Below, one piece after another: positions 1 through 64,000 of a DNA stretch of 64,000 nucleotides. A model generated the notes under the pieces. It saw only the letters and a list, made by a program, of their open reading frames with translations. It ran no database searches and was not told the origin of the DNA. Each line of letters starts with the position of its first letter. The first letter of the stretch is position 1. Made by a program: the position numbers and the translations under genes. This stretch comes from Apus apus (Eukaryota > Chordata > Aves > Apodiformes > Apodidae), in contig NC_067312.1 in NCBI RefSeq assembly GCF_020740795.1, positions 43,300,405 to 43,364,404 on the forward strand, read 5' to 3'.

Positions 1-3014
<3,014 letters not shown>

Positions 3015-3146
3015 GGCGCTGGGCTCGGCGCGGCCCGGGGGGCAGCGCTTCCTGCGGCGGCCGCAGCCCCGCGGCGGCCATTGGCTCGGCGGGCGCGGGG
3101 CCCGCCCGACGTGCCGCCCGGCGATTGGGGGCACCGCCGGTGGCAC

Positions 3147-3262
3147 CGCCCCGCCCCGCCCCGCGCCCACCCCGCCCCGCCCCGCCCCGCGCCGCCCCGC
3201 CCCGCCCCGTGCCCGCCCCGCCCAGCGCCCGCTCCGTCCCTACCCCGCCCCTCCCCGCACCG
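3147..3262. repeat. C-rich (CCCCG)n low-complexity tract
   Basis: This stretch is almost purely C and G on the plus strand, built from variants of CCCCGCCCCG. It forms repeated GC boxes for HINT1 on the opposite strand and has G-quadruplex potential on the minus strand. Stop-free reading through it gives spurious proline/arginine-rich ORFs. Confidence 0.85.
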
Positions 3263-3300
3263 CACCGCCCCGCGCCGCGCGCTCCGCGTGCTCATAGAGG

Positions 3301-5200
3301 CATAGGGGAGGCTGCGGCCGTCAGGAATGTTGGTTGTTGGTGCTTCAAATCCAGCGCTGTGGGTCTTCTTTGGACTCTATCCTGCAGCCGAAGGATTAGC
3401 GCCGGGGGAAAAACCAACCAACCAACCAACCAACAACAAAGCCACAACACACAAACAAACGAGTAACAACAAAGCTTCGTTTTATAAGCTTCAGGCTTCA
3501 AATATGTTTAATCTGTTTTCCCTCAGGTTTTGTCTATGAAGGTTTTCATATCGACTTTTATACGTATTTGCCCTGTGACAAAAATCTTGCAAGGGAGATA
3601 ACTCTTGAGGGAGGCCGGGAATAAACACTACTAAGTGGTTTAAAACCACAGCGGTTCCACATTTGATCACCTGGACTTAGTACAAAAAGAGCATAATTTG
3701 TCATACACATCTAGTAATAACTCTGCAATTATGTTTTGAGATACAGTAAATAAAGCTCAGACAAAGCCTGGGATGATACTATGATTCTATGATTCTATGA
3801 TTCTATGATACTCTGGTCCTCACTTGATGGTACAGTATTAAAATACTTTGACATGTATACATCCTACAGATAGTATTGGAGTGTGACAACTAAAACCAGG
3901 GTGGAACTGGTGCTTCAGGGGCATATTTGCTTTCTCTGCTCGTTTACTCATGGTTGTTAAGCAAATATATGAATCATTTTATTGCCCTATTTTCTCAAGA
4001 ATTAAACATATTTTGTTTATAATAGCTAGAAAGACTCAGGAACAGTTGAACATACACATACTTATTCAGGATCCGTATGTAGATGTTAGTGTTCTTTAAG
4101 TAGTTCTATGGGCTGCCATGGAGTCAGACTAGAAAGTGTATTTCTTATGTTAGGGCAGACATAAAAAGCCTATTTGAGAAGTTTTCTCTGAAAAGGCAAA
4201 GGCATTTTTTTCCCATACAGCTGACATCAACATATATTTTTCTCATCATGTAAATGGCAATTTTTAAATTATTTTATAATAATAAAATAATATCTATAAT
4301 AATACATGTAATATATATAATAATGTTATATAAGTGCAGAAACAAGGAACTGTAACAGCAACTTTTCATTTGAAATGGTGAAAAATAATCTGAGAAAAGG
4401 GAAAACACCTTGAGAAAGTAAGAATTTGTAACTGCCACTGGCTGTCCTAACTGCAGTCTGGCAAAATAAAAATTGAGCAAACTTCATCATCTATTAGCTG
4501 TTACAGGTGGAAAACAGAGATTAAAAGCACTCGTTGGCTGTTCGAAGTGGTGGTGTCCTACACCCTCTTCTGTCTCTATAATATAAAAACTTTTTTTTTT
4601 TTTTTTTTTTTCCTAAAATGAAGCCTCCCTCTCTGAGAACATCCCATGCTGCACGTACTTCCCATTTCCTAAACAGGCTGAATTCTCTGCAGAAACTTTC
4701 TACAAGGTCTTGGACTCCCACTGGGAACACGGGGCTGGTTCCAGACTCCATGCCACAGATCGCCTTGGAAGTGCAACTGTTACTTCATGTTCCCTCTGGA
4801 ACTGCTGCTGCCGTCGGCTCGGTCTGTCCCCCCACCTCCAGGATGAGTATGTCCTCTACTCTGGGGTGGTTTGACCCCCTCTGAAATCCAGCTCACTTGA
4901 TACTGGTATTATGTATCCGTACAAGTAATCTGTTATAATATATCTGCTGTTTTATTGTTGATAAGTTGCTTCACTAACGTTAAGTTTGTAGTAACCCACA
5001 ATAGTAAAATCCTACTTATTTGTTGCTGTTATTGGTTGTGGCAATAAAGTTGATTGTTGTTTATGATTGATCGTTGCTGTTAGTTATTGCTGATATTAAT
5101 TTGTAATAGCTTGAGATATATATTTGCTTAATAATCATAGGTACCCTTGCTAGTGATTATTTTGTGATTATTTGTAATGAAGTGGAGAAATGTAGAGGAT
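3301..5200. other. Intergenic, AT-rich, simple repeats only
   Basis: No gene is recognised. There is an (AACC)n tract at about 3412-3432, an ATGATTCT octamer run at about 3779-3810 that resembles an isolated CR1 3' tail, and a poly(T) run of about 22 at 4590-4612. The patch 4615-4890 is slightly GC-richer and has an 88-codon ORF without family resemblance. Confidence 0.6.
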
Positions 5201-6830
5201 GTCTTGGTGTATTACAGAATCCTGTGAGCCCATGATGGTGATCTCCATAGAGCCACGGGCTGGGCCACCCTTTATGGTGCCAAATCACAAGTCCTGAGAG
5301 GCTAACAGGGGGCTCTCAGCTATGGGCTGGTGTCATGTCCCACTCAGAAGAGGGAGACAGACTCAGACTCAGAAGTGACTTAGATTTGAAAATCTGTAAC
5401 AAAGTGGACAACGGTAAAAAAAGTCTCAAAATACATACACAAGCATTTATTAATCTTTCACAGTGCATTAATTGGACTCACTATAATTGACAATGACATA
5501 TAACAGATTCTAGCAAGTGGTATGATGTGCTTTGTGTTACTGTACATATGTGTTCCAGCTGCGCCACTTGGGTACCATCATGGTACACCTTGCATTACTT
5601 GATGATTTTAGGGAGGGGAAGAGAGCGGGAGAGAGGGACAGAGGGAGGAGAAGAAAAGTTAAGAGGGATAGGGAGATCACCATTCCGGGATCCAGCTTTG
5701 GGCCAGCCAACTCGGGCATTCACTGTGGAGAGACAGAGCCTGAGCTTTGTTGTGTGTCCTGTTTATTGGCTGCAGCGCTTCTGGAACTTTCACTCTTTTA
5801 ATTACCAGAACATTTATTATTGCTTTGGTTGTCTCCACTTTTCTAAGTAAACTAACACACATGCTCCTTGCAGGTGTGGGGTCCAAGTTTTTTCTGTCCT
5901 GTATTGGGTCAGTGGTCACAATCTCCCCCTGCTGTCCTCACCTTGTCCCCAAAACTGCAGGTTTTGCTGACTTCATGCTTTATGGCACAATGTTTCCTTC
6001 GTTATCTCTCAAGATTCCCCCTCAGAAGACTAATGTTTTTTAAAGTTTGTACAGTGACACAGAGTCTTGTAACTCTTGAAGGCTGTTATATAGGCTTCTG
6101 GTATTCCTCAACAATCTTTCCTTTGTCATCAACATGCCCCCACCCTCCCCACACCTCCTCTTCCAGAGAGGTTTCGCTTCTGGGAAAAGTTTCTGTAACT
6201 GTTTTGAGTTACCCACTGGTAGAACCCAGGGACTTTCCACTCCCTTGCACTTGCCAAGTTCCCTCTCTTATCCTTCTCAGCAAACTGTTGTTTTGGGGGA
6301 CTGCAAGTCAATAGGAGTGTTAGGACCACCGCCTGCGTAGCCCTGTCCCTTCGTTTTGTCTCCTATAACTGGTCAGGTCAGGAAGGCTTATTAGTGCACT
6401 CAAGGCCCTGACATCTATTACCAAAGGTAGTTCTGGTGTCTGAATCTGTTATTTCTTTAGGTCACCTTTATAAAGAACCATTTACTTTTTGCTTTACCCA
6501 CAGTTCTGCTGGATTCATGTGTACCAACCTCAGTAGGCATCAAAACATGGTCATTGTTTAAATTTGGTATTTGTTCTTTAGCCCCAGCCAGAATATTCTC
6601 TCCAAGAGAAAAGGTGTTCAAACAAAATACGATCAGTGTTGACAAATAATCCTTTATTATCTCAGTACCGGCATTTTTTAGAAAAAGGAATTGAAGTTTA
6701 CTTCTGGGAAATGACAGGCAGCAGCGTAAAATACAATGTGGGTCACAAATTAATGGCTTTCCAATCACCTCTTTGAAACAACGGCCTTTTTCTTCAGAAG
6801 GAAATGGCTAAAATACATTTTTTTCTAACA
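5200..6830. other. Unclassified; possible degenerate retroviral/LTR remnant
   Basis: No host exon is visible. The texture resembles an old, minus-oriented LTR-retrovirus remnant: TTTATT (AATAAA on the minus strand) at several places between 5440 and 5820, a purine-only-like tract at 5610-5675, and a TGTCATGTCC motif near 5332 that could be a terminus. No target-site duplication or coding domain was found, so this is a weak suggestion only. Confidence 0.25.
5606..5680 (+). repeat. Polypurine (GGGA/GAGA)n tract
   Basis: About 75 bases are almost entirely A and G on the plus strand, made of irregular GGGA, GAGA and GGAG units. Such tracts can form triplex DNA; in an LTR element a polypurine tract primes plus-strand synthesis, but no flanking LTR boundary supports that here. 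Confidence 0.6.
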
Positions 6831-6923
6831 CCACGCGCTGGTGTCGGGCTCTGAGGGGGTGATCTCATGCAGGAGAACCTTGACCATGGGGCAGCCCACT
6901 GCCTGCACCGCAGCCCTCCCAGC

Positions 6924-9900
6924 GCAGCAGGGGCAGAGGGGCAGGAGCAGGGGCAGCAGGGGCAGCAGGGCAGGGGCGGCAGGGGCAGGGGCAGCAGGGG
7001 CAGCAGGGCAGGGGCAGCAGGGGCAGGGGCAGCGGGGCAGGGGCAGCAGGGGCAGGGGCAGGGGCAGCAGGGGCAGCAGGGCAGGGGCAGCAGGGGCAGC
7101 AGGGCAGGGGCAGCAGGGCAGGGGCAGCAGGGGCAGCAGGGGCGGCAGGGGCAGCAGGGGCAGCAGGGGCAGCAGGGGCAGCAGGGCAGGGGCAGCAGGT
7201 GCAGGGGCAGCAGGTGCAGGGGCAGCAGGGGCGGCAGGGGCAGCAGGGCAGGGGCAGCAGGTGCAGGGGCAGCAGGTGCAGGGGCAGCAGGGGCAGCAGG
7301 GGCAGCAGGGGCAGCAGGGCAGGGGCAGCAGGTGCAGGGGCAGCAGGGGCAGCAGGGGCAGCAGGGGCAGGGGCAGCAGAGGCAGCAGGGGCAGCAGGGG
7401 CAGCAGGGGCAGGGGCAGCAGGGGCAGCAGGGGCAGCAGGGGCAGCAGGGCAGGGGCAGCAGGGGCAGAAGGGCAGGGGCAGCAGGGCAGGGGCAGCAGG
7501 TGCAGGGGCAGCAGGGGCAGCAGGTGCAGGGGCAGCAGGGCAGGGGCAGCAGGTGCAGGGGCAGCAGGGGCAGCAGGGCAGCAGGGGCAGCAGGGGCAGC
7601 AGGGGCAGGGGCAGCAGGGGCAGCAGGGGCAGCAGGTGCAGGGGCAGCAGGGCAGGGGCAGCAGGTGCAGGGGCAGCAGGTGCAGGGGCAGCAGGGGCAG
7701 CAGGTGCAGGGGCAGCAGGGCAGGGGCAGCAGGTGCAGGGGCAGCAGGGGCAGGGGCAGCAGGGGCAGCAGGGGCAGCAGGGCAGGGGCAGCAGGGGCTG
7801 CAGGGGCAGCAGGTGCAGGGGCAGCAGGGGCGGCAGGGGCAGCACGTGCAGGGGCAGCAGGGCAGGGGCAGCAGGGGCTGCAGGGGCAGCAGGTGCAGGG
7901 GCAGCAGGGGCAGGGGCAGCAGGGGCGGCAGGGGCAGCAGGTGCAGGGGCAGCAGGGGCAGCAGGGGCAGCAGGTGCAGGGGCAGCAGGGGCGGCAGGGG
8001 CAGCAGGGGCAGCAGGGCAGGGGCAGCAGGGCAGCAGGTGCAGCAGGTGCAGGGGCAGCAGGGCAGGGGCAGCAGGGGCAGGGGCAGCGGGGCAGGGGCG
8101 GCAGGGGCAGGGGCAGCAGGGGCAGCAGGGCAGGGGCAGCAGGGGCAGCAGGGCAGGGGCAGCAGGGCAGGGGCAGCAGGGGCAGGGGCAGCGGGGCAGG
8201 GGCAGCAGGGGCAGGGGCAGGGGCAGCAGGGGCAGCAGGGCAGGGGCAGCAGGGGCAGCAGGGCAGGGGCAGCAGGGCAGGGGCAGCAGGGGCGGCAGGG
8301 GCAGCAGGGGCAGCAGGGGCAGCAGGGCAGGGGCAGCAGGTGCAGGGGCAGCAGGTGCAGGGGCAGCAGGTGCAGGGGCAGCAGGGGCGGCAGGGGCAGC
8401 AGGGCAGGGGCAGCAGGTGCAGGGGCAGCAGGTGCAGGGGCAGCAGGGGCAGCAGGGGCAGCAGGGGCAGCAGGGGCAGCAGGGGCAGGGGCAGCAGGGG
8501 CAGCAGGTGCAGGGGCAGCAGGTGCAGGGGCAGCAGGGGCAGCAGGGGCAGCAGGGGCAGCAGGGGCAGCACGGGCAGCAGGGGCAGCAGGGCAGGGGCA
8601 GCAGGTGCAGGGGCAGCAGGGGCAGCAGGGGCAGCAGGGCAGGGGCAGCAGGGGCAGCAGGTGCAGGGGCAGCAGGTGCAGGGGCAGCAGGGGCAGCAGG
8701 GGCAGCAGGGGCAGCAGGGGCAGCAGGGCAGGGGCAGCAGGGGCAGCAGGGGCAGCAGGTGCAGGGGCAGCAGGGCAGGGGCAGCAGGGCAGGGGCAGCA
8801 GGGGCAGCAGGTGCAGGGGCAGCAGGTGCAGGGGCAGCAGGGGCAGCAGGGGCAGCAGGGCAGGGGCAGCAGGTGCAGGGGCAGCAGGGGCAGCACGGGC
8901 AGGGGCAGCAGGGGCAGCAGGGGCAGCAGGGCAGGGGCAGCAGGGGCAGCAGGGGCAGCAGGGGCAGCAGGTGCAGGGGCAGCAGGTGCAGGGGCAGCAG
9001 GGGCAGCAGGGGCAGCAGGGGCAGCAGGGCAGGGGCAGCAGGGGCAGCAGGGGCAGCAGGTGCAGGGGCAGCAGGGCAGGGGCAGCAGGGCAGGGGCAGC
9101 AGGGGCAGCAGGTGCAGGGGCAGCAGGTGCAGGGGCAGCAGGGGCAGCAGGGGCAGCAGGGCAGGGGCAGCAGGTGCAGGGGCAGCAGGGGCAGCAGGGG
9201 CAGGGGCAGCAGGGGCAGCAGGGGCAGCAGGGCAGGGGCAGCAGGGGCAGCAGGGGCAGCAGGGGCAGGGGCAGCAGGGGCAGCAGGGGCAGCAGGGGCA
9301 GCAGGGGCAGCAGGGGCAGCAGGGCATGGGCAGCAGGGCAGGCGCAGCAGATGCAGGGGCAGCAGGGGCAGCAGGTGCAGGGGCAGCAGGGGCAGCAGGT
9401 GCAGGGGCAGCAGGGGCAGCATGGCAGCAGGTGCAGCAGGTGCAGGGGCAGCAGGGGCGGCAGGGGCAGCAGGGGCAGCAGGGCAGGGGCAGCAGGGCAG
9501 GGGCAGCAGGTGCAGGGGCAGCAGGGGCAGCAGGGGCAGGAGCAGCAGGGCAGGGGCAGCAGGGGCGGCAGGGGCAGCACGTGCAGGGGCAGCAGGGCAG
9601 GGGCAGCAGGGGCTGCAGGGGCAGCAGGTGCAGGGGCAGCAGGGGCAGGGGCAGCAGGGGCAGGGGCAGCAGGGGCGGCAGGGGCAGCAGGTGCAGGGGC
9701 AGCAGGGGCAGCAGGGGCAGCAGGTGCAGGGGCAGCAGGGGCGGCAGGGGCAGCAGGGGCAGCAGGGGCAGCAGGGGCGGCAGGGGCAGCAGGGCAGGGG
9801 CAGCAGGGCAGGGGCAGCAGGTGCAGGGGCAGCAGGGGCAGCAGGGGCAGCAGGGGCAGCAGGGCAGGGGCAGCAGGAGCAGCAGGGGTAGCAGGGGCGG

Positions 9901-12775
9901 CAGGGGCAGCAGGGCAGGGGCAGCAGGGCAGGGGCAGCAGGTGCAGGGGCGGCAGGGGCGGCAGGGGCAGCAGGGCAGGGGCAGCAGGGGCAGCAGGGGC
10001 AGCAGGGGCAGCACGGGCAGCAGGTGCAGGGGCAGCAGGGGCGGCAGGGGCAGCAGGGGCAGCAGGGCAGGGGCAGCAGGTGCAGGGGCAGCAGGGGCGG
10101 CAGGTGCAGGGGCAGCAGGGGCGGCAGGGGCAGCAGGGGCAGCAGGGCAGGGGCAGCAGGGGCAGCAGGTGCAGGGGCAGCAGGGGCTGCAGGGGCAGCA
10201 GGGGCAGCAGGGGCGGCAGGGGCGGCAGGGGCAGCAGGTGCAGGGGCAGCAGGGGCTGCAGGGGCAGCAGGGGCAGGGGCAGCAGGGGCAGCAGGGGCAG
10301 CAGGGGCAGCAGGGGCAGGGGCAGCAGGGGCAGCAGGGGCAGGGGCAGCAGGGGCGGCAGGGGCAGCAGGGGCAGCAGGGGCGGCAGGGGCAGCAGGGGC
10401 AGCAGGGGCAGCAGGGGCAGGGGCAGCAGGGGCAGCAGGGGCAGCAGGGGCAGCAGGGGCAGCAGGGCAGGGGCAGCAGGGCAGGGGCAGCAGGTGCAGG
10501 GGCAGCAGGGGCAGCAGGTGCAGGGGCAGCGGGGCAGGGGCAGCAGGTGCAGGGGCAGCAGGTGCAGGGGCAGCAGGGGCGGCAGGGGCGGCAGGGGCAG
10601 CAGGGCAGGGGCAGCAGGGCAGGGGCAGCAGGTGCAGGGGCAGCAGGGGCAGCAGGGGCAGGGGCAGCAGGGCAGGGGCAGCAGGTGCAGGGGCAGCAGG
10701 GGCAGGGGCAGCAGGGGCAGGGGCAGCAGGGCAGGGGCAGCAGGTGCAGGGGCGGCAGGGGCGGCAGGGGCAGCAGGTGCAGGGGCAGCAGGGGCGGCAG
10801 GGGCAGCAGGGGCAGCAGGGGCAGCAGGGCAGGGGCAGCAGGGGCAGCAGGTGCAGGGGCAGCAGGTGCAGGGGCAGCAGGGGCTGCAGGGGCAGCAGGG
10901 GCAGCAGGGGCAGCAGGGGCAGCAGGGGCAGCAGGGGCAGGGGCAGCAGGTGCAGGGGCAGCAGGGGCGGCAGGGGCAGCAGGGGCAGCAGGGGCAGCAG
11001 GGCAGGGGCAGCAGGGGCAGCAGGTGCAGGGGCAGCAGGTGCAGGGGTAGCAGGGGCTGCAGGGGCAGCAGGTGCAGGGGCAGCAGGGGCAGCAGGGGCA
11101 GCAGGGGCAGCAGGGGCAGGGGCAGCAGGGGCTGCAGGGGCAGCAGGGGCAGGGGCAGCAGGGGCGACAGGGGCAGCAGGGGCAGCAGGGGCAGCAGGGG
11201 CAGCAGGGGCAGGGGCAGCAGGGGCAGCAGGGGCTGCAGGGGCAGCAGGGGCAGGGGCAGCAGGGGCAGCAGGGGCAGCAGGGGCAGCAGGGCAGGGGCA
11301 GCAGGGGCAGCAGGGGCAGCAGGGGCAGCAGGGGCGGCAGGGGCGGCAGGGGCGGCAGGGGCAGGGGCAGCAGGGGCTGCAGGGGCAGCAGGTGCAGGGG
11401 CAGCAGGGGCAGCAGGGGCAGCAGTGGCAGGAGGGCAGGGGCAGCAGGGGCAGCAGGGGCAGCAGGGGCAGCAGGGGCAGCAGGGGCAGCAGGGGCGGCA
11501 GGGGCGGCAGGGGCAGCAGGGGCAGCAGGGGCAGGGGCAGCAGGGCAGGGGCAGCAGGTGCAGGGGCGGCAGGGGCGGCAGGGGCAGCAGGTGCAGGGGC
11601 AGCAGGGGCGGCAGGGGCAGCAGGGGCAGCAGGGGCAGCAGGGGCAGCAGGGGCAGCAGGGCAGGGGCAGCAGGGGCAGCAGGTGCAGGGGCAGCAGGTG
11701 CAGGGGCAGCAGGGGCGGCAGGGGCAGCAGGGGCAGCAGGGCAGGGGCAGCAGGGCAGGGGCAGCAGGGCAGGGGCAGCAGGTGCAGGGGCAGCAGGGGC
11801 GGCAGGTGCAGGGGCAGCAGGGCAGGGGCAGCAGGTGCAGGGGCAGCAGGGGCAGGGGCAGCAGGGGCAGGGGCAGCAGGGGCAGGGGCGGCAGGGGCGG
11901 CAGGGGCAGCAGGTGCAGGGGCAGCAGGGGCGGCAGGGGCAGCAGGGGCAGCAGGGGCAGCAGGGGCAGCAGGGCAGGGGCAGCAGGGGCAGCAGGTGCA
12001 GGGGCAGCAGGTGCAGGGGCAGCAGGGGCTGCAGGGGCAGCAGGTGCAGGGGCAGCAGGGGCAGCAGGGGCAGCAGGGGCAGCAGGGGCAGCAGGGGCAG
12101 CAGGGGCAGCAGGGGCAGGGGCAGCAGGTGCAGGGGCAGCAGGGGCGGCAGGGGCAGCAGGGGCAGCAGGGGCAGCAGGGGCAGCAGGGGCAGCAGGGGC
12201 AGCAGGGCAGGGGCAGCAGGGGCAGCAGGTGCAGGGGCAGCAGGTGCAGGGGCAGCAGGTGCAGGGGCAGCAGGGGCTGCAGGGGCAGCAGGTGCAGGGG
12301 CAGCAGGTGCAGGGGCAGCAGGGGCTGCAGGGGCAGCAGGTGCAGGGGCAGCAGGGGCAGCAGGGGCAGCAGGGGCAGGGGCAGCAGGGGCTGCAGGGGC
12401 AGCAGGGGCAGGGGCAGCAGGGGCGACAGGGGCAGCAGGGGCAGCAGGGGCAGGGGCAGCAGGGGCAGGGGCAGCAGGGGCTGCAGGGGCAGCAGGGGCA
12501 GCAGGGCAGGGGCAGCAGGGGCAGCAGGGGCAGCAGGGGCAGCAGGGGCGGCAGGGGCGGCAGGGGCGGCAGGGGCAGGGGCAGCAGGGGCTGCAGGGGC
12601 AGCAGGTGCAGGGGCAGCAGGGGCAGCAGGGGCAGGAGGGCAGGGGCAGCAGGTGCAGGGGCAGCAGGGGCAGCAGGGGCAGGAGGGCAGGGGCAGCAGG
12701 GGCAGCAGGGGCAGCAGGGGCGGCAGGGGCAGCAGGGGCAGCAGGGGCAGCAGGGGCAGCAGGGCAGGGGCAGCA
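6924..12775 (+). repeat. 5.85-kb G-rich minisatellite, core unit GGGGCAGCA
   Basis: This is a continuous tandem array of roughly 600 units of the 9-mer GGGGCAGCA on the plus strand. Common variants are GGGGCGGCA, GGGGCTGCA and composite units with an extra GGGCA (14 bp), GGTGCA (15 bp) or GGGGCA (15 bp). The plus strand has about five G for every two C. Rare variants act as landmarks: CACGTG at 7843 and 9578, GGGGCGACA at 11161 and 12420, and stop-creating GGGGTAGCA at about 9885 and 11045. The 5- and 14-bp pieces shift reading frame repeatedly, so the peptide type changes along every frame; this and the lack of any unique domain show it is not coding. It lies between divergent HINT1 and LYRM7 and stops about 110 bp before the LYRM7 ATG. 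Confidence 0.97.
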
Positions 12776-12780
12776 AGGGC

Positions 12781-12892
12781 GGCGGAGTTTCCCGTCACGG
12801 AGGGCGGCGAAGGGGAAGCTGCGTGTGTGTTCTCGTCACTTCCGGCTGCCTGCCTTCCCGCCGCTCGGGGCCGGAAGCGGGCGGCTGCCGCC
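12781..12892 (+). promoter_or_regulatory. LYRM7: LYRM7 core promoter and 5' UTR with two ETS sites
   Basis: Only about 110 unique bases separate the minisatellite from the LYRM7 start codon. They contain CACTTCCGG at 12837-12845 and CCGGAAGCGG at 12871-12880, both ETS-family (GABPA/NRF-2 type) sites in opposite orientation. GABPA sites of this kind are typical of nuclear genes for mitochondrial proteins. No TATA box is visible. The start codon context GCCGCCATGG is a perfect Kozak match. The transcription start is inferred to fall within this segment. Confidence 0.75.
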
Positions 12893-12910
12893 ATGGCGAG
12901 CCGCCGGCAG
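12893..12910 (+). CDS. LYRM7: LYRM7 coding exon 1 (6 codons)
   Basis: ATG in a perfect Kozak context is followed by ASRRQ and the splice donor GTGAGC. The exon ends in phase 0. A six-codon first exon is also what the human gene has, although the residues differ. Confidence 0.92.
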
Positions 12911-15900
12911 GTGAGCTGCGGCGCATGCGCGGCCGGGCGGGCGGCGGTGGCGGCGGCCTCTCCTGCCGGGCCCTGCGCCGCCTTTTCTCTGTGCGGCCGC
13001 GTCGCCGCCGTGTCTCGTGAGGCTGCCGGGGGGTCTGGCGCCTCCCTGGCTCCCGACTGAGTTGGAGCCGCGGCCTCAGGGCAGGGAGGGAAGGCCCCGT
13101 GTGAGGCCTTGGGCCCCCGCCCCCCTCCGGCGCCGCGTCGCAGCGGCAGCGGGTGCCCCTGAGTTCCCCGCTTGGCCTCGGTGAGGCGGGGAGTCATGCG
13201 TGCTGCTGAGCGCTCCGGAGCCGAGGGGAACGCTGCCGCCGGCCGGGTGCTGTCACCCCGTGCCCGGCGCTGCGCCGTGCCCGGCGGGGCTGGGGCTGCG
13301 GGCCGTGCGAGCAGCGCCGACCGGGGGGCTGTGCCCCCCGCAATCCCAATTTGCAGCCTTAGAGCGTCAGTAGAAACTAGACACAAACTGCATGCTTAGG
13401 GAGCTTTTTGGCTGGAGGGTAGACACCTTTTTTTCTCGCGGTTCCTAGTGTGTAAAGTGTCAACAGAGGGCAGCTGTTTGGCCAAAGAAGGACACAAAAC
13501 TAGGTGATAGAAAGTAGGGTTTTGCATACAAAGGCCGTTCTGGGAAAAGGAAACAAAGATATGACAATCAAGTAGGGGTTAAAATACAATGAGAGAATGA
13601 ATTGTGATGGGGAGACAGCAACAAAAAATAAAGACAGAATTATTTAAGCCTTTCATCGTTGTAAAATGTGGTGAAGTGAGGTTTGAATTTGTTCATATTT
13701 GTAAGTTGCCCTTTAATAGTACTAAAGTGGTGTTAATATTTTGTTAAAGTAGTACTGAACTGGAAGGTTGCTTGTTCTTACTAGTTTATGTCTTCCTAAA
13801 AACTGTCTTTCTCTAGATGTGGATGAATTATCTCAAGGTGTAGCCAACTGACAAGCTGAGCAGAGGCTGAGAAGTTAGCTTGAAAACCTATAAATATCTT
13901 GACACCTTTTGGAAGTAGTAGGTTTCAGAGATGCTTACCATTTTTCTGTCATTGGCAGATTTAAAGCAGAGGTGACCTGCCAGAATATTTTTATTGACCT
14001 TTTAGATGATGGTATTGCTTGCATCTCCAGCTTACAGGTACAGAGCAGGCTGATACAGAAGATGGTCACTTTTCGGTTTCATCCATGTGTTTCCTCTGCA
14101 TCTTTCTAATATTTAGTATTAATTGTGAGACAACATTCCAAGAGTTATCATGAGTACCTGGTATTGTGTCTTCTAGTATGTCAAAACACACTAGGAAGTA
14201 CTAGAAATAACTTCAAAAGGTTATCTCCTTATCAAGATAATATTTTTTTTTTGTCTTCTCAGAAGTTCTTGTCAGTCTCTGACAAACCCCCAGAAAGTTT
14301 GAGAAGGACTTGAGAATTTCTGTAACAAATAGCTTGAATCACATGACCGTGAACTGTGATTATCGGAAGGGTTTTGCTTTAGATACTGAGGTTTGTCATC
14401 TCTGCATTGTAAATCCTAAGTTTTTGAGTACTTTTAGTGAAATTTTTATTTGCTGATCTGGCAGTGATCTTTAGGGAAGGACTTTGCTTTGTGTTGCATT
14501 TGCTACATCACCTGCAGAAGATTTATGACCAGGTATTACACAGAGACATGAAAAATAATAGTTAAACTATTTAATGCACAGCTTAAGATCCACTTGTTTC
14601 ACACTGGCTTTGTAAATGTGGGAATACCTTAGATATGTATGTTTCTATCTTCTTTTGTAATCAGAGAGTAACCAGTGGATGTGCTCTTGATATAGTTAGT
14701 CCCTTTGGGTATCTTGACTGCTAGAGTTATTCTGATTCTGTTGGCTTTATTTGGTATTGGTACAATAGATATATTTCTGTCCACGTATTTTCAGGATTAT
14801 ATTCCTGTCATGGCAAATTATTTTTAAGAGTGTTGTACTCCCCAGCATCTTAAATTTAACTGAAACATCTAGAACTGTCTAGGTTTTTTATTTTTCACAT
14901 CTGCTTGGCTGCAGGGATCAGGAATTGAGATTAAGCATCTTAGATACTGATTCCATGCCAAATCCTGTACTAAATGGAAAGAACATCAAAGCTCAATCAG
15001 AACAAAGAACACGCTTTAATAGTGACATGTTCATTTTAACTAAGAAACCTGTGAACAAATGAGGTAATTTTGTTGATGTTGTATTGACAGGTTTTGAAGC
15101 TTTTTAAATTATTACACAGAACCCGGCAAGAAGTTTTTAAAAATGATACCAGAGCCCTTGAAGGTGAGATACTTTTTGTGTGTGGTGAATGCTTACCTAT
15201 TTTTCTGTGAAACTTTCTTCTCTAAATACACAGACCAAGAGTTCTTACCATAATCTTCCTTTAAATTACTCCTTTCCACATGTTCTAAGTAATCATTGGG
15301 AGAACTTGTGTGTCCATAACCAGATATCCTTTAATGTGAAACAAAAAACTGGTTGTTAGACCCAAGTATGGAAGCCATCTTTTCTAAGGAAGACATCACT
15401 TTTTGGAACCTTGGTAATCTTTCTGGGATTTATTTATTTATTTGTTTGTTTGTTTGTTTAATTTTTTTTCTTCAGTCCAGCCAAAGCATGTTTAAGTGTA
15501 CCAAGCATTTGAGTTGATGCAGGAGGGTTTGAACTAGATGATCTTTAAGGTCCCTTGCAACCTAAACCATTCTGTGACTCTTAAAGCGTTTTTTATACAG
15601 TTGCTCCTCAGGGGATAGATACTTTATTACTAAACCAGTTTTTAATAGTGACTTCTGTACCTTAGTTATTTTGAAGATGCAGAATGATAAATGGACTATC
15701 ATATTTTATTAATATACTGGTCATTTAAAATATGACATCACCTGAATTACATGGCAATCTTGTATTGCAGACAGAGTGCACCACAGAAGTGCTATGAAGG
15801 ATTTGGAATTCTGATCTTTGAAGCAGTAACAAAGACAATATACAATTTTTTGTTCACACTTCAGTTTTTTTGTTTATTTAGCTGCAAGACAAAAGATAAA

Positions 15901-18900
15901 TGAAGAATTCAAAAATAACCAAGATGAGACATCTGAAGAGAAGATAAATGAGGTACTTCCTGTTTTTGCTGTGTTTTCCACTTTGTATAAAAATACTTAA
16001 ATAGGAGTGTTTTACTTAAAAAATCTCTAAGTACATTTTAAGACATTGTGAGAGCCAGATTATCTTTTATTTATTTATTTATTTATTTAAAAAAAAAAAT
16101 ATATTAATACCTCCATTGCTATTAATAGTTTATTATAGCATTTTTCACATACAAAAAATCCATAGGGAGAAAGTGTCTTCTGGTAGTTGAATATGCTTAT
16201 TTTGAAGCTTGTAATAGAATTATGGAAAAAACCTGGTTTACTATTTTCATGTTAATTTTTGTGTATTTTGCTCATAATATCTGTCTGAGCTGTGGTCACT
16301 TTACCTAGCACAGAAAGAAAGAGAAATTTATCTGCTCCCTTACTGGCAAACATGAGAAATTAATTTGATTCCTGATCAAAATGAGGCAGCATCTTCTGTG
16401 GGAGGCTAAAAGCAGTAAAACAGTCAAGTGATCATGACTGTTGTAATGCAGAGGTAATAATTATACTACTTGGTTTTTCTGCTGCTTCTTTCCTCATGGT
16501 ATGCTAAAAGGAGTAGAATAGTCTGTTAACTCACTATGTGTTGCTCAGTTGTTATTGTAACACTTTTTACTAAGTCATTTTTTTGAAAGTTACTGAAGCC
16601 TGAAATAAACCTCCTATATTTTAGATATTTTAGTTCTTAACATCCATACAGAGTGAATAATTTGAGCCTTGTCATTTAGCCTTTTAACAGACTGTATTTA
16701 CATTGTCACTGAACATCATTTGGCAGAAGGTGCCCCTATCTGTCCATTGCAGGAGTAAATCTAAAGCTTTGCATCATACCAGTCACTGGACAATAACATA
16801 AATAGTTCTGAGCATTTAGTTAGGACTTGCTAGCATTTCTGCTTGTTATCTGGCACCTAAAGTAATACGTGTGTTCCTGGTATCTGATCTGTTAAATTGT
16901 ATGTTATTTTTGGTTTAGATATATAGAAAAATACTCACTGTAATTTTAAAATCTATATTTGTTAGGAGTGGCAATCTACAAATTACACATGGAACTCTTT
17001 AATGTGGGTTAATTGTTTAAATATGTCAGTGGAAGAAATTCTGGACTTCCATCACAAACACAGAATATTGGAATTTCATAGCAGCTGTCATATTTATCAT
17101 ATATATTTGTGTGTTTATATAAATATATCTATACACACTGAGTGTACTCAGATGCAGAGGAACTGAGTCACATTATATACAGGACTTGTGAGAATTTGGA
17201 CACTTGCTTGCATAAACACAAGAGTGTTAGTGTTTTGCTTTGGACAGCTGCTAAAAAAAAGTGAACGCTGACCAATTAAATGTGCATTACTTTGCCAGAA
17301 GAGAAAGATGCAGTGTCTGCTGACATGACATCAAATTCTTAGTTAATAGAGTAACCTAAGGAGGTAGGAATAACTGTCTGCAGTATTAGAATGTGACATG
17401 TGGCAACTAAATCTGCTGCAGCATTTTATTCAGTCGGGAGTGAACTTCTGAAGTTGCCTTTGTTATCTCTGCTTCATGTGATTTGGCTTGTTTTGTGTAG
17501 CAGCCTCAGAGAAAATGGCAGAATTCCTGTAACATAAATCTGAAGTGGAAGGACTGCTTGAGGAGCATGCCAATGGGCATTCAGTAGGCAGAACTGGAGG
17601 GGACCTAGTTTGAACCTGTGAAAGGGAAAGGGGGGAGTTGAAGTTCAGTGTAGCTGCCAAGTCTTGAGCTCTAACTCTTGCAAAGATACAGTTCTTTTGG
17701 CACACATTGCTTCCTAGTGTCAGCTTGTCTCCCAGAGTGTCTCACTTGTGCAGTTTCATTTATTTCTGGCGTAGGTATCATGCAAACAAGTATTAGGCTT
17801 CTCTTAATCGTTCAGCAAACGTAGCAAAGTTTGATTTTGCTGATCACCTAGGCATTTTGCCAAATATTAATGCCTCTACTAATCTTTACATAGTGCCTTA
17901 TTCCTGTACTGTTTTTCCATGAAGCTTTAGCATCCATAATTTTTTTCATGTTTTGCCCTTATTTTTGTATCTTTATTTCAAGAGTAGTAATGTTAATGGA
18001 AACAGATTGCCCTTTCACTCAGGATAGTCAGATGTTGTTGGGGCATCCACCAGTGTTTGTAATTGTTTAAACCTAGTTACTTCTTCTGGTAGTTACATTC
18101 TACCTTATTCATTTGCAGTTTTAATTTGGTGTATAGATGTTAGACTGCCATGTGTGACTGAGAAGTTTCCTTCCTGTCAACCTGTAAGTTATTCTAGGAT
18201 CCCCAAAGTAAAAGCTATGTATAGATAGTATATAACTAACTGAATAATAGAACTGACTGGCTTTATTATTTGAATAGTTGTCTGCTATGGAAAATACCTT
18301 CAGGAATAATTGCATATAATTTAAATCACTCAGTGTTGTTTTTTTTTTTAATTCCTTTTTACTAGCTTCTCAAAATAGCTTCAGATGTTGAAGTGATTCT
18401 CAGAACTTCTGTTATTCAGGCAGTTCACACAGATTCCAACAAAATACGTGAGTAAAGCTGCATGCTAAAAAGATGTAGTTCAGTAAATAAATGTAAAATT
18501 TGAAAACTAAGTGAAGGAATGGAGAGGGCAAAAGTCAGTCTGTCTGTCATATCTATGCCCAAAGCTTTAATTTAACCCTGTTGACTAATATCACTCCACC
18601 TAGAACAGGTGGAGGTTTCAGAGGTACAAAGTTTCTACACAAATAGTTTGAAATATGAAGGCTGGTAGAAAAGAGGCAGTGACTGTATTTAGTACCTTCA
18701 GGAACTGTGGGACTCAGTCCTTTGGGAATGCCTGGAGCAAAGACAACTTTGTTTTGTTAGAGGACGAAAAGACTAGGGAGCATTGGAACAGATGTGACAT
18801 GCATGAATCTGTGGGACCTGATGTTATGCTCCCATGGATGGTGAGGGAGCTGGCTGGTGTAATTGCAAGGTGACTCTCAATCATCTCTGAAAGGGGATGG

Positions 18901-21900
18901 TGATTAGATGAATTGCCTGAGGACTGGCAAATGTCACTTTCCTTTTCAAGAAGGGCAAGAGGGTTAATCTAGGAAACTGGTCAGCCTCACGATGATCCAT
19001 GGGAATGTGGTTGAGCCAACCCTAGAAGCTGTTTTCCTGTGTTCTAAGAGCAGAATTGGGACTGGGAGTAGTCAGCAATTATTTACAAAGGCGAGATCTT
19101 CTCTGATCAATCTAATACCCTTTTACAGTGAATTAACTTAATTCAGCAAACAGGGCGAGACCAGTGGTACTTGTGCATTTTGACTGTAGCAGAGCTTTAA
19201 TGATGTGTCCTTTAAAAATCTCTATAAATGAAAACGAAATTGCCTTCCCTGCCCACCCTGCCAAGGGAAGCTATAAGGGGAATAAGGAAGAGAGACTTAC
19301 AGGTTGGAAATTGAAACTGGAACAAGTTTACTCTTAACACGGAAAAGGGAGTAACATGTGGGGTGAGGAACAATATATGAACTTATATACAGGTAGGTAT
19401 ATGCAAAACTGATCTCAGTAATCGCAAGAATAGGTGTGTGGGAGTCCCATGTGGCAAGGCTGTCTTAGGAGAGGAGTCCACGGTGCAGGAAAAGAGGGGC
19501 TGAGCTTCCAATTCTCCTGGCTTTTATAGAGTATGGCAAGAAGTGGGAGGGAATACTGACACCTCTCTGTTCCAACCCTCCCAGGTCCTTCATTGTCCTA
19601 AAGAGCCTGTCTCTCTAGTTCCTTTTGTATGTGTCAACAATTTACTGGGTCCCCTCAAACCATAACAGCGTTTGACCTGCTTACAAATGCGAAGGATGTC
19701 ATTATGCAATCTCTTGCCCTTTTTTTTTGTGTGTGTGTTTGTGTATCTGTTTTGGATAGTTTTAAGCTTTACTTCTTGCTTTGTAAGTGATCTTACTCTA
19801 GTAAAAATGAAACAATAGTCTTGAAACAGCCATCACAGTTTGTATTTTGTGTGTATTTAGAATAATACATTGAAGTGAGACGTGCTTAGTCTTGATATTG
19901 TACTGTATCACCAATTAAAGGATTAGGAGTGCTGAGAAAAGAAATCCAGAGTATCATTATAAAGTTCACAGAGTAAGAATAAGTAATGTAATTTATATTA
20001 TAGTATAATGCATAATAAGAATCAATTGTTTATTTGTCAGCTGGTCACAAGTGGTGTTCCCCAGTGCAGAGTTTTGGGACCACTCCTATTTAACATCTTT
20101 ATTAATGACTTGAATGAGGAGATTGAGAGCACCCTCTGTAAGTCTGCAGACAACACCGAGTTGGGTGGGAGTGTTGATCTGCTTGAGAGTAGGAAGGCTC
20201 TTCAGAGGGACCTGGACAGGTTGGGTCAATGGGCATATGGGCTTCCGCAAGGCCAAGTGCCACATCCTTTGGCTACAACCCCCTGCAACATTACAGGCTT
20301 GGGGAAGAGTGGCTGGAGGCCTTCTCAGCAGAAAGAGACCTGGGGGTGTTTATCAGCAAAAGCCGTGTGTGCAAGGAAATAAAAGGAATTCATTCACTAC
20401 TTCCCCTTCTAAGCATCTAGGTTCATCTGCAGGAAAGGAGGGCTCTGTCAGATGTAACCATTACTTGGGAAGACAAATGCCATCACTGCAAGCGTCCCCC
20501 TTTCCTTCTTCTTTTCCCAGCTCTTATTGCTAAGCACAAAGTGAAACTGTATGAAGTGTCCCTTTTTGCTTTCCTGGCTGTATCCCCTCCTTGTGCATTA
20601 TGATGAAAATACCAAGTGGATCTTCTCACTTTCTTTTGCTTGTTGGCATCTGGGAGCCAGTTTCTGGTTGGAACTTGGCTGTAGGAAATGCCTGTGTATA
20701 TATGGGAATCTGTCTAGGTGGCGCATTAAAAGGATATTAAATTCCAGTACAGCTTTAATTAAGAAGATCTTAAAACCTTTTTGAACCTTAAATCTTTATG
20801 ATGTGGTAACTTCTATAGTGCCAAGAGAATTAGCTCCCTCATTCCTTTTAAGTTATCATCTTGTAGTAAGTGAGAGGATTGGGACAGATGTGTTAACACA
20901 TACACATACACACACCAAAAAAGTGGAAGTGCAGCCCTAAGGTTGCTGCTTGAATTGCTGTTTGTTGGCAAATCAAAATAAGCAACCTCAGTTGGAAAGT
21001 TTACTTCTCAGTGCTTCATCTTAGCTACATGTTTATTTTGGAAACCATAGGTGAAGGTTTAGTTTGTCATAATGGGAAGTATGTTGGCTTATTTGGTAAA
21101 AGGAAAATGTTGTAAAATACTTATATATGTATTTAAATTAGTTTTATGTCCTTGCTTTATCTCAAGTCTTCACCCTCCCTCCGGCCCCAGAAAGGGCTGA
21201 AGTCATCAGTTGCCATGTTGTATGAAAGAAGAGTGGGGAAAAAAGAAACTAGCTAAAATGTTTCAGAAACCTATTGCTGCAGCTAGTTTCCTTCAGTGAG
21301 TTACTGTCAGAATCTTCTGACTCCTGACTTTGTGTATTAAAGCTGATAATACACAACTTAGCCACACCTATTTGGTTTTTTTATATTTATGTATGTAATC
21401 TAGCATGTCTAAAATACTGAAAAGAAGAAGGCAAAAACTTGTCTTGGACAGCGAGAACAAGTATTTTGGCAAGGGGAGCATTCTCCCTAATCAAATGCAG
21501 TTACTGTGTGCTGTCATAGAAGCAGTGCACAGGGCAATCTTACTCTTCAAAAGCAATTTGAGATTCAGTGGTGTATAGTCATGTTGGGATTCACAGGTAA
21601 ATCTTTAAAAAAATAAATTATGCTGAGGTTTTCTTACAAAAGAGAGTATTGTTTCATTTAGGAGCTCATTAGTTTTATTAGACAATTTTTAAAACAATGA
21701 ATTGTTTTAAAAAATGTTTCAGTCCGAGTTATGTTACTTAGTAATATATGGATGTCTCTGTTTCAAACTTTATATCCAATTCTGTTCTTCTTTGGCATTT
21801 CTGTTTCATGTACCTATCTTAGATGTGCAGATCAACATACTTTGTTATGAATTTAGTCACAAGTATTTTATCTAAGAAAAATGCAATTGAAATGTTACTC

Positions 21901-22856
21901 AGAGCTCTTAGAAACTTAGTAAATGCATCAGTACCTGTAGACAGATGCAAAATAATTCAAGGAAATCAGTTTTCTTTCTAATGGGATACTGGCGCACTTT
22001 GGACACAATGTTACTTATTACACACACACGTAGACAAAGACACATAGTTTTACAGGTTTACTTGTACCCTTCACAGCTTTCTGACCTGGTCAAATTACAT
22101 TGATTTCAAGTGTTTGTCCTTTAGTTTTTGCTGCTGGAGTAAATCCAACATGAAGGAAGGACAAGTTGATTTCTGAAGAGCTGGGAGGCAAGAACTTAAA
22201 CTCCAGAAGAGGTTAAAATGGTATATAGGCAAACTCTATCATACTGCATTTCTGTGATGATCTAGAGGCCATAATTTTAATTTGATTATTTCCTTTCCTG
22301 TTGGCGTTTTAAAATAGAGAAAATTAATATTACAGATCAGATTCCAGGACATTGGGAAGAGGGCTAAGTAAAATTTAGTATTTGTTTTTGGAAGTGTTGA
22401 AGGAAATATAATCTGACACAGGCATGATAAAATGATGATGCTTTCTCTTGTTAAAACTTACTGCACTACTCTACCATTTTTTATTAATTCTCAATACTAT
22501 TATGTATTTTCAGTGCTTTTAAAAGGAAAAAGGGTAAGGAAATATTCTAAACAACAGAAGATAAAAATAATAATATAATTTTGTCTTGAGTAGATACCAT
22601 GATACTGTTTGTATGCTCAGCAGAAGTTCAGATTCTCATTTTAGTAACCTGATTTCTTGTAATAACCTGATTTTTTTTGTAATCTGATTTTTTGTTTGTA
22701 AATATAAAAACAACTTTAGATTTTTTAAAAGTTTCCCATAGATTGGTATTTTTATAGTTGTTTTCTTTTTCTATTACAGTGCTCATACCCAGGAAAGATC
22801 TACTACAAGACAACACTCCTTACATTGATAAACCAACAAAAAAGCATGAATCCTGA
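12893..22856 (+). CDS. LYRM7: LYRM7, complex III assembly factor (5 coding exons, span)
   Basis: This gene encodes LYR motif-containing protein 7 (MZM1L), a mitochondrial matrix chaperone that binds and stabilises the Rieske iron-sulfur protein UQCRFS1 before its insertion into respiratory complex III. Five exons (12893-12910, 15091-15163, 15882-15952, 18366-18447, 22780-22856) all have GT/AG boundaries and join in frame to 106 codons; the human protein is 104. The degenerate LYR motif is LHR at residues 14-16, preceded by VLKLF and followed by [17 protein letters not shown], typical of the family. Conserved later segments are [14 protein letters not shown]-like ILRTSVIQ and the C-terminal PRKDLL. 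Everything after residue 6 aligns with human LYRM7; the six exon 1 residues (MASRRQ) differ. No frameshift or missing residue is seen. The gene lies head-to-head with HINT1, as in other vertebrates. Confidence 0.97.
12911..15090 (+). other. LYRM7: LYRM7 intron 1
   Basis: The intron runs from donor GTGAGC to acceptor TATTGACAG. Its first 400 bases continue the CpG island; the rest is AT-rich unique sequence with no repeat or exon recognised. Confidence 0.9.
15091..15163 (+). CDS. LYRM7: LYRM7 coding exon 2 (LYR motif)
   Basis: The exon encodes [20 protein letters not shown] then RALE, holding the LYR-type motif (LHR) and the conserved Phe used in cofactor or acyl-carrier contacts in this family. 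The acceptor is CAG at 15088-15090 and the donor GTGAGA. It ends in phase 1. Confidence 0.97.
15164..15881 (+). other. LYRM7: LYRM7 intron 2
   Basis: The intron has a GT donor and a TTTAG acceptor after a T-rich tract. It carries a TTTA/TTTG simple repeat at about 15430-15462 and a short CR1 3'-end fragment listed separately. Confidence 0.9.
15515..15588 (+). mobile_element. CR1 LINE 3'-end fragment
   Basis: The text GAACTAGATGATCTTTAAGG followed by TCCCTTGCAACCTAAACCAT and TCTGTGA matches the last 70 bases of avian CR1 elements. It is severely 5'-truncated and lacks the full octamer tail. Confidence 0.8.
15882..15952 (+). CDS. LYRM7: LYRM7 coding exon 3
   Basis: The exon, joined to one base from exon 2, encodes [20 protein letters not shown] then KINE. 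The donor is [15 protein letters not shown] is strongly conserved with mammalian LYRM7. It ends in phase 0. Confidence 0.97.
15953..18365 (+). other. LYRM7: LYRM7 intron 3
   Basis: This is AT-rich intron sequence with a (TTTA)n tract at about 16063-16090 and a pyrimidine-rich run ending in ACTAG before exon 4. No mobile element was recognised. Confidence 0.9.
18366..18447 (+). CDS. LYRM7: LYRM7 coding exon 4
   Basis: The exon encodes [20 protein letters not shown] then HTDSNKI and one base of the next codon. The donor GTGAGT is a near-perfect consensus. The SDVE...LRTSVIQ segment is conserved with mammalian LYRM7. Confidence 0.97.
18775..19240 (+). mobile_element. CR1 LINE fragment, reverse-transcriptase region
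   Basis: The conceptual translation shows decayed CR1 ORF2 text: ESVGPD (CR1 KSMGPDG), VRELAG, then SIISER-like and LDCSRAL (CR1 LDFSKAF). Frameshifts and stops are frequent, so the copy is old. It is interrupted by an LTR-like block at 19241. Confidence 0.8.
19241..19667 (-). mobile_element. Solo LTR-like element (ERVL-type)
   Basis: Read on the minus strand the block begins TGTTATGGTTTGAGGGGACC and ends in CA, a start typical of avian ERVL-type LTRs. A TATAAAA box lies at 19523-19529 (minus) and an AGTAAA poly(A)-like signal at about 19328, followed by CCAACCTGTAAGTCTCTC, a familiar U5 texture. No target-site duplication was found, so the exact edges, particularly the left one, are uncertain. 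Confidence 0.55.
20040..20365 (+). mobile_element. CR1 LINE fragment, RT core
   Basis: The translation gives [20 protein letters not shown] and [10 protein letters not shown], the palm region of CR1 reverse transcriptase. The catalytic FADD box reads SADN here, so it is inactive. It probably belongs to the same insertion as the copy at 18775-19240. Confidence 0.88.
22780..22856 (+). CDS. LYRM7: LYRM7 coding exon 5 and stop
   Basis: After the acceptor ACAG the exon reads (L)[19 protein letters not shown] then KKHES and TGA at 22854-22856. PRKDLL and the NxPYxDxPT pattern match the C terminus of mammalian LYRM7. The tail is two residues longer than in human. Confidence 0.97.
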
Positions 22857-23400
22857 GGAAAATATGGCACTTTCCCCAGAAGTTTAATATCCTGTAATAT
22901 CATCTCTGAAAACCAATAGTGGATAACTGTTTTAAAGCTGAATTTTTAAAACAGTTAAATATTGTTACCAGAAAAACAGACCAAGCCACTGATTTTATTG
23001 TGCACTATGATGTCATCATACACTTCTTCTGTGGAAGCTACTAATACTTCCACGGAATCTCAAGACAAACAGTTCTTTTAGCTGTTGAATTGTGTAACTT
23101 GAGTCAGGAAATTTTCAATTATGGCAGTTATCAGACAGAGATTGTTTCCTAGCAATCCAGAGTTTTTCAAAAGAAAATAAAAATTAAATGCCGTTCTTAA
23201 TCCTGATAATATTTATTTGTACATTTATTATCAATCATATACTGCTTTGAAGTAATGAAAAACCATCTTGTGGCACTTATATTTATGCTTTGGATCTAAA
23301 GCATGGTTTCTGATGTTGTCATTAATTGTACACTAAAATACTGTAATGTTTGAGAGAGTTCTTAAAGTTCATCAAAATAAATTATAGTGACTGACTTACT
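22857..23400 (+). promoter_or_regulatory. LYRM7: LYRM7 3' UTR with candidate poly(A) signals
   Basis: AATAAA hexamers lie at 23176-23181 and 23376-23381, 320 and 520 bases after the stop codon. Either could end the mRNA, and longer forms cannot be excluded. No exon or repeat follows closely. Confidence 0.55.
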
Positions 23401-24845
23401 GAGGCATTTTCCAAACCAGCTTATTGCTTAGTCACAAGTGATCTGACTTACCTAGAGTGAATTTATTTACTAAGCCCGTCACTTCAGTTTTCTGAAGGGA
23501 CACGTACTTCTGATGGAATTCATCATGAAGATCTGTTCACTTCCATTTTAATTGGAATCAGATACAGCTACAGTGATAGACAGAATCTTACCTGTGTGAA
23601 ATCAGTAACAAGCACCATTCTAGGATCTAAAGAAAAAAACCTCGCACAGGAGTGACATAGGAGTGACTAATAACCTCACAGATCTATTTCACGTCCCAGT
23701 CATCCTGTATATTTTTAGTAAGCCTCCAAGATGCCAATATTGCATATCCATGTGGGTTCTGGCATGGCTTCACTGGCTTAATGAAATGTAAAACTAGTGC
23801 CTGTATCCAGTCTTTTCCTCATTGAGCATGTCAGCGGCTAAGTACTTCTTTCTGCAGAATTTTAGAGCAAATGTATTTCCCTTTTTTCCAGAGTATGCTT
23901 CATCAGTCTTAAAATATAAGCCTTAAAGGCAGTAGTTCTTTAAACTGTAGTTGAAAAAATCCGTAGAGATCTTTTGCAGGCAGGAGGCAGGTTTTGTTGA
24001 AAAGAGCTCACTCCTTGTTCAGATCTTCAACAGTTTAGCTTCTATAGCCAAGAAGTTTAACGACTGAGTGTTGCTGTCTGGAGGTGCCTTTGTGTCCTGC
24101 TGCTTAGAAGGACTTGGTATTTAAAAGGTGCTTTTCAGGTCTGCTTGAGGTAGTCACATGCTAACAAGAGTTTGGTAGAACAAATGTCACCTCAGTGATA
24201 ACACAGAAGAAATGTTTCAGTTCTTCAACTTTTGACATCATTTGCCAGAGATGTCTGTTAGAGCCTTCTGCCCTTGTTTCTCCTTCAGTAAGTGTTGACT
24301 TTGTGTACACTGTAGGTTTAATGAAAGCGTTAATGGTCAGCCAAGGAATATTTCCCTTTTTTTGTTTGTTTGTTTTTTTGTTCTTTCCCTCTCCTTTAAC
24401 AGTTTCAAAATATAAGGTTTCTCGGGGGGGGGGGGGGGGGTGTTTCGGCAGACAGTGGCTTGGTATAGGGAACAAGCCTGGTGTTAATACATTTGCTATA
24501 GTCTGATGTTCATAAAACACAAGGTGATAAATTTAATCTTTATGATTTTGTTTGCATGGTAGGAATTTTTTTTCAAGTTTTTATAGTCTTCAGGTGAAAT
24601 GGAGCCTTTTCTAATTTAGTAGGGCCAAATTAATCCCGTTCTCTTTTCCTGTGCACTTTAGTAAAAGAAGCATTTAGTTTCTATTTTTACAAGGTGCTGT
24701 TGTACACCACAAAGTAACTCCATAAATAATTGATCTGGAAGTAGCATTAGGAGTTTCATCTAGAAAAGTGGCTTGTACCTTCCCCAAGGTGCAGAGTTCT
24801 CAGGCCATATTTCAAGTGATATAAGATCAATAAACCTGTGGCAAC
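23401..24845. other. Intergenic, nothing recognised
   Basis: This is AT-rich unique-looking sequence. It includes a run of about 18 G at 24423-24440. No ORF with family resemblance and no repeat was recognised. Confidence 0.6.
24841..24845. repeat. Target-site duplication GCAAC (left copy)
   Basis: It is identical to the five bases at 25946-25950 on the other side of the LTR. This defines the insertion boundaries. Confidence 0.85.
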
Positions 24846-24846
24846 T

Positions 24847-24897
24847 GTCGCAAGCCGGTACCGGGGGGCTACCGGCTGTCAGGATACTTTTGCGACT
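24847..24897. repeat. Nested inverted repeat at LTR U5 end
   Basis: GTCGCAA at the start pairs with TTGCGAC at the end of this 51-base segment. Inside it AGCCGGTA pairs with TACCGGCT around a G-rich loop. The two stems make a compact two-tier hairpin at the U5 terminus of the LTR. Confidence 0.8.
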
Positions 24898-25291
24898 CCC
24901 CCTCTCAATGTGGAGGGGTTTGTGAATGAGCCCGAGGGTCACACGCGGCGCTGCCTCTCACGGAGCAACGGCCGCGGGACCGTGTTTCCGGGTGGTAGTT
25001 AGAGAGCACCCCCACCCCACCACGCTCAGAGATTGCCTCTAAAGCCAAGATTTACTCCACAAACTAATAGGTTTATTAAGGGTTAACACAAACCGAGGGA
25101 TGATGTTCGGGGACAATACAGGTGTGAATGGCTACCAGGGATATCAAGATGTATGTGGTGAGAAAGTGTCCTTTAGGGAGGCAATGCAAAGGTGCTTTTA
25201 AGGGAGAGGATTAAGGATCAAAGGGAGGAGGGAGGAGGGAAGGAAACCCGACGCCGGTCCTCCTTAAGAGGTCGCGCTGTGTGTGCAAGTA

Positions 25292-25336
25292 TGAGGAAAG
25301 GAATATGTGTGTGTGGGTATGTGTGTGTGTGTGTGA
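25292..25336 (+). repeat. (TG)n microsatellite
   Basis: Interrupted TG/GTGTG repeats lie within the R region of the LTR. Confidence 0.85.
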
Positions 25337-26469
25337 GGTGATGTTACCCTCCGGCGGCTTGTCCAGCGTCGGTCGGTGGCCGGAAGGCAGGACGGCAGGT
25401 CCGTGGTGTCGGAGGGGCAGCCTCTCGGCAGCGGGTGCAGCGCCCGTTGGTTTCCTCTCCAGCGGCAGCAACACGGGGAGGGGGCTCCGGCCCCGACCCC
25501 AGGGCTCGGGACCCCGGCACGCTCGGCGCTGAGGCTCAGGCTGGACCCGGGGCAGGCAGGCAGGCAGGGTCCCAGCACCAGTGTCCGCAGCAGGGGGGTG
25601 TCCCACGCAGAAAGCATCCGAACGAGCCTCAGGGAGGAGGGAAGGGGCCCACCTGCTGCCCTCTCCACCTTTTATACCCCCTGACCCACCGGTCCAGTCA
25701 GTGTCACTGTCCAGAGCCAATGAGCGTCCGTGAGCCCCACTTTAAGGCGGTGATTGCCAGGGGCACAGGATGGCTTGTCGTCCATCCTTTCTGTCCCGGA
25801 CCACAGCTGTTGTTTTGGGTTCAGTTGTCCTTGAGAAGCGAGTCTGTTTTAGTTCGTTAGCTGGGGATAATCAGGAGAGGCCTTCGCTGGCTTAAAAGAC
25901 ATTTTGTTTAGACTTATGTGGGGAAGAAAAGAACAGTTTCCCACAGCAACTTTAGTGACTAAATCTAGCACTAACATTTATTCTTTTTCCTTGGAGGTCA
26001 TCCAGCTGAAGAAGCTAAACTAGCCTGAATGTTCCATACCATCATCACTTCTGTTTGTATCACACTGGACCTGTAAATTAAGTAATTTAGCTTGAAGTTC
26101 TTTCTACCTCCTTGAAAAAAAGGAAAAAAATAAATTGACAATTTAAAAGTGAAGGCTGACCAACTGAAAGGAACATCCAAGTCCTAGAACTTCCCTGCCT
26201 TAGATAACTCTTTCCAAACTACTTCTAACAATTTAATCGTAAACTCTGGAGTTTGGTCGGCTGTCAGATCTTTGATCTTTAGCTTTATGGGAAATAAATC
26301 ACTTAACACAAAATATAAATTGCAATGTGAATTCACTATTAAGAATTGTATTTTACAGTTGCAAAGGTTTGATGTTTTGGTAACTAGTACAAATCTAGTA
26401 ATCTTTGAGGGTAAAGTATGAAACAAAAAAATTCGGAGCTTCCAAACCCCCTTGCTTTCTAACACTCCT

Positions 26470-26960
26470 CACCACAGTGGGAGGCTAGGTGCGGCTGGGT
26501 AGGGATTCCGAGATCAAGACCCAATAACAACAAACAAGCTGTTATTGAGCAGGCATTCTTTATTGCAGCGCTGGGAAGCACTGGGGAATTATCCACCATG
26601 AGTGCTCCAACGAGTCAGTGAAACACCCCTACTAATATACACCAAAACCATGCATATTCAGTTCCATGTCAATGAGTTCCCGGAATTCTTCTACATAGTA
26701 ATTTTATTTCCTGGAATTGGCTATCTTTGTAATTATGCATGCTCGAGGGTCTCCTGTGGAGTTCTTTGTTGATTCTAGTCCTTTGTCATCTTTGTCCTGT
26801 CCCTGTCCTGGTCCTGTCTCCAGTCTCCGCTGGTAGATTGCCCAGGTGGATCAGAATCCACATCAGTGTGTCTGTAGGCGCCCAGGGTCTTAGAAGACTT
26901 GATGTTATCACAACCTACAGGATGCTTGGCATAGTTGACTGATAGTTTCACAAAGCACCT
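26470..26960 (-). mobile_element. Probable retroviral LTR (boundaries unresolved)
   Basis: On the minus strand the segment shows a TATATTAG box near 26635, AATAAAG at about 26557-26562 some 75 bases downstream, then a U5-like stretch ending near CCTAGCCTCCCA. U3 carries ATGCAT-rich motifs as in avian retroviral LTRs. No target-site duplication was found and the ends are approximate. The flanking 25951-26469 holds nothing recognisable. Confidence 0.5.
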
Positions 26961-27086
26961 TGTTTTAAAAGCAACCCTTAGTATAGAAATTCATTATTTT
27001 AGTAAACTTTTATTAGGCTATATTTCTATTGAATTTACTAACAAATATTCTATGATGTATCAAGTATATGTTGGTTGTATGAGTTA

Positions 27087-28603
27087 TATCTATGGGACCT
27101 GATGGGATTCACCCACAGGTCCTGAGGGAGCTGGCGGATGAAATTGCTCAGCCTCTGTCCATCATATTTGAGAGGTCATGGCAGTCTGGTGAGGTTCCTG
27201 CAGATTGGAAAAAAGGGAACATAGCCTCTGTTTTTAAAAAGGGGCAAAAGGAAGACCCAGGGAACTACAGGCTGGTCAGTCTCACCTCTGCCCGGCAAGA
27301 TCATGGAGCAGGTCCCCCTGAAGTCTCTGCTAAAGCACACAGAATATAAAGAGGTGATTGGTGACAGCCAACATGGCTTCACTAAGGGCAAGTCATGCCT
27401 GACCAGTCTGGTGGCCTTCTACAACATGGCTACAGAGATGGTGGATGGTGGCAGAGCAACTGATGTCATCTACCTGGATTTGTGCAAGACATTTGACACT
27501 GTCCCACATGACATCCTGGTGTCCAAACTGACAAGGCATGGATTTGACAGTTGGACCACTCGGTGGATAAGAGATTGGCTGGATGGCTGCACCCAGAGAG
27601 TTCTGGTCAATGGTTCAGTGTCTGAGTGGAGGCAGGTGATGAGTGGTGTTCCTCAGGGGTCACTACTGAGACCAGTGCTGTTTAACATCTTAGTTGGAGA
27701 CATGGACAGAGGGATTGAGTGTATCCTCAGCAAGTTTGCTGATGCTACCAAGCTGTGTGGAGCAGCTGACACCCTAGAGGTGACATCCAGAGGGACCCTG
27801 ACAGGCTGGAGAGGTGGGCCAATGCCAACCTCAGCAAGGCCAAGTGCAAGGTCCTGCATCAGGGTTGGCGCAACCCCAGGCACAAATACAGGCTGGGGGG
27901 AGAATGGAGAGAGAGCAGTCCTGAGGAGAAGGACTTGGGGGTGGTAGTTGGTGAGAAGCTCAACATAAGCCGCCAGTGTGTGCTGGAGCCCAGAGAGCCC
28001 ACTGTGTCCTGGGCTGCACCAAAAGAAGTGTGGCCAGCAGGGCCAGGGAGGTGATTCTGCCCCTCTACTCTGTTGAGACCCCACCTGGAGTACTGTGTAC
28101 AGCTCTGGTGCCCTCAGCACAAGAAAGGCATGGACCTGTTGGAGAGTGTCCAGAGAAGGGCCACAAAGATGATCCAAGGGCTGGAGCACCTCTGCTCTGA
28201 GGACAGGCTGAGAGAGTTCGGCTGTTCAGGCTAGAGAAGAGAAAGCCCCAAGGAGACATCATAGCACTTTCCAGTGCTTGAAAGGGGCCTACAGGAAAGC
28301 TGGGGAGGGCCTTTTCATCAGAAAAGATAGTGACAGGACAAGGAGTAATGGTTTTCAACTGAAAGAGGGGAGATTTAGGTTAGATATTAGGAAGAAATTC
28401 TTTACTATAAGGGTGGTGGGGACTTGAAATGGGTTGCTCAGGGATGTTATTGATGCCCTATCCCTGGAGGTTTTTAAGGCCGGGTTGGATGGGGTCTTGT
28501 GCAACCTGTTCTAGTGGTAGGGTTCCCTACTTATGGCAGGAGGGTTGGAACTTGATGATCTTTGAGGTCCCTTCCAGCCTTAATGATTCTATGATTCTAA
28601 ACC
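27087..28603 (+). mobile_element. CR1 LINE, 3' 1.5 kb including RT core
   Basis: This is a 5'-truncated CR1. The translation starts in the RT finger/palm region ([20 protein letters not shown]), continues through [15 protein letters not shown] and [14 protein letters not shown] to the SGVPQGS and FADA segments, then runs into the 3' UTR and a short ATTCTATG tail. The catalytic FADD reads FADA, and a frame shift occurs near 27290 and again near 27800, so it is dead. It still reads continuously for 214 codons, indicating a fairly young copy. Confidence 0.95.
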
Positions 28604-31284
28604 TGTGGTGTAGATACCCAGGTATCTAATTCTGTTGAAAGACATGACTTTTGAAGCTTTTATGATAGCTTTATTCAGGTTTTTTAAAGGTTAGATTTCC
28701 TCTGGCTTTATTTTTTTCTAACAGCAATAATAAATCTGAGGGGGGGAAAGAGAGAAAGGGCACATCTTTGTACTTTGATAAACAGCAATTTTAAATATTT
28801 TGCTCTTTTTATAAGCAAATATTTCCATTTAGTTAGCACTTCTATAGTCTAGTTTGTGTTAGATGGAGGAATAAAAGCATCTACTTTTTAAATTATGCTT
28901 TCTTTTTTCTTGAAGCATATGTTTCAGCTTTCCATCTCCTCTACCTGAAAGTCTATTCTTGAGTTCAGGATCAGTCAAGATTAAATAAACAGATGGTGAA
29001 ACTACAATATGTAGAAGCTGGGAGTGTGGATGGCCTTCTCTGCGTTAGATCTTAAAAAGGGGAACAGTTCTGCTGTTTCACCTGCTGCTATAGTAATAGC
29101 TGTATTCTCTTAGGGTAGTGGCTTAGTGTGAAGGTTGACTCAGCTGCCCCCAAACTGCCCTTCCTAAATGAAAGACATCTTTGTAGCTGAGCATGGGAAT
29201 TCTATTATTCTGCTTTCTCTGAAGTAGAACTGTGGTAGTGAAAACAAGCAGGCAGTGACCCACATAATACTCTGCACTTCTTCCAGTCGCTGTAAAGGTA
29301 AAAATGTCAAGGTCTTTGCAGTGCTTCCATCACTAAGTATGTATTTAAGATAAAAATCTTTGATCTGTTGCTGTCCACCTGCAAATAAGCAACAGATATT
29401 TCTGTGTAGATCTTTCTCAGTCTGTTGGTATAGTTTCTCTCTGAGACAACTGCTATCCTCTGCTTCAGATTTGTCCTGACACTTGCAGAGGTACAACCTG
29501 AAGTCAGTTTCTTTGAAGATTTTTGGAGACTTGGCACAAATTCTGCCCATGAAAAACAAGTGCTTTTAAGGAGAAGGAATAAACCTACACTTTACACAGT
29601 TAGCTGTGTCTAGCTATGTCACAACAGAAAGACTATGGCTTTCAGGCTGTAATTACTTTGGCTGTGATTTCAAAAGCTACATTTGGAGTAAACTTTCTGT
29701 AGCAGTTTGGCCAACATTCTACTGGATCAGCAGGGAAGAGATGTCCTGTATCACAACGTAGTACTGAGAAAGAGCGAAGAAGGAATTATTACCTAGTTGG
29801 AAATAGTCCCTGAAGGAATTTCCCTTTAATATTGAGAACATGCCGTATTTTTTGGGCTACTGGTACTAAATTATGCATGTGGTTTCCTCAGTAGATTTCC
29901 TCTGAACATGCTTTGCCAAAGTACAAACAGATAATGTGGTCTCACTGGACCCTGCAGTGTTGTCCAGTAGTAGCTGACATGAGGCTGTCTCCTGTCAAAC
30001 CAATAAATGAAATGCAAAATTGTAAGTATATAATGTGACAGTTTAATGCTGGGCAGGCAATTAAACAACTGACAAATGCTCTCTATTAATCCCTCTCCCT
30101 TCCCAGAAGGGGAAAGAAAAGAGAAAAGAGAGACTTTTTTTATTTGTTTGAAAACCAAACTACACAGCTTTAATGAAACAGTAATGATGAACAAAGAAAA
30201 TAATGAAATATATTACAAATATATACAGAACCAATATCACACTTCCCTCCCAGTAACACATCATCATGGAGGCTGCTGCAGGAGGGCCCTGGGAAAGTCC
30301 CAGACTGAGCTCCTGGAGTCAGTGACAGGCAGGAACTGGATGCAGGAACATGCAGATTCAGGAACACATAGATAGGGATCAAAGGATGACAAATGGATGG
30401 ACTCTTCTCAGGATGCTGGCCTGACCCTTTTCATTCCTTGAATTTGTACCAAGTATGATGCATATGGGATGGAATACTTGGGTCAAATTTGGGTCACCTG
30501 TCTGGTCCTCTCCCCCCTGCAGGAATGTCAGAGGTGTGACCCTTTTTCCTCTCATTTATTTCTGGAGCATAAGATGCTTTTTTGAACCAAGCAGTGGCCT
30601 TAGTTCTGCATACCATTCTCCAGCAGTAACTATAAACACTGAGCATTAAATCAGTCTTAGAAAAGTCTGACTGAAAACATGCTGTTAATTTCAGCAAGTG
30701 CAGCTTTTTAGAAGAAAGTTAACTGAGAAGTAAAATTACTAAAATAAGATTGGTTCTGTCCTAGCTCAAACCAGGACAATGAACAAGGATGACAGCATTA
30801 AAATTCATAGAAGGAACAGCAAATGGAATAAAGGAATATCAGGGACAAGCTTTGCACTGGTGAATCAAAAATGTCAATGTAATAAATGCTTCTTGAAATA
30901 GTTTTCCACTCTAAGTAAGTGTCAGATTTTAATTCTGGGCTGCAATACAGACTGGAGGTGAATGGAAGAGTGATTATATGTGGACTGGAGAGGAACAGAG
31001 GATTGAACAGATAAATAATAATGGCAAATTACGTAATTAATTTTTGCTAGATTATGTTTCATTGCAGTCATAACTAGGACTGCAACATGTGCAGAAAGTA
31101 AATTCTTAGAAAGATGCATGGTCAGTTATCTGTTTTGCACTAATTTTTCTGTATAATTTTATCAAGTTTTTGTTCTGTTTCAGTTGTTTTCAGTGGGACT
31201 TAGATAAATAAATACTCTGTTGCAATGTCTTACAGAGACTTCTGTCTGTATTTTTATTCCTTACGGAGATAGAAGGTAAGGGAA
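28604..31284. other. Intergenic, nothing recognised
   Basis: This is AT-rich sequence without recognisable exons. ORFs up to 131 codons (for example 29164-29559 minus) have no family resemblance and lie in frames with no codon bias that I can see. Confidence 0.55.
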
Positions 31285-32037
31285 CTGTAAAACTCAAATG
31301 TTACGATGAGGAGGATCATACAACGACTTCAAACGTACTTTCTCATAACACTGTAGATGTGCAGACACTAGGTAGCAAGCTCACAGCTTCTTGCAATTTC
31401 ATAAAAATAATTAAAAGCATGTTAGGTATGAGAAAATGAAACATGGCAACTTAATGTTGGACTAATAATACAAATAATTTTAAGGAAGAAAAAAGGACTC
31501 TAAAACATGTGAGGTTTGTTTCGCAATGCCTGTAATGCATGTTTAAAGAAGTTACAGGGAAAGGACTAAGGCAGGCAGAACTGTGGCAGGTATGCATCTT
31601 GATACTGCTTCGCTTTAGCTACGGTGTGAACGACGAAATCTAAGGGATTTATGACTACAAGGACAAAAGACCTGGGACAGAGTTGCAAAGGATGCTTCAC
31701 CTGGGGAATCAGAAGGAGACTCAGGCCTGAGGGATATAGTTGCTTTCATAGGCCTGAAGCTGTGGGAAAGTTGAACTAGAAGTATGTGTTCAGAACAGTA
31801 AAACCAACTGAGACAAGAGAACATAGAAACCGTTGTAAGGCAGTGTTAACTACCCTGACAATATAGCCTCTAAATGTGAAACACAGGCTTCAGCAAGGCT
31901 AAACTGCAAGATGATGTTGCAGAATGTTGCAGCAGAGATGCTTGCATCAGCTTAACAAAGTGTATAACTAGCTTGCTGTAAGAACAATAAAGGTCTTTGA
32001 TCAGGGAAACTCGGAGTCCATGAACTTAATCGCCACA
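31285..32037 (+). mobile_element. Probable LTR, right end clear, left end uncertain
   Basis: The right part has a typical R-U5 look: AATAAA at 31986-31991, then GGTCTTTGATCAGGGAAACT and an end at CGCCACA (32037). A left edge at TGTAAAAC (31285) would give imperfectly matching 6-bp flanks (GGGAAC and GGAAAC). The left half is not independently recognisable, so only the last 200-300 bases are well supported. Confidence 0.4.
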
Positions 32038-32043
32038 GGAAAC

Positions 32044-32433
32044 TGTCCTGGTTTCAGTGGGAAAGAGCATGAAGAGCAGGCCATTACTAGCCCTGAGGCA
32101 GCTGCAAGCTTAAGTCAGAGAAGCTGACCCAAGCTAGCTAACAGGTGTATCCCACGCCACTCACCTCATGCTCATTATGAAAGGGGGAGTATGGTGAGGG
32201 TGGGGAGTTCTGCTTCCTGGGACTTGTCCCTCTTGGCAAGCTGCTCCTGAGGATGAGTAAGAGCTTATATACTTTGTTGGTTTTTGTATTAGTTTTGTTA
32301 TGTCATTAAATCAATTTATGTTTCAACCCATGGGGCTTCTTTCTTCCTGATTCCCTTCTTAGCTGGGAAGAGGTCATTGGGTAAAAGGGCAAACTGCTTT
32401 AGCTTAGCTCCACATACAGACTAAATGAAGACA
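32044..32433 (+). mobile_element. Solo LTR, 5-bp TSD GAAAC
   Basis: It begins TGTCCTGGTTTCAG and ends GAAGACA, with TGTC/GACA terminal inverted repeats, and is flanked by GAAAC at 32039-32043 and 32434-32438. A TATATA box lies at 32266-32271 and an ATTAAA poly(A) signal at 32305-32310, in plus orientation. The opening sequence is characteristic of abundant avian ERVL-type LTRs. Length is 390 bp with no internal retroviral sequence. Confidence 0.88.
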
Positions 32434-32438
32434 GAAAC

Positions 32439-32953
32439 ACACATTGTGATGCAGCACCTACATCAAATTATGAACTGCAGCATGCTGTTTGACATATTTG
32501 CTATACCCCTACTTTAGTTTTGTAGTTTGAAATTCTGCTTCACTGTTTTTTTTAGAAAATGCATTCAATTAATGTTTTAACTACAAACACTTAAAATACC
32601 AGCTGCATTATACATATACTACATTGAGAAGCAATTTGCTCAGCCATAGAGAAGGCAGCAGAAGCTGAAAGGGAAGGAGAGTCTTACTCTCCACCATGGC
32701 TTAACAGAAATAAGGAGACCAGGAGAGAAATACTGCATAAAACTTAGTGAGTACATCTCTCTGTAGTACTCTGCTGTAGGTCATGGTCTCTACAGCAGAA
32801 TTCCTGCCAGGTCACTTAAGATGGAAACTATGTGAGCCACTAGTCCTATTTTTCAGTCTTAATAATCTATGTATGAACATTGCACATCTGACTTCTCCTA
32901 CCTGTGCCCTTCAGGAACACTGTGCAAAGCCAATTACACAGAAGTTGTCAAGT
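32439..32953. other. Intergenic, nothing recognised
   Basis: This is short AT-rich unique-looking sequence between an LTR and a CR1 copy. Confidence 0.5.
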
Positions 32954-33890
32954 ATCATAGAATAATAGAATGGTTTGGGTAGGAAGGGAACTTCAAGATC
33001 ATCTAGTGCCAAATCCCACTGCCATGGGTGAGGACACTTTCCACTCAAAAGCCCCCATCCAGCTTGGCCTTGAACACTTCCAGGGAGGAGAACACAGTCT
33101 CCCTGGGCTATCTGTGCCAGTGTCTCACCACCCTCACGCTACAGAATTTCTTCTTAATGTCTAACCTAAATCTACCCTCTTTCATCTTCAAAACATCACC
33201 CCTTGTCCTATCACTACAAGCCTTTATAAAAAACCCCTCCCTGGCTTTCCTGTAGACTCCTTCAGATTCTGGAAGGCTGCTCTAAGGTCTCCACGGAGCC
33301 TTCTTTTCTCCAGGCTGAACAACCACAACACTCTCAGCCTGTCTGTACAGCAGAGGTGCTCCAGCCTTCTGATCACCTTCATGGCCCTCCTCTGGACTCA
33401 CTCCAACAGCTCCATGTCCTTTTTTTGTTCAGGGCTCCAGAACAGGACACAGTACTCCCGGTGGGGTCTCACAAGAGGAGCGCAGAAGGGGAGAATCACA
33501 CTTGACCCGCTAGCCACACTTCTTTTGATGTACCCCAGGACATGGTTGACTTTCTGGCCTGCAAGTGCACAGTGCAGGCCCGTGTTGAGCTTCTTATCAA
33601 CCAACACCCCCAAGTCCTTCTCCTCAGTGCTGTTCTCTATGTATCCAGCCTGTGTGCTTGGGATTGCACTGACCCAGGCACAGGACCTTGCACTTGGCAT
33701 TATTGAACTTCATGCAATTTGCATGGGCCCACCTCTCGAGCCTGTCAAGGTCCCTCTGGATGGCCTCTCTTTCCTCCACCATATCAGCCATGCCACACAG
33801 TTTGGTGTCATCAGCGAACTTGCTGAGGGTGCACTCAGTTCCACTGTCCATGTAGCTGACAAAGATGTTAAACAGCACAGGTCCCAGCAC
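32954..33890 (-). mobile_element. CR1 LINE fragment (about 0.94 kb)
   Basis: The CR1 3' end lies at the left (ATCATAGAATAATAGAATGG, the complement of the octamer tail), running through the 3' UTR into ORF2. The minus-strand translation gives [20 protein letters not shown] and SKFADDTKLCG, so the catalytic FADD box is kept here. The copy is 5'-truncated near 33890 and contains frameshifts. Confidence 0.93.
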
Positions 33891-34458
33891 TGTCCAAACC
33901 AGGGTGAGGTAGCAGACAAGATGTCTATGCACAAAACAAGATTTATTGCAAACAGCACCAGGATCTTCACTACTGAACTAAAAACGCATGAGCACAACCA
34001 GATTTAGGATAGCAGAAGAGAACATTGAAGCAATAGTGCAAAAAGGTGTCTTAACAATAAAATTAACAGCTAATAGTCAGCTAGTTGGCAAAGGTTAAGC
34101 ATTTAAATGCTAGTATTTTACTTATTAATAGGTCTTGTACTAGATCTAGACCAATGATTAAAATAACACCTGGTCAGGTGATAAGACTCAATCCCACTAG
34201 AATCAGTGGAAGCACTCCACATTTCAGGTTCATTTCATAGTCATTCCAGGGTTGTGAGAAGGCTTCTTGTAAGTCTGAAGTTCTGCTTCTGCTTAGCTAT
34301 GTAGTGTTGGCACATAGCAACTCTGACTTGGATACAATAATCAGAGCAGTCTTAGTCTAGGTACAGAAACGTCTTGTATCTTCTTCTTTCTGTTGGCCAC
34401 CATATGTCTTGATCTTCTTCCCTCAAGGCATTTGCTGTCTGAGAACCAAAGTGTTCCT

Positions 34459-34493
<35 letters not shown>

Positions 34494-34500
34494 TGACTAT
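33891..34500 (-). mobile_element. Possible LTR-derived segment
   Basis: On the minus strand the left end reads as a U5-like stretch: AATAAATCTTGTTTTGTGCA then GACATCTTGTCTGCTACC and a CA end at the CR1 junction. No matching second boundary or target-site duplication was found, so this is tentative. Confidence 0.3.
34459..34493 (+). repeat. Poly(T) tract, about 33-34 T
   Basis: This is a pure T run, the longest homopolymer in the window. No retroposed gene is evident on its right side. Confidence 0.9.
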
Positions 34501-37500
34501 ATGGGGACTGATTCTAACTGTGTAGCAGGTATCTCGAATGATCCTTTTTAAGAGGCTGATGTTTTTTCTGGCCCTGCTGAACTGAAGAGAGTTAAGAGCA
34601 GCCTGTAGCCTGTTCAGTGCCAGAAAGCTGTATATGCAGCATGTAAATCATTGTACATATCCTGAGTCCATTAAAACCAGAAAGGCCAGCACTTCTCATC
34701 TTATCATTAACCATCAATCTCATAATGAGGAAGTAGAAAGTCACTGTATAGAAATACAGGTTTAAAATACCTGGGTGTGTGGCCCTCACCCAGACCATGA
34801 CTCCTACAGCAATGGGAAAGGACTTACCATAAGGAGTGTCTTACTTTTTTAAAGCACGACTTTGTATGAAAATTCCAGCTGTGGCATTGATCACATCAGC
34901 ATTTGAACAAATACATGTTCCTGCTTATATGAGCAGAACAAGTAAAAGCAATGCTTCAATGCTTGCAGAACTGGCAGCATGTTTTATAGCAACAGTTTGC
35001 CAACAAAATAAAGAACTTGATAGTAAATCTGTGTACAGAAGCAATCTCATTGAATTCGCCTCAGTGCATAAGGCAAACAGAATGTGGCATAATCTTCCAA
35101 GTGTGCCAAGCTTTTGTTTGCACTGGGTGCCTTTGGGTAATGAGTCGCCTAGAAGTGATACAGAAGTCAGCAGAAAGGATGTGTAAGCAAACATTTAATT
35201 TCTGGAGCCATTTTAACTTTTTTGGTTTTATCCTGGAGAATATCTATATACATCTTCACTACAGTGGTTGTTTTCCTTTCAAAGAAGGTAGCTTTGTTGC
35301 TCTTATCTTGTGTGTTCTATCTCTACTGTCAATGTTAGGCTGTTACCTAAGAAACATATCTAGTACAGCTAACTATATACGTGTGTAAATATATACATGG
35401 GATGGTGACAGTCCAAAAATATATAGTCACAGAACTAGCTGCAGAGAGCACCAGCAAAACCTTCAGACCTTCTACCTGCATAGGCACACAACATTTTGGT
35501 ATGGAGCAATGAAATTGTCAAAGGATCTCAACACAGGTTAGCACTACTGAATGCTTGCAAAGCTGTGCAGCTGTGAACATGCTGCTTCAAAAGCCAAGTT
35601 ACGTACTGTTTCAAATGTTGTAACTTCCTTGGTTTATGATTCTCAACTTCATGCCTTTACAAATGGTACATCAATGCTTCAACAGATATTACCTGACTTA
35701 AGCAATAATTTGAACAATGTGTTTGATTTTTTTTAACAGTACCTTTGACATAATAAAGTGTTCTAGTTTAACATCCACCCTTGTACTTGAACATCCTCAG
35801 ATAACCTTAGATTGACAAAAGCACATCAAACACAAACACCAAGACACGGGTGTATTATGGCTTTCCTCTGTGCTCTAGGCCTATTTATTTTGTGTAATAA
35901 TGTGTTCTTGCAGAAGAAACAGGACAACTAGAAATGTGAATGGAGAATTGATCCTTGACATTCTAGTTAAAATCCTGATTCCATATTTTAGAATTGCTTT
36001 CTCAGAGCTTGCCATAGCAGACAGTATTCTGGCCAATTTCCAGTGGACATTAGGGAGTCTGATCTCTTGTCCCATGGATGACACAAGATGAGGATGGGTC
36101 TTGCAAGCAGGGCAGTCCCTGTGGCACTGCTCAGAGAAGTGCATGGTGTAGAAGCCAAGAGGACTAGTTGGACCTGCTCTCAGCCCTCAGCTGCTGTTGC
36201 TGGTGTTCAGGAATGTATTGTGCAGGAACTGGAAGTGATGAACTTTTCAGTGTCCTAATATCCTTGCACAGTCATCCTCAGCATCCATACTCATCACAGT
36301 TTCAATATCCCAAATATTATTGCTGCTTTGATAGCCTCTCCCATAATCTAACCTGCAGGACTGCATCCTCCCAACATCATCTAGCACCTTGGTTGTTGGA
36401 CCATGGTAGAGGCAAGGGGGCTGCAGGCAGGTCCCTAGCCCTGTTAATCAGGGGTGGTTGGCAATGACAAGGCCTCTGCACAGCAGTTCTTGGTGTTTGA
36501 GCATGAGCAGAGGGACGGAAGTGTTGAGGAAAGCATGGGAGGTGCTGGAGAGTTTGTGGGAGACAGACATCACCCCAAGATGAAGACCTGGGTAACATAA
36601 AATTTCAGAGGATTTCTAAAAAGAATGCTAAAAATTCTTCTGAAAGATTCCCTTCAGACCCCTTGAAGTCCACAGTGGTTTTGTGATTCCTTTCGGTGAT
36701 GTAAGAGCTCCCTACTTGGATTTTCTTTGCCAGTTAAGCCAAGTGATTGCAGCAACCCGAGGATCAGTTAGGAAAAGAGGATTATGTGATGATATTGATC
36801 ATAGAAACTCCTTTTGTTTCTTTTCTCCTTTAGCTAAGTAGCTTTTTGTGATTTAGCAGCCTCTAGACCCATACAGCTCCCTCATTGTACAATCAGCAAG
36901 TACTGCCCATAGCTGGACTGTTTGCAAGCCACATTCCATTCAGGAATCCCAGATTTGCCTCTCTTGTTGCATTACATGTTGGCATGTATTGGTTTTAAGT
37001 TGCAAAAGCTGTAAAACTATGCAGTTTACTGTTTTGAAGCCAGCATAAAGGCTGAGGACTAATTGCAGTAATTTCCCTGAAGATATCTTCATTATTCCCT
37101 CTTGATAGTAACTGTAGTCCAGGCTAGAAACTCTTTTAGGAAGGGAGACATTTTCAGGATTTTTGTGCTGGAGATAGCCAAAGGGGCTGACTGCATTGTG
37201 CTTTGAATGTCTATGCAAATAAAATAATCAAAAGGAAGAGTGTGTCAGTCAATCTTTATGCATGTCACAGTGGAAAAACTAGTTAATTGGGTACTTCAAA
37301 GGAGGCTTTTTATCCTAGTCTCAGCTTGGTAGGCCATGTATTGAGGGTAGAGCTATAGTTAATACACGGACAAAGAAAGTAGCAAGAAATCATGTGTAAG
37401 ATCTCAAAAATGGTAGTCTACTGAATTTCCTTAAGCAGTGATATTTCATTGCTTGTTCCATAGGTTCCAAAACCATTAATTTAGTGGTTTAGACCAAACG

Positions 37501-40500
37501 TTCCAAAGCCAAAAGCCGCTGTATAAATTAATAGCAATTACAATTATTTAGCATTTTAACAGTAGTAAAAGCAAATGCCAGGGGAAGGAGGCCTTCAAAC
37601 ACAATTAAGATATTCTAAGTTAGTTTTAAACATAGTGCAACAGAGGAAGAAATGAAGGGTACAAAAAAACCCTACCTGCTCAAGCTACAACCAGAAAGTT
37701 TCATTGTAACACATACATGTGTATTTTTTTAACAAAGATACATCCACTGAGATTGGGGTGTGAAACAGAAACAAAAACTAAGGAGAGGTTTTCATGAAGA
37801 AAAAATACTAGCCTCAGTCAGAAAGAGACTGAGGGAGCTGCAGGAAGAGGAAACCAAGAAATTAGAGTAACAGTTCAGGAGCATGGAGGGTGAGATGCAG
37901 CAGAGGCTGGATTCTTGGAGGGGACGTGGCTTGTGCTTGACTGGGAGGTCAGAACACCAACCTTGAGCTAAATGTGATTAAAAAGGTTGACGGGGTCATG
38001 TTTATAACCAAGGAGAACTGTTTTAAGATCTGCTTTATAGATTATATGGTGGTAGGGAACCAAAGGGAAGGAAGTTTCAGTAGTGTATTGTGGTAATTTA
38101 TACTTGCAGTGTAGTTACCAGAACACCAGCAGGATAGCAGGTCTTAAAATCTTTTGAAGAAACAAATATTTTTTGTGTTGTTTCTTCGTATTACACTTAT
38201 AGCAATGAGTAGGCGTTTAAGATAAAATCTCTCTGGCCATGCTAGGGTAGAAATACTGCTCTGGTTGTGTCATAGGACTGTTTTGAATGGAAAACAGGAA
38301 ATTTATCTCTGATTGACATCTGAAGTTCTTATATGCAAAGTATTTCTGGGGATGCTGAGGAGTGAAATGAAACTCGCCCACGCTGCCTAGTCCAGAGTGG
38401 AGGAGAGGTCAGGTGCAAGGGAGCTGCCCGATGTCTGGCCAAGGGGGAGGATGAATGTTGGCTGTGTATCCACAATGCATTAATGCCCCGGCATTACGGG
38501 CAGCTGAGGGTAAAGAAATATACTTTATCAACAGATAGGAATGGAGCAGGGAGGCAGAATTATGAGCCAGAGAGCACCATGGTCAGGTTTGTGCTGTCTC
38601 GATGACACCAGAGCTGCACGCATTTCAAAGCAGCTTGTTGTCTCTCTTTTGTCTTCTGCGTTTAGCTGCAGGAATGAAATCACTACAGAACTTAGCAGTG
38701 ATGGGACTGTATTTGCACCCACAGCATCTAAGCAGCAGGGTAATGACTGTGCACTTAATACAGTGACTGTACATAATAAGAAGAGATTGATCTGATATTT
38801 GCCAGACTTCCCTGCATGATGTTAGGGTAAAGAGGTGGAGTGAGAGCATGTCCATGGAAAAACTGAATGAGCTATGCACATAAACACAACACAAGAGAGA
38901 ACATTTTTTAAACTGGAACAGCGTATGCAGCATGTGTACCCAAAGAAGCAAAATAGCACTTCCTCACAGCTACAAAAAAGAAAATTGTTGTGGTGGCATT
39001 ACAGAATTTCCTTAGAAGGAAGTATCTGGTTCTTACTAGTTGAACAAAGAGCTTAGCTGACAGGGGGTAAGTCTTCCTGTTTAAAACCCTTGTTTTTCAG
39101 TACACACTCCAGAACCTGCCTGTGCACCAAGATAGCCTGCCCTGCACAGCTGTTATTGAGATGTATCAGCAGAGGCAGTTCTTGTCTCTCATCTTTAAAT
39201 AAATCTGCCCACAAAGAGGAGGCTGGGTGAAATGATGTGGCTTTTTCCACTAGCTTGGTGAAAAAAAAACCCAGACATTTGCCTTTGATTCTTTATTTGG
39301 TCTTTCCCTGACACATCAGCAGATCTGAGACCTGGATGACAGATCAGGAGGAAAGATGAAGGTCTCAAATTTAGGGTAAGCTTCTGGAGGTCAAGTCCAT
39401 TTCACAGTGTGTATCTGAGGCAGGTGTAACAATATGTTCTCATGCTTCTCATTAGGCTTCAGTGCTTGAGCATGTCTTGGTTATTTTTGTCCATTTTTGT
39501 ACAAAGAACCATACTTTGTCTTACTCCTCTTGTAATTCTCAGTTTAAGTAACCTCCTCCCTTATATGAGGTGACTGGAACATATGTATGTGATCTAGATG
39601 TGTGTAAATGCACTCACAAATACATCTTACGTGTAGAAGTCTTGATAACAGCAGTATTGTAATCTTGTAATATATTAGGCTTGATAAGATTGCTTTCAAG
39701 TTGTTTTTTTTTTACAGTGAAGCAGTAGTATTTTTAGGGTTTTATATCTGGAAAAGCAAATCTGGGAGCCAAAGGATACATCTGTGGAGAATCAATAATG
39801 TTGCAGTTTTTCTGTGTGACACAGCAGGAATTTTTGTTAGAAATCACTTATTAAAGTTGATTCAGTGAGAAACAGTGCAGTTCTACAATTCTTTGGTGAA
39901 TTACACACATTCTCACTGTGCTACAAACTAAATATTTCACATGAAAATACTTTCTGAGTAATAGCTATTTGACAGACGTGCTGTGGTGCCCACAACAGGA
40001 TAGCAATGATTCTGTGAAAATTTTCAAGCTGGAAGTTTATAAATCAGTTTAATAGTTGGCAAGTGTTCTGTTTAGTGTTGCTTCTACAACATGTTTGTGT
40101 TTAGCTTGTCCTAGAAGAAGGTCTGAAAGTTATGCTTATGTTTTCAATAAAATTACTTATATTATGGTACATGCTCTGGGTGTTCTTGCATCTTCATACA
40201 TAGCTAATTCTTGAATGTCTTGAGCCATCAGGTGAGACTTAGAGGAACTGATCAAGAAACAATAGCTTGTGAAGCTCTGACAATATGTAGCTACACTGGC
40301 GAGTGTGGAGCACAACTCAGTAGCTGATTTGGATCTTCATGGGCTTCTTGCTTCACATCACAAGCTAGCTGCTTTCCAGCTGTGCAGGGACAGTGCTCTC
40401 ACTGGGGCATAGGGACAGACACAAAGACTGCTTGGGTCATGCTGCTACATGCATTTTTCTTATGTAGGTGTAACAGTTGTGTTTGAAGTTGGCTTAACCA

Positions 40501-41295
40501 GATGCTGACTCTAGCAGGCTGTGTTTGACAAAAATACGTTTCCACAAGTATAATGTTAATGGAAGTTACACAAGGGAATGCTGCAAGACATAAAACCAGG
40601 TTGCCTTGGTGGAGTAAATCATGTTCACACACTTTTTCAGCACAATATCGTTGTTGGGTTAAGCTGCTTGAAGATGGAATTGTCACAGAAAAGGCTGATA
40701 TGCCTTGCTCCCAGGTACATGTTCTTGCTATCGCTTTTCCAACAAAACTAGGGATGGTTTGGCTAGTCAGGTCAGCTTGTTGATCTGGTAGAAAAATAAG
40801 CCCTCAAAAAGAAATACTGGCCAACAGTAACATCAGAGGGCTGACATGTCTCATGGCTGAACAATTACTAAAAAGAGTGCAAGTGTATGGAGAACTTCAG
40901 CTGCTGGATGTGATGGGAGGAGCAGGACTGCCCCTGAAACCATACTCTCACTCAGGATCCCTCCCTTGGCTCCGCTCAGTGCTGCTCCTCTCTCTTGGGG
41001 GCATAATAGAGGTCCTGGCAAAAACAGCTGCCTAATTTAGCAGTGGAACGAAGTTTGCAGCCTCAACTTTCCCTTCAGTGCTTGAAATGAACTGTGTGCT
41101 GAAGAGTGGGGCTCATAAAGAGGATCATTAGTAAGTTCTCAGTACAGGACTACATAAGTGAGAAACAGGACTACATAAGTACTGGGGTTAGTCTGTTCCT
41201 TTCAGGTAGGAGGCTTTGTCTTTCACTGGAGCTCTGAGAAACTATCTGTCTTTCCGGACCACTTTTCATAAAACAGCCTTGATATAAATCAACAT
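34501..41295. other. Intergenic, nothing recognised
   Basis: This is 6.8 kb of AT-rich sequence with no exon, LTR or CR1 recognised by eye. ORFs such as 34836-35186 plus (116 codons) and 35017-35388 plus show no family motif. Confidence 0.5.
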
Positions 41296-42333
41296 TGTCA
41301 AGGGCAAATAGTGCCTGACATAATTAGTAGCCTTTTCTGATGGAATCATGGCATCAGTGGACAAGGAGAGAAGAACTTCTATAGTCTACCTGGACATGTG
41401 CAAAACACTGTTGTAAAATTTGTCCCACATGACATCCTGGTCTCTAAATTGGAAACATGTGGATTCAATGGATGGACCACTCGGTGGATAAGGAATTGGC
41501 TGGACAATCACACTCAGAGAGCAGTGATCAATGAATTGGTGTCCAAATAAAGACCAGTGACAAGTGGTGTTCCTCAAGATTTGGTACTGGGACTGGTGTT
41601 GATGGTTTAACACATTTGTCAGTGACACGGACAGTGTAATTGAGTGCACACTCAGCAAGTTTGGTGACAGCACCACACTGTGCGGTGTGGTCGACAAGCT
41701 GAGGGAAGAGAGGCCATCCAGAGGGACCTCGATAGGCTTTAGAGGTGGGTCCATGTTAAACTCATGAAGTTTAAAAAGGCCAAGTGCAGGGTGCTGAACA
41801 TGGGCCAGGGCAATCCCAAGCATAAGTACAGGCTTGGTAGATAATGGATTGAGAACAGCCCTGGGGAGAAGGACTTGGAGGTGCTGATTGATAAGAAGCT
41901 CAACATGAGCCTGCAGTGTGTGCTTGCAGCTCAGAAAGTCAACTGAATCCTGGGCTGCATCAAAAGAAGAGTGGCCAAGAGGACAAGGGAGGTGATTCTA
42001 CCCCTCTTCTCTGCTCTCGTGAGACCCCACCTGGAGTGCTGTGTCCAGTTCTGGAGCCCTCAACAAAAAAAAAAGACACAGAGCTGTTGGAATGAGTCCA
42101 GAGGAGGGCCACAAAAAATGAAGAAATTCTGTAGTATGAGGGTGGTGAGACACTGGCACAGTTTGCCCAGGGAGACTGTGGAGGCCTCATCCCTGGAAAG
42201 TGTTCAAGGCCAAGATGGATGGGGACTTTGAGTGACCTGATTTAGTGGAAGGTGTCCCTGCCCATGACAGTGGGGTTTGGCAGTAGATGATCTTGAAGTT
42301 CTCTTCCTACCCAAACCATTCTATGATTTATTC
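41296..42333 (+). mobile_element. CR1 LINE fragment (about 1.04 kb)
   Basis: It starts in ORF2 (KGK.CLT, then VYLDMCKT), passes through [13 protein letters not shown] and reaches the 3' UTR and ACCATTCTATGATT at 42333. FADD is replaced ([10 protein letters not shown]). An A-run at about 42067 and an internal deletion near 42115 are present. It shares long near-identical stretches with the inverted copy at 49491-50690. Confidence 0.93.
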
Positions 42334-43338
42334 AACCAGCTGTTACCTTCTAGTGCTACAGCACAGTAGTGTAATATAGCGCATAAATAAACTGAAACCC
42401 ATTCTTCGCTAGTGTTACAAAGACTGGCAGTATTTTAGTAGAAGTATGGGAACTGAAACATAAGTTGGATGGTTTTTGAGAAACATGTCAGAAAGGGAAA
42501 GGGAAAGGAAAGAGAAGTGCCAGTCAAGAAACTCAGAGGAACAGGGGGAGAGTGACAAGTATCTCTTCCCAGCATCAGTCTACACATTTAACCTAAACTT
42601 TCACCAAACCCTCCATATGTTTCTCAACTCCAGGGAATCTTGAAATTTAGAGTCAAATTGCAAATAACCTAAAACTGATGTTAATTTTCAACATGCACCA
42701 AAAAATAAGCCTAAGGCAATTTTAGTAGATTAAACTCTAAAAAAACCCTAACAAACAACATTTAGAAAATAGCTTATATTTTTACTTTAGAGTTTTAAAC
42801 TATTCTCTGCTAAGTTAGTATATGACATCTGCTAACAAAACTATCTTTTAAAATAACCTCCAGATCTACAAACCCGGGTATCAAGTTCTGTAACAAAGTG
42901 ACTGTAGGCCTCTACTGGTATCAACCTGCAAAGTATTCATGGCCAGCTAGCTGAATGATCCTGCTGGTCAGACCAGAGCTGTGTCCATCTCCCATACTCT
43001 GCTGAGTTTATTGAGGTATCTGGCTCTTGTGAGATGTTCTGTCTTCATGAGCAGCAAATGTACTTCATAAAGTGTGTATCACTGAGCTTGAAAATTATTG
43101 CTATTCCCGTTTTACAGGTGGAGAAACAGGTGCAGAGAAGTTATGTGGTTTATCAAAGGAGGTAGGTGGCAGAGTTATGAATACAGCTCAAGAAGACTAG
43201 GTCTCATGACCTTGATCTAAGTGACACTTTATTTGGAAGGCATCGCACTATTCACATCTGCTTTTTTCTGTATAATAGAGATACTTAATGCCAATTACAG
43301 GAAAGGAGAACTGTAAGAAATTGTCAGTTATGAGAATA
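42334..43338. other. Intergenic, nothing recognised
   Basis: This is AT-rich sequence between two CR1 copies with no recognisable gene. Confidence 0.5.
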
Positions 43339-43830
43339 ATCACAGAATCACAAAATGGTAGGGGTTGGAAAGGACCTCTGGAGTTCATCTTGTCCAACCC
43401 TCCTGCCAGAGCAGGATCACCTATTGCAGGTGACATAGAAAGGCATCCAGATGGGTCTTGAAAGTCTTCACAGAAGGAGACTTTCAACCTTTCTGGGCAG
43501 CCTGTTCCACTGCTCTGTAACCCTCAAAGAAGTTTTTCCTCATGTTGAGGTGGAACTTCCTGTGTTCCAGTTTGAGTCCATTGCCCCTTGTCCTATCACA
43601 GGGCATGACTGGAAAGAGATTGACCCCTCCTTCTTGACATCCACCCTTCAGATATTTACATACATTAGTATGACCCCCCCCCCTCAATCTTCTCCTCTCT
43701 AGACTGAAAAGGCTCAGGTCTCTCAGCCTTTCCTCATACGGCAGGTGTTCCAGTCCCTTAATCATCCTTGTTGCCCTCCATTGGACTCTCTCAAGCAAAT
43801 CCCTGTCCCTTTTGACAAAGGGGTAAATCA
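43339..43830 (-). mobile_element. CR1 LINE 3'-end fragment
   Basis: It reads as the CR1 3' tail (AATCACAGAATCACAAAATG) and then the C-terminal ORF2 region on the minus strand ([28 protein letters not shown]). Part of the C-terminal coding frame is open for 115 codons. It is a different subfamily from the 41 kb copy. Confidence 0.92.
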
Positions 43831-45342
43831 CTATAAAATAAGTGTAAAATCACTAAAAAAATAGAGGAGGGTATTTACTGCTGAGAAGAGTATGTGTTGA
43901 GCAAGTTAGGAGCATGAACACTACTGGTTCTGACTTCTTCAAACAGACTTTGTTAAATTGACAATTGACACAATGGATCCTCTGCTGCATTTCCAGATAT
44001 GGGCTTAGTTACCCCAGGGCTGCCTTTCATGCATTCATGTTTCAAACCATATAAACTGTGACTTCCTGAAAATAAAAATAGCTTTGTTAAACTTAGATTT
44101 TCAATAAACTATGTCAGATTGCACGAGGCAGGAAGCATATTTCGTTGCACAATAAAAGTTTCTGGCTAGTAACAAGCCATTTTAAGACACGTGCAACATT
44201 CTGAGCCTTCTCTCATGTTCACCACTTTAGCTCTGAAAGAAGTTAATCTTCCTTCTCTCCACACTTAACTTTTTTCTCACACTGATGCTTTTAACAACAA
44301 TAAATCCAAGCCCTACTTCTGAGTTCTTCCATCAGACAGAGATGTAAAACAACATAGAGCAGTATCAGCATTTCATATTTTCTTCTCCATGAACAGGAGC
44401 ACATCAGCCTACAAGCAGCTTCATGAATAATCTCACTGAAGGCAACTTAATTGTCCCCATACAGGGGAATAAAGAAGAAGTATATTTATTTTCTAGTTGT
44501 GAGGCAGATTGCTATTCTAGAGATATCCCCAGGTCATTGGTGAAATTACAGCTTTGCAGGCTGACTGCCAAGTCATGTAGGCAGGGTTTAACTGCTGGGC
44601 TGCCTGCAGTTCCTTCAGAACTGGCTCTCAGAGATGGCAAACAGCACAAGGCAAAGCACTGTGACAGGCAGTGTCAGATATGAGTATATTTGCATTTTCC
44701 AATGCGCTAAATGAATGAGACAACTTGTCTGTGTGAAGTTCCACATGGATGTGTGAAGGGCTAAGGTCTTAGTAATGTATTAGTTATTGCAATGATATTT
44801 TCAAGGGAGAAAAAAAAAGTAAAATCCTACAGCAGCATCCTGAGATGCAAACATAAACAATGTGCTATACCATCTCCGTGAGTTTATTGGGAGGCCTGAA
44901 TCACGGGGGACTTCAAAATGCTTGAAATGCATTTTGTTTGTCCACCACAAGGTGTGCTCCAAGAAAGTTAGGAAATGTGGGTTTTTCACTTTTGGTGGTT
45001 AAAAAGGGACCCTTCATATTGTCAAATACCAGATGTTCACTCAGCCTAGCCCAGTCAAAAGCACAAGAAAAAGAGGTTACTTTGCTGGAAGAGGGCACTG
45101 AAGAAGGACCCCTTCTATGGGCACTTTCACTCATCCCTATCAGTAGCTCAGTTTCTTTCACTTCTGCATTGCTGCAGGAGGTCTATAGACAGTATAGAGC
45201 AGTTATAACTGTTCATTACTGCAAACTCATTTCACCGTTTACAGCAGAGCAAAGAAATAACTGGGAAAGATGCACAGGAGAAGCAGCAGCTAAGAACACA
45301 GCTTCCTGCAGCACCTTGCTGCAGACCTGAGAACTTAGAGAC
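43831..45342. other. Intergenic, nothing recognised
   Basis: No exon or mobile element was recognised. ORFs at 44423-44683 and 44938-45330 (plus) lack family resemblance. Confidence 0.5.
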
Positions 45343-45880
45343 TGGGCTGGCTTGGTTTGGTGGGTTTTTTGGTAGCGGGGGAAGGGCCCCAGGGTGGCTC
45401 TGGTAAGAAGCTGAGAAGCTCCCCCTGCTCCAAAACCAGCCAAGGAGCCATTAGAGGGACATTAGATGCACCTCTGTGATTAACATGCAAAAAACCGGCT
45501 CTAACACCTGAGCTGGAGCAAGCAGTTAGTTAAGAGAAGAGCTGTGCTGGAGAGGTCAGTGCTGCTGTAAAGACTGTGGTGGTTGGCGGGGACATGGGGA
45601 AGAAGGTGCCCTATCAGAAGTTTCCCTGCAACCCTAGCCCCTTTTCCTGAGTTGGCTCTGCTGTGAGGGATTTTTGGACTCTATCAGTGACCACTGAAAT
45701 TAAGATTTGTATATATTTTATATCTTTATTATCCCATGTGGTACTGTCCTTTACCTGTTCTATAAAAGTCGTTCTAGATTTACCTTCCAGCCTCTAAGTG
45801 GGAGAATGGAGGGGACTAATAGACAGCAATTCTGTTCTCTGGGTTTTGGCTCATCCTGACCACTAAACAGAGAGACAGGA
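45343..45880 (+). mobile_element. Solo LTR, avian ERVL-type
   Basis: It starts TGGGCTGGCTTGGTTTGG and continues with GGTAGCGGGGGAAGGGCCCC and later GTATATATTTTATATC, TTTATTATCCCATGTGG and GTACTGTCCTTTACCTGTTC, text that I recognise from avian ERVL LTRs. Flanks GAGAC (45338-45342) and GAGAG after CA at 45869, or GAGAC at 45872-45876, suggest a 5-bp duplication with one mismatch or an offset. The right edge is uncertain by about 30 bases. No internal genes are present. Confidence 0.65.
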
Positions 45881-48042
45881 CCCAATGTCTACACTACACA
45901 CATTTTGTAGGTTTTGGAAGACAAATACAGGTGTGAACTAATTGGGAATTCTTGAATTCAATTTGAATCAATGCCTTAAGGAAAAATTATTATAAGCAAA
46001 AGAGACAACTGGGGAAAAAAAACAACAAAACTGCTAGAAAATGTCTGTGGCCAAAATATTTTTTTTCTTTGTATTATGGTTCTGCATGAACTGAGCACCA
46101 GCAAAGGCATTTTTTCAGTGTCAAACTGGGTTCAACACACCATTTTGATACATAAATGGTGAGAAAGACTTGTCTTTCAGTGGTTAGCCAGGAACAGGGA
46201 GAGTAGTACCAAAGTCACCCAAGTGGTGACATTTAATCATACCACCTCCTCCTTCATGATAGTTTCTTTCACTTACCCCATCTTGTTCTTCATCTTGATT
46301 GTGAGCTCTTCAAGGCTGGATCTGTTTCTACATAATGTGAAAACTTTCTTGTTTTGCTTTCAAATATGACATAGTAGGGCTTTTGGATTGCTAGCCCAAA
46401 TCAAACAGTAAACAAAACCAAAACTAACAGTAACCATATTTAATACCCTGAGTTTCCATTACCTTTATAGCATGCTCCTGCTCCCTGTTTTCAAAGCAGT
46501 TGACCATCTTGAGAAATGAATGAATACACAGTCTTTTCTTGTTTCCATGGATTCAGTTTGTTGTACTTGCAAAAACTGAATACGCAGCAGTCAAATATGG
46601 CTGAACACCAAATGGCCAGAAAGGCCAAAAAAGCTGGTATCTTGCATAATCATATCAGTAGTTTTAAATTTTTAACTGAAATTTGACAGTTACGAGATTT
46701 TCTAACATTAGTATGGGACTAACAGGCTGTGTCTTCACTGTGGGGTAACTATGCGTTTTGGCACATCCCATATTGTGGTCCACCAACATGTTGATCACAG
46801 AATATGCTGAAACACATTGCAAGTCCCTCATGGGATGCTAATCCTCTTTAGCTCTGTATAATAAGAAAGGTAAAGGTACGAACAAGAGGCAGGGACAGTG
46901 TGTTCCCATATGCCTGGCTGTATCCCAACTCCATCCTGGCATAAGTGTGCACTCCTATATTGAGACACTGGAAAGACAATCATGAGCCAATTAATGATAA
47001 ATGGTAAAATGCATGTAGTTGATGGTGGCAGGTAAGCATGAAATCTCAGCAAAGCTGAGGCAGTTTCTGAAATAGAATCTGGCTTGTTCATGGATTATTA
47101 ATTTCTGTGATTGGAAGAACAGTTTGTTATAGAGGGAGTTTTGAGGAGGGAGGAATTTTATAGCTTCAAGAGGAGGGCTTGGGCTTGGTGTGTAGGTGTT
47201 CATTTAAAGTCTCAATTTAGAGAATTAGGAAGAGGACGTTTTTAAAGGGAGGCCAGAGCAAATTTAATTGTTCTGTTCCCGCATTAGATTGTCTGGGCAT
47301 AGTAAGTGTGACATGAGCCCCATGTCTTTAATTTGATACTTTGAAATACTCTTATTTTCTTTTTTTCTCATAGCAAACATCTTTCCTCTTCCTAAAACTA
47401 ACTAAGCTTAATCGAGCTTCCATTTAAGTCTTATCATAAGCACCTCTGCATTATTGAGAAAGCAGCATGGGAGATAGGTAAAGACTTTCACTTCCCAGGA
47501 AATCTCTTAGGTTTTTTTCCAGATCTAGAATGGTCAGTGAGAAAACAAGGAAGGCCACTCCACATATCTGTCCTATGACCCAAATGCATTAGTAAATCTT
47601 TTGTTTACCCCCCATTGACTTATGCCTACGTATTAAATCCAGTTTGTCACTACAAGTATCTTATAGACAGAGTATCTTAAAATGCAAAGCTGTAAACTTT
47701 TGCTAGAAGTTACTAAAAGGTTTTTTGTCAAAAATTTCCAAACATTCCTGAGTGGTAGGAGTCTGCTGGTGCAACATTACAGGCAAAACACTGACAGCTA
47801 TGTGGAACAGATTTGAGCAGGATTGATTCCTGCATTTATTTGCTGTTGTTCCAACATGTTCTTAACATTGTTGAAGTTACCCGAGCACTGGCAATGTGTG
47901 GATTAAAAAATACCTTGAAACAAAAGATTAATGCTTGAGTGGATTAGAATGTTTTTAAACAAGATCCCACATTTCATGGGTAAATTTTGATAGCTATTCT
48001 CTGGCAAGATTTTGGTTTAAGCCCAGAGCTGGCTAATGCTCT
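45881..48042. other. Intergenic, nothing recognised
   Basis: This is AT-rich, unique-looking sequence. Confidence 0.5.
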
Positions 48043-48520
48043 GGGCTTAATGCTTAAAAGAGTCCAGCGCAGAGCCACAAAGATGATGAAGGGAGTGGAA
48101 CATCTCTCTTATGAGAAAAGGCTGAGGGAGCTGGGTCTCTTTAGTTTGGAGAAAAGGAGACTGAGGGGTGACCTCATCAATGTTTACAAATACGTAAAGG
48201 GTGAGTGTCAAGAAGATGGAGTTAAGCTTTTTTCAGTGATGACCAGTGATAGGACAAGGAGTAATGGATACAAATTGGAGCATAGGAGGTTTAAGGTGAA
48301 TATCAGAAAAAATTTTTTTACTGTGAGAGTGACAGAGCCCTGGAACAGGCTGCCCAGAGAGGTTGTGGAGTGTTCTTCACTGGAGACATTCAAAACCCGC
48401 CTGGACACCTTCCTGTGTGATGTACTCTAGGTGACCCTGCTCTGGCAGGGGGGTTGGACTAGATGATCTTTCGAGGTCCCTTCCAACCCCTATGATTCTA
48501 TGATTCTATGATTCTATGGT
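48043..48520 (+). mobile_element. CR1 LINE 3' end with intact octamer tail
   Basis: The copy is a 5'-truncated, well-preserved CR1: [20 protein letters not shown] through [18 protein letters not shown] to the ORF2 stop, the short 3' UTR and three ATTCTATG units. An open frame of 147 codons (start 47987) runs through it. The clean tail and open frame mark it as one of the youngest CR1s in the window. Confidence 0.96.
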
Positions 48521-49490
48521 GCTTGAAGTGCCTTAGGCACAGGGCCTCAAAATAGAACCAGATGGTGACAAACCTGTGAGTATTTGGGGGAGTTGTGAAG
48601 CAGAAAGTCTTTCCCAGTCCTCCACATGCCGAAGCAAGTAACTTCTTTTTGGTAACTTCTACAGACCCCCTTCTACCCAGTAATGCTACCAGAATAAGAC
48701 ACTCAACAACAGCCTGTGTGATACACTGATATTACTCCTTTTTTAATTCCTTGGGCCCTGGGTAGGGCAGTTCCATGTGTTAAAAACCAGGACATTGCAG
48801 GTGGTTTTGATGTAGGCTGCATATGTTCACAAAGAAATAGCTGGTAGATAATCTGTTTACAGATGTGTCTTTGGACCAACAGGCCTAAAAATACAGTAAC
48901 CAAAAGGGAAGCAATCATGTGGTGGACACAAGGCACCAAAGTACATAGTGACTTTTCGAAATGATGCATCCTTATATCCTCCAGGGCACAGTTCTATTTA
49001 GATATTATTTCTATGTACAACTCAGCTGTGGGTTGTTGGAGGAAAAGACCCGTTACAGTTTCAGTGAGACATTCAGCATAGAAATCCCTGGAATGTTCTC
49101 CTAAATAAATAAAGGGGTGGGGCATTTTATATAGTTGTCCCTTGCTGCCATCCTCCATGTTTTCATGATAACTTTTCAAATTTTTCTTTTTTCTTTTTTT
49201 AATATATGCACCCTGTAATCACTCCTTTTGCCAGGGATTTTCAACGTGGAGAACAATTTATCAACATTTTGCTTGGACAATTTTTGCGATGTTAGAAAAA
49301 CAACAACTATATTATTTAGCAAGATGTCACCCCAGTCAGACTCCTGAACCCGCTCTGGTAGCATACTTACTTTGCTTATGAATAGTACCTACAGTAGTCT
49401 GCTTTGTTTCCACACTAACTGTTCTGGAATGAATAGCTGAAATCTGCTCAGGTGCAATAGAAGTCCTGTTGCTTTTTAAGAGGAGATAAT
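48521..49490. other. Intergenic, nothing recognised
   Basis: This is AT-rich sequence between two CR1 copies. Confidence 0.5.
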
Positions 49491-50690
49491 AAAATTATAG
49501 AATCACAAAATGTCTAGGGTTGGAAGCGTCCTTCCCCAGTTTTCCTGTAGCCCCTTCAGTTACTAGAAGGCCGCTGTAAAGTCCCCCTTGAGCCTTCTCT
49601 TCTCCAGGCTGAACAACTCCAACACTCTCAGCCTGTCTTTGTAGGAGAACTGCTCCAGCCTCCTGATCATCTTTTGTGGCCCTCCTCTGGACTCACTCCA
49701 ACAGCTCTGTGTCTTTTTTTTTTGTTGGGGGCTTCAGAACTGGACACAGCACTCCAGGTGGGGTCTCACGAGAGCAGAGAAGAGGGGTAGAATCACCTCC
49801 CTTGTCCTCTTGGCCACTCTTCTTTTGATGCAGCCCAGGATTCAGTTGACTTTCTGAGCTGCAAGCACACACTGCAGGCTCATGTTGAGCTTCTTATCAA
49901 CCAGCACTCCCAAGTCCTTCTCCCCAGGGCTGTTCTCAATCCATTATCTACCAAGCCTGTACTTATGCTTGGGATTGCCCTGGCCCATGTTCATCACCCT
50001 GCACTTGGCCTTTTTAAACTTCATGAGTTTAACATGGACCCACCTCTAAAGCCTATCGAGGTCCCTCTGGATGGCCTCTCTTCCCTCAGCTTGTTGACCA
50101 CACTGCACAGTGTGGTGCTGTCACCAAACTTGCTGAGTGTGCACTCAATTACACTGTCCATGTCACTGACAAAGATGTTAAACAGCACCAGTCCCAGTCC
50201 CAACCCCTGAGGAACACCGCTCCTCACTTGTCTCCATCTGGATATTGAGCCATTGATCACTGCTCTCTGAGTGTGATTGTCCAACCAATTCCTTATCCAC
50301 CAAGTGGTCCATCCATTAAATTCATACCCTTCCAATTTTGAGAGGAGGATGCCACGCAGGACAGTATCAAACACTTTGCACGAGTCCAGGTAGATGATGT
50401 CAGTTGCACTTCCCTTGTTCACCCACACTGTGACCCCATCACAAAAGGCCACTAAATATGTCAGGCACCATTTGCCCTTGGTGAAGCCATATTGGTTGCC
50501 ATCAACCACCTCAATGTTTTCCATGTGCCTTAGCAGACCCTTCAGGAGGATCAGCTCCATGATCTTACTGGGCACAGATGTGAGACTGACTGGCCTGTAG
50601 TTCCCTGAGTCTTCTTTCCTTCCTTCCTTTTTTGAAAACGGTGTTTATATTTCCCCATTTCCAGTCTGTTCTTCCAGATGTTGCTGAAGC
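49491..50690 (-). mobile_element. CR1 LINE fragment (1.2 kb), RT region open
   Basis: The CR1 3' end is at the left. On the minus strand an open 184-codon frame covers [42 protein letters not shown] and SGVPQG. The FADD box is altered to FGDS, so the RT is dead. The 3' UTR is internally deleted near 49530. Long stretches are near-identical to the CR1 at 41296-42333, including the FGDS change, so both belong to one subfamily or derive from one source. Confidence 0.94.
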
Positions 50691-53600
50691 TGCTATAGAT
50701 TTCAGTGGAGTTGAATATTTGGAGTACCTCTAGGAGGTGGTTCCTAATTTGGCACTGGAATGACAGTTAGTATCCTAGATTGTGTTTAAGTTTGTCCACC
50801 CAGTTTAATCTTGCAGTGCCTGCATTTTCTCTCCAAGCACTCAGAATCCACCAAATTATACTAAAATTGAAAGACATGGTTATGTCAGTTAGCAGCAGCT
50901 GAATGCTTCTATTTACAGTGGAAAATCAGGTGAACATTCCTGCCATATTTCACAGAAACTTACTTGTATTAATTAGTTTCATTGGTTTATTACTTTCACC
51001 TCAAATATTTTAACAGTTCTGTAATATGATGGAGGTAAGACTTGGGTACAAGTGGTGAATTCTGAATGGCCCAAGATTTATCTGAATGATTGCAAGGCAA
51101 GATATTTCTCTACACTTCAATCATCTCATGCTTTGCTGCTCTGGCTGTCCCACAAAAAACAAACAAACAAAGAAACAAACAAAACCAAAACAACAAGAGG
51201 TTCCAGGAATATATGAAATAGAACACTGACCAGTAAACCTTAGTTAATACTACTACCAGTGCCATTCAACATGCTGGTTATCATAATAAGACTACCTAAG
51301 TTCTTGTCTTACTGGACCCAAGGCCTGATTAAACTGCCACTGCAGTGTGAAGGAAGCTTTGGCCATCACACCACCATTGTACAGGTAGTGACCTACTGCA
51401 TTGCTCCTGGTGCTGGCTGCCCTGAAGGCATGGCAGCAAGTTACTTCCACTGAGGGCCCATACCTCTGAAGATATTTTCCTGTTATTCTATTTGCTGTCT
51501 TTTTCAGTTCTGTGCTAAAGTTTATTTTTGTGTGTGTGTGACTGTGAAAGATTTTTCTTTCCTTACTTCAAGTTGCATGTGCTATGTATTTCTATATGTT
51601 TGTCATAAAAACGTAAAGTCCCAGCTTAGTAAGTCCCTGCAAATTTCATTTAAAGAGGTAGCCCAAGAGACAAGAGAAACCTGCCCAGAGACGGAAAACT
51701 ACAGAATGTTATTTGTCCTTATTAGACTGTGGAGAAATCACACAGTAAAGGCTTTGTGAACATCTCCACTCTAAGAAAAACTTTGGTCATTTGACTTTTT
51801 GACAGACACCAGGAAATTGATCACAGGATAGAAACCTCAAAAACTGGAATTTATGAATTCCAGCATTAATGGAACTTCATACTGTTATCTTACTGTTAGT
51901 GCATCTTAGTCATGTTTCAAACTATATGATTAGTTTTGTTGTGTCTTTCTTTTGTAGTTTTGGCATAGATTGAGATTTCACTTCCCTTTGCAAATCTGAG
52001 ACACATTCAGAATGGATGTTATCAATTTACACCTTAGGAGAAAAAAATATCTTACCAAATCCTATGGGCAACATTCACATGACTTGTACTTTATTGTCAA
52101 TGTTATTTGCTGTATCAGTGGGCTTGTTTAATTCAGGAATAAAAAGGCAGGTCTTTGAGCCCAACCCTGAGTAGACACCCGTTCCCTGTAGTGGTAAAGT
52201 GTCTGGCAGTGCAGCTGATCATGCAAAACAGCACCTTCCCCAGCAGTGAATGAGTCAGGCTGATGGTGTGGGGATAAAAAAAAAACCAAACAACTATGTA
52301 ACCTCACACACACATTTTATGTGGCATGGATATCATTTAAGCTTAATTTTTGAGGCAATTTCATATAAATCCTGCCTTTGGGGTGACCTGAGAGTTTTCT
52401 GAAACTCTACCAACTCTTCCAGCAATTAGTGGCATTCCTGTTCTAGGAAAAGTTAATCGTATTTTTCTTAGCACATCATCTTGTTCTGTTGTGAGCCCTG
52501 CCTCTTTTGGCCAGTACATGGACATGACATAAACACCGGTATTTAATGACAACACTGTCTGAAATCCCAGTTGCAAGTTAAAAGTGCATGTGCTTCTGGG
52601 CACTGCTCAGATGCTGAGGGTGATTTTTTTTTTTCTTGTGAATATGAATGTCCTGTTTAAGACAAACTTAAGTATTCGATGGCCTAGGACTGATGCAATT
52701 CAAAATTCATCTAGCAGGTTGGCAAGAGATCAAAAGTACCAACAATATGTATTTGACTTGATGCAGCTTACTGCCAGTCAGACAAACAAGGAAGTCATCC
52801 TAATGGAGTGGCTGATGGCACAGCCAAACACTGCTGGAAGCAAGCTTTTAGTCCTACCTATCTATCAGCTGAATGGGATACTGTTGTCTTACTTAAAATT
52901 AAATAACAAAATTAAACTAACTTTAAACTAGCTACAATAAACATTTTACAATGTAAAGTAAAAAAAAAAAGCACACACACAAAAAAAGCACAATGGAAAA
53001 GGTACAATGATATTTATAAGGTGGAATTGCATACAGAATTTTCTGGTACGTAGAAAAAAGATTCCCCCACACAAAGCACTGTGTTACAAAGCTAAGCACA
53101 TAAGCACACAAAAAACTGTTCTTGCTGAAGGTAGTAGCATGTCTTCCACTGAAATCATACAAGTTCTAAGGTCAGGGTCACATTGGGGCACTTCCTTGTG
53201 TTTAGAAATCAAAAGAACGTTTCAGGGAGAGGACAAAATTTACCTTAGAAGCACAAAACGTTGCTGATACAGAGTACTGAATCCTATCGTATCTTTTTTT
53301 AAGCCAGAAGTAGCATTATTCTGACCATTTGAAGACAGCTCCCAAAATGCAGACAAAGAGACAATGTTTAGGAAGGAGACATTGTTAGTTATTGCAGGTT
53401 TGTGCAAAGCTGAGTTCTTGGTGCCTTCCCATATATCAAGCACACCAAAGGAGATTTTTCATTACATACTTATACACAAAACTATGGCGTTAGTAAGTTT
53501 CCAAGTCCATCCTCCTTATGGTGATTTGTAAGAGATTTACATATAGTTATAATACGGTTATATCACTATTTCTACTATCATGCATGCTCAGGAGAAGGGT

Positions 53601-56600
53601 CTTCACCTGGGCAGGGGTCTTTTTGACCTGCTGGTGAGATTTTTAGTATTATAATTATATTATAATGAGCTAAGTTCACCTAAAGGACACAGTATTGCAA
53701 CTTCCACATCTTCAACTGCCCCAGACTGGTTTAGCCATCGATCTTCTTGATTTTGTTTCTTCTTTACCACCTCCTGCATTCCTTAGGTCCAATTATCCAT
53801 ATAGACCTGAAGTCTTCTCTGCCAAGTTGGTGATTTACATGAGACTCCCTTTTAATCTCTTGATTAATTACCTTCTTCAATGCCTAGTTATTGCAGGATG
53901 CCCTCGCTCAGTGCTAGCTGTGGTACTAATTGTGTGCCTCTCTGACTGCAATTTTAGCTTGTATATATATATGTACAGAGTACACCTTACACAAAATAAC
54001 CACATCATTCTAAATTTCTGAGTTATTTTCCAACATTAGGAATGCTGGTTTCCTTTTCATGTTCCTTTTTTTGAAGGGGGGTAGGCATGGAGGGGGGAGG
54101 GGCAATAGGTTTGAACAGCCTTAAGTAAGAAAAAGCTAAAAAGCAATGGGGATTTATATTGTTACAAGACCAAGAGCTGTAATTTCAGCACCATTCCACA
54201 GTTAAATTGAGATGGCTGTGCTGCAGGGACAGGCAGGTTAACAGTAGTAAGAATGTGAGTCCACTTAGTTTGCAGTTAAGGACAGGGCTGGTATGGTCTC
54301 ATTAAAAAAAACACCTGAGTATAAATCTTAAATAGAAGCAGCAATTAAAAAAAAAAACAACAACAAAAAACAGAAAAAGAAAAAAAGAAAAAAATTAGTT
54401 TAGGTAAAAACAAAGGAGTGACGTCAGCTTTCAAAGTGCTGGCTGGGTGTTTGTAGGGTGATTGTAGATGGTTCAGAGACCTAGTAAGTCACTTACCAAC
54501 GTTCCTGTTGACTTCAAAGAACTTTTTCCTGGATGAATAAAAGTTAACTAGGAAAATACTTGAACCCAGATGGCAGCACTAATGAGATAACTCTGTAGAA
54601 CTGTCCGTGATGTGAGTAAGGCACTTAGCAATATTAACAGCAATGGTGAAAAAAATTAGACACCAGAGGATTCTGGAGGCTTTCTTCACATTCCCAGACC
54701 GTGCTACCCCATTGCATAGTAGCATGTTGCAAAGCCTGTAAAAGGCAAAGCCTACTTCATATAGTGCCTAATGGAATGTCCCCAGTCTCTGGTAAAACCA
54801 ATAAAACTGTATTTTCATAAACAAGAAAGCAAAGTTAATCCCTAGAGCTTCTCAAATGATACTAAATTTTACAAGTGTAGAATTATTTATTATTTGTATC
54901 ACCATAGCAAGCAGAGAAGCCAAACAAACTGGGAGTTGCTTAATGCCAGGCAATGTGCAAACATAGCACAAGCGTAACAAAAACATTCAACCTGAACAGA
55001 CCAGACAGCCAGAAGCTGCAAGAGGCAACTGAGATACATGTTAAATAATTGTGATTTTTCAAAGTCACATACATGCACAGAATGAAAACTAAGGAAATAT
55101 CCAGAAAATATATTAGAAACCTGATTACCAGCCCTGGTTCTTGCAAGTGTAAAAAATGTTATTTTTTTATGGGGTTGTATTTCTGTCAGAAAAAAAAGGA
55201 CAAATAATCAAAATATCATACAGAGATTTCATTGCAGGCTTACGATGAAGTAACTATATCACTGCAGTTATTTAGTGAAGAACCTTTCTGATAGAAACTG
55301 TACTAGTATCTGAGAAAATCCCTTTGAATTTTCATTTGTTGAGCTTCTTTTGTTCAAGAATCTTGTTATTATTATGCAGAAAAGCTCTGAGCTACTTTGC
55401 CAAGTTCAGGTCTTTACATGTTGAGTGAGAGGTGAGTGAGTCAAGAGGACACATGTTCTTTTCCATTCTTCCCACACTTCTTTGGTGAGTGGTAAATATG
55501 TCTCCCTTTACTCGGTGAAAGAGCACCTTAGCTGGTGGTTCAGGTCTCTGGATCTAATTCAGAGAGAGACACAGGCTACCCAGAAGGTCGTAAGTGCATC
55601 AGTTTCCACATGGGCTGTTTTCAGACCATTTTAGAGGGGCTTATATCCAAAACCCATGCAGATTCAAAGTGTTTGCCAAGACTTCCAGGTGAAACTTCTG
55701 CCTCTTCTGGAAATAAAGCCATTTATCCCTTACCTGGACTTGTTCACCAGGAAAAAACATTTAGAGAAAACACTGGATGGTGAATATCCCCAGTAGCTTT
55801 CTCTTTCAGCAGAGGAGAAAGCCAGCAAGAGGCTATACTTGCTTCTCCACGCTTACCACCTCCGCTCATCAGGTTGAACTCCTCCTAAAGCTGCCTGTTA
55901 TGACTAGATTCACCTGCAGAGTTGGTCACAAGCAGACCCTGGAAACGGACTGAATGACCAGACCATATATGTTGTTTCTTGTAGGCTGAGCCACATTAAT
56001 GTACTGTACTCCTGGTTGTTTGCCTAGGGCAACTGCAAGAAACCCCACATTTGCCTGGATTACCATCATGAAGGTATACAATTGCTAGAGGTAAGGAATG
56101 TAAGTTGGTCAGCAAACAGCTCAGTGAATAGCTGCCTTAGCCACTTGTAATTGCTGGTCCACACCTTCACTGACTTGTATACAACCTTCATTAGAAACAG
56201 AGGAATCCCATAGAGTTTATGAGTATTATAGCCACCTACTCCTATTTAGTTACAGCTAACAATTAAATTTTATTTTTAATTTGAAAAAGGGAAGAATGCA
56301 TTGTTAAATTTGGAATTATAAAGTAATTTTTCCCTTTTAAAAGCAACCTTTTTTTTTTTTTTTTTTTTTCTTTTTTTTCCACAGACATCAAAGCCTGCTA
56401 TGATGGATCTCCATTTGTTTTGTTGGCTATACTAACTAGCAAGCTCTCTGTCCCACAGGATGGGAAGAATGTAATACATCATTAAAGATTTACATAAATA
56501 TTATTTCTGACTGACCATTTCTTCATGCTTTGGCTTGAGGCTTTGATAACAGCAGGAGAGGGGAAAGTTTTTGAAATATGAAGTCTTGCCTATATTTGGT

Positions 56601-57715
56601 TATAGAGGAAATAATTAGTAAAAGTAGCCAGTAATATGGGCAAGACTCTAACTCAGAGAAGAAACCAGAAGAATTGTCAGTATTTAGTCAGAAGAACACA
56701 AGAGATACTTGCATAGTGGTAAAGACAGCATGACTGTGCCTTTGAGGAATTAACAACAGAGTACAAACCATTGGTCAGAGTACATTTGTCCAACTCAGTT
56801 CAATCTATTGAAGGCTTAATTGAGCTCATTTGCAAGCATGGCTGACTTGTTTCTTCTCAGTACTGATTAGTACTTTGTTAGAAACTATGGCAGCTGAATA
56901 AGAACCATTGCTGCCAGAAGCAGCCTGGCACATGACTTGTCCTCTGACAAGTATTTGGCACATGCTTTCCCCTGACTTTGCTTGCTGGACCTGGTTTGGA
57001 GAGGCTGGGTTCTTACAAGTTTATGCTCCTGGGCTACAAAATGTGCCTTTGGGCACTCTAGTGTCTGTGGAAACATGTGGCAGAGGATATGCCTGAAACT
57101 CTGAAGGTGTACCAGAATAATCTAAGACAGATGACTGTGGCTGCCACCACTTGACACATCTTTGTTCCTTGACAAGAATCACTCTGGGAAACAGTTCTAA
57201 CTGTGTATTACCACAGGGTCTAATGAAAATGCCACAGCTCTTCAGAATACAGTGGTACTTCTGAAGTGGGCAGTTCTTCAAGGGAATTGTTAATATGTTA
57301 GCAGCTTTGGCCTAAGATTCCTGTGATGTTCCTGTGATTCACCTGCTCCTGTGTGAAATGTGGCAAATAACAGCCAGAAATTCTTACTTGTTTCATGTAT
57401 CTTAAATGCACAATATTTAGGCAAAATGTTGCACGGTGTTCCCCTTCTCGGTTTGTACACTTACCAAACCAGGATAATGTTTCTGGAGAAATTTTACATG
57501 TAACTGCGTCTACTTGCAACATTTCAATTTAACTACACTTTTTTTGCAAGAGCTCAACAGAATTTCTGTTAGCGTGTCTTCCTCAATACTGTTTTGCATC
57601 TTCTTCCAAGAATTTTTAAGTGAGAGGAGTCCAGAGAAACAGAGCTTGAGAAGGAACTTCTGGTTAGACTAACTGGATCTGCAATCAACTCAGAGCAGAG
57701 TAGAGCAAAAGAATA
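50691..57715. other. Intergenic, nothing recognised
   Basis: This is 7 kb of AT-rich sequence. Simple repeats include (AAAC)n at about 51155-51185 and poly(T) at about 56350-56370. No exon, CR1 or LTR was recognised; ORFs such as 52584-52931 and 53695-54021 lack family resemblance. Confidence 0.5.
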
Positions 57716-57992
57716 ACCTGTCTGCTGGCCACACTTCTTTTGATGCAGTCCAAGATGCTGTTGGCCTTCTGGGCTGCAATTGCATATTGCTGGCTCACAT
57801 CCAGATTTTCATCCACTACTACCCCCAGGTCTTTTTCCACAGGGCTGCTCTCTAGCATGTCTTCCCCCAGCTGCTATTCATACGTCTGGTTGCCCCAGCC
57901 CAGGTGTAGAACCCTGTACTTGGCCTTGCTGAACCTCATAAGATTCACCTGGGCCCACTTCTCCAGCTTGTCCAGGTCACTCTAGGTGGCGT
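57716..57992 (-). mobile_element. CR1 LINE internal fragment
   Basis: GGCCACACTTCTTTTGATGC, GGCCTTCTGGGCTGCAA and TACTTGGCCTTGCTGAACCT are standard CR1 ORF2 text in reverse complement. Both ends are truncated. Confidence 0.9.
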
Positions 57993-58487
57993 TTCAAATT
58001 TGAGTCATGTTTGCCACTTTTAGCTTTTGTCCATCTTTTTTTTTTAAAAGTCAATATATGGTCCAGTGGAATGGAATGGAGAGAACTTTCCTCAAGAGTT
58101 GCAATGGTGCCATACTTATTTTGAATCAGCAAATCATTTATGAGTGTGGAACACCCACAATGAGCCTCCTCGCAAGGTCAGGTTCGTATGGCTGTCACGG
58201 ACTGTAGTGACTCCTGGGGGGCACACAGGATAGGGAAGTTTACCAATGTGCTGGGGGGCTTTGCTGCTCTCAGTAACTGGGGTTGGGAAGTCAGTGCTCC
58301 TTCTCTTGTCCTAGAGGGCAAACCTTAACCACACAGCTTCCATGACCTGCTTTCCACACCTCTTTAGGGTGTGCGGTGGCAGTACAAGATTTTGGACAGA
58401 CATTGTAACAGTCAGGCATTTGTACTGACTGCCTCTGTGCTCGCAGTCTCCTCCCAGATGAACAGGAAAAGTATCTGAGGATGTGAG
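57993..58487. other. Intergenic, nothing recognised
   Basis: This is sequence between two CR1 copies with no feature recognised. Confidence 0.5.
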
Positions 58488-58813
58488 ATCATAGAATCAT
58501 TAAGGTTGGAAGGGACCTCAAAGATCACAAAGTTCCAACCCCCCTGCCATGAGCAGGGAGCCCTACCCCTAGACCAGGCCGCACAAAACCTCATCCAACC
58601 TGGCCTTAAAAACCTCCAGGCATGGGGCTTCAACAACCTCCCTGGGCAACCCATTCCAGTTCCTCACCACCCTTGTAGTGAAGTTTCTTCCTAATCTCTA
58701 ACCTAAATTTCCCCTCTCTCAGTTTAAACCCATTACCCCTTGTCCTGTCACTGTCTTCTCTGACGAAGAGCCCCTCCCCAGCTTTCCTGCAGGCCCCTTT
58801 CAAGCACTGGAAG
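58488..58813 (-). mobile_element. CR1 LINE 3' end abutting the CpG island
   Basis: It starts ATCATAGAATCATTAAGGTTG (20 bases of the 3' tail complement) and runs through TTGGAAGGGACCTCAAAGAT and ACCCCTTGTCCTGTCACTG to about 58813. Its 5' truncation point meets the CpG island directly, with no spacer. Confidence 0.93.
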
Positions 58814-58938
58814 GATGACTCCGCCCGCCTCGGAGGACTCTGAGCTCTGGCTTCTCCCGCCTACGACCGGGAGGTCCCACCTCAGGGGGCCCGTTCGCGC
58901 CACCCGGCGCCGCCGCCCCGCGCGCGTGCCCGCCGGGG

Positions 58939-59022
58939 CGCTGCCGCAGCGGGGCCGGCAGGGGGCGCTGCCGCAGCGGGGCCGGCAGGGGGCGCTGCCG
59001 CAGCGGGGCCGGCAGGGGGCGC
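58939..59022 (+). repeat. Three 27-bp tandem repeats with CTCF-like motifs
   Basis: The unit CGCTGCCGCAGCGGGGCCGG plus CAGGGGG is repeated three times, essentially without change. Each copy creates CCGGCAGGGGGCGC (58955-58968, 58982-58995, 59009-59022), which matches the CTCF core consensus CCASYAGRKGGCRS at 13 of 14 positions, all in plus orientation. Confidence 0.85.
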
Positions 59023-59339
59023 AGCGCCGGCGCGGACACGCAGCGGCAGCCGGCTCTGCTGCAGCCAAACCTGCTTTGTCCCCGCCCCGCCCCGGCCTGC
59101 CCAACCCAGCCGGCCCCGCGGAGAGCAGCTGCTCAGCCCGGGGATTCTCTCCCCGCGCCGCCGAGGTCGCCATCTTCACCCTCTCCTCCTCCTCGGAACC
59201 TCCCGGCCGGGCTCGCAGGCGCGGGAGGCGCCTGCGCCGAGCGCCCCGGCTGCGCGTCACGCCGGGCGGCAGCGGCCTCCTCCGCGGCTCTGCCTTCCCC
59301 TCCGCCCCGGCGCGGCGGGAGGGGCGCGGGGCAGCAGGG

Positions 59340-59397
59340 GACGGAGGTGCCGGGGCGCGGCGCGCAGACAAAGGAGCGGGCGCCGCCGTGGGCAGCG
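59340..59397 (+). other. CDC42SE2: Candidate CDC42SE2 non-coding exon 1 (3' end)
   Basis: The segment ends GGGCAGCG before GTGAGTGG, a near-consensus donor within the island. The start is unknown; only the donor edge is supported. Confidence 0.4.
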
Positions 59398-59670
59398 GTG
59401 AGTGGCAGGGGCAGGGCGCGGGGGTCTCCGCTCCCGCCGTCCCGCGGGGAGGGTGCCTGCTGGCGGGCCAGGCTGCGCCGCGGCCGCTGCCTTCCCCGCG
59501 CGGGCGCAGGGGCTCCGGCGGGGGCCGGGCTGCTGGCGGGGCTGCCACCCGAGCCCGCCGGTGCCTCCCGCACCGCAGTCCCCGCGGCCGAGCAGCGGCA
59601 GCGAGCGCTGAGCGAGGTGCCCGGCAGCGGTGGGAGCCGAGACGGGCGCTCCGGGGGAGCCTCCAGCGCC

Positions 59671-59800
59671 GCCGCGGGTGCGGGGCTGGGCAGCGCGGCG
59701 GGTGCGGGGCTGGGCAGCGCGGCGGGAGCGGGGCTGGGCAGAGCGGCGGGTGCGGGGCTGAGCAGCGCGGCGGGAGCGGGGCTGGGCAGCGCGGCGGGCA
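59671..59800 (+). repeat. 24-bp GC-rich tandem repeat, about 5 copies
   Basis: Units of the type GCGGCGGGTGCGGGGCTGGG followed by CAGC repeat about five times with single-base differences. It gives spurious GAGLGSAA-type repeats on the plus strand and PSPAPAAL-type repeats on the minus strand. Confidence 0.85.
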
Positions 59801-60238
59801 CGGCGAGCGGAGCTCGGCAGCCGTCCCGTAGGACTGGCACTCGGACAAAAAGGACGGGAGCGATTAAAAAGACAGTAAGAGGGCTTCTCTTTTTTGTGTT
59901 TGGTTTTTTTTCCCCCCCGTTCCTTGCCAAAGCGTGTGGCGGGAGGAGAGGTGCTGCTGTGAGCAGGTGGGTGGGCAGCGAGAGGCAGAGCAGCGGGCAC
60001 AGGGCGCCGTGCCCGGCCGAGGATGCTGCGGCTCCTCCGGCTGCCCCTGCCCGGGACCCCCTGCCCCTGTGACAGCTGTGGTGGCTCTGTGGCGCATCCC
60101 GAGGGATGAAGTCGTGTTTATCGCCGCTGTTTGAAAATGTAGCGCTTGTCTTCTGGGTTGTTTGGTTTTTAGGCAGCTATTCAGTGAGTACAAGCTTGTG
60201 CTCTTAGTGAAATTATAAATCTTGCTTTCCTACGCCAG

Positions 60239-60291
60239 GAGAACGCGAGGTCCTGTGATACTGAGCTGCGAAGTTGGATATGCATTAAACT
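60239..60291 (+). other. CDC42SE2: Candidate non-coding exon 2 of CDC42SE2
   Basis: It is bounded by a good acceptor (TTGCTTTCCTACGCCAG) and a near-perfect donor (GTAAGT), 53 bases in between. It has no ATG-started frame of note except ATGCAT near its end. Position just downstream of the CpG island suits a second 5' UTR exon. The assignment is by splice signals and context only. Confidence 0.45.
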
Positions 60292-60709
60292 GTAAGTCTT
60301 CTGATTTTGTTTTTGGACTTCAATGGATGAATGGAGTGATTAACTAAACTTAACTAAATCCTAACCAGACTTCTCCCATGACCACTGCAAACATATCCCT
60401 CTTGTACTGTGATAATTGGTTAAAAAATAGGAAAGTAAAGAAAACCTGTAAAGTCTTGGAGGAGGAGTTGCCTTAAGCTCCTTTTTTTAGGGATTGGTTT
60501 TTTTTGGTGATGGGTCTTATTTAATCCTCAAGGGCTGACAGTCACTTTTAAGCTTAAATCAATGTATAGGAAACACCTGTAAGTGTAATACTAGTATGTT
60601 TCCTTGTATTTAACCAAAGTACTTAAGATTAGATTATACATTTTCCTCACACACAAGGGATGTTTAATCAATTAATTTGCTGAGGTAATCTGATTATGAA
60701 TAGCTCAGT

Positions 60710-61237
60710 GAATGATAGAATGGTTAAGGTTGGAAGGCACCTTAAAGATCACTAGGTTCCAATCTCCCTGCTGTGAGCAGGGACACCTCACACTAGACCA
60801 GGCTGCACAAAGCCTCATCCAACTGGGCCTTGAACATCTTCAGGGAGGGAGCTTCCACAATCTCCTGAGGCAACCTATTCCAGTGTGTTACTACCATCAT
60901 GGTGAAGAATTTATTCCTAATAGCTAATCTAAATCTCCCCTCTTTCAGTTTAAAACCATTACCCCTTGTCCTGTTACTACCCTCTCTGGTGAAAAGTTAT
61001 TTTGATGCAGCCCAGGATGTGGTTGGCCCTCTGGGCTCTAGCACACACTGACGGTGGCTCGTAGAGAGCTTCTCACCTGCTAGCATCCCCACGTCCTTCT
61101 CCTCAGGACTGCTCTCCAGACATTCTCCCCCCAGTCTGTATTTGTGCCTGGGGTTGTGCCAACCCAGGTGCAGGACCTTGCACTTGGCCTAGTTGAACTT
61201 CATGAGTTTGGCACTGGCCCACCTCTCCAGCCTGAAG
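60710..61237 (-). mobile_element. CR1 LINE 3' fragment
   Basis: GATAGAATGGTTAAGGTTGG, ACCCCTTGTCCTGTTACTAC and CTTGCACTTGGCCTAGTTGA are CR1 3' UTR and ORF2 text in reverse complement. An internal deletion joins the two parts near 60990. Both the frame and tail are degraded. Confidence 0.92.
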
Positions 61238-63536
61238 TTACAGATGTGTTTCATTATTGAAATACAGATGCAACTTTGAAAGATGTAATAAAATACTAGA
61301 TTTCTATTTTAGCAATTTTTGAAGGATGAAAGGGACTATTGTAGATTAAGTTGTAGAAGGTGATCAAGCAAGTGATTAGAACCACTAATAACAGCTCAAA
61401 TAAGCAATGAAATAAATCACTGTATAAATTCTAGTATGCACGTAAGTTTAGTTTTATGTCAATAGTTGCATCACTACTGTATTAAATTTAATTTCTTCTC
61501 TTAGCTTGGTTAAGAAACTAGAATCTGGATGTAGCTGTTTGGATACCTAAAATTATTTTGCTAGTGGCTAACACTTTCTACACACTTTCTGGTTTAAGGA
61601 AAAGCTGGTATCCTTTGCACAGCAGAGAATCATTTAATATGTGTTCAAAAAACTTCCTGGTGAAATTTCTGTGTATTCAGACCAAAGTTGTGTAGCTGTT
61701 TCATTGAAAAATAGACAGTTTACTTACACTGCCGTGTAACTGGACAAAATAAATTGCTCTGAAACATATAGTAATTCTGACCTTAGGAGGGTGTTAGAAC
61801 TTCTGTGCTGGCTTGCAATGTGGGCAGCTTTGTGGACATGATAGCTTGTCATGATAGGGGAAAGGCATAAATGTTTTTAACATCTCATAATAGTTTCTGC
61901 TGTCCAAAAAATAAGATGAGTTGATTTAGGTATAGGAAGGGGAGTAGAGAAATTGTGTTTGTGTGTGTTCCAAGTGGTTTTCTAAATCTTTTACTGTGAC
62001 TTTTTAACCTACATATCAGGGCTTTCATTGCAGTGATAAAACATTAACCCTAGAGTATTGTTGAGAAATCAGATCATGTCCTATGAAGGCATTACAGTAA
62101 ACAAGAAATGTTAAACATAGCATTTCATGGTTTTCCCCAGCAAGAAGTATAATCAACACTGTCTTACATTTATAGAAGAAGTTTGTGGTTGTGAAATGAT
62201 GTTAATCAGCAGCTGCTGCCATAATTCCATGTCCACTGGAGAGGAGTCTTCCTGTGTAACACCTGGTAACTTGAGCAAGCCTTTTAGAACAAACTTGCAC
62301 AAACCCTTTAGATATTTGTGCCAGACCTTTTGACCCTCAAAGGTGGCATGTTAAGGGGATTATTTTTTTGCCTCTATGGTTAGGATGTCTTGCTAGATTT
62401 ACAGCACTACTATAAAAACACCTATGTTTTTCTTTACACTATTGACATATGGATGACAAGGCAAAAAGCTTGCATTCTGTTGTGCATGGCTGAGGTGGCA
62501 GTTTCTTGGAATTAAAGATATTTTTTTTTCCAACTATTAAGACATTTGCTTTGGTTAGTATGACTTATAGACCAACCTTTAAGCATTAGACATAATGTGG
62601 AATTAAATGACTTGATAATGTTAAAAGTACTTGCAGGTCTTTGCTTTGTTTTATTTTTGGTGAACTTAGCTTGCAGAGTGGCAGATTATATGTAAGCTTA
62701 CCGTTCCATGTTGCTAGGAATAATCTCTTGCCAGTCTGTTTTGCAAACTGTGTTGTGATTCTTGCTATTCTGTGCAGAAACCTACTGGGTTCTGGTCAGT
62801 GTCACTGAGTACTAGTATAGAATTACTTTGACTTACTTTTGATGGATACTTGGACCGTTCAAATTAGCTTTCAGCAACTTAGTTGCAACTCTTTATTACT
62901 TTACAACCTGAGCCCAGAAACTGCATATCTATTTATCACAGAAGTTACTACTGCAGTGCATGTTTTTGCTAGATATGGTTCTCGCTTGTATCAACGACTG
63001 TCGCTGTACATAAACATGTGTCTGAATGCCCCAGTTATCTTTGGTCACTGCCTTACCTCTGGGTATCTGTTTCTCACTGAACACCTCTCTGTATGCTCAG
63101 AGAAAATGGGTGAAGACTAGTGTGAAACTTCATAGAGCTTTGCTGTACCTTGCTGTATCATATTCATTAAAATGTGTTTGCTAATATCTACCATATCTGT
63201 TTAATATTCGGCTTCTTGTGTCTCCTAATATTATTAGCCTGTAAAGATAATAACTGAGTTTTAAAAGAGCTGAGGCTGTTGTGAAGGTATTAGTTACTTC
63301 TAATACCTTAAGTAAAAAGTTAAATAAATGCATTCTTCTACATGCTGAAGGTTTGCAGGGAATTGGCTGCTGTTTACTCCACAATGCAGCTGTTAAACCT
63401 ATGCCCATTTTTTAATGCAATTTTATCAATTCTTAAAGCACCCTTGGTAGGGTTAACGTGAAGGATTTTTTTTTATATTATCTGTGTCTTGCTGAGTTAC
63501 AGTTGTGTTGAGAGTGCTAAAGCTATGTGTACATAG

Positions 63537-63870
63537 CAGCCTTCCAGTAACTTAAGTGGCTACAGGAAAGCCAGAGACAGACATTTTATGAGGAGATGGT
63601 GTGATAGCACAAGGGCTGATGTTTTGAAGATGAAAGAGGGTAGATTTTGGTTAGGTTAGACATTAGGAAGAAATTCTGTAGTGTGAGGGTGGTGAGACAC
63701 TGGAACAGGTTGCCCATGGTGGTTGTGGATGTCCCCTTCCTGGAAGTGTTCAAGGGCACGTTGGATGGGGCTTTGAGCAACCTGGTCTAGTGGCAGGTGT
63801 CCCTGCCTGTGGCAGATGGGTTTGGCACTAGATGATCTTAAAGGTCCCTTCCAATGCAAACCATTGATTT
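63537..63870 (+). mobile_element. CR1 LINE 3' fragment
   Basis: The text runs from AGCCTTCCAGTAACTTAAGT through GAAGAAATTCTGTAGTGTGA to GATGATCTTAAAGGTCCCTT and AACCATTGAT. It is the CR1 3' end in plus orientation without a full octamer tail. Confidence 0.92.
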
Positions 63871-64000
63871 ATATAGTTTATATTCATTCTCTATATAGGA
63901 CAATACAAATACCAAAGGTTGTGGTGGATTTGTTTGTTTAACCTGTTTTTTACCTGGGGCACAAAGAGCCAGGTACTTGCCTTTGCTGCCAGTCTGTTGG

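Follow-up and report, generated by a model that had tools for sequence, protein, structure and literature searches.

What is the large G-rich repeat that lies between HINT1 and LYRM7 in this 64-kb window (the whole stretch of DNA analysed), how did it arise, and does it matter for the gene next to it? The original prediction described a 9-mer array that fills the divergent intergenic space between both genes and ends at position 12775. Analysis of the window with TRF confirmed that a very large minisatellite, rich in G, immediately precedes LYRM7, with an end 5 bp beyond the predicted one.

6924..12780, + strand (the sense strand of LYRM7): G-rich composite minisatellite, 5857 bp (TRF, base composition, units and spacings, G-quadruplex and CpG counts).

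TRF reports periods of 15 bp (384.7 copies) and 24 bp (236.5 copies) over this interval, and a period of 9 bp over 6924-12764 (697 copies, 73% matches, 17% indels). The GC content reaches 78%, with 3309 G and 1248 C on the + strand, and the G-runs are 1 to 4 residues long, none longer, GGGG accounting for 551 of 1347. Parsing of the array yielded 779 tokens of 27 types, including CAGCAGGGG (only 268), CAGGGG (165) and TGCAGGGG (87). The word CAGCA recurs at intervals of 9 bp (187/439), 15 bp (115/439), 14 bp (69/439) or 18 bp (40/439), which together make up 411 of the 439. The array is a mosaic of GGGGCAGCA-like units at these four spacings and no pure 9-mer: the predicted unit stands as the commonest spacing, its uniformity does not. 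Potential G-quadruplexes number 117 non-overlapping motifs with at least three Gs, 74 with four, all on the + strand, and the G4Hunter mean is 1.61. The observed/expected CpG ratio is 0.09, versus 0.90 in the adjoining 12781-13400. With short head-to-tail units, inside the range of about 7-100 bp by which minisatellites are defined, at one locus between flanks that are single copy in the assembly on both sides, the array is a minisatellite.

The position of the array with respect to the two genes is defined by the following features.

12651..13530, no strand: CpG island that spans the start of LYRM7 and extends into the right end of the array.
12781..12892, + strand: presumed core promoter and 5' UTR of LYRM7, 112 bp, single copy in the assembly.
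12893..12910, + strand: coding part of LYRM7 exon 1 (MASRRQ), before gtgagc.
2904..3014, - strand: coding part of HINT1 exon 1, with its ATG at 3014, running leftwards.
3146..3278, no strand: small CCGCC-type array, 133 bp (TRF), which begins upstream of HINT1, 131 bp from the ATG.

The array adjoins LYRM7 only: 112 bp, close to the predicted distance of about 110 bp, separate its end from the LYRM7 ATG at 12893, and the HINT1 ATG is 3.9 kb away. Its placement within or next to the presumed LYRM7 promoter was therefore right, as judged from this distance and from the overlap with the CpG island. LYRM7 is a mitochondrial complex III assembly factor. Its identity here is probable: exons 2 and 3, which we place near 15.1 and 15.9 kb by LYRM7 sequence words, gave no Pfam family match for the former and a weak match to the LYR family for the latter (E 0.002, 18.5 bits, below the cut-off of 24.8). 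The 112 bp that separate the array from the ATG hold two ETS-like words (CTTCCGG at 12839 and CCGGAAG at 12871) and two CGTCA words (12793 and 12834). Since four such words are found there, the core promoter is presumed to lie between the array and LYRM7, and this stretch is probably enough for LYRM7 transcription.

On the other side, HINT1 exon 1 aligns with HINT1 chains of solved structure, at best with E 2.2e-16, and 3.4 kb separate the array from the end of the HINT1 CpG island near 3500. The array is thus away from the HINT1 promoter and, contrary to what had been proposed, occupies 5857 bp of the 9878-bp gap between the two ATGs (59%) instead of filling it. The CCGCC-type array beside HINT1 resembles GC-rich pieces found at numerous sites (87 DNA matches in the assembly, own copy included), among which there is no second HINT1 exon 1. 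A W gametolog of HINT1 had also been predicted; a protein search with exon 1 only found a single match in the assembly, hence no W copy by this exon. At 3773-3809, a ATGATTCT tandem resembles the 3' end of CR1 retrotransposons.

The window is located at 43.3 Mb of a 77.8-Mb contig (C36). Of five DM-domain matches genome-wide, three (one of them partial) fall within 96 kb on this contig, as expected of the DMRT cluster on the avian Z. From this cluster C36 is the Z, in agreement with the predicted Z linkage, and a chicken Z BAC is reported to carry HINT1, CDC42SE2 and LYRM7 (PMC3297585).

The internal order of the array bears on how it was built, and two structures stand out.

6954..12647, no strand: higher-order structure (unit-level self-alignment).
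8687..9196, no strand: longest exact internal duplication, 209 bp, 8687-8895 being identical to 8988-9196 (exact-repeat search).

Internal repetition is beyond chance, as the longest exact repeat in 50 unit shuffles was at most 115 bp. Self-alignment at the unit level pairs 6954-11442 with 8114-12647 at an offset rising from 1160 to 1205 bp, with 405 of 668 columns identical, and scores 170. The maxima reached by 36 control sequences were 18.9 (12 unit shuffles), 48.6 (12 first-order Markov sequences) and 66.3 (12 second-order Markov sequences). The array is built by duplication at several scales, up to the kb scale. No polarity of duplication toward the promoter end was observed: exact 60-bp duplicates cover 0.80-1.00 of all ten bins, with the minimum mid-array.

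We favour, with a probability of roughly 0.7, the view that the array grew in place as a minisatellite, where the CpG-island promoter of LYRM7 borders on the intergenic space. The starting point would have been a short GGGGCAGCA-like tract, of a type seen at the CpG-island edges of several other genes in the genome. Slippage in steps of 9, 14, 15 and 18 bp would have expanded it first, and unequal exchange or conversion of blocks of up to about 1.2 kb later, presumably driven by G-quadruplex-prone DNA in open, recombination-prone promoter chromatin. This mode of growth, as well as a high mutability of the array, is what we infer from its structure. Birds are reported to be devoid of PRDM9, to recombine at promoters and CpG islands, and to have abundant tandem repeats upstream of their genes (PMC10781513). 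Such a recombination pattern is compatible with growth in place, no proof of it. The missing polarity counts against it, as a hotspot model might predict polarity. A mobile or duplicated element is ruled out: the flanks are single copy on both sides, and therefore the array is not a moved element.

For three tandem units of the array type the assembly has 89 matches, of which 86 fall in the LYRM7 array; for two tandem units there are 205, with 178 in the array and 27 outside, at 14 loci (22 listed matches plus 5 in L018, a tally that agrees strand by strand). All 14 loci were inspected, in stretches of 2.0 to 9.5 kb. At six of them TRF finds an array of 100 bp or more around the match (116-357 bp).

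L018:4493-4733 (GRHPR), C36 at 77.6256 Mb, opposite strand: 241-bp array ahead of a GRHPR-like exon 1, with 109 bp between its end and the ATG.
Within L042:1006-1127 (MAPK1): 116-bp array about 490 bp before the MAPK1 ATG.
L043:912-1268 (IFT20): 357-bp array 180 bp after exon 1.
L046: 261-bp array touching a CpG island.
L051, C36 at 21.7 Mb: 298-bp array touching a CpG island.
L041: 330-bp array, CpG island absent in the 2.3 kb examined.

Five of these six arrays (L018, L042, L043, L046 and L051) touch a CpG island, and one of the eight remaining loci (L050) lies within 100 bp of one. Contact with a CpG island, or a position within 100 bp of one, thus characterizes 6 of 7 longer arrays versus 1 of 8 other loci when LYRM7 is included (Fisher p 0.009), and 5 of 6 versus 1 of 8 when it is excluded (p 0.016), for 15 loci chosen by this one unit, with length and distance cut-offs set post hoc and with the LYRM7 CpG island called with slightly different settings than the others. 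Longer arrays of the GGGGCAGCA-like unit are associated with CpG islands. The LYRM7 array, nearly unique in size within the surveyed unit, would then be a roughly 16-fold size outlier of a recurrent kind, namely repeat growth at CpG-island edges. The L041 array, 330 bp long with no CpG island in 2.3 kb, counts against growth at such edges.

GRHPR was named through a 20-residue alignment to solved GRHPR chains (E 0.013). Its array is C-rich on the sense strand and has no unique flank in common with the LYRM7 array; a common origin of the two was rejected, as the gene-side flanks match only shortly, in GC-rich sequence (best 30 bp at 87%). A dispersed satellite DNA, with large arrays at many loci, was likewise rejected, 178 of 205 matches being here and the arrays of the other 14 loci not exceeding 357 bp. 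In addition, a CTTT array some 670 bp long (L042:254-926) is present at the MAPK1 locus. On contig C24, two loci 35 kb apart (L001 at 5.165 Mb and L002 at 5.200 Mb) have 33-bp (3.7-copy) arrays of the unit, that of L001 following a gtgagt splice-like word after an apparent complement-control exon.

Within the window, TRF arrays are found in three of the four CpG islands, those of HINT1 (133 bp), of LYRM7 and at 58.6-60.2 kb (88 and 129 bp); the CpG island at 25.2 kb has no TRF array. The fourth island (58631-60190), which by gene order we presume to be the CDC42SE2 start, holds two GC-rich arrays, a 27-mer in 3.3 copies and a 24-mer in 5.4. In 20 roughly evenly spaced 10-kb stretches of C36, no TRF array longer than 93 bp was detected.

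Whatever its origin, the array may tune LYRM7. A length-dependent regulator comparable to the INS and CSTB promoter VNTRs, with transcription controlled by copy number by way of G-quadruplexes, bound proteins or spacing, is a tentative reading that we consider less likely than not. It would fit the distance of 112 bp to the LYRM7 ATG, the density of G-quadruplex motifs with their bias of G to one strand, and the 89 CAGGTG E-box words, which could form a binding platform. The CSTB 12-mer is named among known promoter repeats, the INS repeat, at 363 bp upstream, folds into G-quadruplexes (PMC11336075), and human VNTRs less than 100 bp from a TSS are reported to be twice as likely to be expression-linked (PMC8024321). 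However, the E-box count reflects one multiplied variant unit, which makes the dinucleotide shuffle (18.8 words) an unfair null. The CTCF core AGRKGGC is absent from both strands of the array, compared with 59 occurrences in shuffles, and therefore an insulator array is rejected by that motif. Moreover, the presumed core promoter is intact and outside the array. Array length probably has at most a modest effect in cis, through G-quadruplexes or the chromatin state beside the core promoter. A broader proposal, which strikes us as unlikely, is that CpG-island edges in birds, on dot and large chromosomes alike, are sites of recurrent G-rich repeat growth and that the LYRM7 array acts as a fast-mutating heritable rheostat, present as one allele in ZW females.

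An assembly artefact, by which the array would have been inflated or collapsed, is very improbable. The assembly comprises 110 contigs for 1.1 Gb, the flanks of the array are single copy, its 27 unit types follow a non-periodic order with unique variants, and its length is below that of typical long reads. Against these points, tandem arrays and G-quadruplex DNA are known assembly hazards (PMC7757076; PMC9516821).

Least probable of all, at a few chances in a hundred, is a transcribed or coding repeat, which would be the terminal exon of a gene on the minus strand or else an antisense RNA that terminates close to the AATAAA around position 6650. A minus-strand frame of 1989 codons does run open through the array and closes in the non-repeat tail, and an AATAAA lies near 6650 on this strand. 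Yet stop words are almost missing from the units, which leaves each of the three minus frames open across the array. A coding repeat is ruled out by 84 changes of reading class and by spacings that are no multiple of 3 in 82 of 439 cases; the array is non-coding. The 32-residue tail of the frame has no Pfam family. The single-copy segment 6640-6923 resembles an mRNA 3' end on the minus strand, with this open tail, a TAG and the AATAAA. As for a structured RNA, Rfam gave no family in window positions 1-20000, and the folding of a 201-nt stretch (z -1.69 on the + strand and -3.67 on the - strand, for structure other than G-quadruplexes) is taken as a property of the repeat.

Growth in place leaves the question of what kind of element this is among known systems. 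The CSTB promoter dodecamer likewise consists of short GC-rich units and immediately precedes its gene. It is small in normal alleles and lowers expression when expanded. A link of this repeat with expression and epilepsy is published (PMC8024321), whereas an effect of the LYRM7 array is a possibility. The INS promoter VNTR shares with it a short G-rich unit with GGGG runs, a location upstream of the core promoter and the ability to form G-quadruplexes (PMC11336075), but has a 14-bp unit 363 bp from the TSS with proven polymorphism and effect, as opposed to a 9/15-bp composite of 5.86 kb with at most predicted ones. Avian sequence stuttering is described as a local, imperfect, GC-rich and hierarchical tandem growth from single-copy flanks, in introns, 190 of 236 of which belong to dot chromosomes and 36 to macrochromosomes (PMC12954441). 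The LYRM7 array shows the same imperfect local clusters, in blocks of tens to hundreds of bases. Unlike the stuttering described in that source, it is intergenic, abuts a promoter and resides on a 77.8-Mb Z contig, and no growth from an exon was seen. The GRHPR, MAPK1 and IFT20 arrays, with the same or a closely related GGGGCAGCA-type unit touching a CpG island, measure 116-357 bp compared with 5857 bp, and at GRHPR the array is on the other strand with respect to the gene. By kind, the LYRM7 array is a promoter-abutting minisatellite with stuttering-like growth, distinguished by its size, its Z location and its strand bias.

The claim that it has no described counterpart was thus too strong for the kind, given the published promoter VNTRs and sequence stuttering and the smaller arrays that this unit forms at further CpG islands of the genome. 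For the LYRM7 locus itself, no description of the array was found in the titles and abstract openings of the papers that literature searches returned. GC-rich promoter sequence of this type is reported to be often absent from older assemblies (PMC9516821), which would explain why the array had escaped notice.

If polymorphic, the array would offer a clean natural test of whether the length of a promoter repeat sets expression, as it combines a kb-scale G-quadruplex array about 110 bp from an ATG with a single-copy mitochondrial gene that is hemizygous in ZW females. The part most worth pursuing is the expansion of one repeat unit at several CpG-island edges, which raises the testable question of whether the promoters of PRDM9-less birds are breeding minisatellites.
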